Positions 1 to 64,000 of a DNA stretch of 64,000 bases are shown piece by piece. Both the position numbers and the translations under genes were made by a program. Numbering within the stretch: the stretch's first letter is position 1; each line of letters opens with the position of its first letter. The notes under the pieces are model-generated. The model was not told where the DNA came from and ran no database searches. It saw nothing but the letters and a program-made list of their open reading frames with translations. Source of the stretch: Pseudomonas mediterranea CFBP 5447 (GTDB taxonomy: Bacteria > Pseudomonadota > Gammaproteobacteria > Pseudomonadales > Pseudomonadaceae); NCBI RefSeq assembly GCF_000774145.1, contig NZ_KN322986.1, positions 62,001 through 126,000 of the forward strand. Direction: 5' to 3'.

Positions 1-1
1 T

Positions 2-1906
2 TATTTCGCCGCGCCGGTGCCGTCCCGGCAGAGCTGGGGACTGGTCGTCCTGGATCGTCAACAGCGCCGGGTCTACCGCTGCGACAACAGTGAATTCTGG
101 GAACTGGACACGTTGGACCTTGATAGCCTGAGCGGTCGTTATAGCCCGTTGGTGGACAACAGCGTTCGCCAGACTCGGATCGATGAGCTGTTGCGAGCCG
201 CCAGCGTCACCGATCTGCTACCCGTTGCTGACCTTTGGCTGGAACCTGGTAGTTACCCGGACAATATTGCGCACACCTTCGAGCGACGCTCCGCTGACGG
301 GCAACAATGCCTGGTAGGTGACATCGTCTTGCCTCCGGCTTTTCGCGATCTCCCCCAGCCTTTGGAACCATTGCGTTCACCGCGCTATGCCATCAGCGTC
401 AATGGACAACCGTCGGCCCTGCTGATGGCTGCCGACACAGCATTGGTATGGAGCACCGATCAGCGCGCGTTGGTGTGTCAGGCCCAGGAACAAACCGGGC
501 ATCCAAGCGGCGACCGCTACTGGTTGTGGCAGGTTGACCAGGGCTGGCGCGCACTGCCTTCACCGTGGGTGAAGCGTGAGACCGAACCCTCTTTCTATTG
601 GCATGACGTGTCGAGCCTCGACGAGCACCATGTGCATATCGAGTCGTACCTCGACTACCCGCGTCCATCCCTCGGTCGCTATGGCTATCGCCTCGACAGT
701 ATTCACAGCGACACCGAAATCCAGGCGGGCCATGACACCCAGGGGCGGGTGCAGGTCGCCGAGTTTCAATTGACCCGAATGAGCATTGCGATGCCGTTGG
801 ACAGCCAGGGCCGGCGGGGTGAGTCGTTCATAGCGACGCAGCCAATGCTGGGCGGTATCTGCGCGCATCTGATCTGGCTCTGCGACAACAACGAAGGGCT
901 GGGGGCTTATCGCTGTCAGATCGGTGACTGGCAGTTGCCGGGGCGTTGGTTACTGGATCATCGGGTTTCCGACTGCGGTCGTTACCTGGCGCTGTTGCCC
1001 TTTGCAGAGTCGATGACCGTCGCGACCCACGCGGCGGTTGTCGACGTGAAGGCGCGTTGCCTGCTGGAAGGGCCCTCCATGTGGGTGGCCCGTCTACTCG
1101 ATTTCCGCGATGGCCTGCTGAGTCTGGCGGCGATCACCGGCCGCATGGATCAGGACCTGAACGGCAATGCGCTGCAACGCTTCAATGTGCCTGCGCCGAA
1201 GGTCGGTGGCGATCCTTCGTTCTTTCACCCCGACCAGCCATCCCGTCTGTTCTACACCACCGTAGAGTTGCGGGTGACCGAGTCACAGCTCTACAGCGTT
1301 GCCCCTTGGCGCCTGGTGGATCGTCCGCAGGTAGCCGTTGCCGAGGGCGACTTCATCCAACCCTCGCCCACCCACCAGGATGCGGCCTGGCTGTTCGGCA
1401 GCGAGACGGAATATGCCGACAGTTGGGTCCGTGCGAATACACCGCGGCTCGGTGGCCATCTGTTGACCGCATCCGGCTGTGCGTTGAGTGACCTTGCGCC
1501 CTCGATGATCTGGTCGCCGGACGGTCGCTACCTCGCGCTGACCCGCATGGCCACCGATGTGACGGAGCTTTGTGGTAGCTATCGCGGCTGGCAGTTGCTG
1601 CTACTCGACGTTCAAGCGCACACGCTGCGGGTGCATCCACAATGGTTGGGCAACCGTCCGCTGTTTGAAGGTTTCGACGAACAACACGTGCACGTACGTT
1701 GCTTTGAACGGGATTGGGAAGCGGAGGACGATGAGGACCCAGGTTCCATACAGTCACTACCACTGGCGCTGCTGCAGCAACTGCCCGTTGAACAGTTGGT
1801 CTGCCAGGACGGTTTCTGGCTCAGGGCCTCGCACGTACATCTGGCGCCCGACTGGCAAGCGTTGGCATTACCCGCCAGCAGCTATTTCGGGCACCAGAGC
1901 CTGTAA
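2..1906 (+). CDS. Hypothetical protein, 5' end outside window
   Basis: The reading frame is open from base 2 with no convincing start inside the window, so I treat it as the C-terminal part of a longer protein. A GTG at 17 exists but has no clear ribosome binding site. At least 630 residues are visible. There is no signal peptide or membrane segment in this part. The motif SPDGRYLAL near residue 507 resembles a blade of a beta-propeller (WD40/TolB-like), and SDCGRYLALLPF near 323 looks like a second such strand, so a propeller fold is a reasonable guess. I do not recognise a family and assign no function. The gene ends 14 bases before the Lrp-type regulator on the same strand. Confidence 0.75.
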   Translation, partial: YFAAPVPSRQSWGLVVLDRQQRRVYRCDNSEFWELDTLDLDSLSGRYSPLVDNSVRQTRIDELLRAASVTDLLPVADLWLEPGSYPDNIAHTFERRSADGQQCLVGDIVLPPAFRDLPQPLEPLRSPRYAISVNGQPSALLMAADTALVWSTDQRALVCQAQEQTGHPSGDRYWLWQVDQGWRALPSPWVKRETEPSFYWHDVSSLDEHHVHIESYLDYPRPSLGRYGYRLDSIHSDTEIQAGHDTQGRVQVAEFQLTRMSIAMPLDSQGRRGESFIATQPMLGGICAHLIWLCDNNEGLGAYRCQIGDWQLPGRWLLDHRVSDCGRYLALLPFAESMTVATHAAVVDVKARCLLEGPSMWVARLLDFRDGLLSLAAITGRMDQDLNGNALQRFNVPAPKVGGDPSFFHPDQPSRLFYTTVELRVTESQLYSVAPWRLVDRPQVAVAEGDFIQPSPTHQDAAWLFGSETEYADSWVRANTPRLGGHLLTASGCALSDLAPSMIWSPDGRYLALTRMATDVTELCGSYRGWQLLLLDVQAHTLRVHPQWLGNRPLFEGFDEQHVHVRCFERDWEAEDDEDPGSIQSLPLALLQQLPVEQLVCQDGFWLRASHVHLAPDWQALALPASSYFGHQSL

Positions 1907-1920
1907 CATGCCCACCACCG

Positions 1921-2403
1921 ATGCCCACGCCGGAGCCCACCTTGTCTGACACCCGCCCTCCCGTCCTCGACGAAATCGATCGCCAACTGATCGCCGCCCT
2001 GCAAATCAATGCTCGGGAAAGCGTCGCCATGCTTGCCCGGCAACTGGGCATTGCCCGGACGACCGTGACCTCGCGGCTGGCCCGACTGGAAAAAACCAAG
2101 GTGATTACCGGCTATGGCGTGCGCCTTGGACAGCGGGTGGTCGATGGCGGCCTACAGGCTTACGTCGGCATCAAGGTCCAACCGCGCTCCGGCAAGGATG
2201 TGCTACGGCGCTTGAGCGCCATGGCCCAGGTCCAGCAGTTGTGCGCGGTCAGTGGTGAATTCGATTATGTGGCCTGGCTGCGCACGGATTCGCCGGAACA
2301 GCTGGATCAATTGCTGGATCAGATCGGCAGCGTGGATGGCGTGGAGAAGACCACCACCTCGATCATTCTCAGCAGCAAGATCGACCGGGGCCAGCCGATC
2401 TAA
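1921..2403 (+). CDS. Lrp/AsnC family transcriptional regulator
   Basis: This is a 160-residue protein with the AsnC/Lrp layout. An N-terminal helix-turn-helix (LDEIDRQLIAALQ followed by LARQLGIARTTVTSRLARLE) covers about residues 16-65. A C-terminal RAM/ligand-sensing domain follows at about 75-150, containing AVSGEFDYV. The ATG at 1921 has no obvious ribosome binding site. A TTG at 1942, preceded by GGAG at 1932-1935, would give a protein starting SDTRPPVLDEID and may be the true start. It lies directly upstream of the lysine monooxygenase/amidase pair, so control of lysine catabolism is the likely role, as for amino-acid-sensing Lrp paralogues. That role is inferred from position. Confidence 0.92.
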   Translation: MPTPEPTLSDTRPPVLDEIDRQLIAALQINARESVAMLARQLGIARTTVTSRLARLEKTKVITGYGVRLGQRVVDGGLQAYVGIKVQPRSGKDVLRRLSAMAQVQQLCAVSGEFDYVAWLRTDSPEQLDQLLDQIGSVDGVEKTTTSIILSSKIDRGQPI

Positions 2404-2416
2404 AGGGCGAATCAAT

Positions 2417-2506
2417 GTGGGAGCGAGCCTGCTCGCGATTGCGGTGTGTCAGTTCAGATGGATGTTGACTGGACTGACGCTATCGCGAGCAGGCTCGCTC
2501 CCACAG
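2417..2506. repeat. REP pair (inverted)
   Basis: Two REP units face each other. The first reads GTGGGAGCGAGCCTGCTCGC and the second is its reverse complement, about 40 bp apart. The pair sits in the gap between the Lrp-type gene and davB, a usual place for Pseudomonas REPs, which can act as mRNA stabilisers or gyrase/IHF sites. The rest of the gap (2507-2673) should hold the davB promoter, but I cannot place it with confidence. Confidence 0.9.
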
Positions 2507-2673
2507 GGACTGAGTTTCGTCACTTTGTCTTGTGCACACTTCATAATGACTCCTAACAAACCAAAACGACGACACATTGCGTCTTATTAACGTGTTCCAC
2601 GCTCTCTAGAATGGCCGGCATCTTTCCTATACTCAGACGCGAGCCAGCGTCGGGTCGCCCCTCAAGGTCAGCC

Positions 2674-4356
2674 ATGAACAAGCACAATCGCCACCCAGCA
2701 GACGGTAAGAAGCCCATCACCATTTTCGGGCCGGATTTTCCTTTCGCCTTTGACGACTGGATCGAGCATCCGGCCGGTCTGGGCAGTATTCCGGCTGACA
2801 ACCTCGGAGCGGAGGTGGCGGTCGTCGGGGCCGGGATCTCTGGACTGGTGGCGGCGTACGAGCTGATGAAGCTGGGCCTCAAGCCGGTGGTCTACGAGGC
2901 GTCGAAAATGGGCGGGCGGTTGCGCTCGCAGGCGTTCAATGGTGCCGAAGGGATTGTTGCCGAATTGGGGGGCATGCGCTTTCCGGTGTCGTCCACGGCG
3001 TTCTACCACTATGTCGACAAGCTGGGACTGGAAACCAAGCCATTTCCCAACCCGTTGACCCCGGCGTCCGGCAGCACCGTCATCGACCTCGAGGGCCAGA
3101 CATACTACGCGCAGAAACTGGCGGACCTTCCCGCGTTGTTTCAGGAAGTGGCCGACGCCTGGGCGGATGCGCTGGAGGACGGCTCGCGCTTCAGCGAGAT
3201 TCAGCAGGCGATTCGCGACCGTGACGTGTCGCGTCTCAAGGAGCTTTGGAACACCTTGGTGCCGCTGTGGGACGACCGCACCTTCTATGATTTCGTCGCC
3301 ACCTCCAAGGCATTCGCCAAGCTCTCGTTCCAGCATCGTGAAGTCTTCGGCCAGGTCGGCTTCGGCACCGGCGGCTGGGATTCGGACTTCCCCAACTCGA
3401 TGCTGGAAATCTTCCGCGTGGTGATGACCAACTGCGACGATCACCAACATCTGGTAGTGGGCGGCGTGGAACAGGTGCCCCACGGCATCTGGAAACACGT
3501 GCCGGAACGTTGTGCACACTGGCCGAAAGGCACCAGCCTGAGTTCGCTGCACCTGGGCGCGCCCCGCAGCGGTGTGAAACGCATCGCTCGCGCCGAGGAT
3601 GACCGGTTCAGCGTGACGGACGTCTGGGGCGACACCCGGGAATATGCCGCGGTGCTGGTCACTTGCCAGAGCTGGCTGCTGACCACGCAGATCGAATGCG
3701 AAGAAGCATTGTTCTCGCAAAAGATGTGGATGGCCCTGGACCGCACCCGCTATATGCAATCATCGAAGACCTTCGTCATGGTCGACCGCCCGTTCTGGAA
3801 GGACAAGGACCCGGAAACCGGCCGCGACCTGATGAGCATGACCCTCACCGACCGCCTGACCCGCGGCACCTACCTGTTCGACAACGGCGACGACAAGCCA
3901 GGCGTCATCTGCCTGTCCTACTCCTGGATGAGCGACGCCCTGAAGATGCTGCCCCATCCCGTGGAAAAACGCGTGAAGCTGGCCCTCGATGCCCTGAAGA
4001 AGATTTACCCCAAGGTGGACATCGCCGCCCGGATCATCGGCGATCCGATCACCGTTTCCTGGGAAGCCGACCCGCATTTCCTCGGCGCCTTCAAGGGAGC
4101 CTTGCCGGGTCACTATCGCTACAACCAGCGCATGTACGCACATTTCATGCAAGACGACATGCCACCTGAACAAAGAGGGATCTTTATCGCAGGCGATGAC
4201 GTCTCATGGACACCGGCCTGGGTTGAAGGCGCGGTACAGACCTCACTCAATGCCGTGTGGGGAATCATGAGGCATTTCGGCGGTGAAACTCACGCCGAGA
4301 ACCCGGGTCCAGGTGATGTATTCAACGAGATCGGTCCGATCGCATTGCCTGAATGA
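2674..4356 (+). CDS. davB: L-lysine 2-monooxygenase DavB
   Basis: This flavoprotein oxidatively decarboxylates L-lysine with O2 to 5-aminovaleramide, the first step of the aminovalerate pathway of lysine degradation in pseudomonads. The 560-residue product matches the usual length. An FAD-binding Rossmann motif, VAVVGAGISGLVAAYE, lies near residues 48-63, followed by the amine-oxidase GG motif (KMGGRLRSQAF) and ELGGMRFPVS. The C-terminal FAD segment GIFIAGDDVSWTPAWVEGA is also present. I start at the ATG at 2674 because the protein then begins MNKHNRHPADGKKPITIFG, as I remember for P. putida DavB; an upstream in-frame ATG at 2611 would only add unrelated residues. The amidase for the next step follows 26 bp downstream, and an Lrp-type regulator lies upstream. 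Confidence 0.95.
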   Translation: MNKHNRHPADGKKPITIFGPDFPFAFDDWIEHPAGLGSIPADNLGAEVAVVGAGISGLVAAYELMKLGLKPVVYEASKMGGRLRSQAFNGAEGIVAELGGMRFPVSSTAFYHYVDKLGLETKPFPNPLTPASGSTVIDLEGQTYYAQKLADLPALFQEVADAWADALEDGSRFSEIQQAIRDRDVSRLKELWNTLVPLWDDRTFYDFVATSKAFAKLSFQHREVFGQVGFGTGGWDSDFPNSMLEIFRVVMTNCDDHQHLVVGGVEQVPHGIWKHVPERCAHWPKGTSLSSLHLGAPRSGVKRIARAEDDRFSVTDVWGDTREYAAVLVTCQSWLLTTQIECEEALFSQKMWMALDRTRYMQSSKTFVMVDRPFWKDKDPETGRDLMSMTLTDRLTRGTYLFDNGDDKPGVICLSYSWMSDALKMLPHPVEKRVKLALDALKKIYPKVDIAARIIGDPITVSWEADPHFLGAFKGALPGHYRYNQRMYAHFMQDDMPPEQRGIFIAGDDVSWTPAWVEGAVQTSLNAVWGIMRHFGGETHAENPGPGDVFNEIGPIALPE

Positions 4357-4382
4357 AACGGCCCGAATAAAAGGAGTTGTCG

Positions 4383-5177
4383 ATGCGCGTAGCCCTCTAT
4401 CAATGCCCACCGCTGCCACTGGACCCGGTCGCCAACCTGCAACGCCTGCATCAGGTGGCGCTGGAGGCCAGGGGCGCCGATGTGCTGGTGCTGCCGGAGA
4501 TGTTCATGACCGGCTACAACATCGGCGTCGACGCGGTGAATGTATTGGCCGAGGTCTACAACGGTGAATGGGCGCAGCAGATCGGCCGCATTGCCAAGGC
4601 CACCGGTTTGGCGATTCTCTATGGCTACCCTGAGCGCAGCGAGGACGGGCAGATCTACAACTCGGTCCAGTTGATCGACGCCCAGGGCGAGCGCCTGGCC
4701 AACTATCGCAAGAGCCATCTGTTCGGTGACCTCGATCATGCGATGTTCAGCGCGGGCGACGATTCATTGCCGATCGTGATCCTCAATGGCTGGAAGCTCG
4801 GTTTCCTGATCTGCTATGACCTGGAGTTCCCGGAGAACGCCCGACGCCTGGCCCTGGCCGGCGCCGAACTGATCCTGGTGCCAACCGCCAACATGCAGCC
4901 CTACGAGTTCATCGCCGACGTTACGGTGCGCGCCCGGGCTATCGAGAACCAGTGTTTCGTGGCCTACGCCAATTACTGCGGCCATGAAGGTGAATTGCAG
5001 TATTGCGGCCAGAGCAGCATTGCCGCGCCGGACGGCAGCCGCCCCGCCCTGGCGGGACTGGATGAAGCCTTGATCGTGGGTGAACTGGACCGTCAGTTGA
5101 TGGACGATTCCCGGGCAGCCTACAACTACCTGCATGACCGCCGCCCTGCGCTTTACGGCGACTTACACAAGCACTGA
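4383..5177 (+). CDS. davA: 5-aminovaleramidase DavA (nitrilase superfamily)
   Basis: DavA hydrolyses 5-aminovaleramide to 5-aminovalerate and ammonia, completing the step begun by DavB. The 264-residue protein carries the nitrilase-superfamily triad: Glu in LPEMFMTGYN (about residue 41), Lys in YRKSHLFGDLD (about 110) and Cys in GFLICYDLEFPENARR (about 144). The ATG at 4383 is preceded by AAGGAG at 4371-4376 with good spacing; a TTG six bases upstream is less likely. It is 26 bp from davB and almost certainly co-transcribed. Carbon-nitrogen hydrolases are easily misassigned alone, but the davB neighbour makes this call firm. Confidence 0.93.
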   Translation: MRVALYQCPPLPLDPVANLQRLHQVALEARGADVLVLPEMFMTGYNIGVDAVNVLAEVYNGEWAQQIGRIAKATGLAILYGYPERSEDGQIYNSVQLIDAQGERLANYRKSHLFGDLDHAMFSAGDDSLPIVILNGWKLGFLICYDLEFPENARRLALAGAELILVPTANMQPYEFIADVTVRARAIENQCFVAYANYCGHEGELQYCGQSSIAAPDGSRPALAGLDEALIVGELDRQLMDDSRAAYNYLHDRRPALYGDLHKH

Positions 5178-5232
5178 TTGAGAACATCGTCCAATCCGCT
5201 AGCATGAGCGCATCTCTGTTTTGGAAGCGCTC

Positions 5233-7665
5233 ATGCCGGCCCCCGACTCCCTACGCCCCTCTACTGAAACCCTGGCCAACCGCCTGAGGGTGACATTGCG
5301 TCATGCATCCGGTCTCAAACGCAGCGCGGCCGTGCTGCGGGTGGCTGCTGGCAGTCATGATGCACCGCTGGCCTGGCCGGGCATGGCGCATTTCCTCGAA
5401 CACCTTTTCTTCCTCGGTACTGAGCGTTTTCCTACGGGAGAACATTTGATGGCCTACGTGCAACGGCATGGCGGCCAGGTCAACGCGCGTACCAGCGAAC
5501 GCACCACGGACTTTTTCATCGAGTTGCCACCCAGCGCCTTCCCCGGCGGACTGGACCGGCTGCAAGACATGCTTGCCCATCCGCGCTTCGACGAAGTCGA
5601 CCAGTTGCGGGAGCGGGAAGTGCTGCAAGCAGAGTTCATCGCCTGGTCCCAGGAGGCGGCGGCCCAGCGTCAGATTGCCCTGCTCGAAGGCCTCTCGACA
5701 GCCCATCCGCTACGCGGTTTTCACGCGGGTAACCGTGACAGCCTGGCCGTGGAGCAGCCTGAATTCCAGACGGCACTGCGGGATTTTTACCGACGGTTCT
5801 ACCACAGCGGTCAAATGACCCTGAGCCTGGTTGGCCCACAAAGCCTTGATGAGCTGGGCGCACTGGCTGAATCCTTCGCCAGAGACCTGCCCACCGGCGA
5901 AGTGGCTGCCCGGCAGTCGCCACCGAGACTGATGGAATCATCCGATACCGGCTATCGACAGGTTGACGACCGTTGCCTCGACCTGCTATTCGCCTTCGAA
6001 GACCTGCCCGGCGCCTCGCCCCAGGCTTTGGATTTTCTCTGCACCTGGCTGAGCAACGGCAAACCGGGCGGCTTGCTGGCCACCTTGCGCCAACGTGGGC
6101 TGGCCGACAGCCTCAACGCCAAGCCGCTGTATGAATTTGCCGGGCAGGCGCTGCTGCACATTGAACTCAAGCACGACGAACCTCAACGGCGCGACGAAAT
6201 AGAGCCGTTGCTGCGCGACTGGTTGGGATTTTTTGCCGCTCAGGATGACTGGGCGTCCTTGCGCAAGGAGCTGGCCGCCCTGCTCCATTGCCGACAGGCC
6301 ACAGGATCGGCGCTGCAACTGGCGCGCTCGGACAGTGAAGGGCGGGGAGCCCCGCTGTCGGAGAACGACCTCGTGCGGCTCAGGGAAATCCTCAGGCAAT
6401 TGCAACCGGCGTCTCGCTTCACCGAAGCATGGCAACTGCCCGCGCCCAACCCGTTCCTGCAAACGACTTCCGAGCCACCCCGCGCCGGGCTGATACGCGG
6501 CCAGACGAGCGCCCACCGCGGTTTGCGGACCTTCGCCCAGGATCGCTCCCGGGGGCGGCGCGACCGCTCACCCATGCAGTTCAGACAAGGGCTGACGGAT
6601 AACAGCCGCGAAGGCGTGGTGTACCTGCGCTGGCGTCTGCCGGCTCACGCACCGCATGACCTTCAAGCCAGGCTGGAACGGCACCTGCAGGATTTGCGAG
6701 AAGAGGCCCGGCAGGCCGGCGTGGAGGCCACTGTGGAAGCCACCGAAGGCCAATGCCTGCTGAAGCTGGTCGGTTTGCAGGCACCGATGCCGTTGGTGCT
6801 CGAACAGGTTCTGGCAAAATTGGGAGAACCGCTACCCAATGCGGTAAACCAAGCGCCGCTGATACCGATTCGACATTTGTTGAAAGCGCTGGCGGACCAT
6901 TGCCGGCCGTCGTCCCGAGCGGAAACGCTGTCGCGGCCCGACAGCGACCAGAACCTGTGGGCAAGCGCCGGATGGGACGGCCTGGCCATCGGTCTTTCTG
7001 AAACGACCCAAGGCGTCATGGGTCCTATCCTGGCCAAGGTGCCCGGCATCGCCGGCCAGCCCGTCGAACCGGTGCCGCTCTTGGCCCAGCGCATCTGGCA
7101 CACGTTGCCCACCCAGGGCGACGAACAGGCCGTGTTGCTGTTTTGTCCGACACCCACCCTGGCATTGTCCGACGAAGCCGCTTGGCGGTTACTGGCACAG
7201 CTGTGTCAAACGCCGTTCTACCAACGCCTGCGGGTCGAGTTGCAGTTGGGCTACGCGGTGTTCAGCGGATTGAGACAGATCGACGGGCAGACCGGCCTGC
7301 TGTTCGGTGCCCAATCCCCCCGCGCCTCGGCGGCTGAGTTGATCACTCACATCGACCTGTTCCTGAGGGGGTTACCGGAGTTGATCCAACAGATCGACGA
7401 TCCGACCTTGCTTGGCCAACAACGGACACTCGCGGCCCAGTTCCACAGCGATGCCCTGCCCTGCGCCCAAGCGGCCGAGCTGCTTTGGCAGGGCAAGCTG
7501 GCCGGCCGCCCGTCGGATTACCTTGAGCAACTTTGCGCTGCGATCGCGGGACTGAATCGCGCGCAATTGCTCGATGCCGCCTGCCGCCTGAGCGATGCCG
7601 AAGGTGGCCGGTATTGCCTGAGTAACGGCGCTTGCCCGGACGAACATTGGCAGCGGCCGAAATGA
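5233..7665 (+). CDS. pqqF: PqqF, M16-family metallopeptidase of PQQ biosynthesis
   Basis: PqqF is a pitrilysin-like zinc peptidase thought to release or trim the PqqA peptide. The 810-residue protein has the inverted zinc motif HxxEH in HFLEHLFFLGT near residues 54-64. An E-rich helix (LREREVLQAEFIAW) further on should supply the third zinc ligand. The second half is the usual catalytically silent M16 repeat. I place the start at the ATG at 5233 (MPAPDSLRPST) rather than the TTG at 5221. The gene lies upstream of pqqA on the same strand, separated by a 157-bp gap, an order known from P. putida and P. fluorescens, where pqqF precedes pqqABCDE. Confidence 0.93.
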   Translation: MPAPDSLRPSTETLANRLRVTLRHASGLKRSAAVLRVAAGSHDAPLAWPGMAHFLEHLFFLGTERFPTGEHLMAYVQRHGGQVNARTSERTTDFFIELPPSAFPGGLDRLQDMLAHPRFDEVDQLREREVLQAEFIAWSQEAAAQRQIALLEGLSTAHPLRGFHAGNRDSLAVEQPEFQTALRDFYRRFYHSGQMTLSLVGPQSLDELGALAESFARDLPTGEVAARQSPPRLMESSDTGYRQVDDRCLDLLFAFEDLPGASPQALDFLCTWLSNGKPGGLLATLRQRGLADSLNAKPLYEFAGQALLHIELKHDEPQRRDEIEPLLRDWLGFFAAQDDWASLRKELAALLHCRQATGSALQLARSDSEGRGAPLSENDLVRLREILRQLQPASRFTEAWQLPAPNPFLQTTSEPPRAGLIRGQTSAHRGLRTFAQDRSRGRRDRSPMQFRQGLTDNSREGVVYLRWRLPAHAPHDLQARLERHLQDLREEARQAGVEATVEATEGQCLLKLVGLQAPMPLVLEQVLAKLGEPLPNAVNQAPLIPIRHLLKALADHCRPSSRAETLSRPDSDQNLWASAGWDGLAIGLSETTQGVMGPILAKVPGIAGQPVEPVPLLAQRIWHTLPTQGDEQAVLLFCPTPTLALSDEAAWRLLAQLCQTPFYQRLRVELQLGYAVFSGLRQIDGQTGLLFGAQSPRASAAELITHIDLFLRGLPELIQQIDDPTLLGQQRTLAAQFHSDALPCAQAAELLWQGKLAGRPSDYLEQLCAAIAGLNRAQLLDAACRLSDAEGGRYCLSNGACPDEHWQRPK

Positions 7666-7822
7666 TCGTTACAGCGTCTGCAATGAGCTTTCTCGGAGAA
7701 TCGAGGCGTACGAAATTGTTTAATTTAGTAACATAGCTGCCTAAGCATCTGAACATCTCCGAACGGAGGTGGACTATATGTATAGATCCGAACCGTCCCA
7801 CCCCAACCAAAGGAGTATTTCC

Positions 7823-7897
7823 ATGTCCTGGTCCAAACCCGCATATATCGACCTGCGTATCGGTTTCGAAGTCACCATGTACTTCGCCAACCGTTGA
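7823..7897 (+). CDS. pqqA: PqqA, precursor peptide of pyrroloquinoline quinone
   Basis: This 24-residue peptide ([20 protein letters not shown] then FANR) is the ribosomal precursor of PQQ. PqqE cross-links the conserved Glu16 and Tyr20, which then become the cofactor skeleton, and both residues are present in the motif EVTMY. A strong ribosome binding site, AGGAG, lies at 7811-7815. A hairpin with a T-run follows 27 bp after the stop and probably sets the high ratio of pqqA to downstream transcript. An in-frame ATG with its own Shine-Dalgarno lies 45 bp upstream at 7778 (see findings). Confidence 0.97.
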
Positions 7898-7923
7898 TTG
7901 CTGCAGTCGGTTGAACGCGCAGC

Positions 7924-7953
7924 AAACGCCTCGGTCACCCGGGGCGTTTTTTA
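7924..7953 (+). terminator. Attenuator-type hairpin between pqqA and pqqB
   Basis: CGCCTCGG and CCGGGGCG pair around a four-base loop (8 bp including one G-T wobble), flanked by A and T runs and followed by TTTTTT. It follows pqqA and precedes pqqB, so it should terminate most transcripts after the precursor gene and let a fraction read through. Confidence 0.85.
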
Positions 7954-7977
7954 TTTCGGTTTGCAGATGGAGCGGCC

Positions 7978-8889
7978 ATGTTCGTCCAGATTCTAGGTTC
8001 CGCCGCTGGTGGCGGTTTCCCTCAGTGGAACTGCAATTGCACCAATTGCGCCGGCTTTCGCAACGGCAGCCTGCGGGCCCAGGCCCGTACTCAATCGTCC
8101 ATCGCGATTTCCGATGACGGCGTGAGCTGGGTGTTGTGCAACGCCTCTCCGGACATCCGCGCCCAGCTCCAGGGCTTCGCTCCGATGCAGCCGGGCCGAG
8201 CCCTGCGGGACACCGGTATCGGCGCCATCATCCTGATGGACAGCCAGATCGACCACACCACCGGCCTGCTCAGCCTGCGTGAAGGCTGCCCGCATCAAGT
8301 CTGGTGCACCGACATGGTCCATGAAGACCTGAGCACGGGCTTTCCGCTTTTCAACATGCTGACCCACTGGAACGGCGGGCTGAGCTGGAACCGCATCGAA
8401 CTCGACCAGAGCTTCACCGTACAGGCCTGCCCGAACCTGCGCTTCACCCCGCTGCCCCTGCGCAGCGCCGCGCCGCCCTATTCGCCACACCGCTTCGACC
8501 CGCACCCAGGGGACAACATCGGCCTGATCGTCGAAGACCTGCGCACCGGCGGCAAACTGTTCTACGCGCCGGGCCTGGGCAAGGTGGATGAGCCGCTGAT
8601 GGAGATCATGGCCGGCAGCGATTGCCTGTTGGTGGATGGCACGATGTGGGACGACGATGAGATGCAACGCCGTGGCGTCGGCACCCGCACCGGTCGTGAG
8701 ATGGGGCATTTGGCGCAGAACGGCCCCGGCGGCATGCTGGAAGTGCTGGAGCAATTGCCCGGGCCGCGCAAGGTGCTTATCCATATCAACAATACCAATC
8801 CGATTCTTGATGAAGATTCACCGGAACGGGCCGAACTTGTACGTCGAAAGATTGAAGTGGCCTACGACGGAATGAGTATTGAGTTGTAG
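7978..8889 (+). CDS. pqqB: PqqB, metallo-beta-lactamase-fold PQQ biosynthesis protein
   Basis: PqqB is a metal-dependent hydroxylase of the metallo-beta-lactamase fold that acts on the cross-linked Glu-Tyr unit after PqqE and proteolysis. The 303-residue protein opens with the diagnostic [19 protein letters not shown] segment. CNCTNC near residues 19-24 is the structural zinc site of the family. The active-site region includes [12 protein letters not shown] and the C-terminal [10 protein letters not shown]. The gene begins 80 bp after pqqA, beyond the attenuator hairpin. Length and motifs leave little doubt. Confidence 0.97.
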
Positions 8890-8952
8890 GCGGAGCAGGA
8901 CGATTGTGGGCTTGCAGCGTGTCAGCTGGGTTGATGATGGCTGGGCTGGCCC

Positions 8953-9027
8953 TATCGCGAGCAGGCTCGCTCCCACAGTAGTCCGAGTGCGCCACAGAAC
9001 CCATGTGGGAGCGAGCCTGCTCGCGAT
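8953..9027. repeat. REP pair between pqqB and pqqC
   Basis: The two units are arranged with their GTGGG ends towards each other (ATCGCGAGCAGGCTCGCTCC first, then GTGGGAGCGAGCCTGCTCGC), opposite to most pairs in this window. The pair lies inside the pqq operon in the 189-bp gap between pqqB and pqqC. It could stabilise the upstream mRNA segment. Confidence 0.88.
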
Positions 9028-9078
9028 GAGGCCAGCCCAGACACCACAGAACCCACGGTTATTCCCCGGAGAACCGCA

Positions 9079-9831
9079 ATGATTGACACCCCCCTTTCCC
9101 CCGCCGAGTTCGAAGCGGCCCTGCGTGCCAAGGGCACGTATTACCACATCCATCACCCGTATCACGTAGCGATGTATGAGGGTCGTGCCACTCGCGAGCA
9201 AATCCAGGGCTGGGTCGCCAACCGCTTTTACTATCAGGTGAACATTCCGCTGAAGGATGCCGCGATCCTGGCCAACTGCCCGGATCGAGAGATCCGCCGC
9301 GAGTGGATCCAGCGCCTGCTCGACCACGACGGCGCACCCGGCGAAGACGGCGGCATCGAGGCCTGGCTACGGCTCGGCCAGGCAGTAGGGCTGGATCCCG
9401 ATCAACTGCGCTCCCAGGAATTGGTGCTGCCTGGGGTGCGATTCGCCGTGGATGCCTACGTCAACTTCGCCCGCCGGGCCAGTTGGCAGGAAGCCGCCAG
9501 TAGCTCGCTGACCGAGCTGTTCGCCCCGCAGATCCACCAGTCGCGCCTGGACAGCTGGCCGCAGCATTACCCGTGGATCGATCCGACCGGCTATGAATAC
9601 TTCCGTACCCGCCTGGGTCAGGCCCGCCGTGACGTGGAACATGGCCTGGCGATTACCTTGCAGCATTACACCACCCGCGCGGGCCAGGAGCGCATGCTGG
9701 AGATTCTCCAGTTCAAGCTGGACATCCTCTGGAGCATGCTCGACGCGATGAGCATGGCCTACGAATTGAACCGCCCGCCCTACCACAGCGTGACCGGACA
9801 ACGGGTTTGGCACAAAGGAATCCCTTTATGA
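9079..9831 (+). CDS. pqqC: PqqC, pyrroloquinoline-quinone synthase
   Basis: PqqC is a cofactorless oxidase that performs the final ring closure and eight-electron oxidation to PQQ. The 250-residue length is typical. Family segments are visible: [20 protein letters not shown] near the N-terminus, [19 protein letters not shown], and [17 protein letters not shown] further on, which carry the active-site His, Tyr and Arg residues. It follows pqqB after a REP-containing gap. Its stop codon overlaps the pqqD start (ATGA), which indicates translational coupling. Confidence 0.97.
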
Positions 9832-10103
9832 GTTTCGACCGCAGCAAAACCCCTCGCTGGCGCCCCGGCTATCGCTTCCAGTACGAACCGGCGCAGAAAG
9901 GTCATGTGTTGCTCTATCCTGAAGGCATGATCAAGCTCAACGACAGCGCTGCGCTGATCGGCGGCCTGATCGACGGTGAACGGGACGTCGCAGCCATCAT
10001 CGACGCGCTGGCCAAGCAGTTTCCCGACGTGCCCGAACTCGGTGACGACATCGAGCAATTCATGGAGGTCGCCCGTGCAGAGCACTGGATCGAACTTGCC
10101 TGA
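9828..10103 (+). CDS. pqqD: PqqD, peptide chaperone of PQQ biosynthesis
   Basis: PqqD binds PqqA and presents it to the radical SAM enzyme PqqE; it is the founding RiPP recognition element. The product is 91 residues from the ATG at 9828, which overlaps the pqqC stop. Family motifs include [25 protein letters not shown] and [12 protein letters not shown] (a winged-helix-like fold). An in-frame start at 9807 lies inside pqqC and is less likely. The 3' end overlaps the proposed pqqE start by 29 bases. Confidence 0.95.
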
Positions 10104-11226
10104 CCAGCCAGCGATCGGCTTGCCGCTGTGGTTGCTGGCGGAGCTGACCTATCGTTGCCCGCTGCAATGCCCCTACTGCTCCAACCCGCTGGACTTTGCT
10201 GAGCAGGGCAAGGAACTGAGCACCGAGCAGTGGTTCAAGGTCTTTCGCGAAGCCAGGGAAATGGGCGCCGCGCAGCTGGGCTTTTCCGGTGGCGAACCGC
10301 TGGTGCGCCAGGACCTCGCCGAACTGATCGGCGAGGCGCGCAAGCTGGGTTTCTACACCAACCTGATCACCTCCGGCATCGGTTTGACCGAACAGAAGAT
10401 CAGCGACTTCAAGAAGGCCGGCCTGGATCATATCCAGATCAGTTTCCAGGCCAGCGACGAGCAGGTGAACAACCTGCTGGCCGGCTCGAAGAAAGCCTTC
10501 GCGCAGAAACTGGAAATGGCCCGGGCAGTGAAGGCCCACGGCTACCCAATGGTGCTCAACTTCGTCACCCACCGGCACAACATCGACAAGATCGACCGCA
10601 TCATCGAGCTGTGCATTGCCCTTGAAGCCGACTTCGTCGAACTCGCCACCTGCCAGTTCTATGGCTGGGCGCAGCTCAACCGGGTGGGACTGCTGCCTAC
10701 CCGGAAACAATTGGTACGTGCCGAACGCATCACCAACGAATACCGCGCCAGGCTGGAAGCCGAAGGGCATCCGTGCAAGCTGATCTTCGTCACGCCGGAC
10801 TACTATGAAGAACGTCCCAAGGCCTGCATGAACGGCTGGGGCAGCCTTTTCCTGACGGTGACGCCGGACGGTACCGCGCTGCCTTGTCACGGCGCCCGAC
10901 AGCTGCCGGTGCAATTTCCCAACGTGCGCGACCACAGCATGCAGCACATCTGGTACGACTCCTTCGGTTTCAACCGCTTCCGAGGTTATGACTGGATGCC
11001 CGAGCCGTGCCGCTCCTGCGATGAAAAGGAGCAGGACTTCGGCGGTTGTCGCTGCCAGGCGTTCATGCTCACGGGCGACGCCAGCAATGCCGACCCGGTG
11101 TGCAGCAAATCCGAACATCACGGGGTGATCCTCAAGGCCCGGGAAGACGCCGAGCATGCCACCCAGACCATCGAGCAACTGGCCTTCCGCAATGAACGAA
11201 ACTCGCATCTCATCGCCAAAAGCTGA
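10075..11226 (+). CDS. pqqE: PqqE, radical SAM/SPASM PqqA cross-linking enzyme
   Basis: PqqE forms the carbon-carbon bond between Glu and Tyr of PqqA using S-adenosylmethionine. The radical SAM cluster motif CPLQCPYC is near residues 27-34. The SPASM region follows at about 260-340, with [15 protein letters not shown] and [17 protein letters not shown] providing cysteines for two auxiliary clusters. I choose the GTG at 10075 ([20 protein letters not shown] follows), giving 383 residues. The frame is open back to 9976, but that stretch lies inside pqqD in another frame and does not look like PqqE. The end overlaps the next gene by 35 bases. Confidence 0.95.
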
Positions 11227-13015
11227 CCCGTTCAGCGCCGCCCAGGCCGTTGCGGCGGGGATCGACTTCGCCGAGCTGCAGGTCGGCCCACTGGGCCTGT
11301 TCTGGAATGAATATCGCCCGGAAGACGGTGCCTGCCGGATCTGGCAATGGCAAGACGCCAAGGCCCGCTGCCTGACCCCGGACGGCTTCAGCGCGCGCAG
11401 CCGGGTCTATGAATATGGCGGTGGATCGTTCTGCCTGGGCGACAACGGCGTGCTGTTCGTCAACGACGCGGACCAGCAGCTGTACCACCAACTGTTGAGC
11501 GGCGAGACGCCCGTGGCGCTGACGTCGGGGGACTGTCGCTACGGCGATCTCAGTTTCGCCGCCGGCCAGGTATTGGCGGTGGAGGAACAGGCCAAGCGGC
11601 ATCGCCTGGTCTCGATCGGCCTGGCAGATCGACAGCGGCACTTCTTGGCCGAAGGCGCTGACTTCTACGCCGCGCCGACTATGAGCCCCAACGGCCAGCG
11701 GCTGGCCTGGATCGAGTGGAGCCGTCCGCATCAGCCGTGGACGGCCACGCGACTGATGCTGGCCGAGCGCACCGCTTCCGGTTGGGGAGAACCACGCTGT
11801 GTGGCGGGCAACGCTGAAGAGGAATCCATCCAACAGCCGCGCTTCGACAGCACCAACCGCTTGTACTGCCTGAGCGATCGCGGCGGCTACTGGCAGCCGT
11901 GGGTTGAGTCGACCGACGGCTTGCAACCGCTGCCCTGCGCTGAAGCCGATCACGCTCCCGCGCCTTGGCAACTCGGTGGTTGTACCTGGCTGCCGTTGGA
12001 TGGCACGACGTACCTGGCAAGCTGGACCGAAGCGGGTTTCGGGCGGCTTGGGCTGTGCCGCGAGGATGCTGGGCCGGAAGATTTCACCGGCGCCTACACC
12101 CGCTTTCGCAGCCTGGCGCTGGACGAGCGGTTCATCTACGCCATCGTCGCCTCACCGGTCAGCCCATCCGCCGTCATCGCGATTGAACGCAACAGCCACG
12201 ACACACAGATCCTGGCCGGCGGCGTCGCGCCTCTGCCCGTCGAACAGATCAGCCGCCCGCAGACCCTGCACTATCCGTCGACCTCGGGCATGGCCCATGG
12301 GTTCTTTTACCCAGCCATGGGAGCGGAAACCAAGCCGCCACTGGTTGTATTCATTCATGGCGGCCCCACCTCGGCCTGTTATCCCCTGTTCGACCCGCGC
12401 ATCCAGTACTGGACCCAGCGCGGCTTTGCCGTCGCGGACCTGAATTACCGTGGCAGCAGTGGCTATGGCCGGGCCTACCGGCAAGCGCTGCACTTGAACT
12501 GGGGCGTGGTAGACGTCGAGGATGCCTGCGCGGTGGTTGGCTACCTGGATGGACAGGGCCTGATCGATGGCCGCTGTGCGTTCATTCGCGGCGGCAGTGC
12601 CGGTGGCTACACAACGCTCTGTGCCCTGGCATTTCACGATGTATTTCGTGCCGGCGCCAGCCTTTATGGGGTCAGCGACCCGGTCGCCCTGGGCCGCGCC
12701 ACGCACAAGTTCGAAAGCGACTACCTGGACTGGCTGATCGGCGACCCACAACGGGACGTCGAGCGTTACCGCGCCCGTACTCCGTTGCTACACGCCGACC
12801 AGATCCGCGCGCCGGTGATTTTCTTTCAGGGCGAACTGGATGCGGTAGTTGTGCCGCAGCAGACCCGCGATATGGTCAAGGCGCTGGAGAACAACGGCGT
12901 GACGGTCGAAGCGCATTACTACCCGGATGAACGCCACGGCTTTCGCAAGGCGGCGAACCAGGCCCATGCGCTGGAGCATGAATGGTTGTTCTATCGGAAG
13001 GTGATGGATCTGTAG
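11192..13015 (+). CDS. S9-family (prolyl oligopeptidase-type) peptidase in the pqq operon
   Basis: This is a 607-residue cytosolic-looking protein with an N-terminal propeller (about 1-340) and a C-terminal alpha/beta-hydrolase domain of peptidase family S9. The nucleophile Ser is in [11 protein letters not shown] (GxSxGG), the acid in [12 protein letters not shown] and the His in [11 protein letters not shown]. The oxyanion strand is [13 protein letters not shown]. The ATG at 11192 lies within the last 35 bases of pqqE, so the two are translationally coupled. Homologues follow pqqE in fluorescent pseudomonads and have carried pqq names there. A role in digesting PqqA or cross-linked intermediates is plausible but inferred from position only. 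Confidence 0.9.
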
Positions 13016-13030
13016 GGAGATGAAGAATCT

Positions 13031-13119
13031 GTGGGAGCGACCCTGCTCGCGATAGCGCTGGATCAATCGACATCTACGTTGGATGACAGACAGCTATCGC
13101 GAGCAGGCTCGCTCCCACA
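13031..13119. repeat. REP pair after the pqq operon
   Basis: The first unit carries a G-to-C change (GTGGGAGCGACCCTGCTCGC) and the second unit is canonical. It fills most of the 122-bp gap between the convergent peptidase and YqaE-family genes. Confidence 0.88.
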
Positions 13120-13137
13120 TGGGTTTTGCTGCAATGC

Positions 13138-13296
13138 TCAGCGCTTGGCGATGATATACACCGCATGCACGATGCCGGGAATGTAACCCAATAGTGTCAG
13201 CAGAATATTCAGCCAGAACGCCCCGCCGAAGCCGACTTGCAGGAACACGCCCAGCGGTGGCAACAGAATGGCGATGATGATGCGAATGAAATCCAT
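13138..13296 (-). CDS. YqaE/Pmp3-family small membrane protein
   Basis: This 52-residue protein belongs to the YqaE/Pmp3 (UPF0057) family of very small proteolipid-like membrane proteins, linked in other organisms to membrane potential and stress. Two transmembrane helices are visible, FIRIIIAILLPPLGVFLQVG and FWLNILLTLLGYIPGIVHAVY. The family motif PPLGVFLQVGFG plus LGYIPGIVHA is clear. The start at 13296 is fixed by an AGGAG ribosome binding site just upstream on the minus strand. A longer frame reaching to 13473 runs into the small-RNA region and is not used. It is monocistronic and convergent with the pqq operon. Confidence 0.92.
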   Translation of the reverse strand: MDFIRIIIAILLPPLGVFLQVGFGGAFWLNILLTLLGYIPGIVHAVYIIAKR

Positions 13297-13416
13297 GGTG
13301 GGCTCCTGATGGATGATGGCTACATTGCCACATAGCTCATTGACCCGTGACCGCTCGTCAGGGTTCAAACCATCAGTAATGAGTGCGAAGCCAGGCAGGA
13401 ACAAAAAACGCAGGCA

Positions 13417-13539
13417 AAAGAAAACCCCGCCGAAGCGGGGCTTTGCAGACTGTTTCCCTGATATCCCTTTCACTCCACCATCCTGGTGGAATCCTACGTG
13501 TCCGTGTTGTTTCTCTGCGCATCCTGCGCGACGTCCATG
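13417..13539 (-). ncRNA. rsmY: Rsm small RNA (RsmY-like), Gac-controlled
   Basis: The minus strand encodes a transcript of about 120 nt with eight GGA motifs, several in hairpin loops: GCGCAGGATGCGC, CACGGACACG, CCACCAGGATGGTGG. It ends in a strong terminator, CCCCGC-TTCG-GCGGGG plus TTTTCTTTT. Such RNAs titrate the translational repressors RsmA/RsmE. A TAATCT -10 element lies at 13551-13546 and a perfect GacA box about 66 bp upstream of the predicted start. Transcript ends are estimated to a few bases. I prefer RsmY to RsmX or RsmZ because of the GCGCAGGA-type first hairpin and because, from memory, rsmY lies a little beyond this acyl-CoA dehydrogenase cluster in P. aeruginosa. The exact paralogue is less certain than the family. 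Confidence 0.88.
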
Positions 13540-13596
13540 TGAAGTAGATTAGCCTTGGATCCAATCGACCGATAGAGGGAAATCGACTTCACGTCA

Positions 13597-13614
13597 TGTA
13601 AGCATTTGCTTACA
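13597..13614. promoter_or_regulatory. GacA upstream activating sequence
   Basis: TGTAAGCATTTGCTTACA is an exact match to the palindromic GacA box TGTAAG-N6-CTTACA found upstream of Rsm small RNA genes. Its centre is about 66 bp upstream of the predicted RNA start, and it lies 12 bp after the stop codon of the acyl-CoA dehydrogenase gene. Confidence 0.93.
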
Positions 13615-13626
13615 AAGTGACATTTT

Positions 13627-15405
13627 TCAGAATTGCCCGGCTTCCAGCAGGAACAGCGACTCACTGCCAGCCTTCACCGAAGCACTCAAGGAATGAATCC
13701 GTGGCAGCAGGCGGGCGAAGTAGAACCTCGCAGTCCCCAGTTTGCTGGCGTAGAAGTCATCCTGGCTTTCCTTGCCCAGCGCCGCCTTGGCCATCAACGC
13801 CCACATATAGGCGTAGGCGGTGTAACCGAACGCCTGCAGGTACTCCACCGAAGCCGCGCCGATTTCGTTCGGGTTGCTTTTCGCCCGGTCCAGCAACCAG
13901 TCGGTCAGCTCATCCAAGGTACCGAGGGCATCATTCAACGGCTGGGTGAACTCGGCCAGATCGCTGCTCGCGGTGGCGGTGAAGTGGCGGATTTCGTCGG
14001 CGAACAGCTTGTAGAACGCGCCGCCGCTGCCGACGATCTTGCGCCCCACCAAGTCCAGCGCCTGGATACCGTTGGTGCCTTCGTAGATCTGGGTGATGCG
14101 CACATCACGCACCAACTGCTCCTGGCCCCACTCGCGAATGTAACCGTGGCCGCCGAAAATCTGCTGGCCATGCACGGTGGTTTCCAGGCCCAGATCCGTC
14201 AGGAACGCCTTCGCCACTGGCGTCAGCAACGCAACGAGGTCTTCGGCGCGCTTGCGAACGGCCGGGTCTTCGCTGAACTTGGCGGTATCCAGTTGCATTG
14301 CCACGTAGGTGGAGAATGCCCGCCCGCCTTCGTTCGAGGCTTTCATGGTCAACAACATCCGCCGCACATCGGGATGGACGATGATCGGGTCGGCGACTTT
14401 GTCCTTGTTCTGCGCACCGGTGGGAGAACGGCTCTGCAGGCGATCACGGGCGTATTCGATAGCGTTCTGGTAGGAGCGCTCTCCGGACGCCAGGCCTTGG
14501 ATACCCACGCCCAGGCGCTCGTAGTTCATCATGGTGAACATCGCCGCCAGGCCTTTGTTCGGCTCGCCGACCAGATAACCCACGGCCTCATCGAAGTTCA
14601 TCACGCAGGTGGCAGACGCCTGGATGCCCATCTTGTGTTCGATCGACCCGCAATTGGCCGCGTTGCGCGCGCCCAGGCTGCCGTCGGCGTTGACCATGAA
14701 CTTGGGCACCAGGAACAACGAAATGCCTTTCGGGCCGGCCGGCGCATCCGGCAATTTTGCCAGCACCAGGTGAATGATGTTCTCGGTGAGGTCGTGCTCG
14801 CCGCCGGTGATGAAGATCTTGGTGCCGCTGACCTTGTAGGAACCATCGGCTTGGGGCTCGGCCTTGGTGCGAATAATCCCCAGGTCAGTACCGGCATGAG
14901 GCTCGGTCAGGCACATGGAGCCCGCCCAGATGCCGGCATACATGTTCGGCAGGTATGCCGCCTTCAACTCTTCGCTGGCGTGGGCATTGATCGACAGGCA
15001 AGCCCCGGCAGTCAGCATCGGGTACAGGCCGAAGGACAGGCTGGCGGAGTTGACCATTTCCTCGACCTGGGCCGAAACAGCCTTGGGCATGCCCATGCCG
15101 CCGTAGGCTGGATCGCCACCGACACCGACCCAACCGCCTTCAGCGTAAGTCTGGTACGCCTGTGGGAAACCTGCCGGCGTGGTGACGACACCGTTCGCCC
15201 AATGGCAGCCTTCTTCATCAGCCGCACGGCTGAGAGGCGCAATGCTTTTGCCGGTGACTTTGCCGGCCTCTTCCAGAATCGCTTCGACGGTTTCAGCGTC
15301 GACGGTCTCGGCCAGCGCCGGCAGCTCGGCCCAGAGTTTCGCGACCTCGAACACTTCATTGAGGACGAAGCGCATATCGCGCAGGGGCGCTTTGTAGTCA
15401 GCCAT
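13627..15405 (-). CDS. Acyl-CoA dehydrogenase (long FadE-type), paralogue 1
   Basis: This is a 592-residue FAD-dependent acyl-CoA dehydrogenase of the long type with an extra C-terminal domain. It introduces the 2,3-double bond in beta-oxidation. Motifs include MCLTEPHAGTDLG (substrate/FAD region), KIFITGGEHDLTENI and GHGYIREWGQEQLVRD. The start at 15405 (MADYKAPLRDM) aligns with its two paralogues downstream in gene order; the in-frame extension to 15492 is not conserved. It is the last of three such genes on the minus strand (15660 and 19163 are the others), matching PA0506-PA0508 in P. aeruginosa. Substrate chain length cannot be read from the sequence. Confidence 0.93.
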   Translation of the reverse strand: MADYKAPLRDMRFVLNEVFEVAKLWAELPALAETVDAETVEAILEEAGKVTGKSIAPLSRAADEEGCHWANGVVTTPAGFPQAYQTYAEGGWVGVGGDPAYGGMGMPKAVSAQVEEMVNSASLSFGLYPMLTAGACLSINAHASEELKAAYLPNMYAGIWAGSMCLTEPHAGTDLGIIRTKAEPQADGSYKVSGTKIFITGGEHDLTENIIHLVLAKLPDAPAGPKGISLFLVPKFMVNADGSLGARNAANCGSIEHKMGIQASATCVMNFDEAVGYLVGEPNKGLAAMFTMMNYERLGVGIQGLASGERSYQNAIEYARDRLQSRSPTGAQNKDKVADPIIVHPDVRRMLLTMKASNEGGRAFSTYVAMQLDTAKFSEDPAVRKRAEDLVALLTPVAKAFLTDLGLETTVHGQQIFGGHGYIREWGQEQLVRDVRITQIYEGTNGIQALDLVGRKIVGSGGAFYKLFADEIRHFTATASSDLAEFTQPLNDALGTLDELTDWLLDRAKSNPNEIGAASVEYLQAFGYTAYAYMWALMAKAALGKESQDDFYASKLGTARFYFARLLPRIHSLSASVKAGSESLFLLEAGQF

Positions 15406-15555
15406 GGCAAACCTCGCAGGATCTAAAACAGTGGGTCCGTGGGAAAACGGTTTCGCAGTGGTCGGAGTGTACCTCAACAACTTTTGCGACACATAGGGTC
15501 AACCCATGACTGTTTTGTTATTTTTAGTCACCATCCGGAATTATCCATAAATCCC

Positions 15556-15644
15556 GTGGCGAGGAAGCCTGCTCCCGCTCGGCTGCACAGCAGCCCCATT
15601 GTGTGAGTACTGCGCACTCAAGCGGGAGCAAGCTCCCTCGCCAC
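15556..15644. repeat. Second-family REP pair (GTGGCGAGG type)
   Basis: GTGGCGAGGAAGCCTGCTCC at the left is answered by GGAGCAAGCTCCCTCGCCAC at the right with a loop of about 40 bp. This belongs to a different REP class from the GTGGGAGCGAGC repeats elsewhere in the window. It lies between two acyl-CoA dehydrogenase genes. Confidence 0.88.
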
Positions 15645-15659
15645 AGATGCTGCAACACA

Positions 15660-17456
15660 TCAAAGGGCAAACAGCTCGGCCGGCAGATTCATCAGGCAGT
15701 CACTCCCCGCCTCGATGGCGGCCCGATGGGCAGCCGTGCGCGGCAACAGGCGCTTGAAGTAGAACTCGCAGGTCGCCAGCTTGCCTCGGCAGAAATCGGC
15801 ATCGCCGCTACCACTGTCGAGTTGCGCCTGGGCCACCAGTGCCATGCGCAGCCACAGATAGGCCAGGATGAGGTAGCCGCTGTACATCAGATAATCCACG
15901 GAGGCGGCGCCCACTTCGTCTGGATTCTTCATGGCGGCCATGCCGACCCGGGTGGTCAGTTCGCCCCACTGCCGGTTGAGCCCGTCGAGTTGTGCGACGT
16001 AATCCTTGAGCTGCGGGTGCCCGGTATTCGTGGCGCAGAATGTATGGACGATCTTGGTGAACCCTCGCAGCAGCTTGCCCTGGCTGCCCAGCACTTTGCG
16101 CCCCAACAGGTCCAGGGCCTGGATACCGTTGGTGCCTTCATAGATCGGCGCGATGCGGCAGTCCCGCACCAACTGTTCCATCCCCCATTCGCGGATGAAA
16201 CCGTGGCCGCCAAACACCTGCATGCCATGGTTCGTCACTTCCAGTCCGGTCTCGGTCATGAAGGCCTTGCAGATCGGCGTGAGGAACGCCAGCAGGTCCT
16301 CAGCCTCCTGACGGACGCTGTCATCGGCGCCCAGGTGCGCCATGTCCAGCAGTTGCGCGGTGAAGTAGGTCAACGCCCGATTGCCTTCGTTGAAGGCTTT
16401 CATGGTCAGCAACATCCTGCGCACATCGGGATGGACAATGATCGGGTCCGCGGCTTTCTCCGGCGCCTTGGGGCCGGTGAGCGAGCGCATCTGCAAACGG
16501 TCGTTGGCGTATCGGATCGCGCCCTGGAAGCTGGTCTCTCCCAGGCACAAGCCCTGCATGCCGGTGCCGAGCCGGGCATGATTCATCATGGTGAACATGC
16601 AATTCAGGCCCTTGTTGGGTTCGCCGATCAGGAATCCCTTGGCGTCGTCGAAATTCAACACGCAAGTGGCGGAAGCCTTGATGCCCATCTTGTGCTCGAT
16701 CGAACCGCAGGTCACGCCGTTGCGCTCTCCCGCCTCACCCGTAGCGTCGGGCAGGAACTTGGGCACGATGAACAGCGAGATGCCCTTGGTGCCGGCGGGA
16801 GCGTCCGGCAGTTTGGCCAACACCAGGTGAACGATGTTTTCACTCATGTCGTGTTCACCGGCGGAAATGAAGATCTTGCTGCCGGAAATCCTGTAGCTGC
16901 CGTCGGCCTGGGGCGCGGCGCGGGTCTTGATGATGCCCAGGTCCGTGCCGCAATGGGCTTCGGTCAGGCACATGGTGCCGGTCCATTGACCGGCGGTGAG
17001 CTTGCTCAGGTAAGTCTGTTTCTGCTCTTCAGTGCCGTGGGCATGAATGGCCGACATGGCGCCGTGGGTCAGGCCCGGGTACATGCCCCAGGACGTGTTG
17101 CTGGAGGCGATCATTTCGCTGATGACCAGGCCCAGGGAACCCGGCAAGCCCTGGCCGCCATAGACCGGATCGGCGGCCAACCCGTGCCAGCCGCCCTCCA
17201 CGTACTGTGCGAAAGCTTCTTTGAAACCTGTAGGCGTGGTCACCACACCGTTGTCGAAATGGCAGCCCTCTTCGTCGCCGGAACGATTGAGCGGCGCCAG
17301 TACGTTCTCACAGAAACGCGCACCTTCCTCGAGGATCGCGTTGACCATGTCCGGGCTGGCGTCGCTGGCCCCCAGTTCGGCATAACGGCCATGGAAATCG
17401 AAAACGTGGTCGATCAAAAAGCGCATGTCACGCAGGGGAGCTTTGTACTCGGGCAT
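15660..17456 (-). CDS. Acyl-CoA dehydrogenase (long FadE-type), paralogue 2
   Basis: This is a 598-residue acyl-CoA dehydrogenase with the same architecture as its neighbours: N-terminal helical domain, beta-barrel with MCLTEAHCGTDLG and KIFISAGEHDMSENI, helical domain with VHPDVRRMLLTMKAF, and an added C-terminal domain. The GHGFIREWGMEQLVRD segment carries the FAD/active-site region. I start at the ATG at 17456 (MPEYKAPLRDMRF), as in the paralogues. It is separated from paralogue 1 by a REP-bearing gap and from paralogue 3 by an intervening GGDEF gene. Function in fatty or aryl-acyl beta-oxidation is inferred from the family. Confidence 0.92.
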   Translation of the reverse strand: MPEYKAPLRDMRFLIDHVFDFHGRYAELGASDASPDMVNAILEEGARFCENVLAPLNRSGDEEGCHFDNGVVTTPTGFKEAFAQYVEGGWHGLAADPVYGGQGLPGSLGLVISEMIASSNTSWGMYPGLTHGAMSAIHAHGTEEQKQTYLSKLTAGQWTGTMCLTEAHCGTDLGIIKTRAAPQADGSYRISGSKIFISAGEHDMSENIVHLVLAKLPDAPAGTKGISLFIVPKFLPDATGEAGERNGVTCGSIEHKMGIKASATCVLNFDDAKGFLIGEPNKGLNCMFTMMNHARLGTGMQGLCLGETSFQGAIRYANDRLQMRSLTGPKAPEKAADPIIVHPDVRRMLLTMKAFNEGNRALTYFTAQLLDMAHLGADDSVRQEAEDLLAFLTPICKAFMTETGLEVTNHGMQVFGGHGFIREWGMEQLVRDCRIAPIYEGTNGIQALDLLGRKVLGSQGKLLRGFTKIVHTFCATNTGHPQLKDYVAQLDGLNRQWGELTTRVGMAAMKNPDEVGAASVDYLMYSGYLILAYLWLRMALVAQAQLDSGSGDADFCRGKLATCEFYFKRLLPRTAAHRAAIEAGSDCLMNLPAELFAL

Positions 17457-17547
17457 GGTGGTTTTCTCCGGTAGCAGATCGTTCAAACCTACTGCCGGCC
17501 ACCGGGGCTCACAATCACAGTCCAGACGCTGAATGCGCCGTCATCAC

Positions 17548-18870
17548 TCAACCCGCGGCGGTTTCCATGCGTACCGCGCCGCGGCGGTTCTGACCAAAGG
17601 CAACCACACAGTTGCGTCCGGCGCCCTTGGCGTTATAGAGGGCCTGGTCGGCGGACTTGAGAACTTCTTCAGGGGTACGCTGCTCGAGACGCTCCGCGAC
17701 GCCGATGCTGACCGTTACCGATACGCTGGACGCACCCGCCCCGGAGCGGCGCTGGCGGCCTTGTTGGTCATCCTGGGGTCTGTCGGGATTGCGCAGTTGA
17801 ATGGCGTAGGTCTCGATGGACTGACGGATGACCTCAAGATGAGGCATGCACTCGTCGATGGTTTTGCCTGCAAATACCAAGGCAAACTCCTCGCCACCGT
17901 AGCGATAAGCCCGACCACCGCCACCGATCTTCGACAGTTTGCTGGCCACCAGGCGCAGCACCTGGTCGCCCACGTCGTGACCGTGGGTGTCGTTGAATTT
18001 CTTGAAGTGGTCCACATCGCTCATGGCCAGTACATAGTTGCGACCCAGCCGTTGCATGCGCTCATTCAGCGCCCGCCGTCCCGGCAAGCCGGTCAGCTCA
18101 TCCCGAAACGCCATCTGATAGGCCTCATGGGCAACCGCCGCCGCAATCATCAGCATCACCTGGCTGCACATGATGTTCAAGGTGAAGGGCAGGATGAAGG
18201 TTTTCGGCAACATCCAGAACAGCCCCAGCACACCCACCAGCTGCGCGGCGTGCAAGGGCCGGGGGTTGCGCCAGTATTGCCATGACAGCAACAGGAATAC
18301 GCCGATGAACACTGGATAGGACAACTGGATCAGGCTCATCCACGCACCATGCAACGCCGGCCAGCGGATCTCTGAAAGCCACAGCAACAAGGCTTGGGGA
18401 AAGCTCTGCTCCAAGGCCAGGGCCACGCTGCCGAAGGCCAGCAGCACCGCAAAACGCGCCACCATATCCTGGAACAAGTGGGTGCGCTCCTGCCATGCCG
18501 CGAACAGGCCAAACAACAGCGGCAACAACAGGCAGACCAGGTGGAACACCACGGCGGCGTCTTCGCGCACCTTGCCGTTGTCCCGGTAGAAATCGGTCTG
18601 GGTGTCCAACAGGAAGTAGCCGATGTACACCGTAACCATCAGAAACAGCTCGCGTTGACGTCGGTAAACCGCGCAGTACGCGCCGCCCAACAGCAACACC
18701 AGGGTAGGAAGAACGTTGAACAACGAGGTGAAGAAGACGTTGAGATCCTTGACGTAGGCAGCCGCCAGCCCCGCCAGCAACAGCAGCAGCGAAGGTAGGA
18801 AATGACTGAAACGTACAGCGGAAGAACGCGGCAAGGGTAAAGCTCCAACCCGGCTGATCAAAGATGGCAT
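17548..18870 (-). CDS. Membrane-bound GGDEF diguanylate cyclase
   Basis: This is a 440-residue protein with about eight hydrophobic segments in the first 245 residues, resembling a multi-helix sensor, followed by a GGDEF domain at about 265-425. The signature is RYGGEEFALVF, which is catalytically competent (GGEEF). FRDELTGLPGRRAL and SDVDHFKKFNDTHGHDVGD complete the cyclase core, so it should make c-di-GMP. No RxxD inhibitory site is visible before GGEEF. An insert of about 20 residues rich in Q, R, S and G lies near VSVTVSIGVAE. The start is uncertain between 18870 and 18882. It sits between two beta-oxidation genes on the same strand, the order seen in other pseudomonads. Confidence 0.88.
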   Translation of the reverse strand: MPSLISRVGALPLPRSSAVRFSHFLPSLLLLLAGLAAAYVKDLNVFFTSLFNVLPTLVLLLGGAYCAVYRRQRELFLMVTVYIGYFLLDTQTDFYRDNGKVREDAAVVFHLVCLLLPLLFGLFAAWQERTHLFQDMVARFAVLLAFGSVALALEQSFPQALLLWLSEIRWPALHGAWMSLIQLSYPVFIGVFLLLSWQYWRNPRPLHAAQLVGVLGLFWMLPKTFILPFTLNIMCSQVMLMIAAAVAHEAYQMAFRDELTGLPGRRALNERMQRLGRNYVLAMSDVDHFKKFNDTHGHDVGDQVLRLVASKLSKIGGGGRAYRYGGEEFALVFAGKTIDECMPHLEVIRQSIETYAIQLRNPDRPQDDQQGRQRRSGAGASSVSVTVSIGVAERLEQRTPEEVLKSADQALYNAKGAGRNCVVAFGQNRRGAVRMETAAG

Positions 18871-19003
18871 TGTGCCTGCCATTGGGGCAATAAGGCACGA
18901 GAGATGTGACAGATGTCACACTGCCATCGCTGTAACGGCAGGAGGGAATATTTTCTTAGGGCTGGGCTGGATGAATATTGTTTCAGAATCAGTGCATACC
19001 CCT

Positions 19004-19090
19004 GTGGGAGCGAGCCTGCTCGCGATAGCGGTATATCAGACAGTATCTTGTCGACTGACACACCGCCTCGCGAGCAGGCTCGCTCCCACA
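19004..19090. repeat. REP pair upstream of the GGDEF gene
   Basis: GTGGGAGCGAGCCTGCTCGC and its inverse flank about 40 bp. It lies in the 292-bp gap between the GGDEF gene and acyl-CoA dehydrogenase paralogue 3, together with a terminator at 19107-19142. Confidence 0.9.
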
Positions 19091-19106
19091 GTTTTTCCGC
19101 GGGCAT

Positions 19107-19142
19107 GAAAAAGCCGCTGCGTCCCGAAGGGAGCAGCGGCTT
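19107..19142 (-). terminator. Rho-independent terminator of acyl-CoA dehydrogenase paralogue 3
   Basis: On the minus strand AGCCGCTGC and GCAGCGGCT pair around a 12-13 base loop, followed by TTTTT. It lies 21 bp after the stop of the gene at 19163-20968, so that gene is probably transcribed apart from the GGDEF gene. Confidence 0.85.
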
Positions 19143-19162
19143 CTAGGAAGAACCGCTAAGGC

Positions 19163-20968
19163 TTAGTAGCCCAGTGCGAAGTCTTCTTCTTTCATGTCCA
19201 TCAGGTTATTGGCACCCGACAACATGGCAGCCACGTGGGTACGGGTACGCGGCAGGATGCGCTGGAAGTAGAAGCGCGCCGTCTGCAGCTTGGCGGTGTA
19301 GAAGGCTTCTTCGGTGGTGCCGGCAGCCAGTTTTTCCGCCGCCAGACGCGCCATGTCGGCCCAGAAGTAGGCCAGGCAGGCGTAACCGGAGTACATCAGG
19401 TAATCCACCGAGGCCGCGCCGACTTCTTCGCGGTCCTTCATGGCTGCCATGCCGACCTTCATGGTCAGCTCGCCCCATTCCTTGTTCAGCGCGGCCAACG
19501 GCCCGACGAACTCCTTGACCGCTTCGTTGCCTTCGTTGCCCTGGCAGAACTTGTGGACGATCTTGGTGAAGCCCTTGAGCGCTTCGCCCTGGGTCATCAA
19601 GACTTTGCGGCCCAGCAGGTCGAGAGCCTGGATGCCGGTGGTGCCTTCGTACAGCATCGAGATGCGGCTGTCGCGAACGTTCTGCTCCATGCCCCACTCG
19701 GCGATGAAGCCGTGGCCGCCGTAGATCTGCACGCCGTGGTTGGCCGATTCGAAGCCGACTTCGGTCATGAACGCCTTGGCGATCGGCGTCATGAACGCCA
19801 ATAGCGCATCGGCCTTTTTCTTCTCTTCTTCATCGACGCCGTACTTGACGATGTCGACCTGCTTGGCGGTGAAGTAGACCATCGCCCGGTTACCTTCGGC
19901 GAAGGCCTTCATGGTCAGCAGCATGCGGCGCACATCGGGGTGCACGATGATCGGGTCGGCAGCCTTGTCCGGCGCTTTCGGCCCCGTCAGAGAACGCATT
20001 TGCAAGCGGTCACGGGCGTATTTCAGGCCGCCCTGGAAACCGATTTCGGCGTGGGCCAGGCCTTGCAAGGCGGTGCCCAGGCGGGCGGTGTTCATGAAGG
20101 TGAACATGCAGTTCAGGCCTTTGTTCGCCGGGCCGATCAGGAAACCGGTGGCCGCGTCGAAGTTCATCACGCAGGTGGCGTTGCCATGGATGCCCATCTT
20201 GTGTTCGATCGAACCACAGCTCACCGCGTTGCGCTGACCGACAGTGCCGTCAGCGTTAGGCAGGAATTTGGGCACGATGAACAGCGAAATGCCCTTGGTA
20301 CCGGCCGGAGCGTCCGGCAGGCGTGCCAGCACGATGTGGACGATGTTGTCGGCCATGTCGTGTTCGCCGGCCGAAATGAAGATCTTGGTGCCGGTCACCT
20401 TGTAGGAACCGTCGGCCTGTGGCTCGGCCTTGGTGCGCAGCATGCCCAGGTCGGTACCGCAGTGGGGTTCGGTCAGGCACATGGTACCGGTCCACTCGCC
20501 GGACACCAGCTTGGTCAGGTAGGCCTCTTGCTGCTCGGGCGTACCGTGCTCGGAAATCGTGTTCATCGCGCCATGGGACAGGCCCGGGTACATGCCCCAC
20601 GACCAGTTGGCTTCGCCGACCATTTCGCTGACGGCCAGGCCCAGCGACTCCGGCAGGCCTTGGCCGCCATGCTCGACGTCATGGGCCAGGCTTGGCCAGC
20701 CACCTTCGACGAATTGCTTGTAGGCTTCCTTGAACCCGGTCGGGGTTTTCACGCCGGACTCGCTCCAGGTGCAGCCTTCGGTGTCACCCACGCGGTTCAG
20801 CGGAGCCAGCACCTGCTCACAAAACTTGGCGCCTTCTTCGAGAATGGCGTCAACCATGTCCGGAGTTGCGTCCTGGCAAGCCGGAAGGCTCTGATAATGC
20901 GCTTCATAGCCAAGCAGTTCGTCACGAACGAAGCGAATATCACGCAAGGGGGCCTTGTAGTCAGGCAT
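19163..20968 (-). CDS. Acyl-CoA dehydrogenase (long FadE-type), paralogue 3
   Basis: This is a 601-residue acyl-CoA dehydrogenase with the same domain order as the other two in this cluster. Signature segments are MCLTEPHCGTDLGML, KIFISAGEHDMADNI, VHPDVRRMLLTMKAF and GHGFIAEWGMEQNVRD. The start at 20968 (MPDYKAPLRDIRF) has an AGAGGT ribosome binding site. The longer frame to 21031 would run over the upstream operator and is rejected. The gene carries its own terminator (19107-19142) and a promoter region with tandem PsrA-like boxes at 21029-21055, which points to induction by long-chain fatty acids. Confidence 0.93.
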   Translation of the reverse strand: MPDYKAPLRDIRFVRDELLGYEAHYQSLPACQDATPDMVDAILEEGAKFCEQVLAPLNRVGDTEGCTWSESGVKTPTGFKEAYKQFVEGGWPSLAHDVEHGGQGLPESLGLAVSEMVGEANWSWGMYPGLSHGAMNTISEHGTPEQQEAYLTKLVSGEWTGTMCLTEPHCGTDLGMLRTKAEPQADGSYKVTGTKIFISAGEHDMADNIVHIVLARLPDAPAGTKGISLFIVPKFLPNADGTVGQRNAVSCGSIEHKMGIHGNATCVMNFDAATGFLIGPANKGLNCMFTFMNTARLGTALQGLAHAEIGFQGGLKYARDRLQMRSLTGPKAPDKAADPIIVHPDVRRMLLTMKAFAEGNRAMVYFTAKQVDIVKYGVDEEEKKKADALLAFMTPIAKAFMTEVGFESANHGVQIYGGHGFIAEWGMEQNVRDSRISMLYEGTTGIQALDLLGRKVLMTQGEALKGFTKIVHKFCQGNEGNEAVKEFVGPLAALNKEWGELTMKVGMAAMKDREEVGAASVDYLMYSGYACLAYFWADMARLAAEKLAAGTTEEAFYTAKLQTARFYFQRILPRTRTHVAAMLSGANNLMDMKEEDFALGY

Positions 20969-21028
20969 AGCGATAACCTCTGCTGATGTAACCGGGGATG
21001 AACGACCGCGTGGATTTATTGTGACGGT

Positions 21029-21055
21029 CAAACAGTTGTTTGAAACATACGTTTA
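21029..21055. promoter_or_regulatory. Tandem PsrA-like operator boxes
   Basis: CAAACAGTTGTTTG at 21029-21042 is an exact match to the PsrA consensus (G/C)AAAC-N2-4-GTTT(G/C). GAAACATACGTTTA at 21042-21055 is a second, slightly degenerate copy sharing one base. They lie 60-87 bp upstream of the acyl-CoA dehydrogenase start. PsrA is the fatty-acid-responsive TetR-type regulator of pseudomonads. Confidence 0.7.
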
Positions 21056-21196
21056 CGCCTAAATCTTGTCAAGCGTCGATCTTTTGCCGTTCGTCATCGT
21101 CACATCGAAAAATGTCAGGCAAGTGAGTCCGGCGCGCTGTAAACCCACAGCCGTGCGTAGAAAAAGATTAGTTGAGCATGAAGGAGTCAGAGACGA

Positions 21197-21225
21197 AAAC
21201 GCCGCGAATAGTCGCGGCGTTTTTT
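21197..21225. terminator. Bidirectional terminator
   Basis: AACGCCGCGA and TCGCGGCGTT form a 10-bp stem with a 4-base loop. T-runs follow on both strands (TTTTTT on plus, TTTT on minus). It serves the 98-residue gene on the minus strand, whose stop is about 20 bp away. Confidence 0.85.
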
Positions 21226-21244
21226 GCAAATCGGGAATTCAAGA

Positions 21245-21541
21245 TCAAGCGAAGGTATCGATCAACGTACCCAGCATCTCGTTGGATGCCTTGGCTACAT
21301 TCACGCCCGCTTGTACCTGGAACTTGCCCTGGGCCATTTCGACCATATTGCTGGTCAGGTCCGACTGCTGGCTGCGATCCACCGACCGCAGGCGATCGAC
21401 CTGGACTTCGGACGACTGGCTGGTCACCGCACGCTCGATGGTGTTGTTGGCGATCTGGGAGGAGGCCTGATCGACGCGGTTCTGCCCTGTCTGAATAGTG
21501 CTCAGACCGGCATAGAATGCGGTATTTCCTGAGATTTCCAT
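21245..21541 (-). CDS. Conserved hypothetical protein with flagellar rod/hook-like C-terminus
   Basis: This is a 98-residue protein starting MEISGNTAFYAGL at 21541; an ATG 36 bases upstream is possible but less typical. Positionally it corresponds to PA0505 between bioD and the acyl-CoA dehydrogenases. The N-terminal half (STIQTGQNRVDQASSQIA) and C-terminal end (VEMAQGKFQVQAGVNVAKAS then NEMLGTLID) look like the paired coiled-coil ends of flagellar axial proteins such as FlgB, FlgC and FlgE. There is no signal peptide. A flagellar role is only suggested by this resemblance. Confidence 0.85.
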   Translation of the reverse strand: MEISGNTAFYAGLSTIQTGQNRVDQASSQIANNTIERAVTSQSSEVQVDRLRSVDRSQQSDLTSNMVEMAQGKFQVQAGVNVAKASNEMLGTLIDTFA

Positions 21542-21646
21542 GGCAAGGCTCGTTTCTTGAAGGGTCGACGGAGCCATTGAATCAGAAGCAATAGAAAAAG
21601 GCCCGACAAAAACACTAATGGCACAGTGCCTTGTTATAGGTAAACC

Positions 21647-22327
21647 CTAATCCAGCAGGTCCAGATGCAGGTGCCCAGCCACGGCTTCCGCCGTCACGCC
21701 CTTGATTCGTGGCACCCGGCCCAGGCACGGTGCCGGAAGGCGCTCGGCGAGCGTGGCCAGGTTTTCCTCCAGGCGCGACGTCTTGGGGTCGACGATATTC
21801 GCCACCCAACCGGCCAATTGCAGCCCATCCCGGGCAATGGCTTCGGCGCTGAGCAACGCGTGGCTGATGCAGCCCAGCCGTACCCCTACCACCAGGATCA
21901 CCGGCAGGCCCAGGGCCATTGCCAGGTCCGAGAGATTGTCCTGATCGGCCAACGGAACACGCCAGCCGCCCGCACCTTCAATCAAGGTGAAATCGGCTTG
22001 CAGGGCCAGTACGTCACGCATCGGCCCCAACAACGACTGAACCGTCAATGCCACGCCGGCTTCCCGGGCCGCCAGATGTGGTGCGATGGCCGGCTCGAAC
22101 GCCACCGGGTTGACCTGGGCATACGTCAGTGGCACCGAGCATTCCGCGAGCAGGGCCAGAGCGTCGGCATTGCGTAGGCCTTTGGGCGTGACTTCGCAAC
22201 CGGAGGCCACGGGCTTGCCGGCGGCGGTGCTCATGCCGGCCTGTCGTGCCGCGTGCAGCAAGCCAGCCGCAACAGTGGTCTTGCCCACGTCGGTGTCGGT
22301 GCCGGTGATGAAATAAGCCTGGCTCAT
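21647..22327 (-). CDS. bioD: Dethiobiotin synthetase BioD
   Basis: BioD closes the ureido ring of dethiobiotin from 7,8-diaminopelargonate, CO2 and ATP. The 226-residue protein has the P-loop [16 protein letters not shown] near residues 8-23, the family KPVASGCE and [14 protein letters not shown] motifs, and NHAL-like [11 protein letters not shown]. It is the last gene of the bioB-F-H-C-D operon on the minus strand. The start overlaps the bioC stop by 4 bases. Confidence 0.96.
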
Positions 22328-23136
22328 AGGGATTTCTCCAGCACGGCGTAGACCACCTGATAGGTCGCGGGCAATCCTTCTGCCCGACGAAATCGCTCAT
22401 AGGCTTCCATCATCCCCAGGATCCTCGCTCTGCCGGTCAACCCACCCGGGCGGCCGGGATTCAGATTATGAGCACCCAGGGATTTCAATTCATGGGTCAG
22501 GCTGCGTACGTCCGGGTAATACAACACATGGGGACGGTTCTCGAGGCTGACGACCTTCAACCCGCTTTCCATGCACAGCTGTCGATAGGTTTCGAATTCC
22601 CGGAAACGGTTGACGTGCACCAGGCCGTCCACCTGGCGCCAGCTGTCGCGCAATTCGTATAACGTACCGACACAGAGGCTGGTGAAGGCAAAGATCCCGT
22701 CCGGCTTCAGTACACGATGCACCTCACTCAACACCGAGGCAAAATCGGCACACCACTGCACTGCAAGGCTGGAGAACACCAGGTCGCAGCTCGACGCCTG
22801 CAAGGGCAAACGCTCCGCGTCACCGGCCACGAAATGCGCAGCCCCGCCCTGAGGCCGGGCATGAATGAGCATCCCTTCAGCGATATCCAGCGCAACGCCG
22901 CCCGCCACGCCGAAGCGCGCACCCAGCGCCCGGGTGAAGTGACCGGTGCCGCACCCCACGTCCATCCAGCGCCCCGGCACCAGCGAAGCAGGTAACTGCT
23001 GCAGCAACTGCTGACCGACGTCGCGCTGCAATTCGGCCACGCTGTCATAGCTGGCCGCCGCCCGGGAAAACGAAGCCGCCACCTGGCGCTTGTCAGGCAA
23101 GGCGCCGGGCAATTTGGGAAGGGATAGATCAGTCAT
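22324..23136 (-). CDS. bioC: Malonyl-ACP O-methyltransferase BioC
   Basis: BioC methylates the free carboxyl of malonyl-ACP to start pimelate synthesis by the fatty-acid machinery. The 270-residue protein is a class I SAM methyltransferase: motif I is [15 protein letters not shown], preceded by [19 protein letters not shown], the usual BioC opening. The later segment [20 protein letters not shown] is also characteristic. The start is the ATG at 23136, which overlaps the bioH stop by 8 bases. Biotin operon context makes the specific name firm. Confidence 0.95.
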
Positions 23137-23860
23137 CACCGGCCTCATGCAAAAAGGCCTGGATCGCCCCCGCGACACCGTGCGGGTCTTCCAGGAGGAA
23201 TCCATGACCGGCCTGTTCGATCAGGCCGATTTCGACATCCGGCAACAATGCCAGCAGTTCACTCGCGGCCTCGGCCGGCACGAGGGCGTCGAGCCCGGCA
23301 AACAGATGCAGTTGCGGACCACGGAAGCGCTGCAAAGCGGCACGGGTATCCAACTGCGCCAGCACCTGCAGACCCGCCAACGACACTTCCGGTGCGGTGT
23401 TCGGTGCCCCGGCCAGTAGCAGCCTCGCCAACCCGCGGGGGTCGCTGCAACCCTGGGCACACAATAAACTGAAGCGTTTGAGGGTCTGGCGTGGATCGGC
23501 GGCACAGCCGGCGAGGAAGCCGTCGAACGTGTCTCTGGCCATCGCGCTCGGCCATTGTTCATGGGCCACAAACGCAGCATTGCTCGCCAGGGTCAGCAGC
23601 CCGCAGCAACGTTCGCCCCGGCGCGCAGCCAGCTCGGAGGCCAACATGCCGCCCAGGGACCAGCCGCCCAACCAGGCGTCCTGGGGCACGCAGGCGTCCA
23701 GTTCGTCGAGCCATTCTTCGGGATCGCTCGTGGTCAGGGCCGGCAACGGTTCGATCTCCACCCGCAGGTGTTCATCGAGCCCGTGCAGCGCAGCGGCCAG
23801 CGGCTCCAGCGGGGAAACGCCCAGACCCCAACCGGGCAGCAATATCAATCGATCACGCAT
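23129..23860 (-). CDS. bioH: Pimeloyl-ACP methyl ester carboxylesterase BioH
   Basis: BioH removes the methyl group introduced by BioC once the pimeloyl chain is complete. The 243-residue alpha/beta-hydrolase has LLPGWGLG near the N-terminus, the nucleophile elbow [14 protein letters not shown] (Ser about 79), an acid in [12 protein letters not shown] and the catalytic His in [13 protein letters not shown]. The start at 23860 overlaps the bioF end by 8 bases. Unlike E. coli, where bioH is unlinked, the gene sits in the operon as usual for Pseudomonas. Confidence 0.94.
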
Positions 23861-25031
23861 GGCTTGCCTCCGGCCCCAGCAGGGCAAAACACTCGGCCAG
23901 TGCATTCAACAATAGTTGTACCTGGGCCTCGCTGTGGGCGGCTGTCAGGGTCACGCGCAAACGGGCGCTGCCGGCCGGCACGGTGGGCGGCCGTATTGCA
24001 GTGACCATCAGCCCCCGTTCGCGCAGCATCTGCGACAGGCGCATCGCTCGCCCGGCATCGCCGATCAGAATCGGCTGGATCGGCGTGAAGCTGTCCATCA
24101 GTTGCAGGCCGATCTGCTCCGCGCCATGACGGAACTGACGGATCAACACCTGCAGATGCTCGCGCCGCCAATGCTCGCTGCGCAACAGTTCAAGGCTTTT
24201 CAGCGTGGCGCAGGCCAGGGCCGGCGGTTGGCTGGTGGTGTAGATGTAGGGACGGGCAAACTGGATCAGGCTCTCGATCAGTTCTTCACTGCCGGCCACA
24301 AAGGCGCCAGCGGTGCCGAAGGCCTTGCCCAAGGTGCCGACCAGCACCGGCACGTCGTCCTGGCTGAGGCCGAAGTGTTCGACAATGCCGCCCCCGTTGG
24401 CGCCCAACGGACCGAAACCGTGGGCATCGTCGACCATCAACCAGGCGCCCCTGGCCTTGGCTTCACGGGCCAGGGCCGGCAGGTCGGCGATGTCGCCATC
24501 CATGCTGAAGACCCCGTCGGTGACCACCAGGGTATTACCGGTGGCCTTCTCCAGACGGCTGGCCAGACTTTGCGCATCGTTGTGCAGGTAACGGCTGAAA
24601 CGCGCGCCAGACAACAGCCCGGCGTCGAGCAACGACGCATGATTGAGCCGGTCCTCCAGCACCGTATCGCCCTGCCCGACCAGCGCGGTCACGGCGCCGA
24701 GGTTGGCCATGTAGCCGGTGGTGAACAGCAGCGCCCGCGGACGACCGGTGAGATCGGCAAGGGCTTCCTCCAGGGCGTGATGCGGACCGCTATGGCCGAT
24801 CACCAGGTGGGAAGCACCGCCACCCACTCCCCAACGAGCCGCTCCGGCACGCCAGGCTTCGATCACCTGCGGGTGATTGGCCAGGCCCAGGTAGTCGTTG
24901 TTGCAGAACGCCAGCAACGGTTGGCCATCCACCACCACCTCCGGCCCCTGTGGGCTTTCGAGCAGCGGACGCTGGCGGTAGAGGTTTTCGGCACGACGGG
25001 CAGCCAGGCGTGCGGCGAGATCGAAGGGCAT
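23853..25031 (-). CDS. bioF: 8-amino-7-oxononanoate synthase BioF
   Basis: BioF is a PLP enzyme condensing pimeloyl-ACP/CoA with L-alanine. The 392-residue protein shows the alpha-oxoamine synthase signatures: [62 protein letters not shown] and the PLP lysine in [14 protein letters not shown]. The start at 25031 ([13 protein letters not shown]) excludes an upstream in-frame stretch that merely translates a REP. It overlaps bioH by 8 bases and follows bioB after a REP-containing gap. Confidence 0.96.
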
Positions 25032-25076
25032 GCTGGCCTCGGGGTGACCACTATTCAAAGATTGCAGGGTTCCCTT

Positions 25077-25165
25077 GTGGGAGCGAGCCTGCTCGCGATG
25101 GCGGTGTGTCATTCGACGTAAATATTGAATGCGCTATCGCCATCGCGAGCAGGCTCGCTCCCACA
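25077..25165. repeat. REP pair between bioB and bioF
   Basis: GTGGGAGCGAGCCTGCTCGC and its inverse enclose a short loop. Its position inside the bio operon could uncouple bioB expression from bioFHCD. Confidence 0.9.
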
Positions 25166-25200
25166 GGGCCCCCATTCCAAACAGAAAAATCGGGGATCGA

Positions 25201-26256
25201 TCAGACAGCCGCGTTATAGAACTGCTCGCTGCTCTTCTGCTCCACCAGCGCCTGTTCAATCGCGGCCTGGTGCACTTCGTCGGCATGTTCTTCGCGGGCT
25301 TCGGGCTGGATGCCCAGGCGTGCGAACAATTGCATGTCCTTGTCGGCCTGCGGGTTGGCGGTGGTCAGCAGTTTGTCGCCGTAGAAAATCGAGTTGGCGC
25401 CGGCCAGGAACGCCAGGGCCTGCATCTGCTCGTTCATCGCCTCGCGACCGGCGGACAGGCGGACATGGGACTTGGGCATCAGGATCCGCGCCACGGCGAG
25501 CATGCGGATGAAATCGAACGGGTCGACGTCCTCGGCATTTTCCAGCGGCGTGCCGGCGACCTTGACCAGCATGTTGATCGGCACCGACTCCGGATGCTCC
25601 GGCAGGTTCGCCAGCTGGATCAGCAGGTTGGCGCGGTCGTCCAGGGACTCGCCCATGCCGAGGATGCCGCCGGAGCAGATCTTCATCCCGGAATCGCGCA
25701 CGTAGGCCAGGGTTTGCAGGCGCTCGCTGTAGGTCCGGGTGGTGATGATGCTGCCGTAGAACTCCGGCGAGGTATCGAGGTTGTGGTTGTAGTAATCCAG
25801 GCCAGCCTGGGCCAGTGCCTCGGTCTGCTCCTGGTCGAGACGCCCCAGGGTCATGCAGGTTTCCAGGCCCATGGCCTTCACGCCTTTGACCATTTCCAAC
25901 ACGTAGGGCATGTCCTTGGCGGACGGGTGCTTCCACGCCGCGCCCATGCAGAAACGGGTCGAACCGATGGCCTTGGCACGCGCGGCCTCTTCGAGGACCT
26001 TCTGCACTTCCAGCAGTTTTTCCTTGTCCAGCCCGGTGTTGTAGTGACCGGATTGCGGACAATATTTGCAATCTTCCGGGCAGGCGCCGGTCTTGATCGA
26101 CAGCAGCGTGGAAACCTGGACGCGGTTGGCGTCGAAATGCGCGCGGTGCACGGTCTGCGCCTGGAACAGCAGGTCATTGAACGGCTGGACAAAAAGTGCT
26201 TTGACTTCAGCCAAAGACCAGTCATGACGCAGGTTGGCAGTGGTGCTGGCGCTCAT
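25201..26256 (-). CDS. bioB: Biotin synthase BioB
   Basis: BioB inserts sulfur into dethiobiotin using radical SAM chemistry. The 351-residue protein carries the cluster motif [10 protein letters not shown] (CxxxCxxC) near residues 50-59, and the family segments [27 protein letters not shown] and [11 protein letters not shown]. An Arg in HVRLSAGRE should ligate the 2Fe-2S cluster. The start at 26256 has an AAGGA ribosome binding site. It is the first gene of the operon and diverges from comF over 91 bp, where the bio promoter must lie. Confidence 0.97.
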
Positions 26257-26347
26257 CGGTATTTCCTTGATTATGCTTGGCTGGCGACTGAGGGCACGCA
26301 ATACCCACAGGCGCGACACGGATGTTCGGCATATTTAAGGAAGAGTC

Positions 26348-27088
26348 ATGCGCTGTCAACCACGATACGAAGGACCGGTTTACATCTGGTTAAAAAACAA
26401 ACAATCCTGCCTCCTGTGCGGCGACACCACCGATACGCAGCAGCCGATCTGCACACCCTGCGAAAGCGAATTGCCCTGGCTCGGTGATCAATGCGTCGTC
26501 TGTGCCCTGCCGCTGCCCATGGCCGGGCTGCGTTGCGGGCAATGCGCCGCGCAACCACCGGCCTTCGAGCGGGTCCTGGCGCCTTGGGCTTACGATTTCC
26601 CGGTGGACAGCCTGATCACCCGTTTCAAGCACCAGGCAAAATGGCCTCTCGGTCGACTCATGGGCGAACTGTTGGCGCAATCGCTGCAACATCATTTCGA
26701 TGAAGGCCTGGAACGGCCCGACGCTCTTGTCCCGGTGCCGCTGGCAGGACGACGCCTGCGCCAGCGCGGCTTCAACCAGGCGACCCTGCTGGCGCGTTGG
26801 CTCGGCGCTGCGTTGCAACTTCCCTGCGAAGAGCACCTGCTGCTGCGCACCCACGACACCCCGGCGCAACAGGCACTCGATGCCAGGGCCCGGCGCCGGA
26901 ATCTGCGCCAGGCCTTCACACTCGCGCCCGATGCTCCATTGCGCAACCGTCATCTGGCCCTGGTGGACGATGTACTCACCACCGGCGCAACCGCCCAGAC
27001 GCTGGCCCAACTGCTGCTCGACGGCGGTGCCACCCGGGTCGATGTGTATTGCCTGGCGCGCACGCCCAAACCCGGTGAACCGGCTTGA
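26348..27088 (+). CDS. ComF family phosphoribosyltransferase-like protein
   Basis: This 246-residue protein pairs an N-terminal zinc-ribbon-like segment (CLLCGD, CTPC, CVVCALP, CGQCA) with a C-terminal PRTase fold whose PRPP-binding loop is LALVDDVLTTGATAQTLAQ. ComF proteins act in natural transformation in competent bacteria; elsewhere the role is unclear. The start at 26348 has AAGGAAG upstream. It is transcribed divergently from bioB and followed by a modE-type gene 56 bp later. The gene symbol is left empty because competence has not been shown for such homologues in this genus. Confidence 0.9.
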   Translation: MRCQPRYEGPVYIWLKNKQSCLLCGDTTDTQQPICTPCESELPWLGDQCVVCALPLPMAGLRCGQCAAQPPAFERVLAPWAYDFPVDSLITRFKHQAKWPLGRLMGELLAQSLQHHFDEGLERPDALVPVPLAGRRLRQRGFNQATLLARWLGAALQLPCEEHLLLRTHDTPAQQALDARARRRNLRQAFTLAPDAPLRNRHLALVDDVLTTGATAQTLAQLLLDGGATRVDVYCLARTPKPGEPA

Positions 27089-27144
27089 CGCGCGGCGACC
27101 GAGGCGCCAACGTCATTCATTCACCCTCGCGCACAGTTTCCGCC

Positions 27145-27909
27145 ATGTCCTTACCCACGCTTCTGACCCAACACATTGTCCGGCGTCCACAACGCATCGC
27201 CCTGTTGCAGCACATCGCCGAGCAAGGCTCCATCACCCGTGCTGCCAAGAGCGCAGGGCTGAGCTACAAGGCGGCGTGGGACGCCATCGATGAGTTGAAC
27301 AACCTGGCGAACCAACCGTTGGTGGAGCGCAGCGTCGGCGGCAAGGGCGGCGGTGGTGCCAGGCTATCGGAAGAAGGGCAGCGGGTGCTGCGCCTGTACC
27401 TGCGCCTGCAAACCTTGCAGGCGCAGTTGCTGGAAGCGAGCGAAGACGCCGGGGACTTCGGCCTGTTGAGTCGCCTGATGCTGCGCACCAGCGCCCGCAA
27501 TCAGCTGCACGGCAAAGTCCTCGGCATCGAAACCCAAGGCCATAACGACCGGGTGCGCCTGGAGTTGGCCCGTGGCCTGGTCATCGATGCGCAGATCACC
27601 CACGACAGCACGGTACGCCTGGAACTGGCTATCGGCACCGAGGTGGTTGCGCTGATCAAGGCCGGCTGGCTGGAACTGTTTCCAAACGGGCCTTTGGAAA
27701 CATCGGGCATGAATGTTCTGCAAGGCGTCATCGAGCATATCGCCACGGCCACCGACGGTCCCAGCGAAGTGCGCATCGGCTTGCCCAATGGCCAGACCCT
27801 CTGTGCCCTGGCCGACCCGCTCCAACTGCAAGCGCGCCACCTGAACACCGGTTCACCGGTGCAAGTGGTGTTTTCAGCAACGAATGTGTTGCTCGGGACC
27901 CCGCTATAA
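27145..27909 (+). CDS. ModE family molybdate-responsive regulator
   Basis: This is a 254-residue protein with an N-terminal LysR-like winged helix (RIALLQHIAEQGSITRAAKS followed by AGLSYKAAWDAIDELN) at about 15-65. The ModE hallmark ERSVGGKGGGGARLSEEG comes next. The C-terminal half contains two TOBE/MOP folds, starting TSARNQLHGKVLGIETQGHN and PLQLQARHLNTGSPVQVVF, which bind molybdate. The start is the ATG at 27145 (MSLPTLLTQ); an in-frame upstream extension lies in the comF tail. No molybdate transport genes are nearby, so its targets lie elsewhere. Confidence 0.9.
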   Translation: MSLPTLLTQHIVRRPQRIALLQHIAEQGSITRAAKSAGLSYKAAWDAIDELNNLANQPLVERSVGGKGGGGARLSEEGQRVLRLYLRLQTLQAQLLEASEDAGDFGLLSRLMLRTSARNQLHGKVLGIETQGHNDRVRLELARGLVIDAQITHDSTVRLELAIGTEVVALIKAGWLELFPNGPLETSGMNVLQGVIEHIATATDGPSEVRIGLPNGQTLCALADPLQLQARHLNTGSPVQVVFSATNVLLGTPL

Positions 27910-27976
27910 GCGCACTGAAACAAAAGCTTCATCGACCCGCTTTAAGGTGACTGCCAAAACCAGCAGGGAGCCTTAG

Positions 27977-29878
27977 ATGAGCTTATTAGAAGAAAACCAA
28001 TCCACCGACCTGGAAAAGATCGTCGGCCTGAGCCGCCGCAGCTTCATCAGCGCCGGCGCCCTGTGCGGCGCGGCGATGTTCCTGGGCGGCAACCTGCTCA
28101 GCCGCAGCGCCCTGGCCGCCGCCGTCAGCGAAGGCAACAGCAAGTTGCTGGGCTTCGACAGCATCGCCGCCGCCACGACCGACACCCTCACCCTGCCGCC
28201 CGGCTACAAGTCCTCGGTGCTGATCAGTTGGGGCCAGCCCTTGCAGAAGAACGCCGCCGCATTCGACCCCAGTGGCAATGGCACCGCCCGCGACCAGGAA
28301 ATGCAATTCGGCGACAACAACGACGGCATGAGCCTGTTCCCGTTCCCTGGCGACGAGAATCGCGCGCTGATGGCGATCAACAACGAATACACCAACTATC
28401 GCTACCTCTTCGCCCATGGCGGCCAGCCGCAGTCGGCCGAAGACGTGCACAAGGCCCAGGCCAGCGAAGGCGTATCGGTGATCGAAGTGAAGCGCCAGGG
28501 TGGCCAATGGCAGTTCGTCCAGGGATCGCGCTACAACCGCAGGATCCATGGCAACACGCCGATTGAACTGAGCGGGCCGGCGGCCGGACATCAACTGCTG
28601 AAAACCAGCGCTGACAAGAGCGGCAAGAAAGTCCTCGGCACCTTCCAGAACTGTGCCAACGGCATGACGCCGTGGGGGACTTACCTGACCTGCGAAGAAA
28701 ACTTCACCGACTGCTTTGGCAGCAGCACGTCCGATCTGCAGTTCGATGAAGCGCAAAAGCGCTACGGCGCCACCGTCACCAGCCGTGAGATCAACTGGCA
28801 CCTGTTCGATCCGCGCTTCGACCTGGCGAAGAACCCCAACGAACTCAATCGCCATGGCTGGGTGGTGGAAATCGATCCGTTCGACCCCGAGTCGACGCCA
28901 GTGAAGCGTACCGCCCTGGGCCGTTTCAAACATGAGAACGCCGCCCTGGCACAAACCAAGGATGGTCATGCCGTGGTCTACATGGGCGACGACGAGCGTG
29001 GCGAATTCATCTACAAATTCGTCAGCCGCGAGCGCATCGATCACAAGAACCCCAAGGCCAACCGCAACCTGTTGGACCACGGCACCTTATATGTGGCGCG
29101 CTTCGACGCCGGCGACGGCAACCCGGACCATCCGAAAGGCAAGGGCCAGTGGATCGAGCTGACCCATGGCAAGAACGGCCTCGATGCCGGCAGCGGCTTC
29201 GCCGACCAGGCCGAAGTGCTGATCCATGCGCGCCTGGCTGCCAGTGCCGTGGGCGCCACACGGATGGACCGCCCGGAATGGATCGTGGTCAGCCCGAAAG
29301 ACGGTCAGGTCTATTGCACCCTGACCAACAACGCCAAGCGCGGCGAAGACGGTCAACCGGTGGGTGGCCCCAACCCTCGGGCCAAGAACGTCTATGGACA
29401 GATCCTGCGCTGGCGCACCGACCGCGACGACCACGCATCCATGACCTTCAGCTGGGACCTGTTCGTGGTGGCCGGCAATCCGACCGTACATGCCGGCACG
29501 CCGAAAGCAGGTTCCTCCAACGTCAACCCGCAGAACATGTTCAATAGCCCCGATGGCCTGGGTTTCGACCAGGCCGGCCGGCTGTGGATCCTCACCGACG
29601 GCGACGTCAGCAACACCGGGGATTTCGCCGGCATGGGCAACAACCAGATGCTCTGCGCCGATCCCGACAGCGGCGAAATCCGCCGGTTCATGGTCGGGCC
29701 GGTGGGCTGCGAAGTGACTGGCATCAGCTTCGCGCCGGACCAGAAGGCCTTGTTCGTCGGCATCCAGCACCCTGGCGAAAACGGCGGTTCGACCTTCCCC
29801 GAGCACCTGCCCAACGGCAAGCCGCGCTCGTCGGTGATGGTGATTACCCGTGAGGATGGCGGCATCATCGGCGCCTGA
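27977..29878 (+). CDS. PhoX-family phosphatase-like protein, Tat-exported
   Basis: This is a 633-residue protein with a twin-arginine signal: GLSRRSFISAGALCGAAMF and a cleavage-like ALAAA around residue 50. It should fold in the cytoplasm and act in the periplasm. The remainder matches the DUF839/PhoX calcium-dependent phosphatase type, with segments such as DENRALMAINNEYTN, NGMTPWGTYLTCEENFTD, SPDGLGFDQAGRLWILTDGD and FAPDQKALFVGIQHPGE. Substrate specificity (alkaline phosphatase versus phosphodiesterase) cannot be read. It has a GGGAG ribosome binding site. Transcription ends near the REP now interrupted by an IS110 element. Confidence 0.9.
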   Translation: MSLLEENQSTDLEKIVGLSRRSFISAGALCGAAMFLGGNLLSRSALAAAVSEGNSKLLGFDSIAAATTDTLTLPPGYKSSVLISWGQPLQKNAAAFDPSGNGTARDQEMQFGDNNDGMSLFPFPGDENRALMAINNEYTNYRYLFAHGGQPQSAEDVHKAQASEGVSVIEVKRQGGQWQFVQGSRYNRRIHGNTPIELSGPAAGHQLLKTSADKSGKKVLGTFQNCANGMTPWGTYLTCEENFTDCFGSSTSDLQFDEAQKRYGATVTSREINWHLFDPRFDLAKNPNELNRHGWVVEIDPFDPESTPVKRTALGRFKHENAALAQTKDGHAVVYMGDDERGEFIYKFVSRERIDHKNPKANRNLLDHGTLYVARFDAGDGNPDHPKGKGQWIELTHGKNGLDAGSGFADQAEVLIHARLAASAVGATRMDRPEWIVVSPKDGQVYCTLTNNAKRGEDGQPVGGPNPRAKNVYGQILRWRTDRDDHASMTFSWDLFVVAGNPTVHAGTPKAGSSNVNPQNMFNSPDGLGFDQAGRLWILTDGDVSNTGDFAGMGNNQMLCADPDSGEIRRFMVGPVGCEVTGISFAPDQKALFVGIQHPGENGGSTFPEHLPNGKPRSSVMVITREDGGIIGA

Positions 29879-29920
29879 TAAGGCCCCATCGCGAGCAGGC
29901 TCGCTTGTATGGTAGGACTT

Positions 29921-30070
29921 GAAGGGAGGAGGAGGGACAAGGCTCGATTCTGACTGTTAGCCGCAGTACAGACCGTGGGAGATATCACCCCTCCTCCTTT
30001 CACCCAAGCGCCGATAAAGAATGCATCTGGCCTAGACCGACGATAGGAACAAGCCTGCGCCTCTGGGTGA
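29921..30070 (+). ncRNA. Predicted bridge RNA (target- and donor-binding loops)
   Basis: This leader of the IS110 element folds by eye into two large stem-internal-loop structures. Loop 1: stem 29924-29936 with 29989-30001, inner hairpin 29949-29972. Its left strand AGGCTCG (29940-29946) equals the target left of the core, and its right strand GTGGGAG (29975-29981) is the complement of CTCCCAC at the target. Loop 2: stem 30001-30011 with 30057-30069. Its AGAAT (30018-30022) equals the right end of the element before the core, and its ACAAG (30049-30053) is the complement of CTTGT at the left end. This is the published layout of IS110 bridge RNAs. Exact transcript ends are not known. Confidence 0.85.
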
Positions 30071-30109
30071 CCCCTTCAAGTGTTCAAACCTTAGCCCGGA
30101 GGACTTTCA

Positions 30110-31057
30110 ATGGCAATGCCCGTCGCCATCACCCAGTCGATCGTAGGTGTCGATGTCGCCAAGGACGAGTTGGTGATTTATCACGCCGAATCTGATCGAC
30201 TCGAAACGATCCCCAACACTAAAGCTGCGATCAAGAAGTGGCTCAAGGCATTGCCCGCGCCAGTGGATGTTGCCATCGAAGCCACCAATATCTATCACCA
30301 GGAATTCGTCAATCTGGCTTATGCGCAAGGCTGTGTGATCTATGTGATCGACGGTTACGAGCTCAGTCATTACCGCAAAGGTGTGAAGATTCGCGCTAAA
30401 ACTGATGCGCTGGATGCTCGATTGCTGGCTCGCTACTTGAGCAACGAAGGCCACCTTCTGCACCCATGGACTCCACCATCGCCGCTGTATTGCCGGCTTA
30501 TAAGCCTTTTCCGACGCCGGGCAGCTTTGGTTCAAGCACGTGTCAGCCTCAAGCAAAGCTGGGCGAACGAACCGTTGCTCAAAACGGCGTTCGAGAACCA
30601 GATAGCTGCAATGCAGAGACTGGAAACCTTGATCGACAAAACAATCCAGACGCAGTTGGAACAAGCCGGTTTGGCTCATCAGCTCAAGCGCTGCATGAAA
30701 GTCGAAGGCATCGGCTTGTTGAGTGGTGCCCGTTTAATCACGTCGTTTCAGCGTGGGGACTTCAGAAATGCCGATGCTTTCATCGCTTTTCTGGGCTTGG
30801 ACTTGCGAATAGCGGACTCGGGGAAAAAGAAGGGGCGCCGTTGCTTGTCTAAACGAGGTGATCCAGAGGCGCGTCGTTTGCTGCACAACGCCGCAATGTC
30901 GGCGAGCCGCACCGCGGCGTGGAGGGGATTTTATGAGGCCCTAAGGGCTCGAGGACTTAGCACAACCCAAGCACTGGTGGCACTGGCCCGCAAACTGGCG
31001 CGAGTGGTATTCGCTCTGTTGAAGAACCAGAGCGAATACCTACCAAAATGCATCTAG
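30110..31057 (+). CDS. IS110-family transposase (DEDD/serine recombinase)
   Basis: This 315-residue protein is a complete IS110 recombinase. The N-terminal RuvC-like DEDD domain has Asp15 (GVDVAKDELV), Glu57 (AIEATNIYHQEF) and Asp99/Asp102 (KTDALDARLLARY). The C-terminal Tnp domain carries the predicted catalytic Ser247 in CLSKRGDPEARRLL. All catalytic residues are present and there is no frameshift, so the element is probably active or recently active. A ribosome binding site, CGGAGGA, precedes the ATG at 30110. Codon use and GC content are somewhat lower than in the neighbours, consistent with transfer. The enzyme should act with the bridge RNA encoded just upstream. Confidence 0.95.
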   Translation: MAMPVAITQSIVGVDVAKDELVIYHAESDRLETIPNTKAAIKKWLKALPAPVDVAIEATNIYHQEFVNLAYAQGCVIYVIDGYELSHYRKGVKIRAKTDALDARLLARYLSNEGHLLHPWTPPSPLYCRLISLFRRRAALVQARVSLKQSWANEPLLKTAFENQIAAMQRLETLIDKTIQTQLEQAGLAHQLKRCMKVEGIGLLSGARLITSFQRGDFRNADAFIAFLGLDLRIADSGKKKGRRCLSKRGDPEARRLLHNAAMSASRTAAWRGFYEALRARGLSTTQALVALARKLARVVFALLKNQSEYLPKCI

Positions 31058-31114
31058 GGGGCTAGTCCTGCACCATAGAATCTCCCACAAGGATCAGCAA
31101 CATTGAAGATCCAA

Positions 31115-31139
31115 TGTGGGAGCGAGCCTGCTCGCGATG
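31115..31139. repeat. REP unit, partner of the IS-interrupted REP
   Basis: GTGGGAGCGAGCCTGCTCGC at this point is the second member of a REP pair. The first member (29888-29905 continued at 31082-31089) was split by the IS110 element. Confidence 0.9.
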
Positions 31140-31227
31140 GCTTCAGCACAGCCGCCACCTATCTGCCTCCGTCTGCGCTACCATGCTGGGCCGGACGCGG
31201 CAGCCCTGCCGCTGCGCAGGAGTCAGC

Positions 31228-32202
31228 ATGTCCCATCCGTTCGAAACCCTCACGCCCGACCTGGTGCTCGATGCCGTAGAAAGTATCGGTTTCCTCAGCG
31301 ACGCCCGTGTGCTGGCCCTCAACAGCTACGAAAACCGTGTCTATCAGGTCGGCATCGAAGACGCCGAGCCGCTGATCGCCAAGTTCTATCGTCCCCAGCG
31401 TTGGACCAACGAGGCGATCCTGGAAGAACACCGCTTCACTTTCGAGCTCGCCGATTGCGAAGTCCCAGTGGTGGCACCACTGGTTCACAACGGCGCCAGC
31501 CTGCACGAACACGCCGGGTTTCGCTTCACCCTGTTCCCTCGGCGCGGCGGCCGTGCACCGGAGCCAGGCAACCTCGACCAGTTGTATCGCCTGGGGCAAT
31601 TGCTCGGGCGCCTGCACGCGGTAGGCGCCAGCCGTCCGTTCGAACACCGCGAAGCCCTGGCGGTGAAAAACTTCGGCCATGACTCACTGGCGACCGTGCT
31701 GGAAAGTGGTTTTGTCCCCCGCGGCCTGCTTCCGGCCTACGAGTCGGTGGCAAGGGATCTGCTCAAGCGTGTCGAAGACGCCTACGCTGCCACGCCCCAC
31801 CAGAACATTCGCATGCACGGTGACTGCCACCCGGGCAACATGATGTGTCGCGATGAAATCTTCCACATCGTCGACCTCGACGACTGTCGCATGGGTCCGG
31901 CGGTGCAGGACCTGTGGATGATGCTGGCCGGCGACCGCCAGGCATGCCTGGGCCAGTTATCGGAATTGATGGATGGCTACCAGGAGTTCCATGACTTCGA
32001 CCCACGGGAACTGGCGCTGATCGAACCCCTACGCGCCCTGCGCCTGATGCATTACAGCGCCTGGCTGGCACGGCGCTGGGACGACCCGGCGTTTCCCCGC
32101 AGCTTCCCGTGGTTCGGCAGCGAACGCTATTGGGGTGATCAGGTACTGGCGTTGCGCGAACAACTGGCGGCGCTCAATGAAGAACCGTTGAAGTTGTTCT
32201 GA
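31228..32202 (+). CDS. srkA: Stress response kinase A (SrkA/YihE-type)
   Basis: This is a 324-residue protein of the aminoglycoside-phosphotransferase/RIO-like kinase fold. YihE/SrkA phosphorylates protein Ser/Thr and counters MazF-linked stress death in E. coli. The phosphotransfer loop HGDCHPGNMM (about residue 200), the metal-binding IVDLDDCRMGPAVQDLW, and the N-terminal SYENRVYQVG with AKFYRPQRW (ATP lysine) are all clear. The start at 31228 has AGGAG upstream. A longer in-frame start at 31114 is an artefact of the REP. It is probably monocistronic, with REP pairs on both sides. Confidence 0.92.
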   Translation: MSHPFETLTPDLVLDAVESIGFLSDARVLALNSYENRVYQVGIEDAEPLIAKFYRPQRWTNEAILEEHRFTFELADCEVPVVAPLVHNGASLHEHAGFRFTLFPRRGGRAPEPGNLDQLYRLGQLLGRLHAVGASRPFEHREALAVKNFGHDSLATVLESGFVPRGLLPAYESVARDLLKRVEDAYAATPHQNIRMHGDCHPGNMMCRDEIFHIVDLDDCRMGPAVQDLWMMLAGDRQACLGQLSELMDGYQEFHDFDPRELALIEPLRALRLMHYSAWLARRWDDPAFPRSFPWFGSERYWGDQVLALREQLAALNEEPLKLF

Positions 32203-32235
32203 AGGGCGCAGCCCCGACTATCACCATAAGTCCTT

Positions 32236-32323
32236 GTGGGAGCGAGCCTGCTCGCGATGGCGGTGCATCAGTCCAAACAGCTACCGACTGACACACCGCC
32301 ATCGCGAGCAGGCTCGCTCCCAC
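32236..32323. repeat. REP pair between srkA and rarD
   Basis: Two inverted units of the main REP class lie in a 217-bp gap. The rest of the gap holds the promoter region of the rarD-type gene, which I cannot resolve further. Confidence 0.9.
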
Positions 32324-32419
32324 TGGAAGATTTGCGTTGTCGCCTATAAAGGTTCACCCCCAACCTGACAAATCTACTTACAATCACTCCTTTGTTAGCT
32401 GCCTAAGCAAGGATTCTGC

Positions 32420-33307
32420 ATGCAAGCCGCCAATCCGCGTCGCGGGTATATCCTGGGCCTGAGTGCCTACATCATCTGGGGCTTGTTCCCCATCTATTTC
32501 AAAGCCATCGCCAGCGTGCCGGCCGTGGAGATCATCATCCACAGGGCGCTGTGGTCGGCGCTCTTCGGTGCGGCGCTGCTGATGGTCTGGAAACACCCGG
32601 GTTGGTGGCGCGAGCTGCGGGACAATCCGCGTCGCTTCGCGATCCTGGCCTTGAGTGGCACATTGATCGCGGCCAACTGGCTGATCTACGTCTGGGCGGT
32701 GAACAACGGTCGCATGCTCGAAGCCAGCCTGGGTTATTACATCAACCCGCTGGTGAATGTGTTGCTGGGGATGCTGATCCTCGGCGAACGGCTGCGGCGC
32801 ATGCAATGGCTGGCGGTGGGGTTGGCGGCGGTTGGCGTAGCGCAGCAGGTCTGGCAGGTCGGCAGTTTGCCGTGGGTGTCCCTGGCGTTGGCGTTGACCT
32901 TCGGCTTCTACGGCCTGATTCGCAAGCAAGCCCCGGTCAAGGCCTTGCCAGGGCTGGTGGTGGAAACCTGGATGCTGGTACCGATCGCCATCGCCTGGTT
33001 GCTGTTCAATCCGACGGCCACCAGTGCCCAGGCAGCCTTCTGGACCACCTCCGAAGCCTGGTGGCTGGTGGCGGCCGGCCCGGTGACGCTGGTTCCGCTG
33101 GTGTGCTTCAACGCCGCCGCCCGGCACCTGCCCTACACCACACTGGGATTTCTTCAGTACATCGCACCAACATTGGTGCTGCTGCTGGCAGTGCTGCTGT
33201 TCGGCGAGCACCTGTCGTCCAGCACCTTGGTGGCATTCCTGTTTATCTGGGCCGGGCTTGCGGTATACAGCGTCGACGCCGTGATCAGTATGCGTCGACG
33301 CAACTGA
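32420..33307 (+). CDS. rarD: RarD-family EamA permease
   Basis: This is a 295-residue membrane protein with ten predicted transmembrane helices in two EamA halves. The opening GYILGLSAYIIWGLFPIYFK and the later LAVGLAAVGVAQQVWQ and LGFLQYIAPTLVLLLAVLLF are typical of RarD, historically called chloramphenicol-sensitive protein. The substrate is unknown, and the drug-related name rests on old phenotype data rather than shown transport. It is monocistronic, followed by an 8-bp perfect hairpin (33331-33351) without a T-run. Confidence 0.9.
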   Translation: MQAANPRRGYILGLSAYIIWGLFPIYFKAIASVPAVEIIIHRALWSALFGAALLMVWKHPGWWRELRDNPRRFAILALSGTLIAANWLIYVWAVNNGRMLEASLGYYINPLVNVLLGMLILGERLRRMQWLAVGLAAVGVAQQVWQVGSLPWVSLALALTFGFYGLIRKQAPVKALPGLVVETWMLVPIAIAWLLFNPTATSAQAAFWTTSEAWWLVAAGPVTLVPLVCFNAAARHLPYTTLGFLQYIAPTLVLLLAVLLFGEHLSSSTLVAFLFIWAGLAVYSVDAVISMRRRN

Positions 33308-33370
33308 TCAAAAATCGTACACCCCTCTACAGGCCACGCCGGACGTGGCCTGCGTTGATCGGCCCCAAGG

Positions 33371-33491
33371 TTATCCACAGCGTCATCCCCGCCGGTTGTG
33401 CACAAGCCCTTGAAAACTGGCGATATTTTGATCATCGCCAGCAAAGGCACGCCGGGCCTGGGCTGGCGTCGGGTCTCTACAGGTTATCCAC
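33371..33491. other. Two perfect DnaA-box sequences in an intergenic region
   Basis: TTATCCACA occurs at 33371-33379 and again at 33483-33491 in the same orientation. A near match (TTATCCAAG) appears on the opposite strand at 33510-33518. The gap between rarD and the convergent GcvR-like gene (33308-33523) otherwise holds only the hairpin at 33331-33351. Confidence 0.6.
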
Positions 33492-33523
33492 AGGGAGGTG
33501 CAGGTTTTTCTTGGATAACCGCG

Positions 33524-34042
33524 TCACCCCTCATCGCTGAGTTTAAGTTCCACCATCAATTCATCGGCCAGGGTTTCCAGACGTTCCTGCAAGGTGTCCA
33601 ACGACAGGGTCAGCGGCACGCCCAGGATGGCTTCGGCGTGAAACAGCAATTCGCTGCTCATCGGCGCCGGCCCGACATGGGTCACCAACCGCTCGACATT
33701 GACGCCCTGCTCACTCAACAAGCGGGTGATGTCCCGCACGATGCCGGGACGGTCGTTACCCACCAGCTCCATGGCAATGGGTTTCCAGCTGCAGGACTCC
33801 TCGATCGTGCTCTCCGCGATGAGCACGCGGATGCCGTGGATCGACAACCCCTGCAAGGCTTCGATCAGTTCCTCATGGGCTTCGGCCGGGGCGCTGAGAC
33901 GCAGGATGCCAGCGAACTGCCCGGCCAGATGCGACATGCGGCTTTCCAGCCAGTTACCGCCGTGCTCGGCAATGCATTGGGCGATGCGCTCGACCTGCCC
34001 GGGTTTGTCCGGAGCAAAAACAGTGATGACGAGATGGTCCAT
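33524..34042 (-). CDS. GcvR-like ACT-domain regulatory protein
   Basis: This 172-residue protein consists of two ACT domains: about 3-75 (VITVFAPDKPGQVERIAQCI) and 90-165 (IAMELVGNDRPGIVRDITRL). There is no DNA-binding domain. This is the layout of GcvR, which represses the glycine cleavage system through protein contact. The start at 34042 (MDHLVITVF) is preferred; the frame is open to 34153 but without homologous look. The gene diverges from glcB over 445 bp. Confidence 0.88.
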   Translation of the reverse strand: MDHLVITVFAPDKPGQVERIAQCIAEHGGNWLESRMSHLAGQFAGILRLSAPAEAHEELIEALQGLSIHGIRVLIAESTIEESCSWKPIAMELVGNDRPGIVRDITRLLSEQGVNVERLVTHVGPAPMSSELLFHAEAILGVPLTLSLDTLQERLETLADELMVELKLSDEG

Positions 34043-34224
34043 GGCGCAGCCCTCTTGTTGTGAGAAGCAAGAGTATAGGCAAGCCACGCCATCCGCACAG
34101 ACACGCTCCCCGGCCACGATCATGTGTACGACTTGTAGAATTATATGGAACAATTCATAGGTTTTTTGAGAACATCAGATGTCTCGTCGTGACCGTACTG
34201 CTTTAGTCGGTCGCGGAACGACGC

Positions 34225-34265
34225 AATTAGTCTAATTTTCACAACCGCAACTGTTCATGTAGTAT
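34225..34265 (+). promoter_or_regulatory. Predicted glcB promoter with palindromic operator
   Basis: TTCACA (34238-34243) and TAGTAT (34260-34265), 16 bp apart, form a plausible sigma-70 promoter. Directly upstream, AATTAG-T-CTAATT (34225-34237) is a perfect palindrome ending at the -35 element, the position expected for a regulator. The rest of the 34043-34487 gap contains an imperfect cruciform at about 34187-34223 and a leader of about 215 nt. Confidence 0.5.
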
Positions 34266-34487
34266 GCCCCAGCAGGCACTACATAACGTTGCACCGATGT
34301 CTGCTTAAGGCACAGTCGCATCCCTGAAAGCCCCGTCAGCAAGGCTTAACGCCCATGATAGGACCTACCCAGCCGCCAGCGATGGCATGTACTGGTTCCG
34401 GGGGTTGTGGTTTAAATGTCCCGAGGCTTCATTGTCAAAATCGAAGAGCTGAAAAGCGAAATAGCTGAGCAGAGTGAGAGGCAAGCA

Positions 34488-36665
34488 ATGACTGAACACG
34501 TTCAAGTCGGTGGCCTTCGGGTCGCCAGAGTCCTGTTCGACTTCGTGAACAACGAAGCCATCCCCGGCACCGGTCTGACCGCCGACCAGTTCTGGGCCGG
34601 CGCCGACAAGGTCATCCACGACCTGGCGCCGAAGAACAAAGCCCTACTCGCCAAACGCGATGATTTCCAGGCTCGGATCGATGCCTGGCACCAGTCGAAG
34701 GCCGGCCAGGCCTTTGATGCCGTGGCTTACAAAGCCTTCCTGCAAGACATTGGATACCTGCTGCCAGAAGCCGCGGATTTCCAGGCTACGACCCAAAACG
34801 TCGATGACGAAATCGCCCGCATGGCCGGACCGCAGCTGGTGGTGCCGGTGATGAATGCCCGTTTCGCCCTCAACGCTTCGAACGCCCGCTGGGGTTCGTT
34901 GTACGACGCGCTGTACGGCACCGACGCGATCAGCGAGGCCGATGGCGCGGAAAAAGGCAAAGGCTACAATAAGGTTCGTGGCGACAAGGTCATTGCCTTC
35001 GCCCGCGCCTTCCTCGACGAAGCAGCCCCCTTGGCGGCCGGCTCCCACGTCGATTCCACTGGTTACAAGATCGTCGACGGCAAGCTGGTGGTCGCCCTCA
35101 AGGGTGGCAGCAACAGCGGTTTGCGTGACGATGCCCAACTGATCGGCTTCCAGGGCGACGCCTCGGCCCCCACCGCGGTACTGCTGAAGCACAACGGCCT
35201 GCACTTCGAAATCCAGATCGATGCCAACACCCCGGTCGGCCAGACCGACGCCGCCGGCGTCAAAGACATCCTGATGGAAGCCGCGCTGACCACCATCATG
35301 GACTGCGAAGACTCGGTCGCCGCCGTCGATGCCGATGACAAGGTGGTGATCTACCGCAACTGGCTCGGCCTGATGAAAGGCGATCTGTCGGAGCAGGTCG
35401 CCAAGGGCGGTCAGACATTCACCCGCACCATGAACCCGGACCGCGCGTACACCGCCGTCGATGGTTCCAGCCTGACGCTGCACGGCCGCTCGCTGTTGTT
35501 CGTGCGCAACGTCGGTCACCTGATGACCATCGACGCGATCCTCGACAAAGACGGCAACGAAGTGCCGGAAGGCATTCTCGACGGCCTGGTGACAAGCCTG
35601 GCGGCGATCCACAGCCTCAACGGCAACACCTCGCGCCGCAACAGCCGTACCGGCTCGGTGTACATCGTCAAGCCGAAGATGCACGGCCCGGAAGAAGCCG
35701 CGTTCACCAACGAGCTGTTCGGTCGCGTCGAAGACGTACTGAACCTGCCGCGCAATACCCTCAAGGTCGGGATCATGGACGAGGAGCGCCGTACCACGGT
35801 CAACCTCAAGGCCTGCATCAAGGCTGCCAGCGAGCGCGTGGTGTTCATCAACACCGGTTTCCTGGACCGCACCGGCGATGAAATCCACACCTCGATGGAA
35901 GCCGGCCCGATGGTGCGCAAGGCCGACATGAAAGCCGAGAAGTGGATCGCCGCCTACGAAAACTGGAACGTCGACATCGGCCTGAGCACTGGCCTGCAAG
36001 GTCGTGCGCAGATCGGCAAGGGCATGTGGGCCATGCCGGACCTGATGGCGGCGATGCTCGAACAGAAAATCGCCCATCCGATGGCCGGAGCCAACACCGC
36101 CTGGGTTCCATCGCCGACCGCCGCCGCGTTGCACGCATTGCATTACCACAAGGTCGACGTGTTCGCCCGTCAGGCCGAACTGGCCAAGCGGACTCGCGCC
36201 TCGGTGGACGACATCCTGACCATCCCGCTGGCGGTCGAGCCGAGCTGGACGCCGGAGCAGATCAAAAACGAGTTGGACAACAATGCCCAGGGCATCCTCG
36301 GTTACGTGGTGCGCTGGATCGACCAGGGCGTCGGTTGCTCCAAGGTGCCGGACATCAACGACATCGGCCTGATGGAAGACCGTGCGACGCTGCGCATCTC
36401 CAGCCAGCACATCGCCAACTGGCTGCGCCACGGCATCGTCACGCAGGACCAGGTGATGGAAAGCCTCAAGCGCATGGCGCCGGTGGTGGACCGTCAGAAC
36501 GCCAGCGACCCGCTGTACCGTCCGCTGGCACCGGACTTCGACCGCAACATCGCCTTCCAGGCGGCGGTCGAACTGGTGATCGAAGGCACCCGGCAGCCCA
36601 ACGGCTACACCGAGCCGGTGCTGCACCGTCGTCGCCGTGAATTCAAGGCGGCCAATGGGTTGTGA
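34488..36665 (+). CDS. glcB: Malate synthase G
   Basis: GlcB condenses glyoxylate with acetyl-CoA to malate, supporting growth on C2 compounds. The 725-residue length is exactly that of malate synthase G. Family segments include [40 protein letters not shown] (catalytic acid region), [33 protein letters not shown] and [19 protein letters not shown]. An active-site Asp is expected in [15 protein letters not shown]. The ATG at 34488 follows GAGAGGCAA; an in-frame ATG at 34416 would add 24 unrelated residues. A strong terminator follows. Confidence 0.97.
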
Positions 36666-36688
36666 TTGAGCGGTAGCGATAAACGAAG

Positions 36689-36720
36689 AAGGCCCTGATC
36701 TTGCGATCAGGGCCTTTTTT
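36689..36720 (+). terminator. Terminator of glcB
   Basis: AGGCCCTGATC and GATCAGGGCCT pair around TTGC and are followed by TTTTTT. The hairpin also faces the convergent response regulator gene at 36754. Confidence 0.92.
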
Positions 36721-36753
36721 GTTTGCATAACCGCCTTTGTGGCGGATGGTCGC

Positions 36754-37200
36754 TTAAAGATCCATCCCCAACTCGCGCTTGACCAGCCCCAGCAATTTCT
36801 CCGTATCGATGGGCTTGAGCAGGAAGTCCACCACGCTCAGGTGCATCGCCTCGATGGCGTCCTTCACATCGGCATCGCCGGACACGATGATGATCGGCAG
36901 CGCCGCTCGCTCCGACTCGCGGATCAGGCGGATCAGTTCCAGGCCATCGACATTGCCCATGCGCAGGTCGGTGATCAACAGACCGATAGACGGCCGGGTT
37001 TCCAGCATCCTGAGTGCGGTTTCGCCACTGGCGGCGGTCATGCAGTGGATACCGTCCAGCGCCAGGATTTCCGACAGCAGCTCGCGAGCATCCTTGTCGT
37101 CATCGACGATCAAGACTCGCTGCGGCGGCAGATCAGGCTCCAGCATGACGGCGCTCAGCGCTTCGCGCTCGGCGTCACTCAAAATATCGTGGTCGGACAT
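36754..37200 (-). CDS. Single-domain response regulator
   Basis: This 148-residue protein has a short N-terminal extension (about 25 residues) and a receiver domain with no output domain. The acidic pocket is VLIVDDDKDARELL, the phosphoacceptor Asp lies in LLITDLRMGNVDGLEL (about residue 78), the Thr/Ser position is PIIIVSGDAD, and the conserved Lys is in DFLLKPIDTEKLL. It could signal to a separate partner protein. No histidine kinase is adjacent. It is convergent with glcB and divergent from the cNMP/CBS gene. Confidence 0.9.
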   Translation of the reverse strand: MSDHDILSDAEREALSAVMLEPDLPPQRVLIVDDDKDARELLSEILALDGIHCMTAASGETALRMLETRPSIGLLITDLRMGNVDGLELIRLIRESERAALPIIIVSGDADVKDAIEAMHLSVVDFLLKPIDTEKLLGLVKRELGMDL

Positions 37201-37452
37201 GATGCTCTCTACATTCCTTGAATCGATCCCCTGGCACAGTGGTCAGACATCGTTCGGCAGCGCTTCAATGTGCACTTCGTCGGATTTTTTTCCAAGAAAA
37301 TTCAATGAAGATTTTTTCAGGGCTTGTGCCGGACTTTTCCGTAGGTCTGGCCCCGTTGCCGGAACCTAGACTTACGTCCAATGGGCACTCCCTCTTCAGA
37401 GGTCGACCATGGGGAACAGATCCGACCACAACAATTCAAAAAAGATTGCGCA

Positions 37453-39393
37453 ATGGTTATGAAAAAAGCGGACGCCTTCATTCAGGCAGGGAAAACCGCG
37501 GTGTTGCAGAACATCCAGGGCACGTTGCAGTTCCTCCAGCGCTTCCCCCCGTTCAACCAGATGGAGAACGCTCACCTGGCCTTTCTGGTGGAACAATGCC
37601 TGCTGCGCTTCTACGCGCCGGGTGAAACCATCATCAAGCCGGCCGACGGTCCGGTGGAGCACTTCTACATCGTCAAGCAAGGCCGGGTGGTAGGAGAGCG
37701 TCCGCATTCGGCCAAGGGTGGCACCGAGACCACTTTCGAAATCACCACCGGCGAATGTTTTCCCCTTGCCGCCCTGCTGGGTGAGCGGGCCACGCGCACC
37801 GAACACCGGGCCGGCGAAGATACATTCTGCCTGCAGTTGAACAAGCAGGCGTTCATCAAACTGTTTGCCTTATCCAGCCCATTCCGCGATTTCGCCCTGC
37901 GCGGGGTCAGCAGCCTGCTCGATCAGGTCAACCAGCAGGTCCAGCAGAAATCCGCGCAAACCCTGGGCACCCAATACTCCCTGAATACCCGCCTGGGTGA
38001 ACTGGCGATGCGGCATCCGGTGAGTTGCGGCCCAGACACACCTTTGCGCGAAGCCGTAAAGCTGATGCATGAACAGCAGGTCGGCAGCATCGTGGTAGTG
38101 GATGAACGCAAGGCGCCGGTGGGGATCTTTACCCTGCGCGACCTGCGACAGGTGGTGGCCGACGGTTCCGGGGACTTTTCCCAGGCCATCGCCGCGCACA
38201 TGACCCAGGCACCGTTTTTTCTCTCGCCGGATCACAGCGCCTTCGACGCGGCGATTGCCATGACCGAACGCCACATTGCCCATGTCTGCCTGGTCAAGGA
38301 ACAGCGTCTGTGTGGCGTAGTGTCGGAACGGGATCTGTTTTCCCTGCAGCGGGTTGACCTGGTGCACCTGGCCCGGACCATCCGCAGCGCTCCACGGGTG
38401 GAAAACCTGGTGGCCTTGCGGGGCGAGATCGGCCAACTGGTGGAACGCATGCTGGCCCACGGCGCGTCGTCGACCCAGATCACCCACATCATCACCTTGC
38501 TCAACGACCACACCGTGAGCCGGGTCATCGAGCTGACGCTGGCGGAGAAAGGCGATCCGGGAGTGCCATTCAGTTGGTTGTGCTTTGGCAGTGAAGGCCG
38601 GCGCGAGCAAACCCTGCACACCGATCAGGACAACGGCATCCTGTTCGAGGCCCGGGACGCGGCCCATGCGGCACAGATCCGCGGCCTGCTGCTGCCCATC
38701 GCCCAACAGATCAACCAGAGCCTGGCGCTGTGCGGTTTCACACTGTGCAAGGGCAATATCATGGCCGGCAACCCCGAACTGTGCCTGTCCCGCGCCGAAT
38801 GGTCCCGACGCTTTGCCGCCTTCATTCGCGAAGCGACGCCGGAAAACCTGCTGGGCTCCAGCATCTATTTCGACCTGCGGGTGGTCTGGGGCGATGAGCA
38901 AGGTTGCGAACAGTTGCGTCGGCAGATTCTCGATCAGGTGGGGGATAACCGTCTGTTCCAGCGCATGCTGGCCGAGAACGCCTTGCGTCATCGCCCACCG
39001 GTCGGGCGTTTCAGGGATTTCGTGCTGAGCCGCAAAAATGGTGAGAAAGCCACCCTGGATTTGAAAGTGCAGGGCCTGACGCCCTTCGTCGACGGCGCCC
39101 GCCTGTTGGCACTGGCCAATGGCATCGAAGCCAACAACACTCTGGAACGCCTGCGGCAGCTGGTCGCCCGGGAAGTGATCGACCCCTTGGATGGCGCGGC
39201 CTATGAGGAGGCCTACCACTTCATCCAGCAGACCCGCATGCAGCAACACCAGTTGCAGACCCGCGAGAACCTGCCCTACTCAAACCGCGTCGACCCCGAC
39301 AGCCTCAATCACCTGGATCGGCGGATCCTGCGTGAATCCCTGCGCCAGGCCCAACGCCTGCAAAGCAGCCTGACGCTAAGGTATCAACTGTGA
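37453..39393 (+). CDS. cNMP-binding/CBS/DUF294 nucleotidyltransferase-like signalling protein
   Basis: This is a 646-residue multidomain protein. A cyclic-nucleotide-binding-like domain (about 30-150) is followed by a CBS pair (about 180-310: RHPVSCGPDTPLREAVKLMH and TERHIAHVCLVKEQRLCGVV). A DUF294 nucleotidyltransferase-like domain follows, with GSEGRREQTLHTDQDNGIL (GS...DxD pattern). The DUF294 C-terminal helical domain ends the protein. The start at 37453 (MVMKKADAF) is preferred to 37381, which adds residues without family look. It overlaps the next gene by 4 bases (GTGA). The same pair of genes is often linked to acetate metabolism in proteobacteria, and glcB is close by, but a function is not established. 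Confidence 0.88.
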   Translation: MVMKKADAFIQAGKTAVLQNIQGTLQFLQRFPPFNQMENAHLAFLVEQCLLRFYAPGETIIKPADGPVEHFYIVKQGRVVGERPHSAKGGTETTFEITTGECFPLAALLGERATRTEHRAGEDTFCLQLNKQAFIKLFALSSPFRDFALRGVSSLLDQVNQQVQQKSAQTLGTQYSLNTRLGELAMRHPVSCGPDTPLREAVKLMHEQQVGSIVVVDERKAPVGIFTLRDLRQVVADGSGDFSQAIAAHMTQAPFFLSPDHSAFDAAIAMTERHIAHVCLVKEQRLCGVVSERDLFSLQRVDLVHLARTIRSAPRVENLVALRGEIGQLVERMLAHGASSTQITHIITLLNDHTVSRVIELTLAEKGDPGVPFSWLCFGSEGRREQTLHTDQDNGILFEARDAAHAAQIRGLLLPIAQQINQSLALCGFTLCKGNIMAGNPELCLSRAEWSRRFAAFIREATPENLLGSSIYFDLRVVWGDEQGCEQLRRQILDQVGDNRLFQRMLAENALRHRPPVGRFRDFVLSRKNGEKATLDLKVQGLTPFVDGARLLALANGIEANNTLERLRQLVAREVIDPLDGAAYEEAYHFIQQTRMQQHQLQTRENLPYSNRVDPDSLNHLDRRILRESLRQAQRLQSSLTLRYQL

Positions 39394-40097
39394 ACCTGTT
39401 TTCCTGGTTGCGCCCGGCCGCGCCGATGTTGCCGGACGCGTTGCAGCGACGCCTGGAAAACCTCTCGCCGCCGTCGCCCCTGGATGAGCGCAGCCTGCGG
39501 GAGCAGCGCTGGGTCGTGGTGGATCTGGAAACCACCGGCCTGAATCTGAACAAGGATCAGGTGCTGTCCATCGGCGCGGTGGTGATCGAAGACGGCGCCA
39601 TCGACTTCAGCCAACAGTTCGAGCGCACCTTGCAATGCGAGAAGCAGAAGCTCGGGCCGAGCGTGTTGATCCATGGCCTGGCACCGAGCGCAATCGCCGC
39701 CGGCAGCGAGCCGGCCGAAGCACTGCTGGCGTTCATGGAGTTCGTCGGCGACAGTCCGCTGCTGGCCTTCCATGCGCCTTTCGATGCCCACATGCTCGGC
39801 CGCGCCCTGAAAGACCACCTGGGTTATCGCTTACAGCACGCGTTCCTCGACGTAGCCGACCTGGCGCCGATGCTCTGCCCCCAGGTAGCGCTGCGCAAGG
39901 CGGGCCTGGACGACTGGATCACCGCGTTCAAGCTGCAAGTGGTCGATCGACACAACGCCAGCGCCGACGCCCTGGCCACGGCCGAGCTGGCGCTGATCCT
40001 GTTCAGTCGTGCCCGCCAGCAACAGATCCATAGTCCGCTCGACCTGCAGCAATGCCTGGGTCAATGGAAGCGCCGGCAGCAGGCGCCTTCGATCTAG
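39390..40097 (+). CDS. DnaQ-like 3'-5' exonuclease
   Basis: This is a 235-residue DEDDh exonuclease. Exo I is VVVDLETTGLN (Asp and Glu), exo II is LLAFHAPFDAHML, and exo III is DRHNASADALATAEL, with the catalytic His and Asp. It resembles the proofreading subunit of DNA polymerase III but is a stand-alone paralogue encoded with the CBS/DUF294 protein. Translation starts with GTG at 39390 overlapping the upstream stop, so the two are coupled. Its substrate is unknown. Confidence 0.92.
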   Translation: MNLFSWLRPAAPMLPDALQRRLENLSPPSPLDERSLREQRWVVVDLETTGLNLNKDQVLSIGAVVIEDGAIDFSQQFERTLQCEKQKLGPSVLIHGLAPSAIAAGSEPAEALLAFMEFVGDSPLLAFHAPFDAHMLGRALKDHLGYRLQHAFLDVADLAPMLCPQVALRKAGLDDWITAFKLQVVDRHNASADALATAELALILFSRARQQQIHSPLDLQQCLGQWKRRQQAPSI

Positions 40098-40121
40098 ATC
40101 CCCTGACGATGAACACCCTAC

Positions 40122-40153
40122 CCTGTGGGAGCGAGCAGGCTCGCTCCCACAGG
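40122..40153. repeat. Collapsed REP palindrome
   Basis: GTGGGAGCGAGC-AGGCTCGCTCCCAC forms an almost perfect long hairpin with no loop region, as if the two units of a REP pair had been fused by deletion of the centre. It lies 28 bp after the exonuclease gene and could act as a transcript end. Confidence 0.88.
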
Positions 40154-40212
40154 TTTCCACACTCGATCATCCCGACCAGCACCAATTGCATTCCCGCCCC
40201 CGCCTCTGCCAC

Positions 40213-40235
40213 AATCGCGAACAATTCTCGTTACT
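40213..40235. promoter_or_regulatory. Probable Fur box upstream of the ECF sigma gene
   Basis: GCGAACAATTCTCGTTACTT resembles the GAGAAT-N-ATTCTCATT form of the Fur operator seen upstream of pseudomonad iron-starvation sigma genes. It lies about 20-45 bp before the GTG start. Confidence 0.55.
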
Positions 40236-40255
40236 TAAAACATCGGTGATGCTCC

Positions 40256-40774
40256 GTGTCGTCAGTCCCTGGCTCCCACAACGATCTGGTTGGTGCGTTG
40301 TACCGCGATCATCGCGGTTGGCTACTGGCGTGGTTGCGGCGCAACGTGGCCTGTCCGCAACGGGCCGAGGACCTTAGCCAGGACACCTTCGTGCGCCTGC
40401 TGGGCCGTGATGAACTGACGGCACCCCGCGAGCCCCGGGCATTCCTGGTGGCCATCGCCAAAGGCCTGCTGTTCGATTATTTCCGCCGGGCCGCCCTGGA
40501 GCAGGCTTACCTCACCGAACTGATGTTGATTCCCGAGGGCGAACAGCCGTCGTTGGAAGAACAGCAATTGATCCTCGAAGACCTCAGGCAGATCGATCGC
40601 CTGCTCGGCAAGCTGTCGAGCAAGGCTCGCGCCGCGTTCCTGTATAACCGGCTCGACGGCCTTGGCCACGCCGAAATCGCCAGGCGCCTGGGGGTTTCGG
40701 TGCCGCGGGTACGCCAGTATCTGGCCCAGGGCATCCGACAGTGCTACATCGCACTCTACGGGGAGCCGACATGA
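40256..40774 (+). CDS. FecI-type ECF sigma factor
   Basis: This is a 172-residue iron-starvation sigma factor. Region 2 is at about 15-80 (DLSQDTFVRLLGRDEL, typical of FecI-type proteins), and region 4 at about 105-165 (LGHAEIARRLGVSVPRVRQY). It should direct RNA polymerase to the TonB-receptor promoter downstream when the receptor senses its siderophore. The start is the GTG at 40256. The stop overlaps the FecR-type start (ATGA), so sigma and anti-sigma are made together. A Fur-like box lies upstream. Confidence 0.93.
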   Translation: MSSVPGSHNDLVGALYRDHRGWLLAWLRRNVACPQRAEDLSQDTFVRLLGRDELTAPREPRAFLVAIAKGLLFDYFRRAALEQAYLTELMLIPEGEQPSLEEQQLILEDLRQIDRLLGKLSSKARAAFLYNRLDGLGHAEIARRLGVSVPRVRQYLAQGIRQCYIALYGEPT

Positions 40775-41754
40775 GCCCGGCCCATTCCAAACCGGTCTCG
40801 GCCAGCGTATTGGACGCTGCCATTGCCTGGCAGTTGTCACTGGATTCAGGCAGTGGCAGCGCCCAGGAGCGCGAAGCGTTCGCCCGCTGGCATGCCGCCG
40901 ATGAAGAACATGCCCGGGCCTGGCGGCAACTGGGCATGCTCGACCAGCGCGTCAGCGTTGCCAATGGACCGGCGCGGGCCGCGCTATTGCAGTCGCGAGT
41001 GAGTATCCGTCGCCGGATACGCAAGGTGGGCAGCGGCCTGGCCAGCATTGTCGCGGCCATCGGCCTGGCCTTGTTTGCCGGCGAACGTTACCTGCCGCTG
41101 GACTACTGGCTGGCCGACCAACGCACCGCCACCGGCGAACAGCGCACGCTGCGCCTGGCCGACGGCACGCTGATCAATCTCAATACCCACAGCGCCCTCG
41201 ACGTGCGTTTCGACGAAAAACAACGCCGCGTTGTGCTCCAGGAAGGCGAGATCCTGGTGGAGACCGGCCACAATGACCCGCGTCCGTTTATCGTCGAAAC
41301 CCGCGAAGGCAGCCTGCGCGCCCTGGGCACGCGGTTCCTGGTCAAGCGCGAGGACGACGGCACGCGCCTGAGCGTATTGAAATCCGCCGTGGCCGCCCAT
41401 CCACAGGCCACGGCGCAAGAGCAGATCCTGCGCGAAGGCCAGCAGGTGCTGATGCGCCGCGACGGCCTTGGCCCCGCCCTGGCCCTGAGTCCCGGCGCCG
41501 ATGCCTGGACCCGGGGCATGCTGGTGGTGGACAACGCTCGCCTCGAAGACCTGGTGCATGAGCTGGGGCGCTATCGACACGGCTACCTGGGCGTAGAGCC
41601 GAAAGTGGCGGATTTGCGCATCACCGGCAGCTTCCCGCTGCATGACACCGACCTGGCCCTGAGCGCGTTGCTGCCGACCTTGCCGGTGCAGATCGAACAT
41701 CACACGCGTTGGTGGGTGGTGGTGCAACCCAGCACCGGGACCAAGGCCCGATAA
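40771..41754 (+). CDS. FecR-type anti-sigma/sigma regulator
   Basis: This is a 327-residue inner-membrane protein that relays the receptor signal. The cytoplasmic N-terminal domain (about 1-85) has the W-rich pattern AIAWQLSLDSG, FARWHAADEEHARAWRQL. One transmembrane helix follows at about 93-112 (GSGLASIVAAIGLALFAG). The periplasmic part contains the FecR core ADGTLINLNTHSALDVRFDE and ends in a STN-like region (LEDLVHELGRYRHGYLGV) able to meet the receptor's signalling domain. It is co-translated with the sigma factor. Confidence 0.93.
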   Translation: MSPAHSKPVSASVLDAAIAWQLSLDSGSGSAQEREAFARWHAADEEHARAWRQLGMLDQRVSVANGPARAALLQSRVSIRRRIRKVGSGLASIVAAIGLALFAGERYLPLDYWLADQRTATGEQRTLRLADGTLINLNTHSALDVRFDEKQRRVVLQEGEILVETGHNDPRPFIVETREGSLRALGTRFLVKREDDGTRLSVLKSAVAAHPQATAQEQILREGQQVLMRRDGLGPALALSPGADAWTRGMLVVDNARLEDLVHELGRYRHGYLGVEPKVADLRITGSFPLHDTDLALSALLPTLPVQIEHHTRWWVVVQPSTGTKAR

Positions 41755-41776
41755 AAGGTATTCATGAGATCGCCTT

Positions 41777-41844
41777 TGCGAGCAGGCTCGCTCCCACAAT
41801 GTGTCTATGCACCTCCATCCATGTGGGAGCGAGCCTGCTCGCGA
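41777..41844. repeat. REP pair upstream of the TonB receptor
   Basis: The units are arranged with GTGGG ends facing inward. It fills part of the 232-bp gap; the remainder (41845-41986) is AT-rich and should hold the receptor promoter recognised by the ECF sigma factor, which I cannot place exactly. Confidence 0.88.
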
Positions 41845-41986
41845 AGAGGCCGTCAGCTCCGCACAAAATGGATCTGGTCTCTTCATTGAAAGCCTGAATC
41901 TAAATAATTTTCATCTACCCCTATCACTTTTCCATTTTCATCCGGCATCCAGGCAATTGAGAAATATTTCCATTCAGGAGCCGCGC

Positions 41987-44425
41987 ATGTCCCGCACCCT
42001 AGACACCCTGTTACGCCCCAGCCTGTTGGCCGTTGCGATCGTTCTTGCTGTCCCGTTGTCCAGCAGCCCCCTGCTGGCGGCCGAGCAGGCATCCAACGTG
42101 CGTGCCTATAACCTGCCCGCAGGGTCACTGGCCAGCACCCTGAACCAGATCGCCAGCCAGGCCGGTCTCGCCTTGAGCCTGGATCCGGCGTTGGCCGCAG
42201 GCAAAACCTCGGCACCGGTCCAGGGCCAGTTCGATGCCCCGGGTGCATTGCGCGAAGCCTTGCGCGGCACCGGTTTGCAACTGCTGCAGAGCAGCACTGG
42301 CACCTACAGCCTGGTGGCGGTGCCCGAAGGTATCATGGCCCTGCCGGAAACCAGCGTGATCGGCGCCGGTCTGAGCGAAAGCGCCTGGGGCCCGAGCGAG
42401 AGCTACGCGGCCACCCGCACCGCCGCGGGTACCAAGACCGATACGCCGATCGTCGAACTGCCGCGCTCGGTCTCGGTAGTGACGCGCCAGCAAATGGAAG
42501 ATCGCTCGGTGCTCAACCTCAACGACGCCCTGCGCTACACCGCTGGCGTGCAGAGCAGCGGCTACGGCTCGGACTCGCGTAATGACTGGCTGTTGGTACG
42601 CGGTTTCGTGCCGACCCAATTCCTCGATGGCCTGCCGCTGCCCAAGGGCAACTACATCACACCGAAAATCGAGCCCTGGAACCTGGAGCGCATCGCCGTG
42701 CTACGTGGCCCGGCATCGTCGGTCTACGGCCAGACGCCCCCCGGCGGCATGCTCGACATGGTCAGCCGTCGCCCGCAAGCCGAGAGCAGCCACGAAGTCG
42801 AGTTGCAGGCCGGCAGCTATGAACACAAGCAGATCAACTTCGACAGCACCGGCAAGATCGACGACGAAGGCCAGTTTCTCTATCGGCTCAGCGGCACCGT
42901 GCGCGACAGCAACGCCCAGGTCGATCACATCCCGGATAAGCGCTACAACGTGGCGCCGAGCCTGACCTGGAACATCGACGACGACACCCGCCTGACCTTC
43001 CTGTCCCAGTACACCCGCGACGACACCGGGATCACCGGGCAATTCCTGCCCTTGCAAGGCACCAAGCTGTCCTCGCCGGCCGGCAAGATTTCCCATCACA
43101 AGAACCTGGGCGATCCGGACTGGGAATTCTACGACCGCACCTACTACGCCCTCGGCTATGCCTTCGAACATCGTTTCAACGACACCTGGCAGTTCCGCCA
43201 GAACCTGCGCTACACCAAGAGTGACCTGGAATTCCAAGGCCTCACCGCCGGCGGGTCGTTCTTCCCGGCGGGCCCCGATCAAGCCGTTAGCGCCGACGGC
43301 ACCGTCAAGCGCAGTGCCGGTATCGTTGACGAAGACATCAGCCAGTTCGCCGTCGATAACAATTTCCAGGCGGACTTCCAGACTGGGGCGCTGAGCCATA
43401 CCTTGCTGCTGGGCCTGGACCACCAGCGCTCCAATGCGAATTCAAAATGGCTCTGGGGTTCCAACGGCGTACCCGACAGCAACATCCACAATCCGATCTA
43501 TGGACAGGATTTTTCCAACGTCCAGTACTTCACCATGTACGACTACAACCAGAAAACCCAGCAGACTGGTCTTTATGTGCAGGATCAGATGGCCCTGGAC
43601 AACTGGCGCCTGACGCTCGGCGGTCGTGAGGACTGGATTCACACGGGCACCGAGTTTCACAACCTGAACAACGCCACCAACACTCAGCGCGACAAAAAAT
43701 TCAGCGGTAACGCCGCCCTGAGCTACGTCTTCGATAACGGCGTGACACCTTATATTTCGTTCGCCCAGTCGTTCCAGGCGGCGGCCGGCTCGACCGTCAA
43801 CAGCACCGACGCGTTCAAGCCGACCGAGGGCGAACAGTACGAGGCCGGCATCAAGTACCAGCCCCCAGGCACCAAGACCCTGCTGACAGCCGCAGTGTTC
43901 GACCTGACCCAGAAAAACAACTCCGTGACCGAAAACAACATCACTCGCCAAGTGGGTGAAGTCCGGGTACGCGGCCTGGAACTGGAAGCTTCCGGCGACG
44001 TCACCGACAACCTGAAACTGATCGGTTCCTATACCTACAACGACAGCGAAATCACCAAGGGCACCACTGCCGAGAAAGGCAAGCGCATGGCCCAGGTGCC
44101 GCGCAACCAAGCCACCGCGTGGGCCGACTACACCTGGCACAACGGCCCGCTCGATGGTTTCGGCGTCGGCGCCGGTGTGCGCTATGTCGGTGACACCTAC
44201 GGCAACACCACCAATACCGATTGGGGCCATGTCGGCTCCTACACCGTCTACGACGCGTCGGCTCATTACGACCTGGGACGCGTGAGCCCTTCCCTCAAAG
44301 GCGTATCGGTGGCGGTGGACGCGAAGAACATCTTCAACAAGGACTACCTGTCTACCTGCGACGGCTTCTATTGCTACTACGGTGACCAGCGCAACGTCGT
44401 CGCGAGCGTGAATTACAAATGGTAA
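41987..44425 (+). CDS. TonB-dependent siderophore receptor with signalling domain
   Basis: This is an 812-residue outer-membrane receptor. A signal peptide (hydrophobic core LAVAIVLAVPLSSSPLLAA) is followed by a STN signalling domain (about 40-115: NLPAGSLASTLNQIASQAGL). A TonB-box-like ETSVIGAG comes next, then the plug (ELPRSVSVVTRQQMEDRSVL to MLDMVSRRPQ) and a beta-barrel ending in aromatic KW. The STN domain marks it as a transducer for the linked sigma/FecR-type pair. The ligand is probably a foreign hydroxamate siderophore: the gene order with a downstream PepSY protein recalls the ferrioxamine locus foxI-R-A-B. The start at 41987 has CAGGAG upstream. Confidence 0.92.
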   Translation: MSRTLDTLLRPSLLAVAIVLAVPLSSSPLLAAEQASNVRAYNLPAGSLASTLNQIASQAGLALSLDPALAAGKTSAPVQGQFDAPGALREALRGTGLQLLQSSTGTYSLVAVPEGIMALPETSVIGAGLSESAWGPSESYAATRTAAGTKTDTPIVELPRSVSVVTRQQMEDRSVLNLNDALRYTAGVQSSGYGSDSRNDWLLVRGFVPTQFLDGLPLPKGNYITPKIEPWNLERIAVLRGPASSVYGQTPPGGMLDMVSRRPQAESSHEVELQAGSYEHKQINFDSTGKIDDEGQFLYRLSGTVRDSNAQVDHIPDKRYNVAPSLTWNIDDDTRLTFLSQYTRDDTGITGQFLPLQGTKLSSPAGKISHHKNLGDPDWEFYDRTYYALGYAFEHRFNDTWQFRQNLRYTKSDLEFQGLTAGGSFFPAGPDQAVSADGTVKRSAGIVDEDISQFAVDNNFQADFQTGALSHTLLLGLDHQRSNANSKWLWGSNGVPDSNIHNPIYGQDFSNVQYFTMYDYNQKTQQTGLYVQDQMALDNWRLTLGGREDWIHTGTEFHNLNNATNTQRDKKFSGNAALSYVFDNGVTPYISFAQSFQAAAGSTVNSTDAFKPTEGEQYEAGIKYQPPGTKTLLTAAVFDLTQKNNSVTENNITRQVGEVRVRGLELEASGDVTDNLKLIGSYTYNDSEITKGTTAEKGKRMAQVPRNQATAWADYTWHNGPLDGFGVGAGVRYVGDTYGNTTNTDWGHVGSYTVYDASAHYDLGRVSPSLKGVSVAVDAKNIFNKDYLSTCDGFYCYYGDQRNVVASVNYKW

Positions 44426-44462
44426 TCAGTTAGCCTTGGCGCAAACCTTCATTCGAAGAGTC

Positions 44463-44492
44463 CGTGGGGAGAGAGGCTGCTCCCTCCCCACG
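44463..44492. terminator. Hairpin between receptor and PepSY genes
   Basis: CGTGGGGAG pairs with CTCCCCACG-like sequence (CTCCCTCCCCACG) around a short G/A-rich loop. There is no T-run, so it may be an RNA stability or processing element rather than a full terminator. Confidence 0.5.
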
Positions 44493-44539
44493 ACGAATAC
44501 CCGGCTTTTGAATGAAGCCCCTCTGCATTCGGATCCTCC

Positions 44540-45670
44540 ATGAAAAGCAAAACCATCCGCCGCTGGTCCTTCATCCACACCTGGAGCAGTCTGATCTGCA
44601 CGGTATTCCTGCTGATGTTGGCGATCACCGGGCTGCCACTGATTTTCCATCACGAAATCGAGCACTTGTTGGGCGATGCCCCCGAGTTCCGGGAAATGCC
44701 CGCCGACACTCCACAGCTGGACCTCCAGCAACTGGTGGAGAAAGCCAAGGCCCATCGGCCGGGTGAGGTGGTGCAGTATTTTGGCTGGGACGAAGACGAA
44801 CCCAACGGCGTCATCACCATCATGGCACCGACGCCGGGCACCGAGCCCAACTCCTCCCACACCTTCATGCTCGATGCGCGCACCGGCGAGGTCCTGGAAA
44901 TGCCGTCGGCCAACGGCGGCTTCATGATGATCATGCTGCGCCTGCACGTGGACATGTTCGCCGGCCTGCCAGGCAAGCTGTTCCTGGCGTTCATGGGCCT
45001 GCTGTTCGTGATTGCCATTATCTCCGGCGTGGTCCTGTACCTGCCGTTCATGCGGCGCTTGAAGTTCGCCACCGTACGCCAGGACAAGTCGAACCGCCTG
45101 CGCTGGCTCGATCTGCATAACCTGATTGGCGTGGTCACGCTGGTCTGGGCGCTGACAGTAGGCGTGACCGGCGTGATTGCCGCGTGCGCCGAGTTGATCA
45201 TCGCCGCCTGGCGCAACGACAGCCTCAGCACCATGATCGAACCCTACCGCAACGCCCCGCCGCTGACTCAGCTGGCGCCGGCCACCCGCCTGCTCGACAT
45301 CGCCAAAGACGCTGCACCAGGCATGGAGCCGAGCTTTATCGCATTCCCCGGCACGCTGTTTTCCAGCCAGCACCACTATGGCGTGTTCATGAAAGGCGAC
45401 ACCCACCTGACCTCCCACCTGCTGACTCCGGTATTGATCGACGCCAGCACCCTGGATGTCACTGCCGTGGCCGAGCGGCCCTGGTACATGGACGTCATGA
45501 GCCTGTCGCTGCCGCTGCATTTCGGCGACTACGGCGGCAGGCCGATGCAGGTCTTCTGGGCGACTCTGGACGTGTTGACCATCATCGTCCTAGGCAGCGG
45601 CGTTTACCTGTGGGTGGTGCGGCGGCGAGCGACCCGGCGTACGGCTGTCGACAGGGAGGCACTCTCGTGA
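44540..45670 (+). CDS. PepSY-domain membrane protein, probable siderophore reductase (FoxB-like)
   Basis: This is a 376-residue inner-membrane protein of the PepSY_TM type with about four transmembrane helices: residues 10-30 (FIHTWSSLICTVFLLMLAIT), about 145-170, about 195-220 and about 340-360. Conserved His residues at membrane boundaries (HTW, LRLHVDMF, LDLHNLIG, LPLHFGDYGG) are positioned as haem ligands, as in FoxB of P. aeruginosa, a di-haem protein implicated in reducing imported siderophore. The position after the receptor supports a role in iron release. It overlaps a 59-residue gene by 4 bases. Confidence 0.85.
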   Translation: MKSKTIRRWSFIHTWSSLICTVFLLMLAITGLPLIFHHEIEHLLGDAPEFREMPADTPQLDLQQLVEKAKAHRPGEVVQYFGWDEDEPNGVITIMAPTPGTEPNSSHTFMLDARTGEVLEMPSANGGFMMIMLRLHVDMFAGLPGKLFLAFMGLLFVIAIISGVVLYLPFMRRLKFATVRQDKSNRLRWLDLHNLIGVVTLVWALTVGVTGVIAACAELIIAAWRNDSLSTMIEPYRNAPPLTQLAPATRLLDIAKDAAPGMEPSFIAFPGTLFSSQHHYGVFMKGDTHLTSHLLTPVLIDASTLDVTAVAERPWYMDVMSLSLPLHFGDYGGRPMQVFWATLDVLTIIVLGSGVYLWVVRRRATRRTAVDREALS

Positions 45671-45846
45671 AGCCCCGACAGTCAAGTTTTTGGAAAGTGT
45701 TCGGCATACCCACAGCAATCGGCGCTCTTTGCGCAGCCGGGCTGTTCAGCGCGTTGCTCGGCGATGGTCCGTGGGATGCTGTGAGCTGGCTGGGGCTGGG
45801 CATCCCTTCTGTTGTGGCGGTGTGGGGACTGGTCCCGCGCCGCTGA
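45667..45846 (+). CDS. Small membrane protein coupled to the PepSY gene
   Basis: This 59-residue protein starts with GTG at 45667, overlapping the PepSY stop (GTGA), so translation is coupled. It has two hydrophobic segments, VFGIPTAIGALCAAGLFSAL and AVSWLGLGIPSVVAVWGLV, a basic N-terminus and the ending PRR. No function is known to me. The order receptor, PepSY reductase, small membrane protein suggests an accessory subunit. Confidence 0.8.
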   Translation: MKPRQSSFWKVFGIPTAIGALCAAGLFSALLGDGPWDAVSWLGLGIPSVVAVWGLVPRR

Positions 45847-45944
45847 GTTGGCAGAACGCTGCCATCGACAAACCACCCTTCAAACGTCAAGTCATACGAT
45901 GACGCCCTCCCTGGGCGCCCTGAAAAGCACCCAAGCTCTGACAT

Positions 45945-45999
45945 ATTTGTTGACAAATTATTCCTTGCACTCCTATAAAGGCGCATGTTGTACGACAAC
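45945..45999 (+). promoter_or_regulatory. Promoter with two TTGT-ACAA operators before the MFS gene
   Basis: TTGACA (45950-45955) and TATAAA (45974-45979) are spaced by 18 bp, a strong sigma-70 promoter. ATTTGT-TG-ACAAAT (45945-45958) overlaps the -35 element, and GTTGT-ACG-ACAAC (45987-45999) lies just after the expected start. Both are palindromes of the type bound by GntR/FCD regulators, so the carrier is probably repressed until its substrate is present. Confidence 0.6.
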
Positions 46000-46043
46000 C
46001 TACAACAGCGACACCAACTCCAAAAATAATCGATGGTGAAGTG

Positions 46044-47345
46044 ATGAAAATCAAAGGCATCCGCTGGTGGATGGTCGGCCTGGTCACGGCCGGCCTGATG
46101 GTCAACTACCTGGCCCGCAATACCCTCTCGGTAGCCGCTCCGACCCTGATGAGCGAGATGAGCATCTCCACCGAGCAGTACTCCCACATCGTCGTCGCCT
46201 GGCAAATCTGCTATGCGCTGATGCAGCCGGTGGCCGGCTACATCATCGATGCCATCGGCACCAAGATGGGCTTCGCCATTTTCGCCTTTGCCTGGTCCAT
46301 CGCCTGCGCCGCCGCAGCAATGGCCTCGGGCTGGCAAGGCCTGGCATTTTTCCGTGGCCTGCTTGGCCTGACAGAAGCAGCCGGGTTGCCCGCCGCCGTC
46401 AAGGCGTCGACCGAATGGTTTCCCGCCAAGGAACGCTCGGTCGCCATCGGCTGGTTCAACATCGGCTCGTCGATCGGTGCCGTCCTGGCGCCGCCGCTGG
46501 TGGTCTGGGCAATCCTGAACAGTGGCTGGGAACTGGCGTTCCTGATCGTCGGTGGCCTGGGCGTCGCCTGGACGTTTCTCTGGCTGCTCCTTTATAAGCA
46601 CCCGCGTGACCAGAAGCGCCTGAGCGACACCGAACGCGATTACATCATCAGCGGCCAGGAAGCCCATTTCCAGGAACAGGACCCGAAGAAAGGCAGCTGG
46701 AAAAAAATCATCGCCAGCCGCAACTTCTACGCCATCGCCAGCGCCCGGATCCTCTCCGAGCCGGCTTGGCAGACCTTCAACGCCTGGATCCCGCTGTACC
46801 TGATGACCGAGCGGCACATGAACATCAAGGAGATCGCAATGTTCGCCTGGCTACCGTTCCTGGCCGCCGACCTGGGCTGCGTGCTGGGTGGTTACCTGAG
46901 CCCGTTCTTCCATAAGTACTGCAAGGTATCGCTGTTCACCTCGCGCAAGATGGTCTTGCTGTTCGGCGCGTCCTGCATGGTTGGCCCGGCCTGCATCGGC
47001 CTGGTGGACAGTCCGTATACGGCAATCGCCCTGCTGTGCATTGGCGGCTTTGCCCACCAGACCCTGTCGGGTGCGTTGTATGCCATCACGTCCGACTCGT
47101 TCGGCAAGAATGAAGTCGCCACCGCCACCGGCATGGGCGGCATGTTCGGTTACCTGGGCGCTGCGGCCTTCACGCTGTTGTTTGGTGTGATGGTGACGAA
47201 AATCGGCTACAGCCCACTGTTCGTGATGCTGGCGATTTTTGACGTGATTGCCGCGTTCATCGTCTGGACCGTCGCCCGGGAGCTCAAGCAACAACCGGCA
47301 ACGCCAGCACCTTTGGAGCCACAGGCCCTTCAGCCAGCCGCCTGA
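46044..47345 (+). CDS. MFS transporter, anion:cation symporter (hexuronate/sugar-acid type)
   Basis: This is a 433-residue protein with twelve predicted transmembrane helices of the ACS subfamily (ExuT/GudP-like). The opening RWWMVGLVTAGLMVNYLARN, the helix 2 segment WQICYALMQPVAGYIIDAIG and LGLTEAAGLPAAVKASTEWF are typical of carriers for hexuronates, glucarate or related sugar acids. I start at the ATG at 46044, ignoring the GTG just before it. No catabolic genes or regulator are adjacent, so the substrate stays open. Confidence 0.9.
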   Translation: MKIKGIRWWMVGLVTAGLMVNYLARNTLSVAAPTLMSEMSISTEQYSHIVVAWQICYALMQPVAGYIIDAIGTKMGFAIFAFAWSIACAAAAMASGWQGLAFFRGLLGLTEAAGLPAAVKASTEWFPAKERSVAIGWFNIGSSIGAVLAPPLVVWAILNSGWELAFLIVGGLGVAWTFLWLLLYKHPRDQKRLSDTERDYIISGQEAHFQEQDPKKGSWKKIIASRNFYAIASARILSEPAWQTFNAWIPLYLMTERHMNIKEIAMFAWLPFLAADLGCVLGGYLSPFFHKYCKVSLFTSRKMVLLFGASCMVGPACIGLVDSPYTAIALLCIGGFAHQTLSGALYAITSDSFGKNEVATATGMGGMFGYLGAAAFTLLFGVMVTKIGYSPLFVMLAIFDVIAAFIVWTVARELKQQPATPAPLEPQALQPAA

Positions 47346-47446
47346 TCCAAGACACAGACTGGGTCATTGCGACCCGGTCACCCCTGCCTTGCGCCTAGAC
47401 GATCGCGTTATGCTGCGCGATATCCTCCCCTGATCGAGACGTTGCC

Positions 47447-48076
47447 ATGTCCGTTCCCAGCATGACGCTGTTCCACAATCCCGCCTCGCCCTTCGTCCGC
47501 AAGGTCCTGGTGCTGCTGCACGAAACCGGCCAGCAGGACCGCGTCGCGTTGCAGCTCAGCCAGCTCACGCCCGTCAAGCCGGACCAGAAGCTGATCGATG
47601 ACAACCCACTGAGCAAGATTCCGGCCCTGCGCCTGGCCAACGGCAGCGTGATCCACGACAGCCGCGTCATCCTCGATTACCTCGACCACCAGCATGTCGG
47701 CAACCCGCTGATCCCCCGTGACGGCGCGGCCCGCTGGCGGCGCCTGACCCTGGCCTCCCTGGCCGACGGGATCATGGATGCAGCGGTGATGATCCGCTAT
47801 GAAACCGCCCTGCGTCCGGCGGAAAAGCACTGGGACGAATGGCTCGATGCCCAACGGGACAAGATCCGCCGTGCCCTGGACATGCTCGAAGCCGAGGCGA
47901 TTGCCGAACTGGCCAGCCATTTTGACGTGGCGTCCATCAGCGTCGCCTGCGCCTTGGGTTACCTGGACCTGCGCCATCCCGACCTGGAATGGCGCAAGGC
48001 CCATCCGCAGCTGGCGGCATGGTTTGCCGAGGTGAGCTTGCGGCCGTCGATGATCGCTACCGTGCCCAGGATCTAG
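47447..48076 (+). CDS. Glutathione S-transferase family protein
   Basis: This is a 209-residue GST-type protein. The thioredoxin-like N-terminal domain (about 5-80) contains LFHNPASPFVRKVLVLLHET and the cis-Pro segment NPLSKIPALRL, followed by SVIHDSRVILDYLD, which binds glutathione's gamma-glutamyl part. A helical C-terminal domain with SISVACALGYLDLR completes the fold. The last codons run into a MITE-like repeat: the TAG stop is part of the CTAG at its left end, so the natural C-terminus may have been altered by the insertion. Confidence 0.88.
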   Translation: MSVPSMTLFHNPASPFVRKVLVLLHETGQQDRVALQLSQLTPVKPDQKLIDDNPLSKIPALRLANGSVIHDSRVILDYLDHQHVGNPLIPRDGAARWRRLTLASLADGIMDAAVMIRYETALRPAEKHWDEWLDAQRDKIRRALDMLEAEAIAELASHFDVASISVACALGYLDLRHPDLEWRKAHPQLAAWFAEVSLRPSMIATVPRI

Positions 48077-48184
48077 TGTCCTGTCTCGGAAATACGTTCT
48101 CTTTTGGCGAGCGGCTTGGGTGTCCGGACAAGGCGCCGCGACGAGTCAAACAGTGAACAGCTTATTTCCGAGACAGGACACTAG
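48073..48184. mobile_element. 112-bp MITE-like element with 22-bp perfect inverted repeats
   Basis: The two ends are perfect inverted repeats: CTAG followed by TGTCCTGTCTCGGAAATA on the left, and the reverse complement on the right. CTAG or TA at the borders suggests the TA-type target of IS630/Tc1-like elements. About 68 bp of interior contain no reading frame of note. No full-length parent is visible in the window. Confidence 0.75.
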
Positions 48185-48208
48185 ATATTTCTCCAGATGT
48201 GATGGCCT

Positions 48209-48275
48209 CATCGCGAGCAGGCTCGCTCCCACAAAGGACAGCGCCGGACCTGTGGGAGCGAGCCTGCTCGCGATA
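48209..48275. repeat. REP pair next to the MITE-like element
   Basis: Two units of the main REP class have their GTGGG ends facing inward. With the MITE it fills the 291-bp gap between the GST gene and creD. Confidence 0.9.
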
Positions 48276-48367
48276 GAGGCCCACAGGATCCAACGGAAAC
48301 AACCCAGAGACAAGCGCCACGAGCACTTCCCTCACTCGCCGGTCTTCCCGCAGCCCCAGCGACCGGC

Positions 48368-49741
48368 TCATTTCACCTCTCCCAGATCGAAAGTCATGGC
48401 AGGCGCGGGCTTCGATCCGACCCCGTACCAGTCCAGTTTGCGGGTCAGCACCATGAACACACCCAAGAGACCGAACAGCAACAGCGAGCCCATCAACAAT
48501 GCGTAGTCTTCGGCGCTCAACAGGCCGTAGAGCAAGGCATACAGCGCCGCCAATCCCGCCGAGAAGCCCAGGCCATGATTCACGCTGCGCAACACATGGC
48601 AGACATAGAACCCGATCAACACCACACAGGCGCTGGCCGACAACAGGTACGCCAGGGCAAAGCCGATGTGCTCCGACAGTGACAGCAGCAACAGGTAAAA
48701 GAAGGCCAGCGCCACGCCCACCAGGGCGTATTGGACCGGGTGCACCGCCAGGCTCTTGAGCACCTCGAACAGGAAGAAGCCGGCGAAGGTCAGGGCGATG
48801 AACAGCAGCGCATATTTGATCGCCCGGTCGCTCTTGAGGTACTGGTCCACCGGGTCGATGAAGCTCACGCCGAAGGCACGGCTGCGAAACGTTTCACAGC
48901 TCTCGCCCGACACGCAGTTCTGCAGCGCTTCTTCAAGGTTGGTCGAGAAGAACGAGGTCTGCCAGTCGGCGCTGAAGCCCTTCTCGTTGATGTCGCGGCT
49001 GGTGGGCAGGTAGTTGCCGATGAAGCTCGGGTGCGGCCAGTCGGCGCTCAGGTGCACCTTGCTGGTCTTGCCCACGGGCAGAATCTGCAACTCACCGGTG
49101 CCTTGCAGGCTCAGGTCGAAACCGAAGGTCAGTTCGGCACTGTTCTGGGCGTTGACCATCGGCAGCGGCACGTGCACCCCTTGCCCCAGCCAGCCAACCC
49201 GCGAGCCGGGCAGGAAATCCACCGTCTGCTGGTTGAGTTTCAGGGTCAGTGCATTCTCGATACCACGGATGTCGCTGATGCCCACGCTCAGGTACGGTTC
49301 GTCGAAGCGGTAATCGGCCAGATCCTTGGCGGCCAGGCCATAGCGCTCAGGCACCTTGAAGCGACCATCGATCCGGTTCTCGGCGTGGAACAACCGCGCC
49401 TCATAGATCCCCCGGGCACGGGTCTCGGTACGGACCTGGCCGTCGAGTTCGAACTGCTCCGGCAGGAAATACAATTCACCACTCTGCTCGACGGTTTCCA
49501 GGAAACGCACACCGGTCTTCTCGTTGGTATTCCAGACCCGCACGTCCTTGCGAAACGGCACCACGATCATCGGCCCGATGAGCTGCTGGCTGTGACTGGA
49601 ACTGCTGGCGATCTCCTGCAACACACCGTCGCGCAGGGACTGGCGTTCGTCGATGAGGCCGTTGATCATCAACAGCGGAATCATCAGCAAGAGAATCAAT
49701 AGGGCGATCATGCCCAGTTTTATGGCGAGGCTGCGGTTCAT
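48368..49741 (-). CDS. creD: Inner membrane protein CreD
   Basis: This is a 457-residue CreD-family protein. One N-terminal transmembrane helix (MIALLILLLMIPLLMINGLI) is followed by a large periplasmic domain (about 35-300) and five to six C-terminal helices. The family motif in the periplasmic part includes GPMIVVPF. CreD is the main target of the CreBC two-component system and is linked to envelope integrity and beta-lactam response. A CreB-type direct repeat lies 67-82 bp upstream of the start, which fits this control. Confidence 0.94.
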   Translation of the reverse strand: MNRSLAIKLGMIALLILLLMIPLLMINGLIDERQSLRDGVLQEIASSSSHSQQLIGPMIVVPFRKDVRVWNTNEKTGVRFLETVEQSGELYFLPEQFELDGQVRTETRARGIYEARLFHAENRIDGRFKVPERYGLAAKDLADYRFDEPYLSVGISDIRGIENALTLKLNQQTVDFLPGSRVGWLGQGVHVPLPMVNAQNSAELTFGFDLSLQGTGELQILPVGKTSKVHLSADWPHPSFIGNYLPTSRDINEKGFSADWQTSFFSTNLEEALQNCVSGESCETFRSRAFGVSFIDPVDQYLKSDRAIKYALLFIALTFAGFFLFEVLKSLAVHPVQYALVGVALAFFYLLLLSLSEHIGFALAYLLSASACVVLIGFYVCHVLRSVNHGLGFSAGLAALYALLYGLLSAEDYALLMGSLLLFGLLGVFMVLTRKLDWYGVGSKPAPAMTFDLGEVK

Positions 49742-49807
49742 GTGGGGCTCTCCCTGTTCGAATGGGGAGAGTCTGGCGGCGCCGTGTGGGTTGTTTATGT
49801 GAGCAAT

Positions 49808-49823
49808 GTGGAGATTGTGTGGA
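49808..49823 (-). promoter_or_regulatory. Candidate Cre/Blr tag upstream of creD
   Basis: On the minus strand TCCAC-N6-TCCAC is a direct repeat with the spacing of the CreB/BlrA recognition tag TTCAC-N6-TTCAC, differing by one base in each half. It lies 67-82 bp before the creD start. Confidence 0.5.
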
Positions 49824-49836
49824 GACTGAAGAACCT

Positions 49837-49924
49837 GTGGGAGCGAGCCTGCTCGCGAAAGCGGTGCGTCATTGAGGATGATGTCGACGGGTTCACCGCA
49901 ATCGCGAGCAGGCTCGCTCCCACA
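49837..49924. repeat. REP pair between creC and creD
   Basis: Two inverted units of the main REP class sit in the 200-bp gap, separating creBC from creD transcription. Confidence 0.9.
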
Positions 49925-49941
49925 AAGGCTATGCGCCGATT

Positions 49942-51360
49942 TCAGGGCAACCGCAGCACCACTTCCACCCCACCCTCGACATTGCCGATACCGAATTCAC
50001 CGCCATGCAACTGCACCACTTCCTCCACGAAGTTGAGCCCCAGGCCGGTGCTCTTGCGGCCGCTGTCCGGGCGCGGGAGGGAATAGAAGCGCTCGCTCAG
50101 GCGCGGCAGGGCGTAGTCGGGAATCGGGTCGGCCTGGTTGAACAGGCGGATCTCGACGCGGTTGCCGCTGCGCCCGGCACTGATGCGCAACAACCCGTTT
50201 GAAGGAGTGAAATCCAGGGCGTTGTCCAGCAGGTTGCCCAAGGCCTGGCGCAACAGAAACGCTTCGCCGGTCAGCGCCAGGTCGGCGGCGATGTGCCGGT
50301 CGACCCGCAATTGCCGGCGTTCGATCCAGCCGCTACGGGCCTCCAGCAGTTCATCCAGCAATCCCGCCAGCGGTACCGCGACCTGTTCTTCCAGGCCCTG
50401 GCGCTGCTCGACCTGGGCCAGGTTGAGCAAACGTTCGATCAGCTGTTGCATGCGCACGCTTTCACTGTCGATGTTGCTGACAAAACGCTGGTGCTGCGCG
50501 GTGGGCATGTCGCTCTGCAACAGCTCGGCGGCGCCGCGAATCGCCGCCAGCGGGCTCTTGAGTTCATGCGTCAGGGTGTGTACGTAGCGCTCGACGTAAG
50601 CCTTGCCTTCGAGCTGCGTGCGCATATGCTCCAGGGCGTGCGCCAGCTGCTCGAACTCGCCACCGCGATAATGCGGCACTTCCACCCGTTGCCCCTGACT
50701 GACGGCTTGGGCATAGCCGGTCAGGCGGCGCAGCGCCGAACTGAGCCACCACGACAGCAACGCCCCCAGTACCAGGCCGAGGCCGATCAAGCCGACACCG
50801 TAGAGCAGCAGTCGCCGTTCAGTGCGATCGATATAAGGCTGCAGCGAGCTATTGGGTTTGGCCACGGTGACCACGCCGATGATCCGGCCGTTATCGCGGA
50901 TCGGCGCACCGACGTGCATCACCGAAGAGCTCGGGTCATCCGCCACGCTGCGACTCGAGCGGGCACCGTATTGACCGCGCAGGGTCAGGTAGACATCGTT
51001 CCAGCGCGAATAGTCCTGGCCCACGGCCACACCGCTGGAGTCAAGTACCACGATGCCCCTGGCATCCGTGACGTAGATGCGATGGCTGACCTGGTTCTTC
51101 GGCAGGCCCCAGATCGTCGCCGCCGGCTGACGCTCGCCGTAGGCCTTGAGCAGCTGTGGCCAGCGATTCTGGTTGAGGGTCCCGGCCTTGAAATCGTCCC
51201 GCAGGATCTCGGCCATCAGGTTGGCCGTGTCCACCAGGGTTTCCTCGGTGGACTGACGCACGCCGGGACGGATCTGCTCGATCACCGTGCCCAGCACGAA
51301 ATACCCGGTCAGGCCGATGAACAGCACATAGACCAGAAAGATACGGATCCCCAACGGCAT
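49942..51360 (-). CDS. creC: Sensor histidine kinase CreC
   Basis: This is a 472-residue kinase. A transmembrane helix (FLVYVLFIGLTGYFVL) is followed by a periplasmic sensing domain (about 30-185), a second helix (LLLYGVGLIGLGLVLGALLSW), a HAMP region and the catalytic part. The H box is THELKSPLAAIRGAAELL, the N box LGNLLDNALDFT and the G box GLGLNFVEEVVQ. It phosphorylates CreB. I use the ATG at 51360, which overlaps the creB stop (ATGA), rather than the TTG just before it. Confidence 0.94.
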   Translation of the reverse strand: MPLGIRIFLVYVLFIGLTGYFVLGTVIEQIRPGVRQSTEETLVDTANLMAEILRDDFKAGTLNQNRWPQLLKAYGERQPAATIWGLPKNQVSHRIYVTDARGIVVLDSSGVAVGQDYSRWNDVYLTLRGQYGARSSRSVADDPSSSVMHVGAPIRDNGRIIGVVTVAKPNSSLQPYIDRTERRLLLYGVGLIGLGLVLGALLSWWLSSALRRLTGYAQAVSQGQRVEVPHYRGGEFEQLAHALEHMRTQLEGKAYVERYVHTLTHELKSPLAAIRGAAELLQSDMPTAQHQRFVSNIDSESVRMQQLIERLLNLAQVEQRQGLEEQVAVPLAGLLDELLEARSGWIERRQLRVDRHIAADLALTGEAFLLRQALGNLLDNALDFTPSNGLLRISAGRSGNRVEIRLFNQADPIPDYALPRLSERFYSLPRPDSGRKSTGLGLNFVEEVVQLHGGEFGIGNVEGGVEVVLRLP

Positions 51361-52046
51361 CAACTGTGCCCCGGGCTGTAGCTGTAGCCAAGGCCACGAT
51401 GGGTCTGGATCGGTTCGGCCTCGGCCCTGACCAGGCGCAACTTGGCCCGCACGCTCTTGATGTGGCTGTCGATGCTGCGCTCGTAGCCGGCATCGCTGGC
51501 CACGCCCAGGGCGTCGAGCAGTTGTTCGCGACTGAATACCCGTTCCGGCTGCTCCAGCAGACAGTTCAGCAGGCGAAACTCGTGGCGGGTGAGGTTCAGC
51601 GGTTTGCCGCGATAGTTGATCTGCACGCGATCGCTGTCCACCTGGAACAACGCCGTGCCGAGTTCCGTGGCCGGGCGTGGCGCTGGCGCTACCCGCTTGA
51701 GGATGGCCCGGACCCTGGCCGCCACCTCGCGAGGGCTGAAGGGTTTGACCACGTAATCATCGGCGCCGATTTCCAGGCCCACGACCCGGTCGATCTCACC
51801 ATCCCGAGCTGTCAGAAAAATGACCGGAACGTCGCTGAAACGTCTGAGATTCTTGCAAGTCTCAAAACCACTGATATCCGGCAGCCCCACGTCGAGGATG
51901 ATCAGGTCCGCGGGGGTGTTTTTCTGGTGTTCCAGCGCGGCAACGCCAAGGCTCAGCCACGTGGTCTCGAAGCCCTCCCCTTGCAGGGCGAACACCAGCG
52001 TATCGGCGATGGCGGCTTCGTCTTCGACGATCAGAATATGAGGCAT
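51360..52046 (-). CDS. creB: Response regulator CreB
   Basis: This is a 228-residue OmpR/PhoB-type regulator. The receiver domain has VEDEAAIADTL, phosphoacceptor Asp in LIILDVGLPDISGFE (about residue 51) and the conserved Lys in DDYVVKPFSPREV. The C-terminal winged helix has LTRHEFRLLNCLLEQPERVF and SIDSHIKSVRAKLR. It activates creD. The start at 52046 (MPHILIVEDEA) is standard; the frame extends to 52106 without support. Confidence 0.94.
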   Translation of the reverse strand: MPHILIVEDEAAIADTLVFALQGEGFETTWLSLGVAALEHQKNTPADLIILDVGLPDISGFETCKNLRRFSDVPVIFLTARDGEIDRVVGLEIGADDYVVKPFSPREVAARVRAILKRVAPAPRPATELGTALFQVDSDRVQINYRGKPLNLTRHEFRLLNCLLEQPERVFSREQLLDALGVASDAGYERSIDSHIKSVRAKLRLVRAEAEPIQTHRGLGYSYSPGHS

Positions 52047-52115
52047 GTCTTGCGAGCCCGACAGTAAAGTTGCCGGAACGGTGCCCCAAGCCTTGGGGCA
52101 CGTCAATCGGGGAAA

Positions 52116-52622
52116 TCAGCAGTCGGGCTTGTCCGCCGTGAAACGTCGGGCCGGGTTCACCGCCGCACCGAATTCGCGCAGGGCCTTGGCGCCGATCAAC
52201 AGCGGGTAATTGAAGCTACTGCGGTCGGTCAGGTTGACCTCGACCGTACGCTTGATGTTACCCAGGCACAGTTCCAGATCCACGACCGGGCGTTTGGTGG
52301 GGGCGATCTTTTCGTCCTCGTCCTCATCTTCCTCGGAACGGGTCTTGATTTTGCTGATACGCGCGATCTTGTGCTCGTAGACCTTGTTGCTCGCGTCCTT
52401 GGTCGCCAGGCGGAACCGCACCCAGTCATCACCATCACGGGTAAACGTTTCAATGTCCTTGGCCGACAGCGAGGCGGTCAGGGCCCCGGTGTCCATCTTG
52501 GCCTTGAGCACTTCACCGCCGATTTCCGGCAGCGCGATGTATTCGTAGCGCCCATAAAGGGTCGGTTCGGCGGCCAGCACGGGAAGGGCCACCAGGGAAA
52601 ACAGGGCGAGAAGGGATTTCAT
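52116..52622 (-). CDS. Retropepsin-like (RimB-type) periplasmic protein
   Basis: This is a 168-residue protein with a signal peptide (KSLLALFSLVALPVLAAEP) and an aspartyl-protease-like core of the family annotated as ATP-dependent zinc protease/RimB. The characteristic segment KMDTGALTASLSAKDI contains a DTG triad. An acidic run, EEDEDEDEK, interrupts the middle. The start at 52622 has AGGAG. It lies upstream of creB on the same strand with a 69-bp gap, as in P. aeruginosa PA0462. Proteolytic activity is not shown by sequence alone. Confidence 0.85.
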   Translation of the reverse strand: MKSLLALFSLVALPVLAAEPTLYGRYEYIALPEIGGEVLKAKMDTGALTASLSAKDIETFTRDGDDWVRFRLATKDASNKVYEHKIARISKIKTRSEEDEDEDEKIAPTKRPVVDLELCLGNIKRTVEVNLTDRSSFNYPLLIGAKALREFGAAVNPARRFTADKPDC

Positions 52623-52796
52623 GCAATAGGGCTCCTGTGTGGGTGGCTTTTTAGACCGTGAGCGGTGGATTCGTTCGGTTGCTCTAGAAAGGCACCCAGC
52701 ATACCGGTCAAAAGGTGAAACATTCGTCCAGCACAATTTGGCCTGCCGCCCGAAGCTGCTTATCATGGCCCGCCAACCCGCTTGCAAGAGTCATCT

Positions 52797-53684
52797 ATGC
52801 GCCGCCTGCTCACCGGCTGTTTCGTCACCCTGCTGCTGTTGCTCAACACCCTGGTGCTGTTCGGACCGTTGATGGTGTTCGCATTGCTCAAGCTGATCCT
52901 GCCCGGACGCTTTCGCGACTACGCCTCGTGGGCGGTGATGTGGATCGCCGAAACCTGGGCCGAGATCGACAAACTGATCTTCGCCCTGTGCATTCCCACT
53001 CGTTGGGATATTCGCGGCGACGTAGGCTTGCGTGGCGATACCTCTTACCTGGTCATCAGTAATCACCAGTCCTGGGTGGACATTCCCGCCCTTATCCAGG
53101 TCCTCAACCGGCGCACGCCGTTCTTCAAGTTTTTCCTCAAGAAAGAGCTGATCTGGGTGCCCTTCCTGGGCTTGGCCTGGTGGGCGCTGGATTATCCGTT
53201 CATGAAGCGCTACACCAGGGCCTTCCTCGCAAAGAACCCGGAACTGGCCGGAAAGGACCTGGAAATCACCCGCGCGGCCTGCGAGCTGTTCAAGCGCCAG
53301 CCGGTCACCGTGGTGAACTACCTCGAAGGAACACGTTTTACCGCAGCCAAAAGCCAGCAACAGCAATCACCCTTTGCCCACCTGCTCAAGCCCAAGGCCG
53401 GCGGCGTGGCGTTCGTGCTGGCAGCGATGGGCGAACAACTGGACGCGATCCTGGATGTGACCGTGGTGTATCCGCAGGCGCGGATTCCCGGGTTCTGGGA
53501 TTTGATCAGCGGTTCCGTGCCAAGGGTCATTATCGACATCCAGACCCGCCCGCTGGACCCTGCGCTGTGGCGAGGCGATTACGAAAACGATCCCGTGTTT
53601 CGCCAGCACGTCCAGAACTGGGTCAACCAGCTCTGGACCGAAAAGGACCGACGCATCGTCGCCTTGCTCGACGAGCGCCGCTGA
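52797..53684 (+). CDS. PlsC/YihG-type acyltransferase
   Basis: This is a 295-residue membrane-associated acyltransferase. The N-terminal hydrophobic segment (LLTGCFVTLLLLLNTLVLFG) anchors it. The HX4D motif is NHQSWVDIP near residue 86, followed by KKELIWVPFLG and the substrate-binding VNYLEGTRFT. YihG of E. coli, a lysophospholipid acyltransferase of this size, is the closest recognisable relative. The gene is divergent from the retropepsin-like gene and convergent, with no gap, with the DUF2780-type gene. Confidence 0.9.
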   Translation: MRRLLTGCFVTLLLLLNTLVLFGPLMVFALLKLILPGRFRDYASWAVMWIAETWAEIDKLIFALCIPTRWDIRGDVGLRGDTSYLVISNHQSWVDIPALIQVLNRRTPFFKFFLKKELIWVPFLGLAWWALDYPFMKRYTRAFLAKNPELAGKDLEITRAACELFKRQPVTVVNYLEGTRFTAAKSQQQQSPFAHLLKPKAGGVAFVLAAMGEQLDAILDVTVVYPQARIPGFWDLISGSVPRVIIDIQTRPLDPALWRGDYENDPVFRQHVQNWVNQLWTEKDRRIVALLDERR

Positions 53685-54263
53685 TCAGATGCCGGCGCCG
53701 GTGCCCCAGATGCCACCGAGGTTCTGCAGCAATGAGCTGGCCACGCCTTGCTGACCGAGGTACTGGAGGATCACCGGGGCAAACTGGCCGATCATGCCGC
53801 TGTCCATGCCCAAGGCGCTGAAGGCATTGTTCAAGTCGTTGGTGTCCTTGACGTTGCCCAGCAGGCCGTCGAGCAGGGCATTCTTCTGCGAACCGCCACC
53901 GAGCAGGCCACCCAGGCCATTGAGTCCGCCGATGGCACTGTTGCCGGCAATCTGGTCCAGACCCGGCACGCTTTGGCTCAGTTCGGAAAACTGCGGCTCG
54001 CTGAGACGGTTCTTCGCCAGCCCCAACATCGCGCCGGCACCACCGATGGCCTGCTCCGGCGTGATCTTCAGCTCCGAACCCAATGTGTTGAGCAACCCGG
54101 CGGCCTCGGGCGCGGCGGCTACGGCGCCCTCCCCCTGCTCGCCCCGACCGCCCTGCATGGCCGCCACCGCATTGGCCGCATCACTGAGGCTGAACTGCGC
54201 GAAGGCCGGACCGGCCACCAGCGACAGCAGGCAGGACAGTGCGAAACCGCGTGAAACCTTCAT
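53685..54263 (-). CDS. DUF2780-type exported protein
   Basis: This is a 192-residue protein with a clear signal peptide (KVSRGFALSCLLSLVAGPAFA, cleavage after AFA) and a mature part rich in Gly, Ala and Leu. Segments such as LKITPEQAIGGAGAMLGLAK and GLGGLLGGGSQKNALLDGLLG resemble DUF2780/VcgC-VcgE-like proteins of unknown function. The start at 54263 is fixed by the signal peptide. Just upstream on the same strand is a terminator-like hairpin (54285-54312). The stop abuts the acyltransferase stop. Confidence 0.82.
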   Translation of the reverse strand: MKVSRGFALSCLLSLVAGPAFAQFSLSDAANAVAAMQGGRGEQGEGAVAAAPEAAGLLNTLGSELKITPEQAIGGAGAMLGLAKNRLSEPQFSELSQSVPGLDQIAGNSAIGGLNGLGGLLGGGSQKNALLDGLLGNVKDTNDLNNAFSALGMDSGMIGQFAPVILQYLGQQGVASSLLQNLGGIWGTGAGI

Positions 54264-54284
54264 TGCGAACGTCCTCTTGAACCA

Positions 54285-54312
54285 TAAAAAACCGCCCGGA
54301 TCAGGGCGGCAC
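54285..54312 (-). terminator. Minus-strand terminator upstream of the DUF2780-type gene
   Basis: CCGCCC and GGGCGG pair with a six-base loop and are followed by TTTTTT on the minus strand, 22 bp before the DUF2780 start. It either attenuates that gene or ends a separate short RNA. Confidence 0.75.
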
Positions 54313-54430
54313 AAAATCGTGGATTGGACTGAGGAGAGTAAGGATTGTTCCACAGGCCCACATCCCCACCATCTTCGAAGTCCATCGCCGAAAAACGTTA
54401 TGAACGGCGCCACATATTCTAAATAGACAT

Positions 54431-54452
54431 AAAAAACTGTCAGGATTGACAG
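54431..54452 (-). terminator. Second minus-strand terminator-like hairpin
   Basis: CTGTCA and TGACAG pair around ATCC and are followed by TTTTTT on the minus strand. No gene on that strand lies immediately upstream. Confidence 0.55.
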
Positions 54453-54508
54453 TAGCCCGATCGGCACCAATGACGACCATGTTCTATTGGACCCAATGGA
54501 GCCTGGAC

Positions 54509-54922
54509 ATGAAAAATACGCTGACGGGATGCACGTGGTTACTTCTATTGTTGATCGACCATGGCAGGGCCGGCGAAATAACCTGTCCTGCCATTGCGAA
54601 TATCAGTGAACACATCAAACCCTGGGAAGTTAAGCCCATCGAAGTACAGGATGAACGAGAGTGGGCAAGTCAGAGCGCCATTAACATGGACGATCCGGCA
54701 TCCATGAAATTCAACGGCGCCGAGTTTGCTCTCCATGACATTGACGACCCACAAACACCGGGAGGAACGACCCTCACTTGCGCATACGCATCCGTCAATC
54801 TGGCTCTCCAGTACCTTCAGATACAGCCGCCTGGTTCAGTGTGGACGAATCGGCGCTGCGAAAATCTTGCCCTTCAGGTGTGCAAGCTTATCGAGGCTGA
54901 CGACTTCAACCTGAGTTTCTGA
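54509..54922 (+). CDS. Hypothetical exported protein
   Basis: This is a 137-residue protein with a short signal peptide (MKNTLTGCTWLLLLLIDHGRAG). The mature part contains four or five Cys (ITCPAI, LTCAYA, RRCENL, LQVCKL), probably disulphide-bonded in the periplasm. I do not recognise the family with confidence; it is reminiscent of small Pseudomonas-restricted DUF3757-like proteins. The start is chosen for its GGAG ribosome binding site and signal peptide. The frame is open back to 54446. Confidence 0.65.
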   Translation: MKNTLTGCTWLLLLLIDHGRAGEITCPAIANISEHIKPWEVKPIEVQDEREWASQSAINMDDPASMKFNGAEFALHDIDDPQTPGGTTLTCAYASVNLALQYLQIQPPGSVWTNRRCENLALQVCKLIEADDFNLSF

Positions 54923-55006
54923 TGGATCTATCACTCGCCCGCCGCTGGCAGATGACCCAGAGTCCGCTGATACCGTACAGTGCGCCACCCTCTGAAGAGT
55001 TTGCCT

Positions 55007-55585
55007 ATGGACATAAAAATTGGTGGCGCCACCCTCGCGGTGATCCTGGCGGGCATGCTGATCGTGCTAGGTGTCAACGAATGCCAGCGAGGACCACTGA
55101 ATCCGGAGGTGGCCGATGGTGTCAGCGAGGAACAGAAGACCTGGCTGACCATCGAACATCGCATCAAGCGCTACGACCCGTCCCTGATCTCGGTGACCCG
55201 CGACCAGCAAACACTCACCATCACCTATCGCCCGGACGCAGCCGCCGAGAATGACGAGGACTGGGTGCCGCGTCTGCTACGCGTTGTCGGCCATGGCCTC
55301 GCCGCGCTCAATAATGCCCCAGGGGGCAAGCAGTACATTCAGGTAACGGTCAAGGCCCGGCTGCTTGCCGACGACGACGTTGAACTGGTCTACGACATGC
55401 AGGGGTTCGATGCGATCAAGACCCAAAGGGATGGCTACACCACCTTCGCCAGCCTGCCCCGCAGCCTCACATTCGGCCGGGATGCGCTGGCCCAGGCCCA
55501 GCAAGAATGTCGGGACACGAATGTCTGGGGGTTCTACCCGGACTTCTGCGAGCGGGTCAAAACGGCAACGGTAACCCAGCCCTGA
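55007..55585 (+). CDS. Hypothetical membrane-anchored protein
   Basis: This is a 192-residue protein with a single N-terminal hydrophobic anchor (GATLAVILAGMLIVLGVNEC) and a polar remainder. The Cys after the helix (VNECQRG) is not in a clear lipobox. I recognise no domain. It is followed by a bidirectional terminator. The function is unknown; the base composition matches the neighbours. Confidence 0.7.
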   Translation: MDIKIGGATLAVILAGMLIVLGVNECQRGPLNPEVADGVSEEQKTWLTIEHRIKRYDPSLISVTRDQQTLTITYRPDAAAENDEDWVPRLLRVVGHGLAALNNAPGGKQYIQVTVKARLLADDDVELVYDMQGFDAIKTQRDGYTTFASLPRSLTFGRDALAQAQQECRDTNVWGFYPDFCERVKTATVTQP

Positions 55586-55655
55586 GTGGGGGATGGGAAA
55601 TGGAACGAACAGCTTATGAACGAACAGGCAGCAGACACCTGCCACTACAGCCAAA

Positions 55656-55686
55656 TAAAAAGGGCGACATCACTGTCGCCCTTTTT
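55656..55686. terminator. Bidirectional terminator
   Basis: AAAGGGCGACA and TGTCGCCCTTT pair around a short loop, with TTTTT on plus and an A/T run on minus. It lies between the convergent hypothetical gene and fdhA. Confidence 0.88.
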
Positions 55687-55703
55687 CCGTCTTGCCTACA
55701 GCC

Positions 55704-56903
55704 TTACGCCGCGCTGAACAACTTGTGCGGGTCGATCACGAATTTCTTCGGTACACCAGCGTCGAATTCGCCGTAGCCTTTCGGCGCGTCGTCCAGGCTG
55801 ATGACCTGTACGCCGACGATTTCCGCGATGTTGATGCGGTCCCACATGATCGCCTGCATCAGCGCGCGGTTGTACTTCATCACCGGGGTCTGGCCGGTGT
55901 GGAAGCTGTGGGACTTGGCCCAGCCGAGGCCGAAGCGGATGCTCAGGGCACCGATCTTGGCGGCGGCATCGACCGCGCCCGGATCTTCGGTGACGTACAA
56001 GCCAGGGATACCGATCTTGCCGGCGACACGGGTCACTTGCATCAGGGAGTTGAGCACGGTGGCCGGAGCCTCCTGCTTGACGCCTTCATGGCCATGACCA
56101 CGGGCTTCGAAGCCCACGGCGTCGACAGCGCAGTCAACTTCCGGCTCGCCCAGCAGGTCAGCGATCTGCTCGTGCAGCGGAGTGTCCTTGGACAGGTCGG
56201 CGATTTCGAAACCCTGGGCCTTGGCGTGAGCCAGGCGAACCGGGTTGACGTCGCCGACGATGACCACTGCCGCGCCCAGCAGACGAGCAGAGGCCGCAGC
56301 AGCCAGACCGACCGGACCGGCACCCGCGATGTACACGGTGCTGCCAGGACCCACGCCGGCAGTCACTGCACCGTGGTAACCGGTAGGCAGGATGTCGGAC
56401 AGGCAGGTCAGGTCGCGGATTTTCTCCATGGCCTTGTCGCGGTCCGGCAGTTTCAGCAGGTTGAAGTCGGCATACGGCACCAGCACGTATTCGGCCTGGC
56501 CGCCGGTCCAGTCACCCATGTCGACATAGCCGTAGGCGCCACCGGCACGGGCCGGGTTGACGGTCAGGCAGACGCCGGTGTGCTGTTCCTTGCAGGAACG
56601 GCAACGACCGCACGCAACGTTGAACGGTACCGACACCAGATCACCGATCTTCAGGTTCTCGACGTCGCTGCCCTTCTCGATCACTTCACCGGTGATCTCG
56701 TGACCCAGGACCAGGCCGGTCTGAGCGGTGGTACGGCCGCGCACCATGTGCTGGTCGGAGCCGCAGATGTTGGTGGATACCACGCGCAGGATGACGCCGT
56801 GCTCGATCTTCCTGCCACGCGGGTCCTGCATTTTTGGATAGTCGATCTTCTGTACTTCGACCTTGCCGTTGCCGAGATAGACGACACCACGATTACCGGA
56901 CAT
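55704..56903 (-). CDS. fdhA: Glutathione-independent formaldehyde dehydrogenase
   Basis: FdhA oxidises formaldehyde with NAD to formate without added glutathione. The 399-residue zinc medium-chain dehydrogenase has the catalytic zinc site in STNICGSDQHMVRGR and GHEITGEV, structural-zinc cysteines in CGRCRSCKEQHTGVC, and the NAD-binding GAGPVGLAAAASARLLGA. The length equals the P. putida enzyme. It lies at the end of the sarcosine oxidase cluster, which releases formaldehyde or methylene-THF, so it handles the C1 product. Confidence 0.96.
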   Translation of the reverse strand: MSGNRGVVYLGNGKVEVQKIDYPKMQDPRGRKIEHGVILRVVSTNICGSDQHMVRGRTTAQTGLVLGHEITGEVIEKGSDVENLKIGDLVSVPFNVACGRCRSCKEQHTGVCLTVNPARAGGAYGYVDMGDWTGGQAEYVLVPYADFNLLKLPDRDKAMEKIRDLTCLSDILPTGYHGAVTAGVGPGSTVYIAGAGPVGLAAAASARLLGAAVVIVGDVNPVRLAHAKAQGFEIADLSKDTPLHEQIADLLGEPEVDCAVDAVGFEARGHGHEGVKQEAPATVLNSLMQVTRVAGKIGIPGLYVTEDPGAVDAAAKIGALSIRFGLGWAKSHSFHTGQTPVMKYNRALMQAIMWDRINIAEIVGVQVISLDDAPKGYGEFDAGVPKKFVIDPHKLFSAA

Positions 56904-57031
56904 GCTTTCACCTCGCTGTTGTTTTTGTGGAACTGCGTCACCCAGGCAGGCAGCGCGTTTGTGCTCGGATTAGTACGGGGATTATCAAAGAAGAACTGCT
57001 CGCCAACGGGCCCCAGAGCGCCGCCAAGCAT

Positions 57032-57889
57032 CTAAAGAACGACAGTGCGATTGGCGTTCAGGAACACCCGCCGTTCAATGTGGTACCCCACGGCCCGGGC
57101 CAATGTGAGCCCTTCGATATCCCGCCCCTTGGCAATCAGGTCCTCGGGGTAATGACTGTGGTCCACTACTTCCACGCCCTGGGCGATGATCGGGCCTTCG
57201 TCCAGATCGTTATTGATGTAGTGCGCCGTGGCACCCACCAGTTTCACGCCTTTGTTGTAGGCCTGGTGATACGGTTTCGCGCCCTTGAAACCAGGCAGCA
57301 GGGAGTGGTGGATGTTGATCGCCTTGCCGTCGAGCTTGCGACACAGCTCCGGCGACAGCACCTGCATGTAGCGGGCGAGAATCACCAGCTCGGCGCCGGT
57401 GTCTTCGATCACCTGCCACACCTGACGCTCCTGGGCCGGCTTGTCGTTCGGGTCCAGGGGGAAATGGTAGTAGGGAATCTGGTGCCAGTCGGCCAGCGGC
57501 TTGAGGTCCGGGTGATTGGACACCACCGCGACCACGTCCATGGACAGCTGGCCGATGCGCTGGCGATAGAGCAAATCGTTGAGGCAGTGATCGGCCTTGG
57601 ACACCATGATCACCACTTTCGGCCGGTAGTTGGGCGGCGTCAGTTCGAAGACCATGCCAAAGGCTTCGGCACGCTCGGCCAGGCCGGCACGGAAATCCTG
57701 CTCGTCGAAACCATCGGGTTGGCGGAATTCCACACGAATGAAGAAACGCCCCGAAAGCCGGTCGTCGAAGGAGTGGTGCTCGGTGACATAGCAACCCTGC
57801 TCGAACAGAAAGCGAGTCACCGCGTCCACGGTGCCGAGCACGCTGGGGCAGTCGGCAGTCAAAATCCATGTGTCTGGGGCGCGGCTCAT
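57032..57889 (-). CDS. purU: Formyltetrahydrofolate deformylase PurU
   Basis: PurU hydrolyses 10-formyl-THF to formate and THF. The 285-residue protein has an N-terminal ACT domain (TADCPSVLGTVDAVTRFLFE) and a formyl-transferase-like catalytic domain with KAINIHHSLLPGFKGAKPYH and GATAHYINNDLDEGPII, including the catalytic His and Asp. The start at 57889 is preferred; the frame extends through a repeat to 58069 without support. Its place between soxG and fdhA fits recycling of folate C1 units from sarcosine. Confidence 0.96.
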   Translation of the reverse strand: MSRAPDTWILTADCPSVLGTVDAVTRFLFEQGCYVTEHHSFDDRLSGRFFIRVEFRQPDGFDEQDFRAGLAERAEAFGMVFELTPPNYRPKVVIMVSKADHCLNDLLYRQRIGQLSMDVVAVVSNHPDLKPLADWHQIPYYHFPLDPNDKPAQERQVWQVIEDTGAELVILARYMQVLSPELCRKLDGKAINIHHSLLPGFKGAKPYHQAYNKGVKLVGATAHYINNDLDEGPIIAQGVEVVDHSHYPEDLIAKGRDIEGLTLARAVGYHIERRVFLNANRTVVL

Positions 57890-57904
57890 TCGTGATACTC
57901 CTCT

Positions 57905-58012
57905 GATCGTTCCCACGCTCTGCGTGGGAATGCCACCATGGACGCTCTGCGTCCGCCTTTGGGGACGCCGAGCGTCCCGGGATGCATTCCCACGCAGAGC
58001 GTGGGAACGATC
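57905..58012. repeat. Long inverted repeat of the CGTTCCCACGC class
   Basis: GATCGTTCCCACGCTCTGCG at the left is exactly inverted at the right (CGCAGAGCGTGGGAACGATC), with a 29-bp arm on each side. Inner arms GGACGCTCTGCGTCC and GGGGACGCCGAGCGTCCC form further hairpins. This is a third repeat class in the window, lying between purU and soxG. Confidence 0.88.
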
Positions 58013-58014
58013 AA

Positions 58015-58647
58015 TCAGGCCTGCACGCTCAAGCCATACTCGGCCGACGCATCCTGCAGCCACAGCCACCAGTAATCGGAGAAGCTGCGACGGATCAGCA
58101 GTTCCCAGGTGTCTTCGGCAGTGTGGCGGATCACCAGTTGCGACTTGGCGAACACCGTGCCCACGGCCTTGCCTACCGGGAAGTTGCTTGGGTGTACATC
58201 GTAGCTGGTGGATTTCATCAGCACGTCGCGCACGTTCGGACCGGACAGCTCAAGGATCTGCTGGCCGCCACTGACGTTGACGATCTGGATGTGCAGGTCG
58301 CCCAGGGCTTCACGCAGCTTTTTCTCGACGGCGAACTCTTCACCGGTCGGCACGACCAGCAACCATTCATCCGGGCCCATCCATTGCAGGCTGGTCTCAC
58401 CCTTGACGATCACGCTCAACGCGCCCGGCAATTCGATGCCCAGGGCCTTGTGCACGCCCGCGGCGAATGCCGCATCGTGGCCATCGCCACGGATGGTCAG
58501 GTGGCCCAGGAGTTTTTTCTCACGCACGGTCACACCGGCGTTCTTGCGTCCCTTGCCCACCAGGCTGGCGAGGTCGGCATGGTGCAGCGACGACTCGGCT
58601 TTGGCCCCGGTGGTTGGGCGTTGTTGGTAAACATTGGCTGCTGTCAT
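58015..58647 (-). CDS. soxG: Sarcosine oxidase gamma subunit
   Basis: This is the 210-residue gamma subunit of heterotetrameric sarcosine oxidase, a GcvT-like structural subunit. Segments LPGALSVIVKGETSLQWMGP and VSGGQQILELSGPNVRDVLM are characteristic. It follows soxA after a 159-bp gap with a REP-like pair. The start at 58647 gives MTAANVYQQRP. Confidence 0.94.
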   Translation of the reverse strand: MTAANVYQQRPTTGAKAESSLHHADLASLVGKGRKNAGVTVREKKLLGHLTIRGDGHDAAFAAGVHKALGIELPGALSVIVKGETSLQWMGPDEWLLVVPTGEEFAVEKKLREALGDLHIQIVNVSGGQQILELSGPNVRDVLMKSTSYDVHPSNFPVGKAVGTVFAKSQLVIRHTAEDTWELLIRRSFSDYWWLWLQDASAEYGLSVQA

Positions 58648-58693
58648 ATAGCACCTGTCATGAATGCTTGCTCGACCTGCCGGTGCGTGGCGC

Positions 58694-58780
58694 TGTGGGA
58701 GCAAGGCTTGCTCGCGATTAACGATAACTCGGTCTGATAGCTACCGTGTCGCCTGCATCGCGAGCAAGCTTTGCTCCCAC
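58694..58780. repeat. Variant REP pair between soxA and soxG
   Basis: The units read GTGGGAGCAAGGCTTGCTCG and the inverse, with AAGGCTT replacing the GAGCCT core of the main class. The IS110 target sequence is therefore absent here. Confidence 0.85.
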
Positions 58781-58806
58781 ACGCCCCCACCCACAGGGCT
58801 CAAGTG

Positions 58807-61800
58807 TTAGATATTCTGCCGATCGCCCTTCGGATCGAAGAACACCGAAGAAACGATCTCTGCCTCGATCACGCTGCCATCGGCCTGCGGCGAGAAGACC
58901 CGCTCACCGATGCGCTTCAGGCCGCCCTTGACCACACCCATGGCGAACGAATAGCCCAGGGAGTTGTGTGCGTAGCTGGAGGTCACGTGACCCACCATGG
59001 TCATCGGGATCGCCTGCTTGGGGTTGAAGACCAGTTGCGCGCCTTCCGGCAGCCAGACATTCGGGTCGATCGGCTTGAGGCCCACCAGTTGCTTGCGGTT
59101 TTCACGCACGCAATCTTCCCGGTTCATGCCACGCCAGCCGATCCACGAGAACGGTTTGGTACGGCCCACGCACCAGCCCATGTTCAGGTCGTCCGGGGTC
59201 ATCGAGCCGTCGGTGTCCTGGCCGACGATGATGAAGCCCTTCTCGGCCCGCAGTACGTGCATGGTTTCAGTGCCGTACGGGGTCAGGTTGTACTTCTTGC
59301 CGGCCTCGACGATCTTCTCGAGCACGCCCATGGCGTAGTCGGCCTGCACGTTGATTTCGTACGACAGCTCGCCGGTGAACGAGATCCGGAACACCCGCGC
59401 CGGTACGCCAGCCACCAGGCCTTCTTTCCAGGTCATGAACGGGAAGCCGTCACGATCCAGGTCGATGTCGGTGACTTCGCTCAGCAGCTTGCGGCTGTTG
59501 GGCCCCGACAAGGTCATGGTTGCCCAGTGGTCGGTGACCGAGGTGAAGTACACCTTCAGGTCCGGCCATTCGGTCTGCTGGTAGATCTCCAGCCATTGCA
59601 GCACACGGGCCGCACCGCCGGTGGTGGTGGTCATGATGAAATGGTTGTCGGCGACACAGGCGGTCACGCCGTCGTCGAACACCATGCCATCTTCCTTGCA
59701 CATCAGGCCGTAGCGGGCCTTGCCCACGTCGAGCTTGGTCCAGGCGTTGGTGTAGATGCGGTTGAGGAACTCACGGGCGTCCGGGCCCTGGATGTCGATC
59801 TTGCCCAGGGTCGAGGCGTCCAGCAGGCCGACGCTTTCACGCACAGCCTTGCATTCGCGCTTGACCGCGGCATGCATGTCTTCGCCGTTCCTCGGGAAGT
59901 ACCAAGGACGCTTCCACTGGCCGACGTCTTCGAACTCGGCGCCGTTCTTCACATGCCAGGCATGCAGCGCGGTGAAGCGAACCGGTTCGAAGATGTGCCC
60001 GCAGTGCCGGCCGGCCACCGCGCCGAATGTCACCGGCGTGTAGTTCGGACGGAACATGGTGGTGCCCATCTGCGGGATGCTCACGTTCAGCGAACGGGCC
60101 GCGATGGCCAGGCCGTTGACGTTGCCCAGCTTGCCCTGGTCGGTACCGAAGCCCAGTGCGGTGTAGCGCTTGACGTGTTCCACCGACTCGAAGCCTTCGC
60201 GGGTAGCGAGCTCGATAGCAGCGGCGGTGACGTCGTTCTGCAGGTCGACGAATTGCTTCGGCGCCCGTGCGGTGGCTTTTTCGTGCGGCACCTGGAACAG
60301 CGCCAGGGTTGGCTCTTCGTGACGGCTCAGAGCCTTAGGCAGCACCCCTTCCACGGTTTTGAAGCCGGCTTCGCTGGCCGCGCGCGCGCCGCCCTCGAAA
60401 CCATCGGCCAGGGTATCGCCGAGGCTGTAGACGCCATTCACGCCGCCGACACATACGCGTTTCTGCGGTGCTTCGCCCGGTACGAAACCGAGGATGTCTT
60501 CACGCCAGATCGGCTTGCCGCCCAGGTGCGAAGCCAAGTGGACCACCGGACTGTAGCCGCCGGAGCTGGCAACCAGGTCGCAGTCCAGCCATTCGCCGGG
60601 GCTGGTGACTTTTTGTCCGCGGACATCGATCGCGGCGACGCGAGCAGCGGTCACGCGCTTGCTGCCACGGGCCTCGATCACGGCGCTGCCGGTGAGGATG
60701 CGGATGCCTTTGGCGCGGGCTTCTTCCACCAGCGCGCCGCGTGGGTTGCTGCGGGCATCGGCGACGGCGACGACTTGCAGGCCGGCATCGAACCAGTCCA
60801 GCGCAACGCGATAGGCGTGGTCGTTGTTGGTGGACAGCACCAGCTTCTTGCCCGGTGCCACGCCGTAGCGACGCACGTAGGTAGAGACTGCACCGGCCAG
60901 CATGTTGCCCGGTACGTCGTTATTGCCGTAGACCAGCGGACGCTCGCAAGCACCGGTGGCCAGTACTACGCGCTTGGCGCGAACACGGTTGATGCGCTGA
61001 CGCACCTGGCCGATCGGCGCGCGGTCACCGAGGTGGTCGGTGAGGCGTTCGTGGATGGTCAGGAAGTTGTGGTCGTGGTAGCCGTTCACCGTGGCGCGAG
61101 GCAACAACAATACTTCCGGCATCGAGCGCAGCTCAGCCACGACTGCCGCGACCCACTCGGTCGCCGGCTTGCCGTCCAGGCTCTCGCGGGAATCGAGCAG
61201 GCTGCCGCCGAACTCTTCCTGCTCGTCAGCCACGATCACCCGCGCACCGCTGCGACCGGCGGCCAAAGCGGCGGCCAGGCCCGCAGGGCCGGCACCGACG
61301 ACCAGCACGTCGCAGTGACGGTTCATGTAGTCGTAGGTATCCGGATCGTTCTCGGTCGGCGAGCGACCCAGGCCGGCGGCCTTGCGGATGTACTTTTCGT
61401 AAGTCATCCAGAACGATTGCGGGTACATGAAGGTTTTGTAGTAGAAGCCCGGCGGCATCATCTTGCCGCCGACCTTGCCGAGAATACCCATCACGTCGTT
61501 GTTCACGCTCGGCCAGCCGTTGGTGCTGGTGGCGACCAGGCCCTGGTACAGCGCCTGTTGCGTGGCACGCACGTTAGGAATCTGCGTGGCTTCGGTGGCG
61601 CCGATCTGCAGCACCGCGTTCGGCTCTTCCGCGCCGGCGGCGAAGATGCCCCGTGGACGGGAATACTTGAAACTGCGACCGATGATGTCGACGCCGTTGG
61701 CCAGCAGTGCAGCGGCCAGGGAATCGCCTTCGAAGCCTTTGTAGGTCTGGCCGTTGAAGGTGAAGCTCAGTACTTTGTTGCGGTCGATCCGTCCGCCGTT

Positions 61801-61824
61801 GGACAGGCGATTGATCTGGCTCAT
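58807..61824 (-). CDS. soxA: Sarcosine oxidase alpha subunit
   Basis: This is the 1005-residue alpha subunit. It has an N-terminal region with a ferredoxin-like part, a central NAD-binding dehydrogenase fold (VLVVGAGPAGLAAALAAGRS, about residue 173) and a C-terminal GcvT-like folate-binding half (about 600-1005, for example KIDIQGPDAREFLNRIYTNA and FTGELSYEINVQADYAMGVL). With soxB, D and G it oxidatively demethylates sarcosine to glycine, transferring the methyl carbon to THF or releasing formaldehyde. It overlaps soxD by 4 bases. Confidence 0.96.
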   Translation of the reverse strand: MSQINRLSNGGRIDRNKVLSFTFNGQTYKGFEGDSLAAALLANGVDIIGRSFKYSRPRGIFAAGAEEPNAVLQIGATEATQIPNVRATQQALYQGLVATSTNGWPSVNNDVMGILGKVGGKMMPPGFYYKTFMYPQSFWMTYEKYIRKAAGLGRSPTENDPDTYDYMNRHCDVLVVGAGPAGLAAALAAGRSGARVIVADEQEEFGGSLLDSRESLDGKPATEWVAAVVAELRSMPEVLLLPRATVNGYHDHNFLTIHERLTDHLGDRAPIGQVRQRINRVRAKRVVLATGACERPLVYGNNDVPGNMLAGAVSTYVRRYGVAPGKKLVLSTNNDHAYRVALDWFDAGLQVVAVADARSNPRGALVEEARAKGIRILTGSAVIEARGSKRVTAARVAAIDVRGQKVTSPGEWLDCDLVASSGGYSPVVHLASHLGGKPIWREDILGFVPGEAPQKRVCVGGVNGVYSLGDTLADGFEGGARAASEAGFKTVEGVLPKALSRHEEPTLALFQVPHEKATARAPKQFVDLQNDVTAAAIELATREGFESVEHVKRYTALGFGTDQGKLGNVNGLAIAARSLNVSIPQMGTTMFRPNYTPVTFGAVAGRHCGHIFEPVRFTALHAWHVKNGAEFEDVGQWKRPWYFPRNGEDMHAAVKRECKAVRESVGLLDASTLGKIDIQGPDAREFLNRIYTNAWTKLDVGKARYGLMCKEDGMVFDDGVTACVADNHFIMTTTTGGAARVLQWLEIYQQTEWPDLKVYFTSVTDHWATMTLSGPNSRKLLSEVTDIDLDRDGFPFMTWKEGLVAGVPARVFRISFTGELSYEINVQADYAMGVLEKIVEAGKKYNLTPYGTETMHVLRAEKGFIIVGQDTDGSMTPDDLNMGWCVGRTKPFSWIGWRGMNREDCVRENRKQLVGLKPIDPNVWLPEGAQLVFNPKQAIPMTMVGHVTSSYAHNSLGYSFAMGVVKGGLKRIGERVFSPQADGSVIEAEIVSSVFFDPKGDRQNI

Positions 61825-62150
61825 ACCTTCTCTCCCAGAGCCTGTGCGGCCGCTTTCGGACTGTCAGCCTTGTCAGTGAATTGCGGCTTTTGGCCGATCT
61901 TGTAGGTTTCCAGGATTTCGTAGGTCACGGTGTCGCGGGTCGCGTTGAAGTACTGACGGCAACCGGCAGCGTGGATCCACAACTCATGGTGCAGGCCGCG
62001 AGGGTTGTCGCGGAAGAACATGTAGTCGCCCCACTCCTCGTCGGTGCAGCTGTTCGGGTCCAGTGGACGCGGGATGTGCGCCTGGCCGGACGAATGGAAT
62101 TCCTCTTCGGAGCGCAGTTCGCCGCAGTGAGGACAGAAGATGTGCAACAT
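61821..62150 (-). CDS. soxD: Sarcosine oxidase delta subunit
   Basis: This is the 109-residue delta subunit, which binds zinc through CPHCG (Cys6, Cys9) and the later HAAGC pair. Segments such as DEEWGDYMFFRDNPRGLHHE and WIHAAGCRQYFNATRDT are diagnostic. It starts 14 bp after soxB and overlaps soxA by 4 bases. Confidence 0.95.
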   Translation of the reverse strand: MLHIFCPHCGELRSEEEFHSSGQAHIPRPLDPNSCTDEEWGDYMFFRDNPRGLHHELWIHAAGCRQYFNATRDTVTYEILETYKIGQKPQFTDKADSPKAAAQALGEKV

Positions 62151-62164
62151 AGGGATTTCTCCTG

Positions 62165-63415
62165 TTAGTGGGCGACGGCAGCAGCGCCGTGTTCGTCGAT
62201 GAGCGCACCGTTGTGGAAACGGTCGATGGAAAACGGTGCGGCCAGCGGGTGCATTTCACCCTTGGCCAGGCTGGCGGCAAACACGTTGCCCGAGCCCGGC
62301 GTGGCCTTGAAGCCACCGGTACCCCAACCGCAGTTGAAGAACATGTTCGGCACCGGCGTCTTGGAGATGATCGGGCAGGCGTCCGGCGTGGTGTCGACGA
62401 TGCCGCCCCACTGACGGTTCATGCGCACCCGCGAGAGCACCGGGAACATCTCGACGATGGCCTGGATGGTGTGTTCGATCACCGGGTACGAACCGCGCTG
62501 GCCGTAGCCGACCCAGCCGTCGATACCGGCACCGATCACCAGGTCGCCCTTGTCGGACTGGCTGATGTAGCCGTGTACGGCGTTGGACATGATCACGCTG
62601 TCGATGATCGGCTTGATCGGCTCGGACACCAGGGCTTGCAACGGGTGGGATTCGACCGGCAGGCGGAAGCCGGCCAGTTTGGCCATGTGCCCCGAGTTAC
62701 CGGCGGTCACCACGCCGACGCGCTTGGCGCCGATGAAGCCCTTGTTGGTCTCCACACCAATGCACACGCCGTTTTCCTTGCGGAAACCGATCACTTCGGT
62801 CTGCTGGATCAGGTCCACGCCGAGGGCGTCCGCGGCACGGGCAAAGCCCCAGGCCACGGCATCGTGACGGGCCACGCCGCCGCGACGCTGGACGGTAGCG
62901 CCCATTACCGGGTAGCGGGTGTTCTTCGAGCAATCCAGGTACGGGATCTCGTCGGCCACTTGCTTAGCGTTGAGCAGCTCGCCGTCCACGCCGTTGAGGC
63001 GGTTGGCGTTGACCCGACGCTCGGAGTCGCGGATGTCCTGCAGGGTGTGGCACAGGTTGTACACACCGCGCTGGGAGAACATCACGTTGTAGTTCAGGTC
63101 CTGGGACAGGCCTTCCCACAGCTTCATCGCGTGTTCGTACAGGTGGGCCGATTCGTCCCACAGGTAGTTGGAGCGCACGATGGTGGTGTTGCGCGCGGTG
63201 TTACCGCCGCCCAGCCAGCCTTTCTCGACCACGGCCACGTTGGTGATGCCGTGTTCCTTGGCCAGGTAGTAGGCGGTCGCCAGACCATGCCCGCCACCGC
63301 CGACGATAACCACGTCGTAGACCTTTTTCGGCGTCGGCGTGCGCCACATCCGCTGCCAGTTTTCATGATGGCTGAGAGAGTGTTTGAAGAGGCCGAAGCC
63401 CGAATAGCGTTGCAT
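62165..63415 (-). CDS. soxB: Sarcosine oxidase beta subunit
   Basis: This is the 416-residue flavin subunit. The FAD-binding motif [18 protein letters not shown] is near residue 36. A His in [16 protein letters not shown] is the expected site of covalent FMN attachment. The start is the ATG at 63415, placed 8 bp after GGAG; an ATG two codons upstream is too close to the ribosome binding site. It follows glyA by about 20 bp and begins soxBDAG. Confidence 0.95.
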
Positions 63416-63436
63416 AGTCATTACTCCAAAACCGAC

Positions 63437-64000
63437 TCAGCGATAAACCGGGAAATCCGCGCACAGGGCTGCCACTTGCTGGGCGACATTGGCCTCGACA
63501 TCGGCATCGCCGAGGTTGTCGAGGATGTCGCAGATCCAGCCGGCCAGCGTCACGCACTGGGAAACCTTGAAGCCACGGGTGGTCACCGCCGGAGTACCGA
63601 TGCGCAGGCCCGAAGTCACGAATGGCGACTGCGGATCGTTCGGCACGGCGTTCTTGTTGACGGTGATGTGAGCGCGACCCAGGGCGGCATCGGCGTCCTT
63701 GCCGGTCAGGCCCTGACGGATCAGGCTGACCAGGAACAGGTGGTTATCGGTGCCGCCGGACACTACATCGTAGCCGCGCTTGATGAACACGCCAGCCATG
63801 GCCTGGGCGTTTTCGATCACTTGCTGCTGATAGGCCTTGAAACCAGGCTCCAGCGCTTCCTTGAAGCACACCGCCTTGCCGGCGATCACGTGCATCAGTG
63901 GGCCGCCCTGAGCGCCCGGGAATACCGCGGCGTTGAGCTTCTTCTCGATCTCTTCGTTGGACTTGGCCAGGATCAGGCCGCCACGTGGACCACGCAGGGT
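63437..64000 (-). CDS. glyA: Serine hydroxymethyltransferase, partial
   Basis: The window holds the C-terminal 187 residues. GlyA interconverts serine and glycine with THF, here likely the sox-linked copy that turns the glycine and methylene-THF from sarcosine into serine. Visible segments are [40 protein letters not shown] and [15 protein letters not shown]. The PLP lysine and the start lie beyond base 64000. Confidence 0.96.

Follow-up and report, generated by a model that had tools for sequence, protein, structure and literature searches.

The 204-nt leader of an IS110-family element in Pseudomonas mediterranea CFBP 5447 very probably encodes a bridge RNA about 165 nt in length (approximately positions 29917 to 30081 of the window, the 64,000-nt stretch of DNA analyzed here), and the recombinase would use this RNA to join the circular element to a REP sequence at a CT dinucleotide. 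Observed directly are the ends of the element, the CT core, an empty site, a match between guides and target that co-varies among copies, a sharp footprint of seven, two, and five bases, and co-variation between the arms of the leader helices. Production of the RNA, its binding by the recombinase, and insertion driven by pairing would carry over from the work on IS621 described in PMC11208160.

An IS110 element interrupts a REP at a two-base core

The element lies on the forward strand at 29904 to 31081 (1,178 bp with one CT core counted) and consists of the leader, a transposase gene, and a 24-nt right end. The 315-aa transposase (30110 to 31057, forward strand) matches PF01548 (78.9 bits; cut-off, 29), PF02371 (61.1 bits; cut-off, 21.3), and NF033542, “IS110 family RNA-guided transposase” (187.4 bits; cut-off, 140), and its best solved-structure match by sequence is IS621 (E of 2.4e-21). 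Residues D15, E57, D99, D102, and S237 are invariant in eight aligned proteins, and the same residues are aligned in IS621. We take the four acidic residues and the C-terminal serine S237 to be the catalytic residues of IS110 transposases. With 204 nt of non-coding sequence 5′ of tnp and 24 nt 3′ of it, the element has the long left end and short right end of the IS110 subgroup. An IS1111 type was considered and rejected, as it needs a long non-coding region downstream of tnp, where only 24 nt are present here. Residues 137 to 284 of the transposase (30110 to 31054) show sub-threshold similarity to a TIGR-Tas nuclease model (32.6 bits; cut-off, 100), and a search of the plasmid collection found no relative of the transposase at E up to 1e-30.

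The left half of the interrupted REP (29888 to 29903, forward strand) ends in AGGCTCG at 29897 to 29903 and is followed by the left copy of the CT core (29904 to 29905); to the right of the element come the second CT (31082 to 31083) and the rest of the right half, together CTCCCACA (31082 to 31089, forward strand). The REP thus reads AGGCTCG-CT to the left of the element and CT-CCCACA to its right. In two relatives, G010 (GCAGGCTCGCTCCCACA) and G005, the orthologous site is intact and empty, and the empty site at L231 reads GCGAGCAGGCTCGCTCCCACA. Because the site is empty in both relatives, where the flank matches overlap by two bases, the scarless target and its two-base CT core are shown rather than assumed. 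Across the genus CT stands at both ends in 130 of 130 copies, a count to be read with the fact that CT is itself part of the end-finding motifs. Three copies with the same ends and identical leaders are present in the host genome (this one is on contig 29), all within REP sequence; the second copy has a degenerate left REP half, in which 5 of 7 positions match the guide.

A neighboring REP, inverted and intact, lies at 31116 to 31133 on the reverse strand. In the window as a whole, 21 REP-like matches were found where 0.22 were expected; they extend from 2417 to 49923 and mostly form inverted pairs with starts 37 to 70 bp apart.

The leader appears to form a target arm, a donor arm, and a closing helix

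The sequence-only reading had proposed that a target-binding loop in the leader spells out the insertion site, and its outer stem, inner hairpin, and both guide strings are all present exactly as it placed them, on the forward strand. The 5′ arm of the outer stem, GGAGGAGGG (29928 to 29936), pairs with the 3′ arm, CCCTCCTCC (29989 to 29997), as seen both in the fold and on arm swapping. Within this stem lie the left target guide, AGGCTCG (29940 to 29946), an inner hairpin (29949 to 29972) with arms TCTGACTG (29949 to 29956) and CAGTACAGA (29964 to 29972), and the right target guide, GTGGGAG (29975 to 29981). The hairpin is seen in the fold and in a UA/CG exchange at alignment columns 48/70. 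The left guide is an exact match to the REP strand left of the insertion point, as had been claimed. The right guide does complement CTCCCAC, whose copy on the right flank begins at 31082, but this stretch had been assigned to the right of the insertion point and in fact takes in the CT core and the five bases that follow it. AGGCTCG itself ends before the core, and the leader bases opposite the core (29947 to 29948) are AT, not CT. Among 200,000 dinucleotide-shuffled versions of the leader (29906 to 30109), AGGCTCG occurred in 2,519, GTGGGAG in 5,243, and both in order in 31; in the real leader the two guides additionally flank a hairpin.

The 81-nt segment from 29921 to 30001 folds as proposed (−36.7 kcal/mol; z of −3.46), with none of 200 shuffles as good. 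In the predicted fold of this segment, some left-guide bases are paired with the right guide, which counts against the model. The fold of the full leader stands out less (z of −1.76; equaled by 10 of 200 shuffles). Among 43 distinct leaders, the outer stem has at least seven pairs in all 43, the inner hairpin is present in 38, and z falls below −2 in 35; the hairpin fails in two leaders of G080 and in G216, G383, and G356. The covariance-model search that had been suggested as a check found no match at the leader in Rfam at E up to 1 over 29880 to 31120. At the gathering threshold, Rfam matched only RsmY across the window (13421 to 13538, reverse strand; 121.4 bits; gathering score, 57). No match falls at the element, so no curated covariance model applies.

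Outside the target arm, the 5′ arm of a P1 closing helix, ACTTGAAGGG (29917 to 29926, forward strand), pairs with its 3′ arm, CCCTTCAAGT (30072 to 30081, forward strand), a pairing also found in the full-leader fold. The intervening donor arm (30000 to 30070, forward strand) has a stem formed by 30000 to 30011 with 30057 to 30070 and a conserved internal loop. By analogy, AGAAT (30018 to 30022, forward strand), which equals the right end of the element before the core, is a putative left donor guide, and ACAAG (30049 to 30053, forward strand), the complement of CTTGT at the left end, a putative right one; these assignments are suggestive, each being a five-base match to an end located by fixed motifs. 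The leader thus appears to be a three-way structure of closing helix, target arm, and donor arm.

When 36 leaders were aligned with MAFFT/RNAalifold, the outer stems of the two clades did not line up correctly and two-sided changes were seen in only 5 of 28 pairs; we therefore tested the helices by swapping arms among 53 leaders. The three helices co-vary: own arms pair better than swapped arms in every case, with 0 of 10,000 permutations as good for each helix under a control that ignores kinship (42 distinct arm pairs for the closing helix, 36 for the target stem, and 32 for the donor stem). The leader of Halomonas urmiana was not parsed, and for Halomonas LBP4, Natronospira, and the Ectothiorhodospiraceae element the stretch used did not take in the expected closing helix. 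Between groups the closing helix changes on both sides, from GAAGGG/CCCTTC here to GTCGGGG/CCCCGAC in Stutzerimonas.

According to PMC11208160, an IS110 promoter is formed at the circle junction. In the joined circle, a possible −35 element, TAGTCC (31063 to 31068, forward strand; a weak consensus match, 3 of 6), would stand 17 bp from TATGGT (29908 to 29913). A consensus scan of 45 genomes gave summed −35 matches of 140 at this spacing, 88 at 16 bp, and 84 at 18 bp. This putative pair is weakly in keeping with such a junction promoter. In the mechanism that we propose, the element would be excised as a circle whose junction promoter transcribes the leader RNA, and the recombinase would bind that RNA. 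The target arm would pair with both REP strands around CT and the donor arm with the circle junction, and circle and REP DNA would then be recombined at CT.

Guides agree with targets over a sharp 14-bp footprint

We searched 398 genomes of the genus with the transposase (E up to 1e-20), found relatives in 72, and scored at most five places per genome. From among the matches listed, we took 132 copies from 46 of the 72 genomes, and both ends could be placed in 130 copies from 45 genomes. The two left out were L047, which lies at a contig end, and L035 (G091), whose left-end motif is out of range. The leader of L035 retains the target arm and has lost most of the donor arm, and it is apparently a dead or trans-dependent copy.

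Guides had been expected to co-vary with their flanks in other copies, and in these 130 copies they do. The left guide equals the target at −7 to −1 in 112, 103, 104, 114, 114, 114, and 122 copies, respectively, and agreement collapses one base further out (15 of 130 at −8, 14 of 130 at −9). On the right, agreement from +1 to +5 is found in 130, 126, 126, 130, and 130 copies and in only 12 at +6. These edges define a pairing footprint of seven bases, the CT core, and five bases (14 bp). After the core, the right target is C, pyrimidine, pyrimidine, A, and C in every copy. The left guide matches at all seven positions in 64 copies and at six in 44, and at least one mismatch is present in 66. 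The pattern that was to count against a guide, an unchanged guide at unrelated sites, is not the rule, with at least 5 of 7 positions matched in 122 of the 130 copies. (Guides of G383 and G128 are read one base shifted in the per-copy, within-host, and tree counts, and not in the genome-level test.)

At the genome level, guides match their own targets at 494 of 540 positions compared with 434.6 when shuffled, a value that none of 20,000 shuffles equaled under a null that ignores kinship. The same holds in the closer transposase clade (219 of 228 versus 200.6; 0 of 20,000) and in the farther one (275 of 312 versus 237.0; 0 of 20,000). The right guide changes with its target as well: G094 and G356 have A for G in the guide and T for C in the target at +3 in 5 of 5 copies, and T occurs at this target position in 4 of the 125 other copies (Fisher p of 4e-7, calculated on copies). 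At +3, a guide G faces a target T in four copies, and no copy has a guide A facing a target C; G080 has a non-wobble right mismatch at +2 in 3 of 3 copies. A wobble bias on the left side was considered and dropped, with 34 wobble and 31 non-wobble transitions among the mismatches at −7 to −1.

Several copies stand apart. The left guide matches at 4 of 7 positions or fewer in eight copies, including L021 (G186), where the right REP half is perfect and the left flank is non-REP, possibly through a later deletion or rearrangement. L101 to L103 (G080), at 1,371 bp, are larger by about 200 bp and have a long additional stretch at the right end; their left target is GCCGCC before CT, and the usual inner hairpin is absent from their predicted fold. 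L031 and L078 (G066) share an orientation, are separated by 1,352 bp, and have left flanks identical over 83 nt; although counted as two copies, they look like a single insertion that was duplicated in tandem together with its flank.

Guide and target change together on the transposase tree

We placed left guides and targets on a FastTree phylogeny of 55 transposases, representing the 45 genomes and ten of 80 named loci. These 55 units carry 22 distinct 7-base left guides, and 30 units match at 7 of 7 positions. Parsimony gave 29 concordant changes, in which guide and target took on the same base on one branch, 1 double change to different bases, 20 guide-only changes, and 24 target-only changes, whereas shuffled targets gave a mean of 2.6 concordant changes and a maximum of 9 in 500 under a null that ignores kinship. 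The 45 genus units alone gave 21 concordant changes, 2 discordant doubles, 16 guide-only changes, and 19 target-only changes, against a null mean of 2.3 and maximum of 11, again ignoring kinship. Ties were resolved by alphabet; reversing this on the genus-only tree gave 22 concordant changes rather than 21.

Nine loci among the matches listed lie outside the genus, six of them with a readable left flank. Matches at 7 of 7 positions were found for AGCCTGG and AGTTGCG in Halomonas, GAAGCCG in Natronospira, AAGTCCG in Stutzerimonas (L202), and GACGCCG in the Ectothiorhodospiraceae element (L210), while a second Stutzerimonas locus (L203) matches at 6 of 7, one base off. Halomonas LBP4 has one right-side mismatch. 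Exceptions among the named Pseudomonas loci are L206 of P. entomophila, with 4 of 7, and L204, whose site is not REP-like; in L174 of Pseudomonas lini the right core is TT rather than CT, though left guide and target match at 7 of 7.

Guides fit insertions better than host REPs at large

That the transposase protein itself recognizes REPs, with the leader matches reflecting shared ancestry or composition only, is a very improbable account of these data. In its favor, REPs are abundant in the host genome, where AGGCTCGCTCCYAC, the exact dialect of the insertion, has 1,201 sites compared with 52 for AAGCTCG and 19 for AAGCCCG; related elements may occupy related hosts with similar REPs; and target choice is treated as a property of the transposase by Tobes and Pareja (2006; PMC1525189). 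Against it, the agreement has sharp edges at −7 and +5, the guide bases vary while the neighboring hairpin is largely conserved, quite different 7-mers match in other genera, and the guide match exceeds that of random REPs of the same host.

This last point rests on site counts for five REP dialects, made separately for all 45 genomes. The within-host test covered 103 insertions, excluding 27 whose left flank falls outside the five dialects or whose host has none. Guide and insertion site agree at 657 of 721 positions, where REPs drawn at random from the same host would give 615.6 (z of 6.37; 0 of 20,000 as good). When each host is compared with its own expectation, 31 of 38 exceed it and 7 fall slightly short (sign test p of 1.2e-4; Wilcoxon p of 2.6e-7). 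The guide best fits the commonest counted dialect of the host in only 22 of 38 genomes, and for the 39 insertions in hosts whose commonest dialect is other than the one the guide fits best, the count is 237 versus 217.7 (0 of 20,000). Counting wobble as a match makes the within-host signal smaller but keeps it (681 versus 657.6; 0 of 20,000), with 6 of 20,000 as good for the same 39 insertions. In G252, 5 of 5 fetched insertions are in AAGCCCG (376 sites) although AAGCTCG is commoner (609), and in G254 both insertions are in AGGCTCG, a dialect with 55 of the 1,358 sites counted. There are counter-examples: the guide of G100 is AAGCTCG, yet both of its insertions are in AAGCCCG; insertions in G213 use three dialects and its guide fits none well; and the CAGTTCG guides of G066 and G213 fit the REPs of their own hosts poorly.

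The bridge-RNA reading had also been offered as the explanation of why the element sits in a REP. This stands for the class of site and not for which particular REP was entered, because the host holds so many sites of the exact dialect.

A mainly regulatory 5′-UTR, controlling translation by folding or through an antisense RNA with the guide match secondary, has a precedent in ISPpu9 of P. putida, which is described in PMC8450116 as having a foldable 244-nt 5′-UTR and higher transposase expression owing to a stable antisense RNA. Regulatory and guiding roles are not exclusive, but a regulatory role does not predict seven bases that change with the flank, and we regard this account as very unlikely. 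Capture of a REP piece by the leader through recombination, with no guiding role, is barely credible: left guide and left flank do share AGGCTCG in direct orientation, but this match is only 7 nt long, the right match is inverse and separated from the left one by a conserved hairpin, and the match has persisted through many guide changes.

Relation to known elements

The element is an IS110 bridge-RNA element of the already known REP-targeting kind. It is not a new kind, because REP insertion was described in 2006 and bridge RNAs, including a prediction for ISPpu10, have been described since. Durrant et al. (2024; PMC11208160) established IS110 bridge RNAs, with ISPpu10 among six predicted examples in Extended Data Fig. 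10c, and reported that guides and targets co-vary over 5,511 pairs and that some right guides are longer than that of IS621. As described there, IS621 shares with the present element a left-end RNA upstream of the recombinase with target loop before donor loop, a left guide that equals the top strand and a right guide complementary to it, a CT core, a REP target, ATA/TAT near the core, and a recombinase in the 300- to 460-aa class. Unlike the 11-bp IS621 target of that account, in which the right guide covers two non-core bases, the right guide here spans five bases past the core. A second difference concerns the left guide. The IS621 core is said in PMC11208160 to join every pairing, whereas here the core dinucleotide is not part of the left-guide pairing, the corresponding guide positions being mostly AT or CA (AT in 90, CA in 28, CT in 11, and AA in 1 of 130 copies); we count this against the model but do not treat this IS621 detail as family-defining.

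ISPpu9 and ISPpu10 of P. putida were described by Tobes and Pareja (PMC1525189) as inserted in REPs at one fixed point with a 2-bp repeat. Compared by description only, ISPpu10 resembles our element as an IS110 member at a fixed point of a Pseudomonas REP with a 2-bp repeat and, in PMC11208160, a bridge-RNA prediction that includes both target and donor guides. ISPpu9 of P. putida KT2440, likewise compared by description only, is an IS110-family, REP-inserted element with a 2-bp (AG) repeat, a long foldable 5′-UTR, and a small RNA from the leader region (PMC8450116); features of its own in that account are that the leader RNA is antisense and that a second small RNA lies downstream of tnp. The seekRNA of IS1111 types (ISPa11 and others; PMC11187229) also has segments for both target strands, and ISPa11 targets a Pseudomonas REP. 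In that description, however, the seekRNA is downstream of tnp, whereas our element has its long non-coding region upstream, as in IS110 types.

Probable re-aiming of guides in step with host REPs

We consider it rather probable that this REP-living IS110 lineage re-aims by point changes in the guide as the REP family of the host drifts, a case of repeated natural reprogramming. Sites of the common-dialect pattern ARGCYNGCTCCYAC number 2 in G018, 0 in G080, and 29 in G356, and the atypical guides that all three carry fit re-aiming in hosts nearly without common dialects; G004 (33 sites) adds nothing, with guide AAGCCCG and target AAGCCCC. Searches of open-access papers brought up, among the matches listed, none on IS110 guides that follow host REP dialects, which is not proof of absence, and natural re-aiming of this kind is possibly new.

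If re-aiming is true, an RNA-guided recombinase naturally tracks another repeat family. The present results carry the bridge-RNA rule over to numerous natural elements of Pseudomonas, whose left guides form a ready-made reprogramming series, and separate two questions that are usually mixed, namely, which REP dialect the host has and which dialect an element chooses within it. The longer right guide, with its 14-bp footprint including the core, could matter when IS110 recombinases are chosen for specificity.
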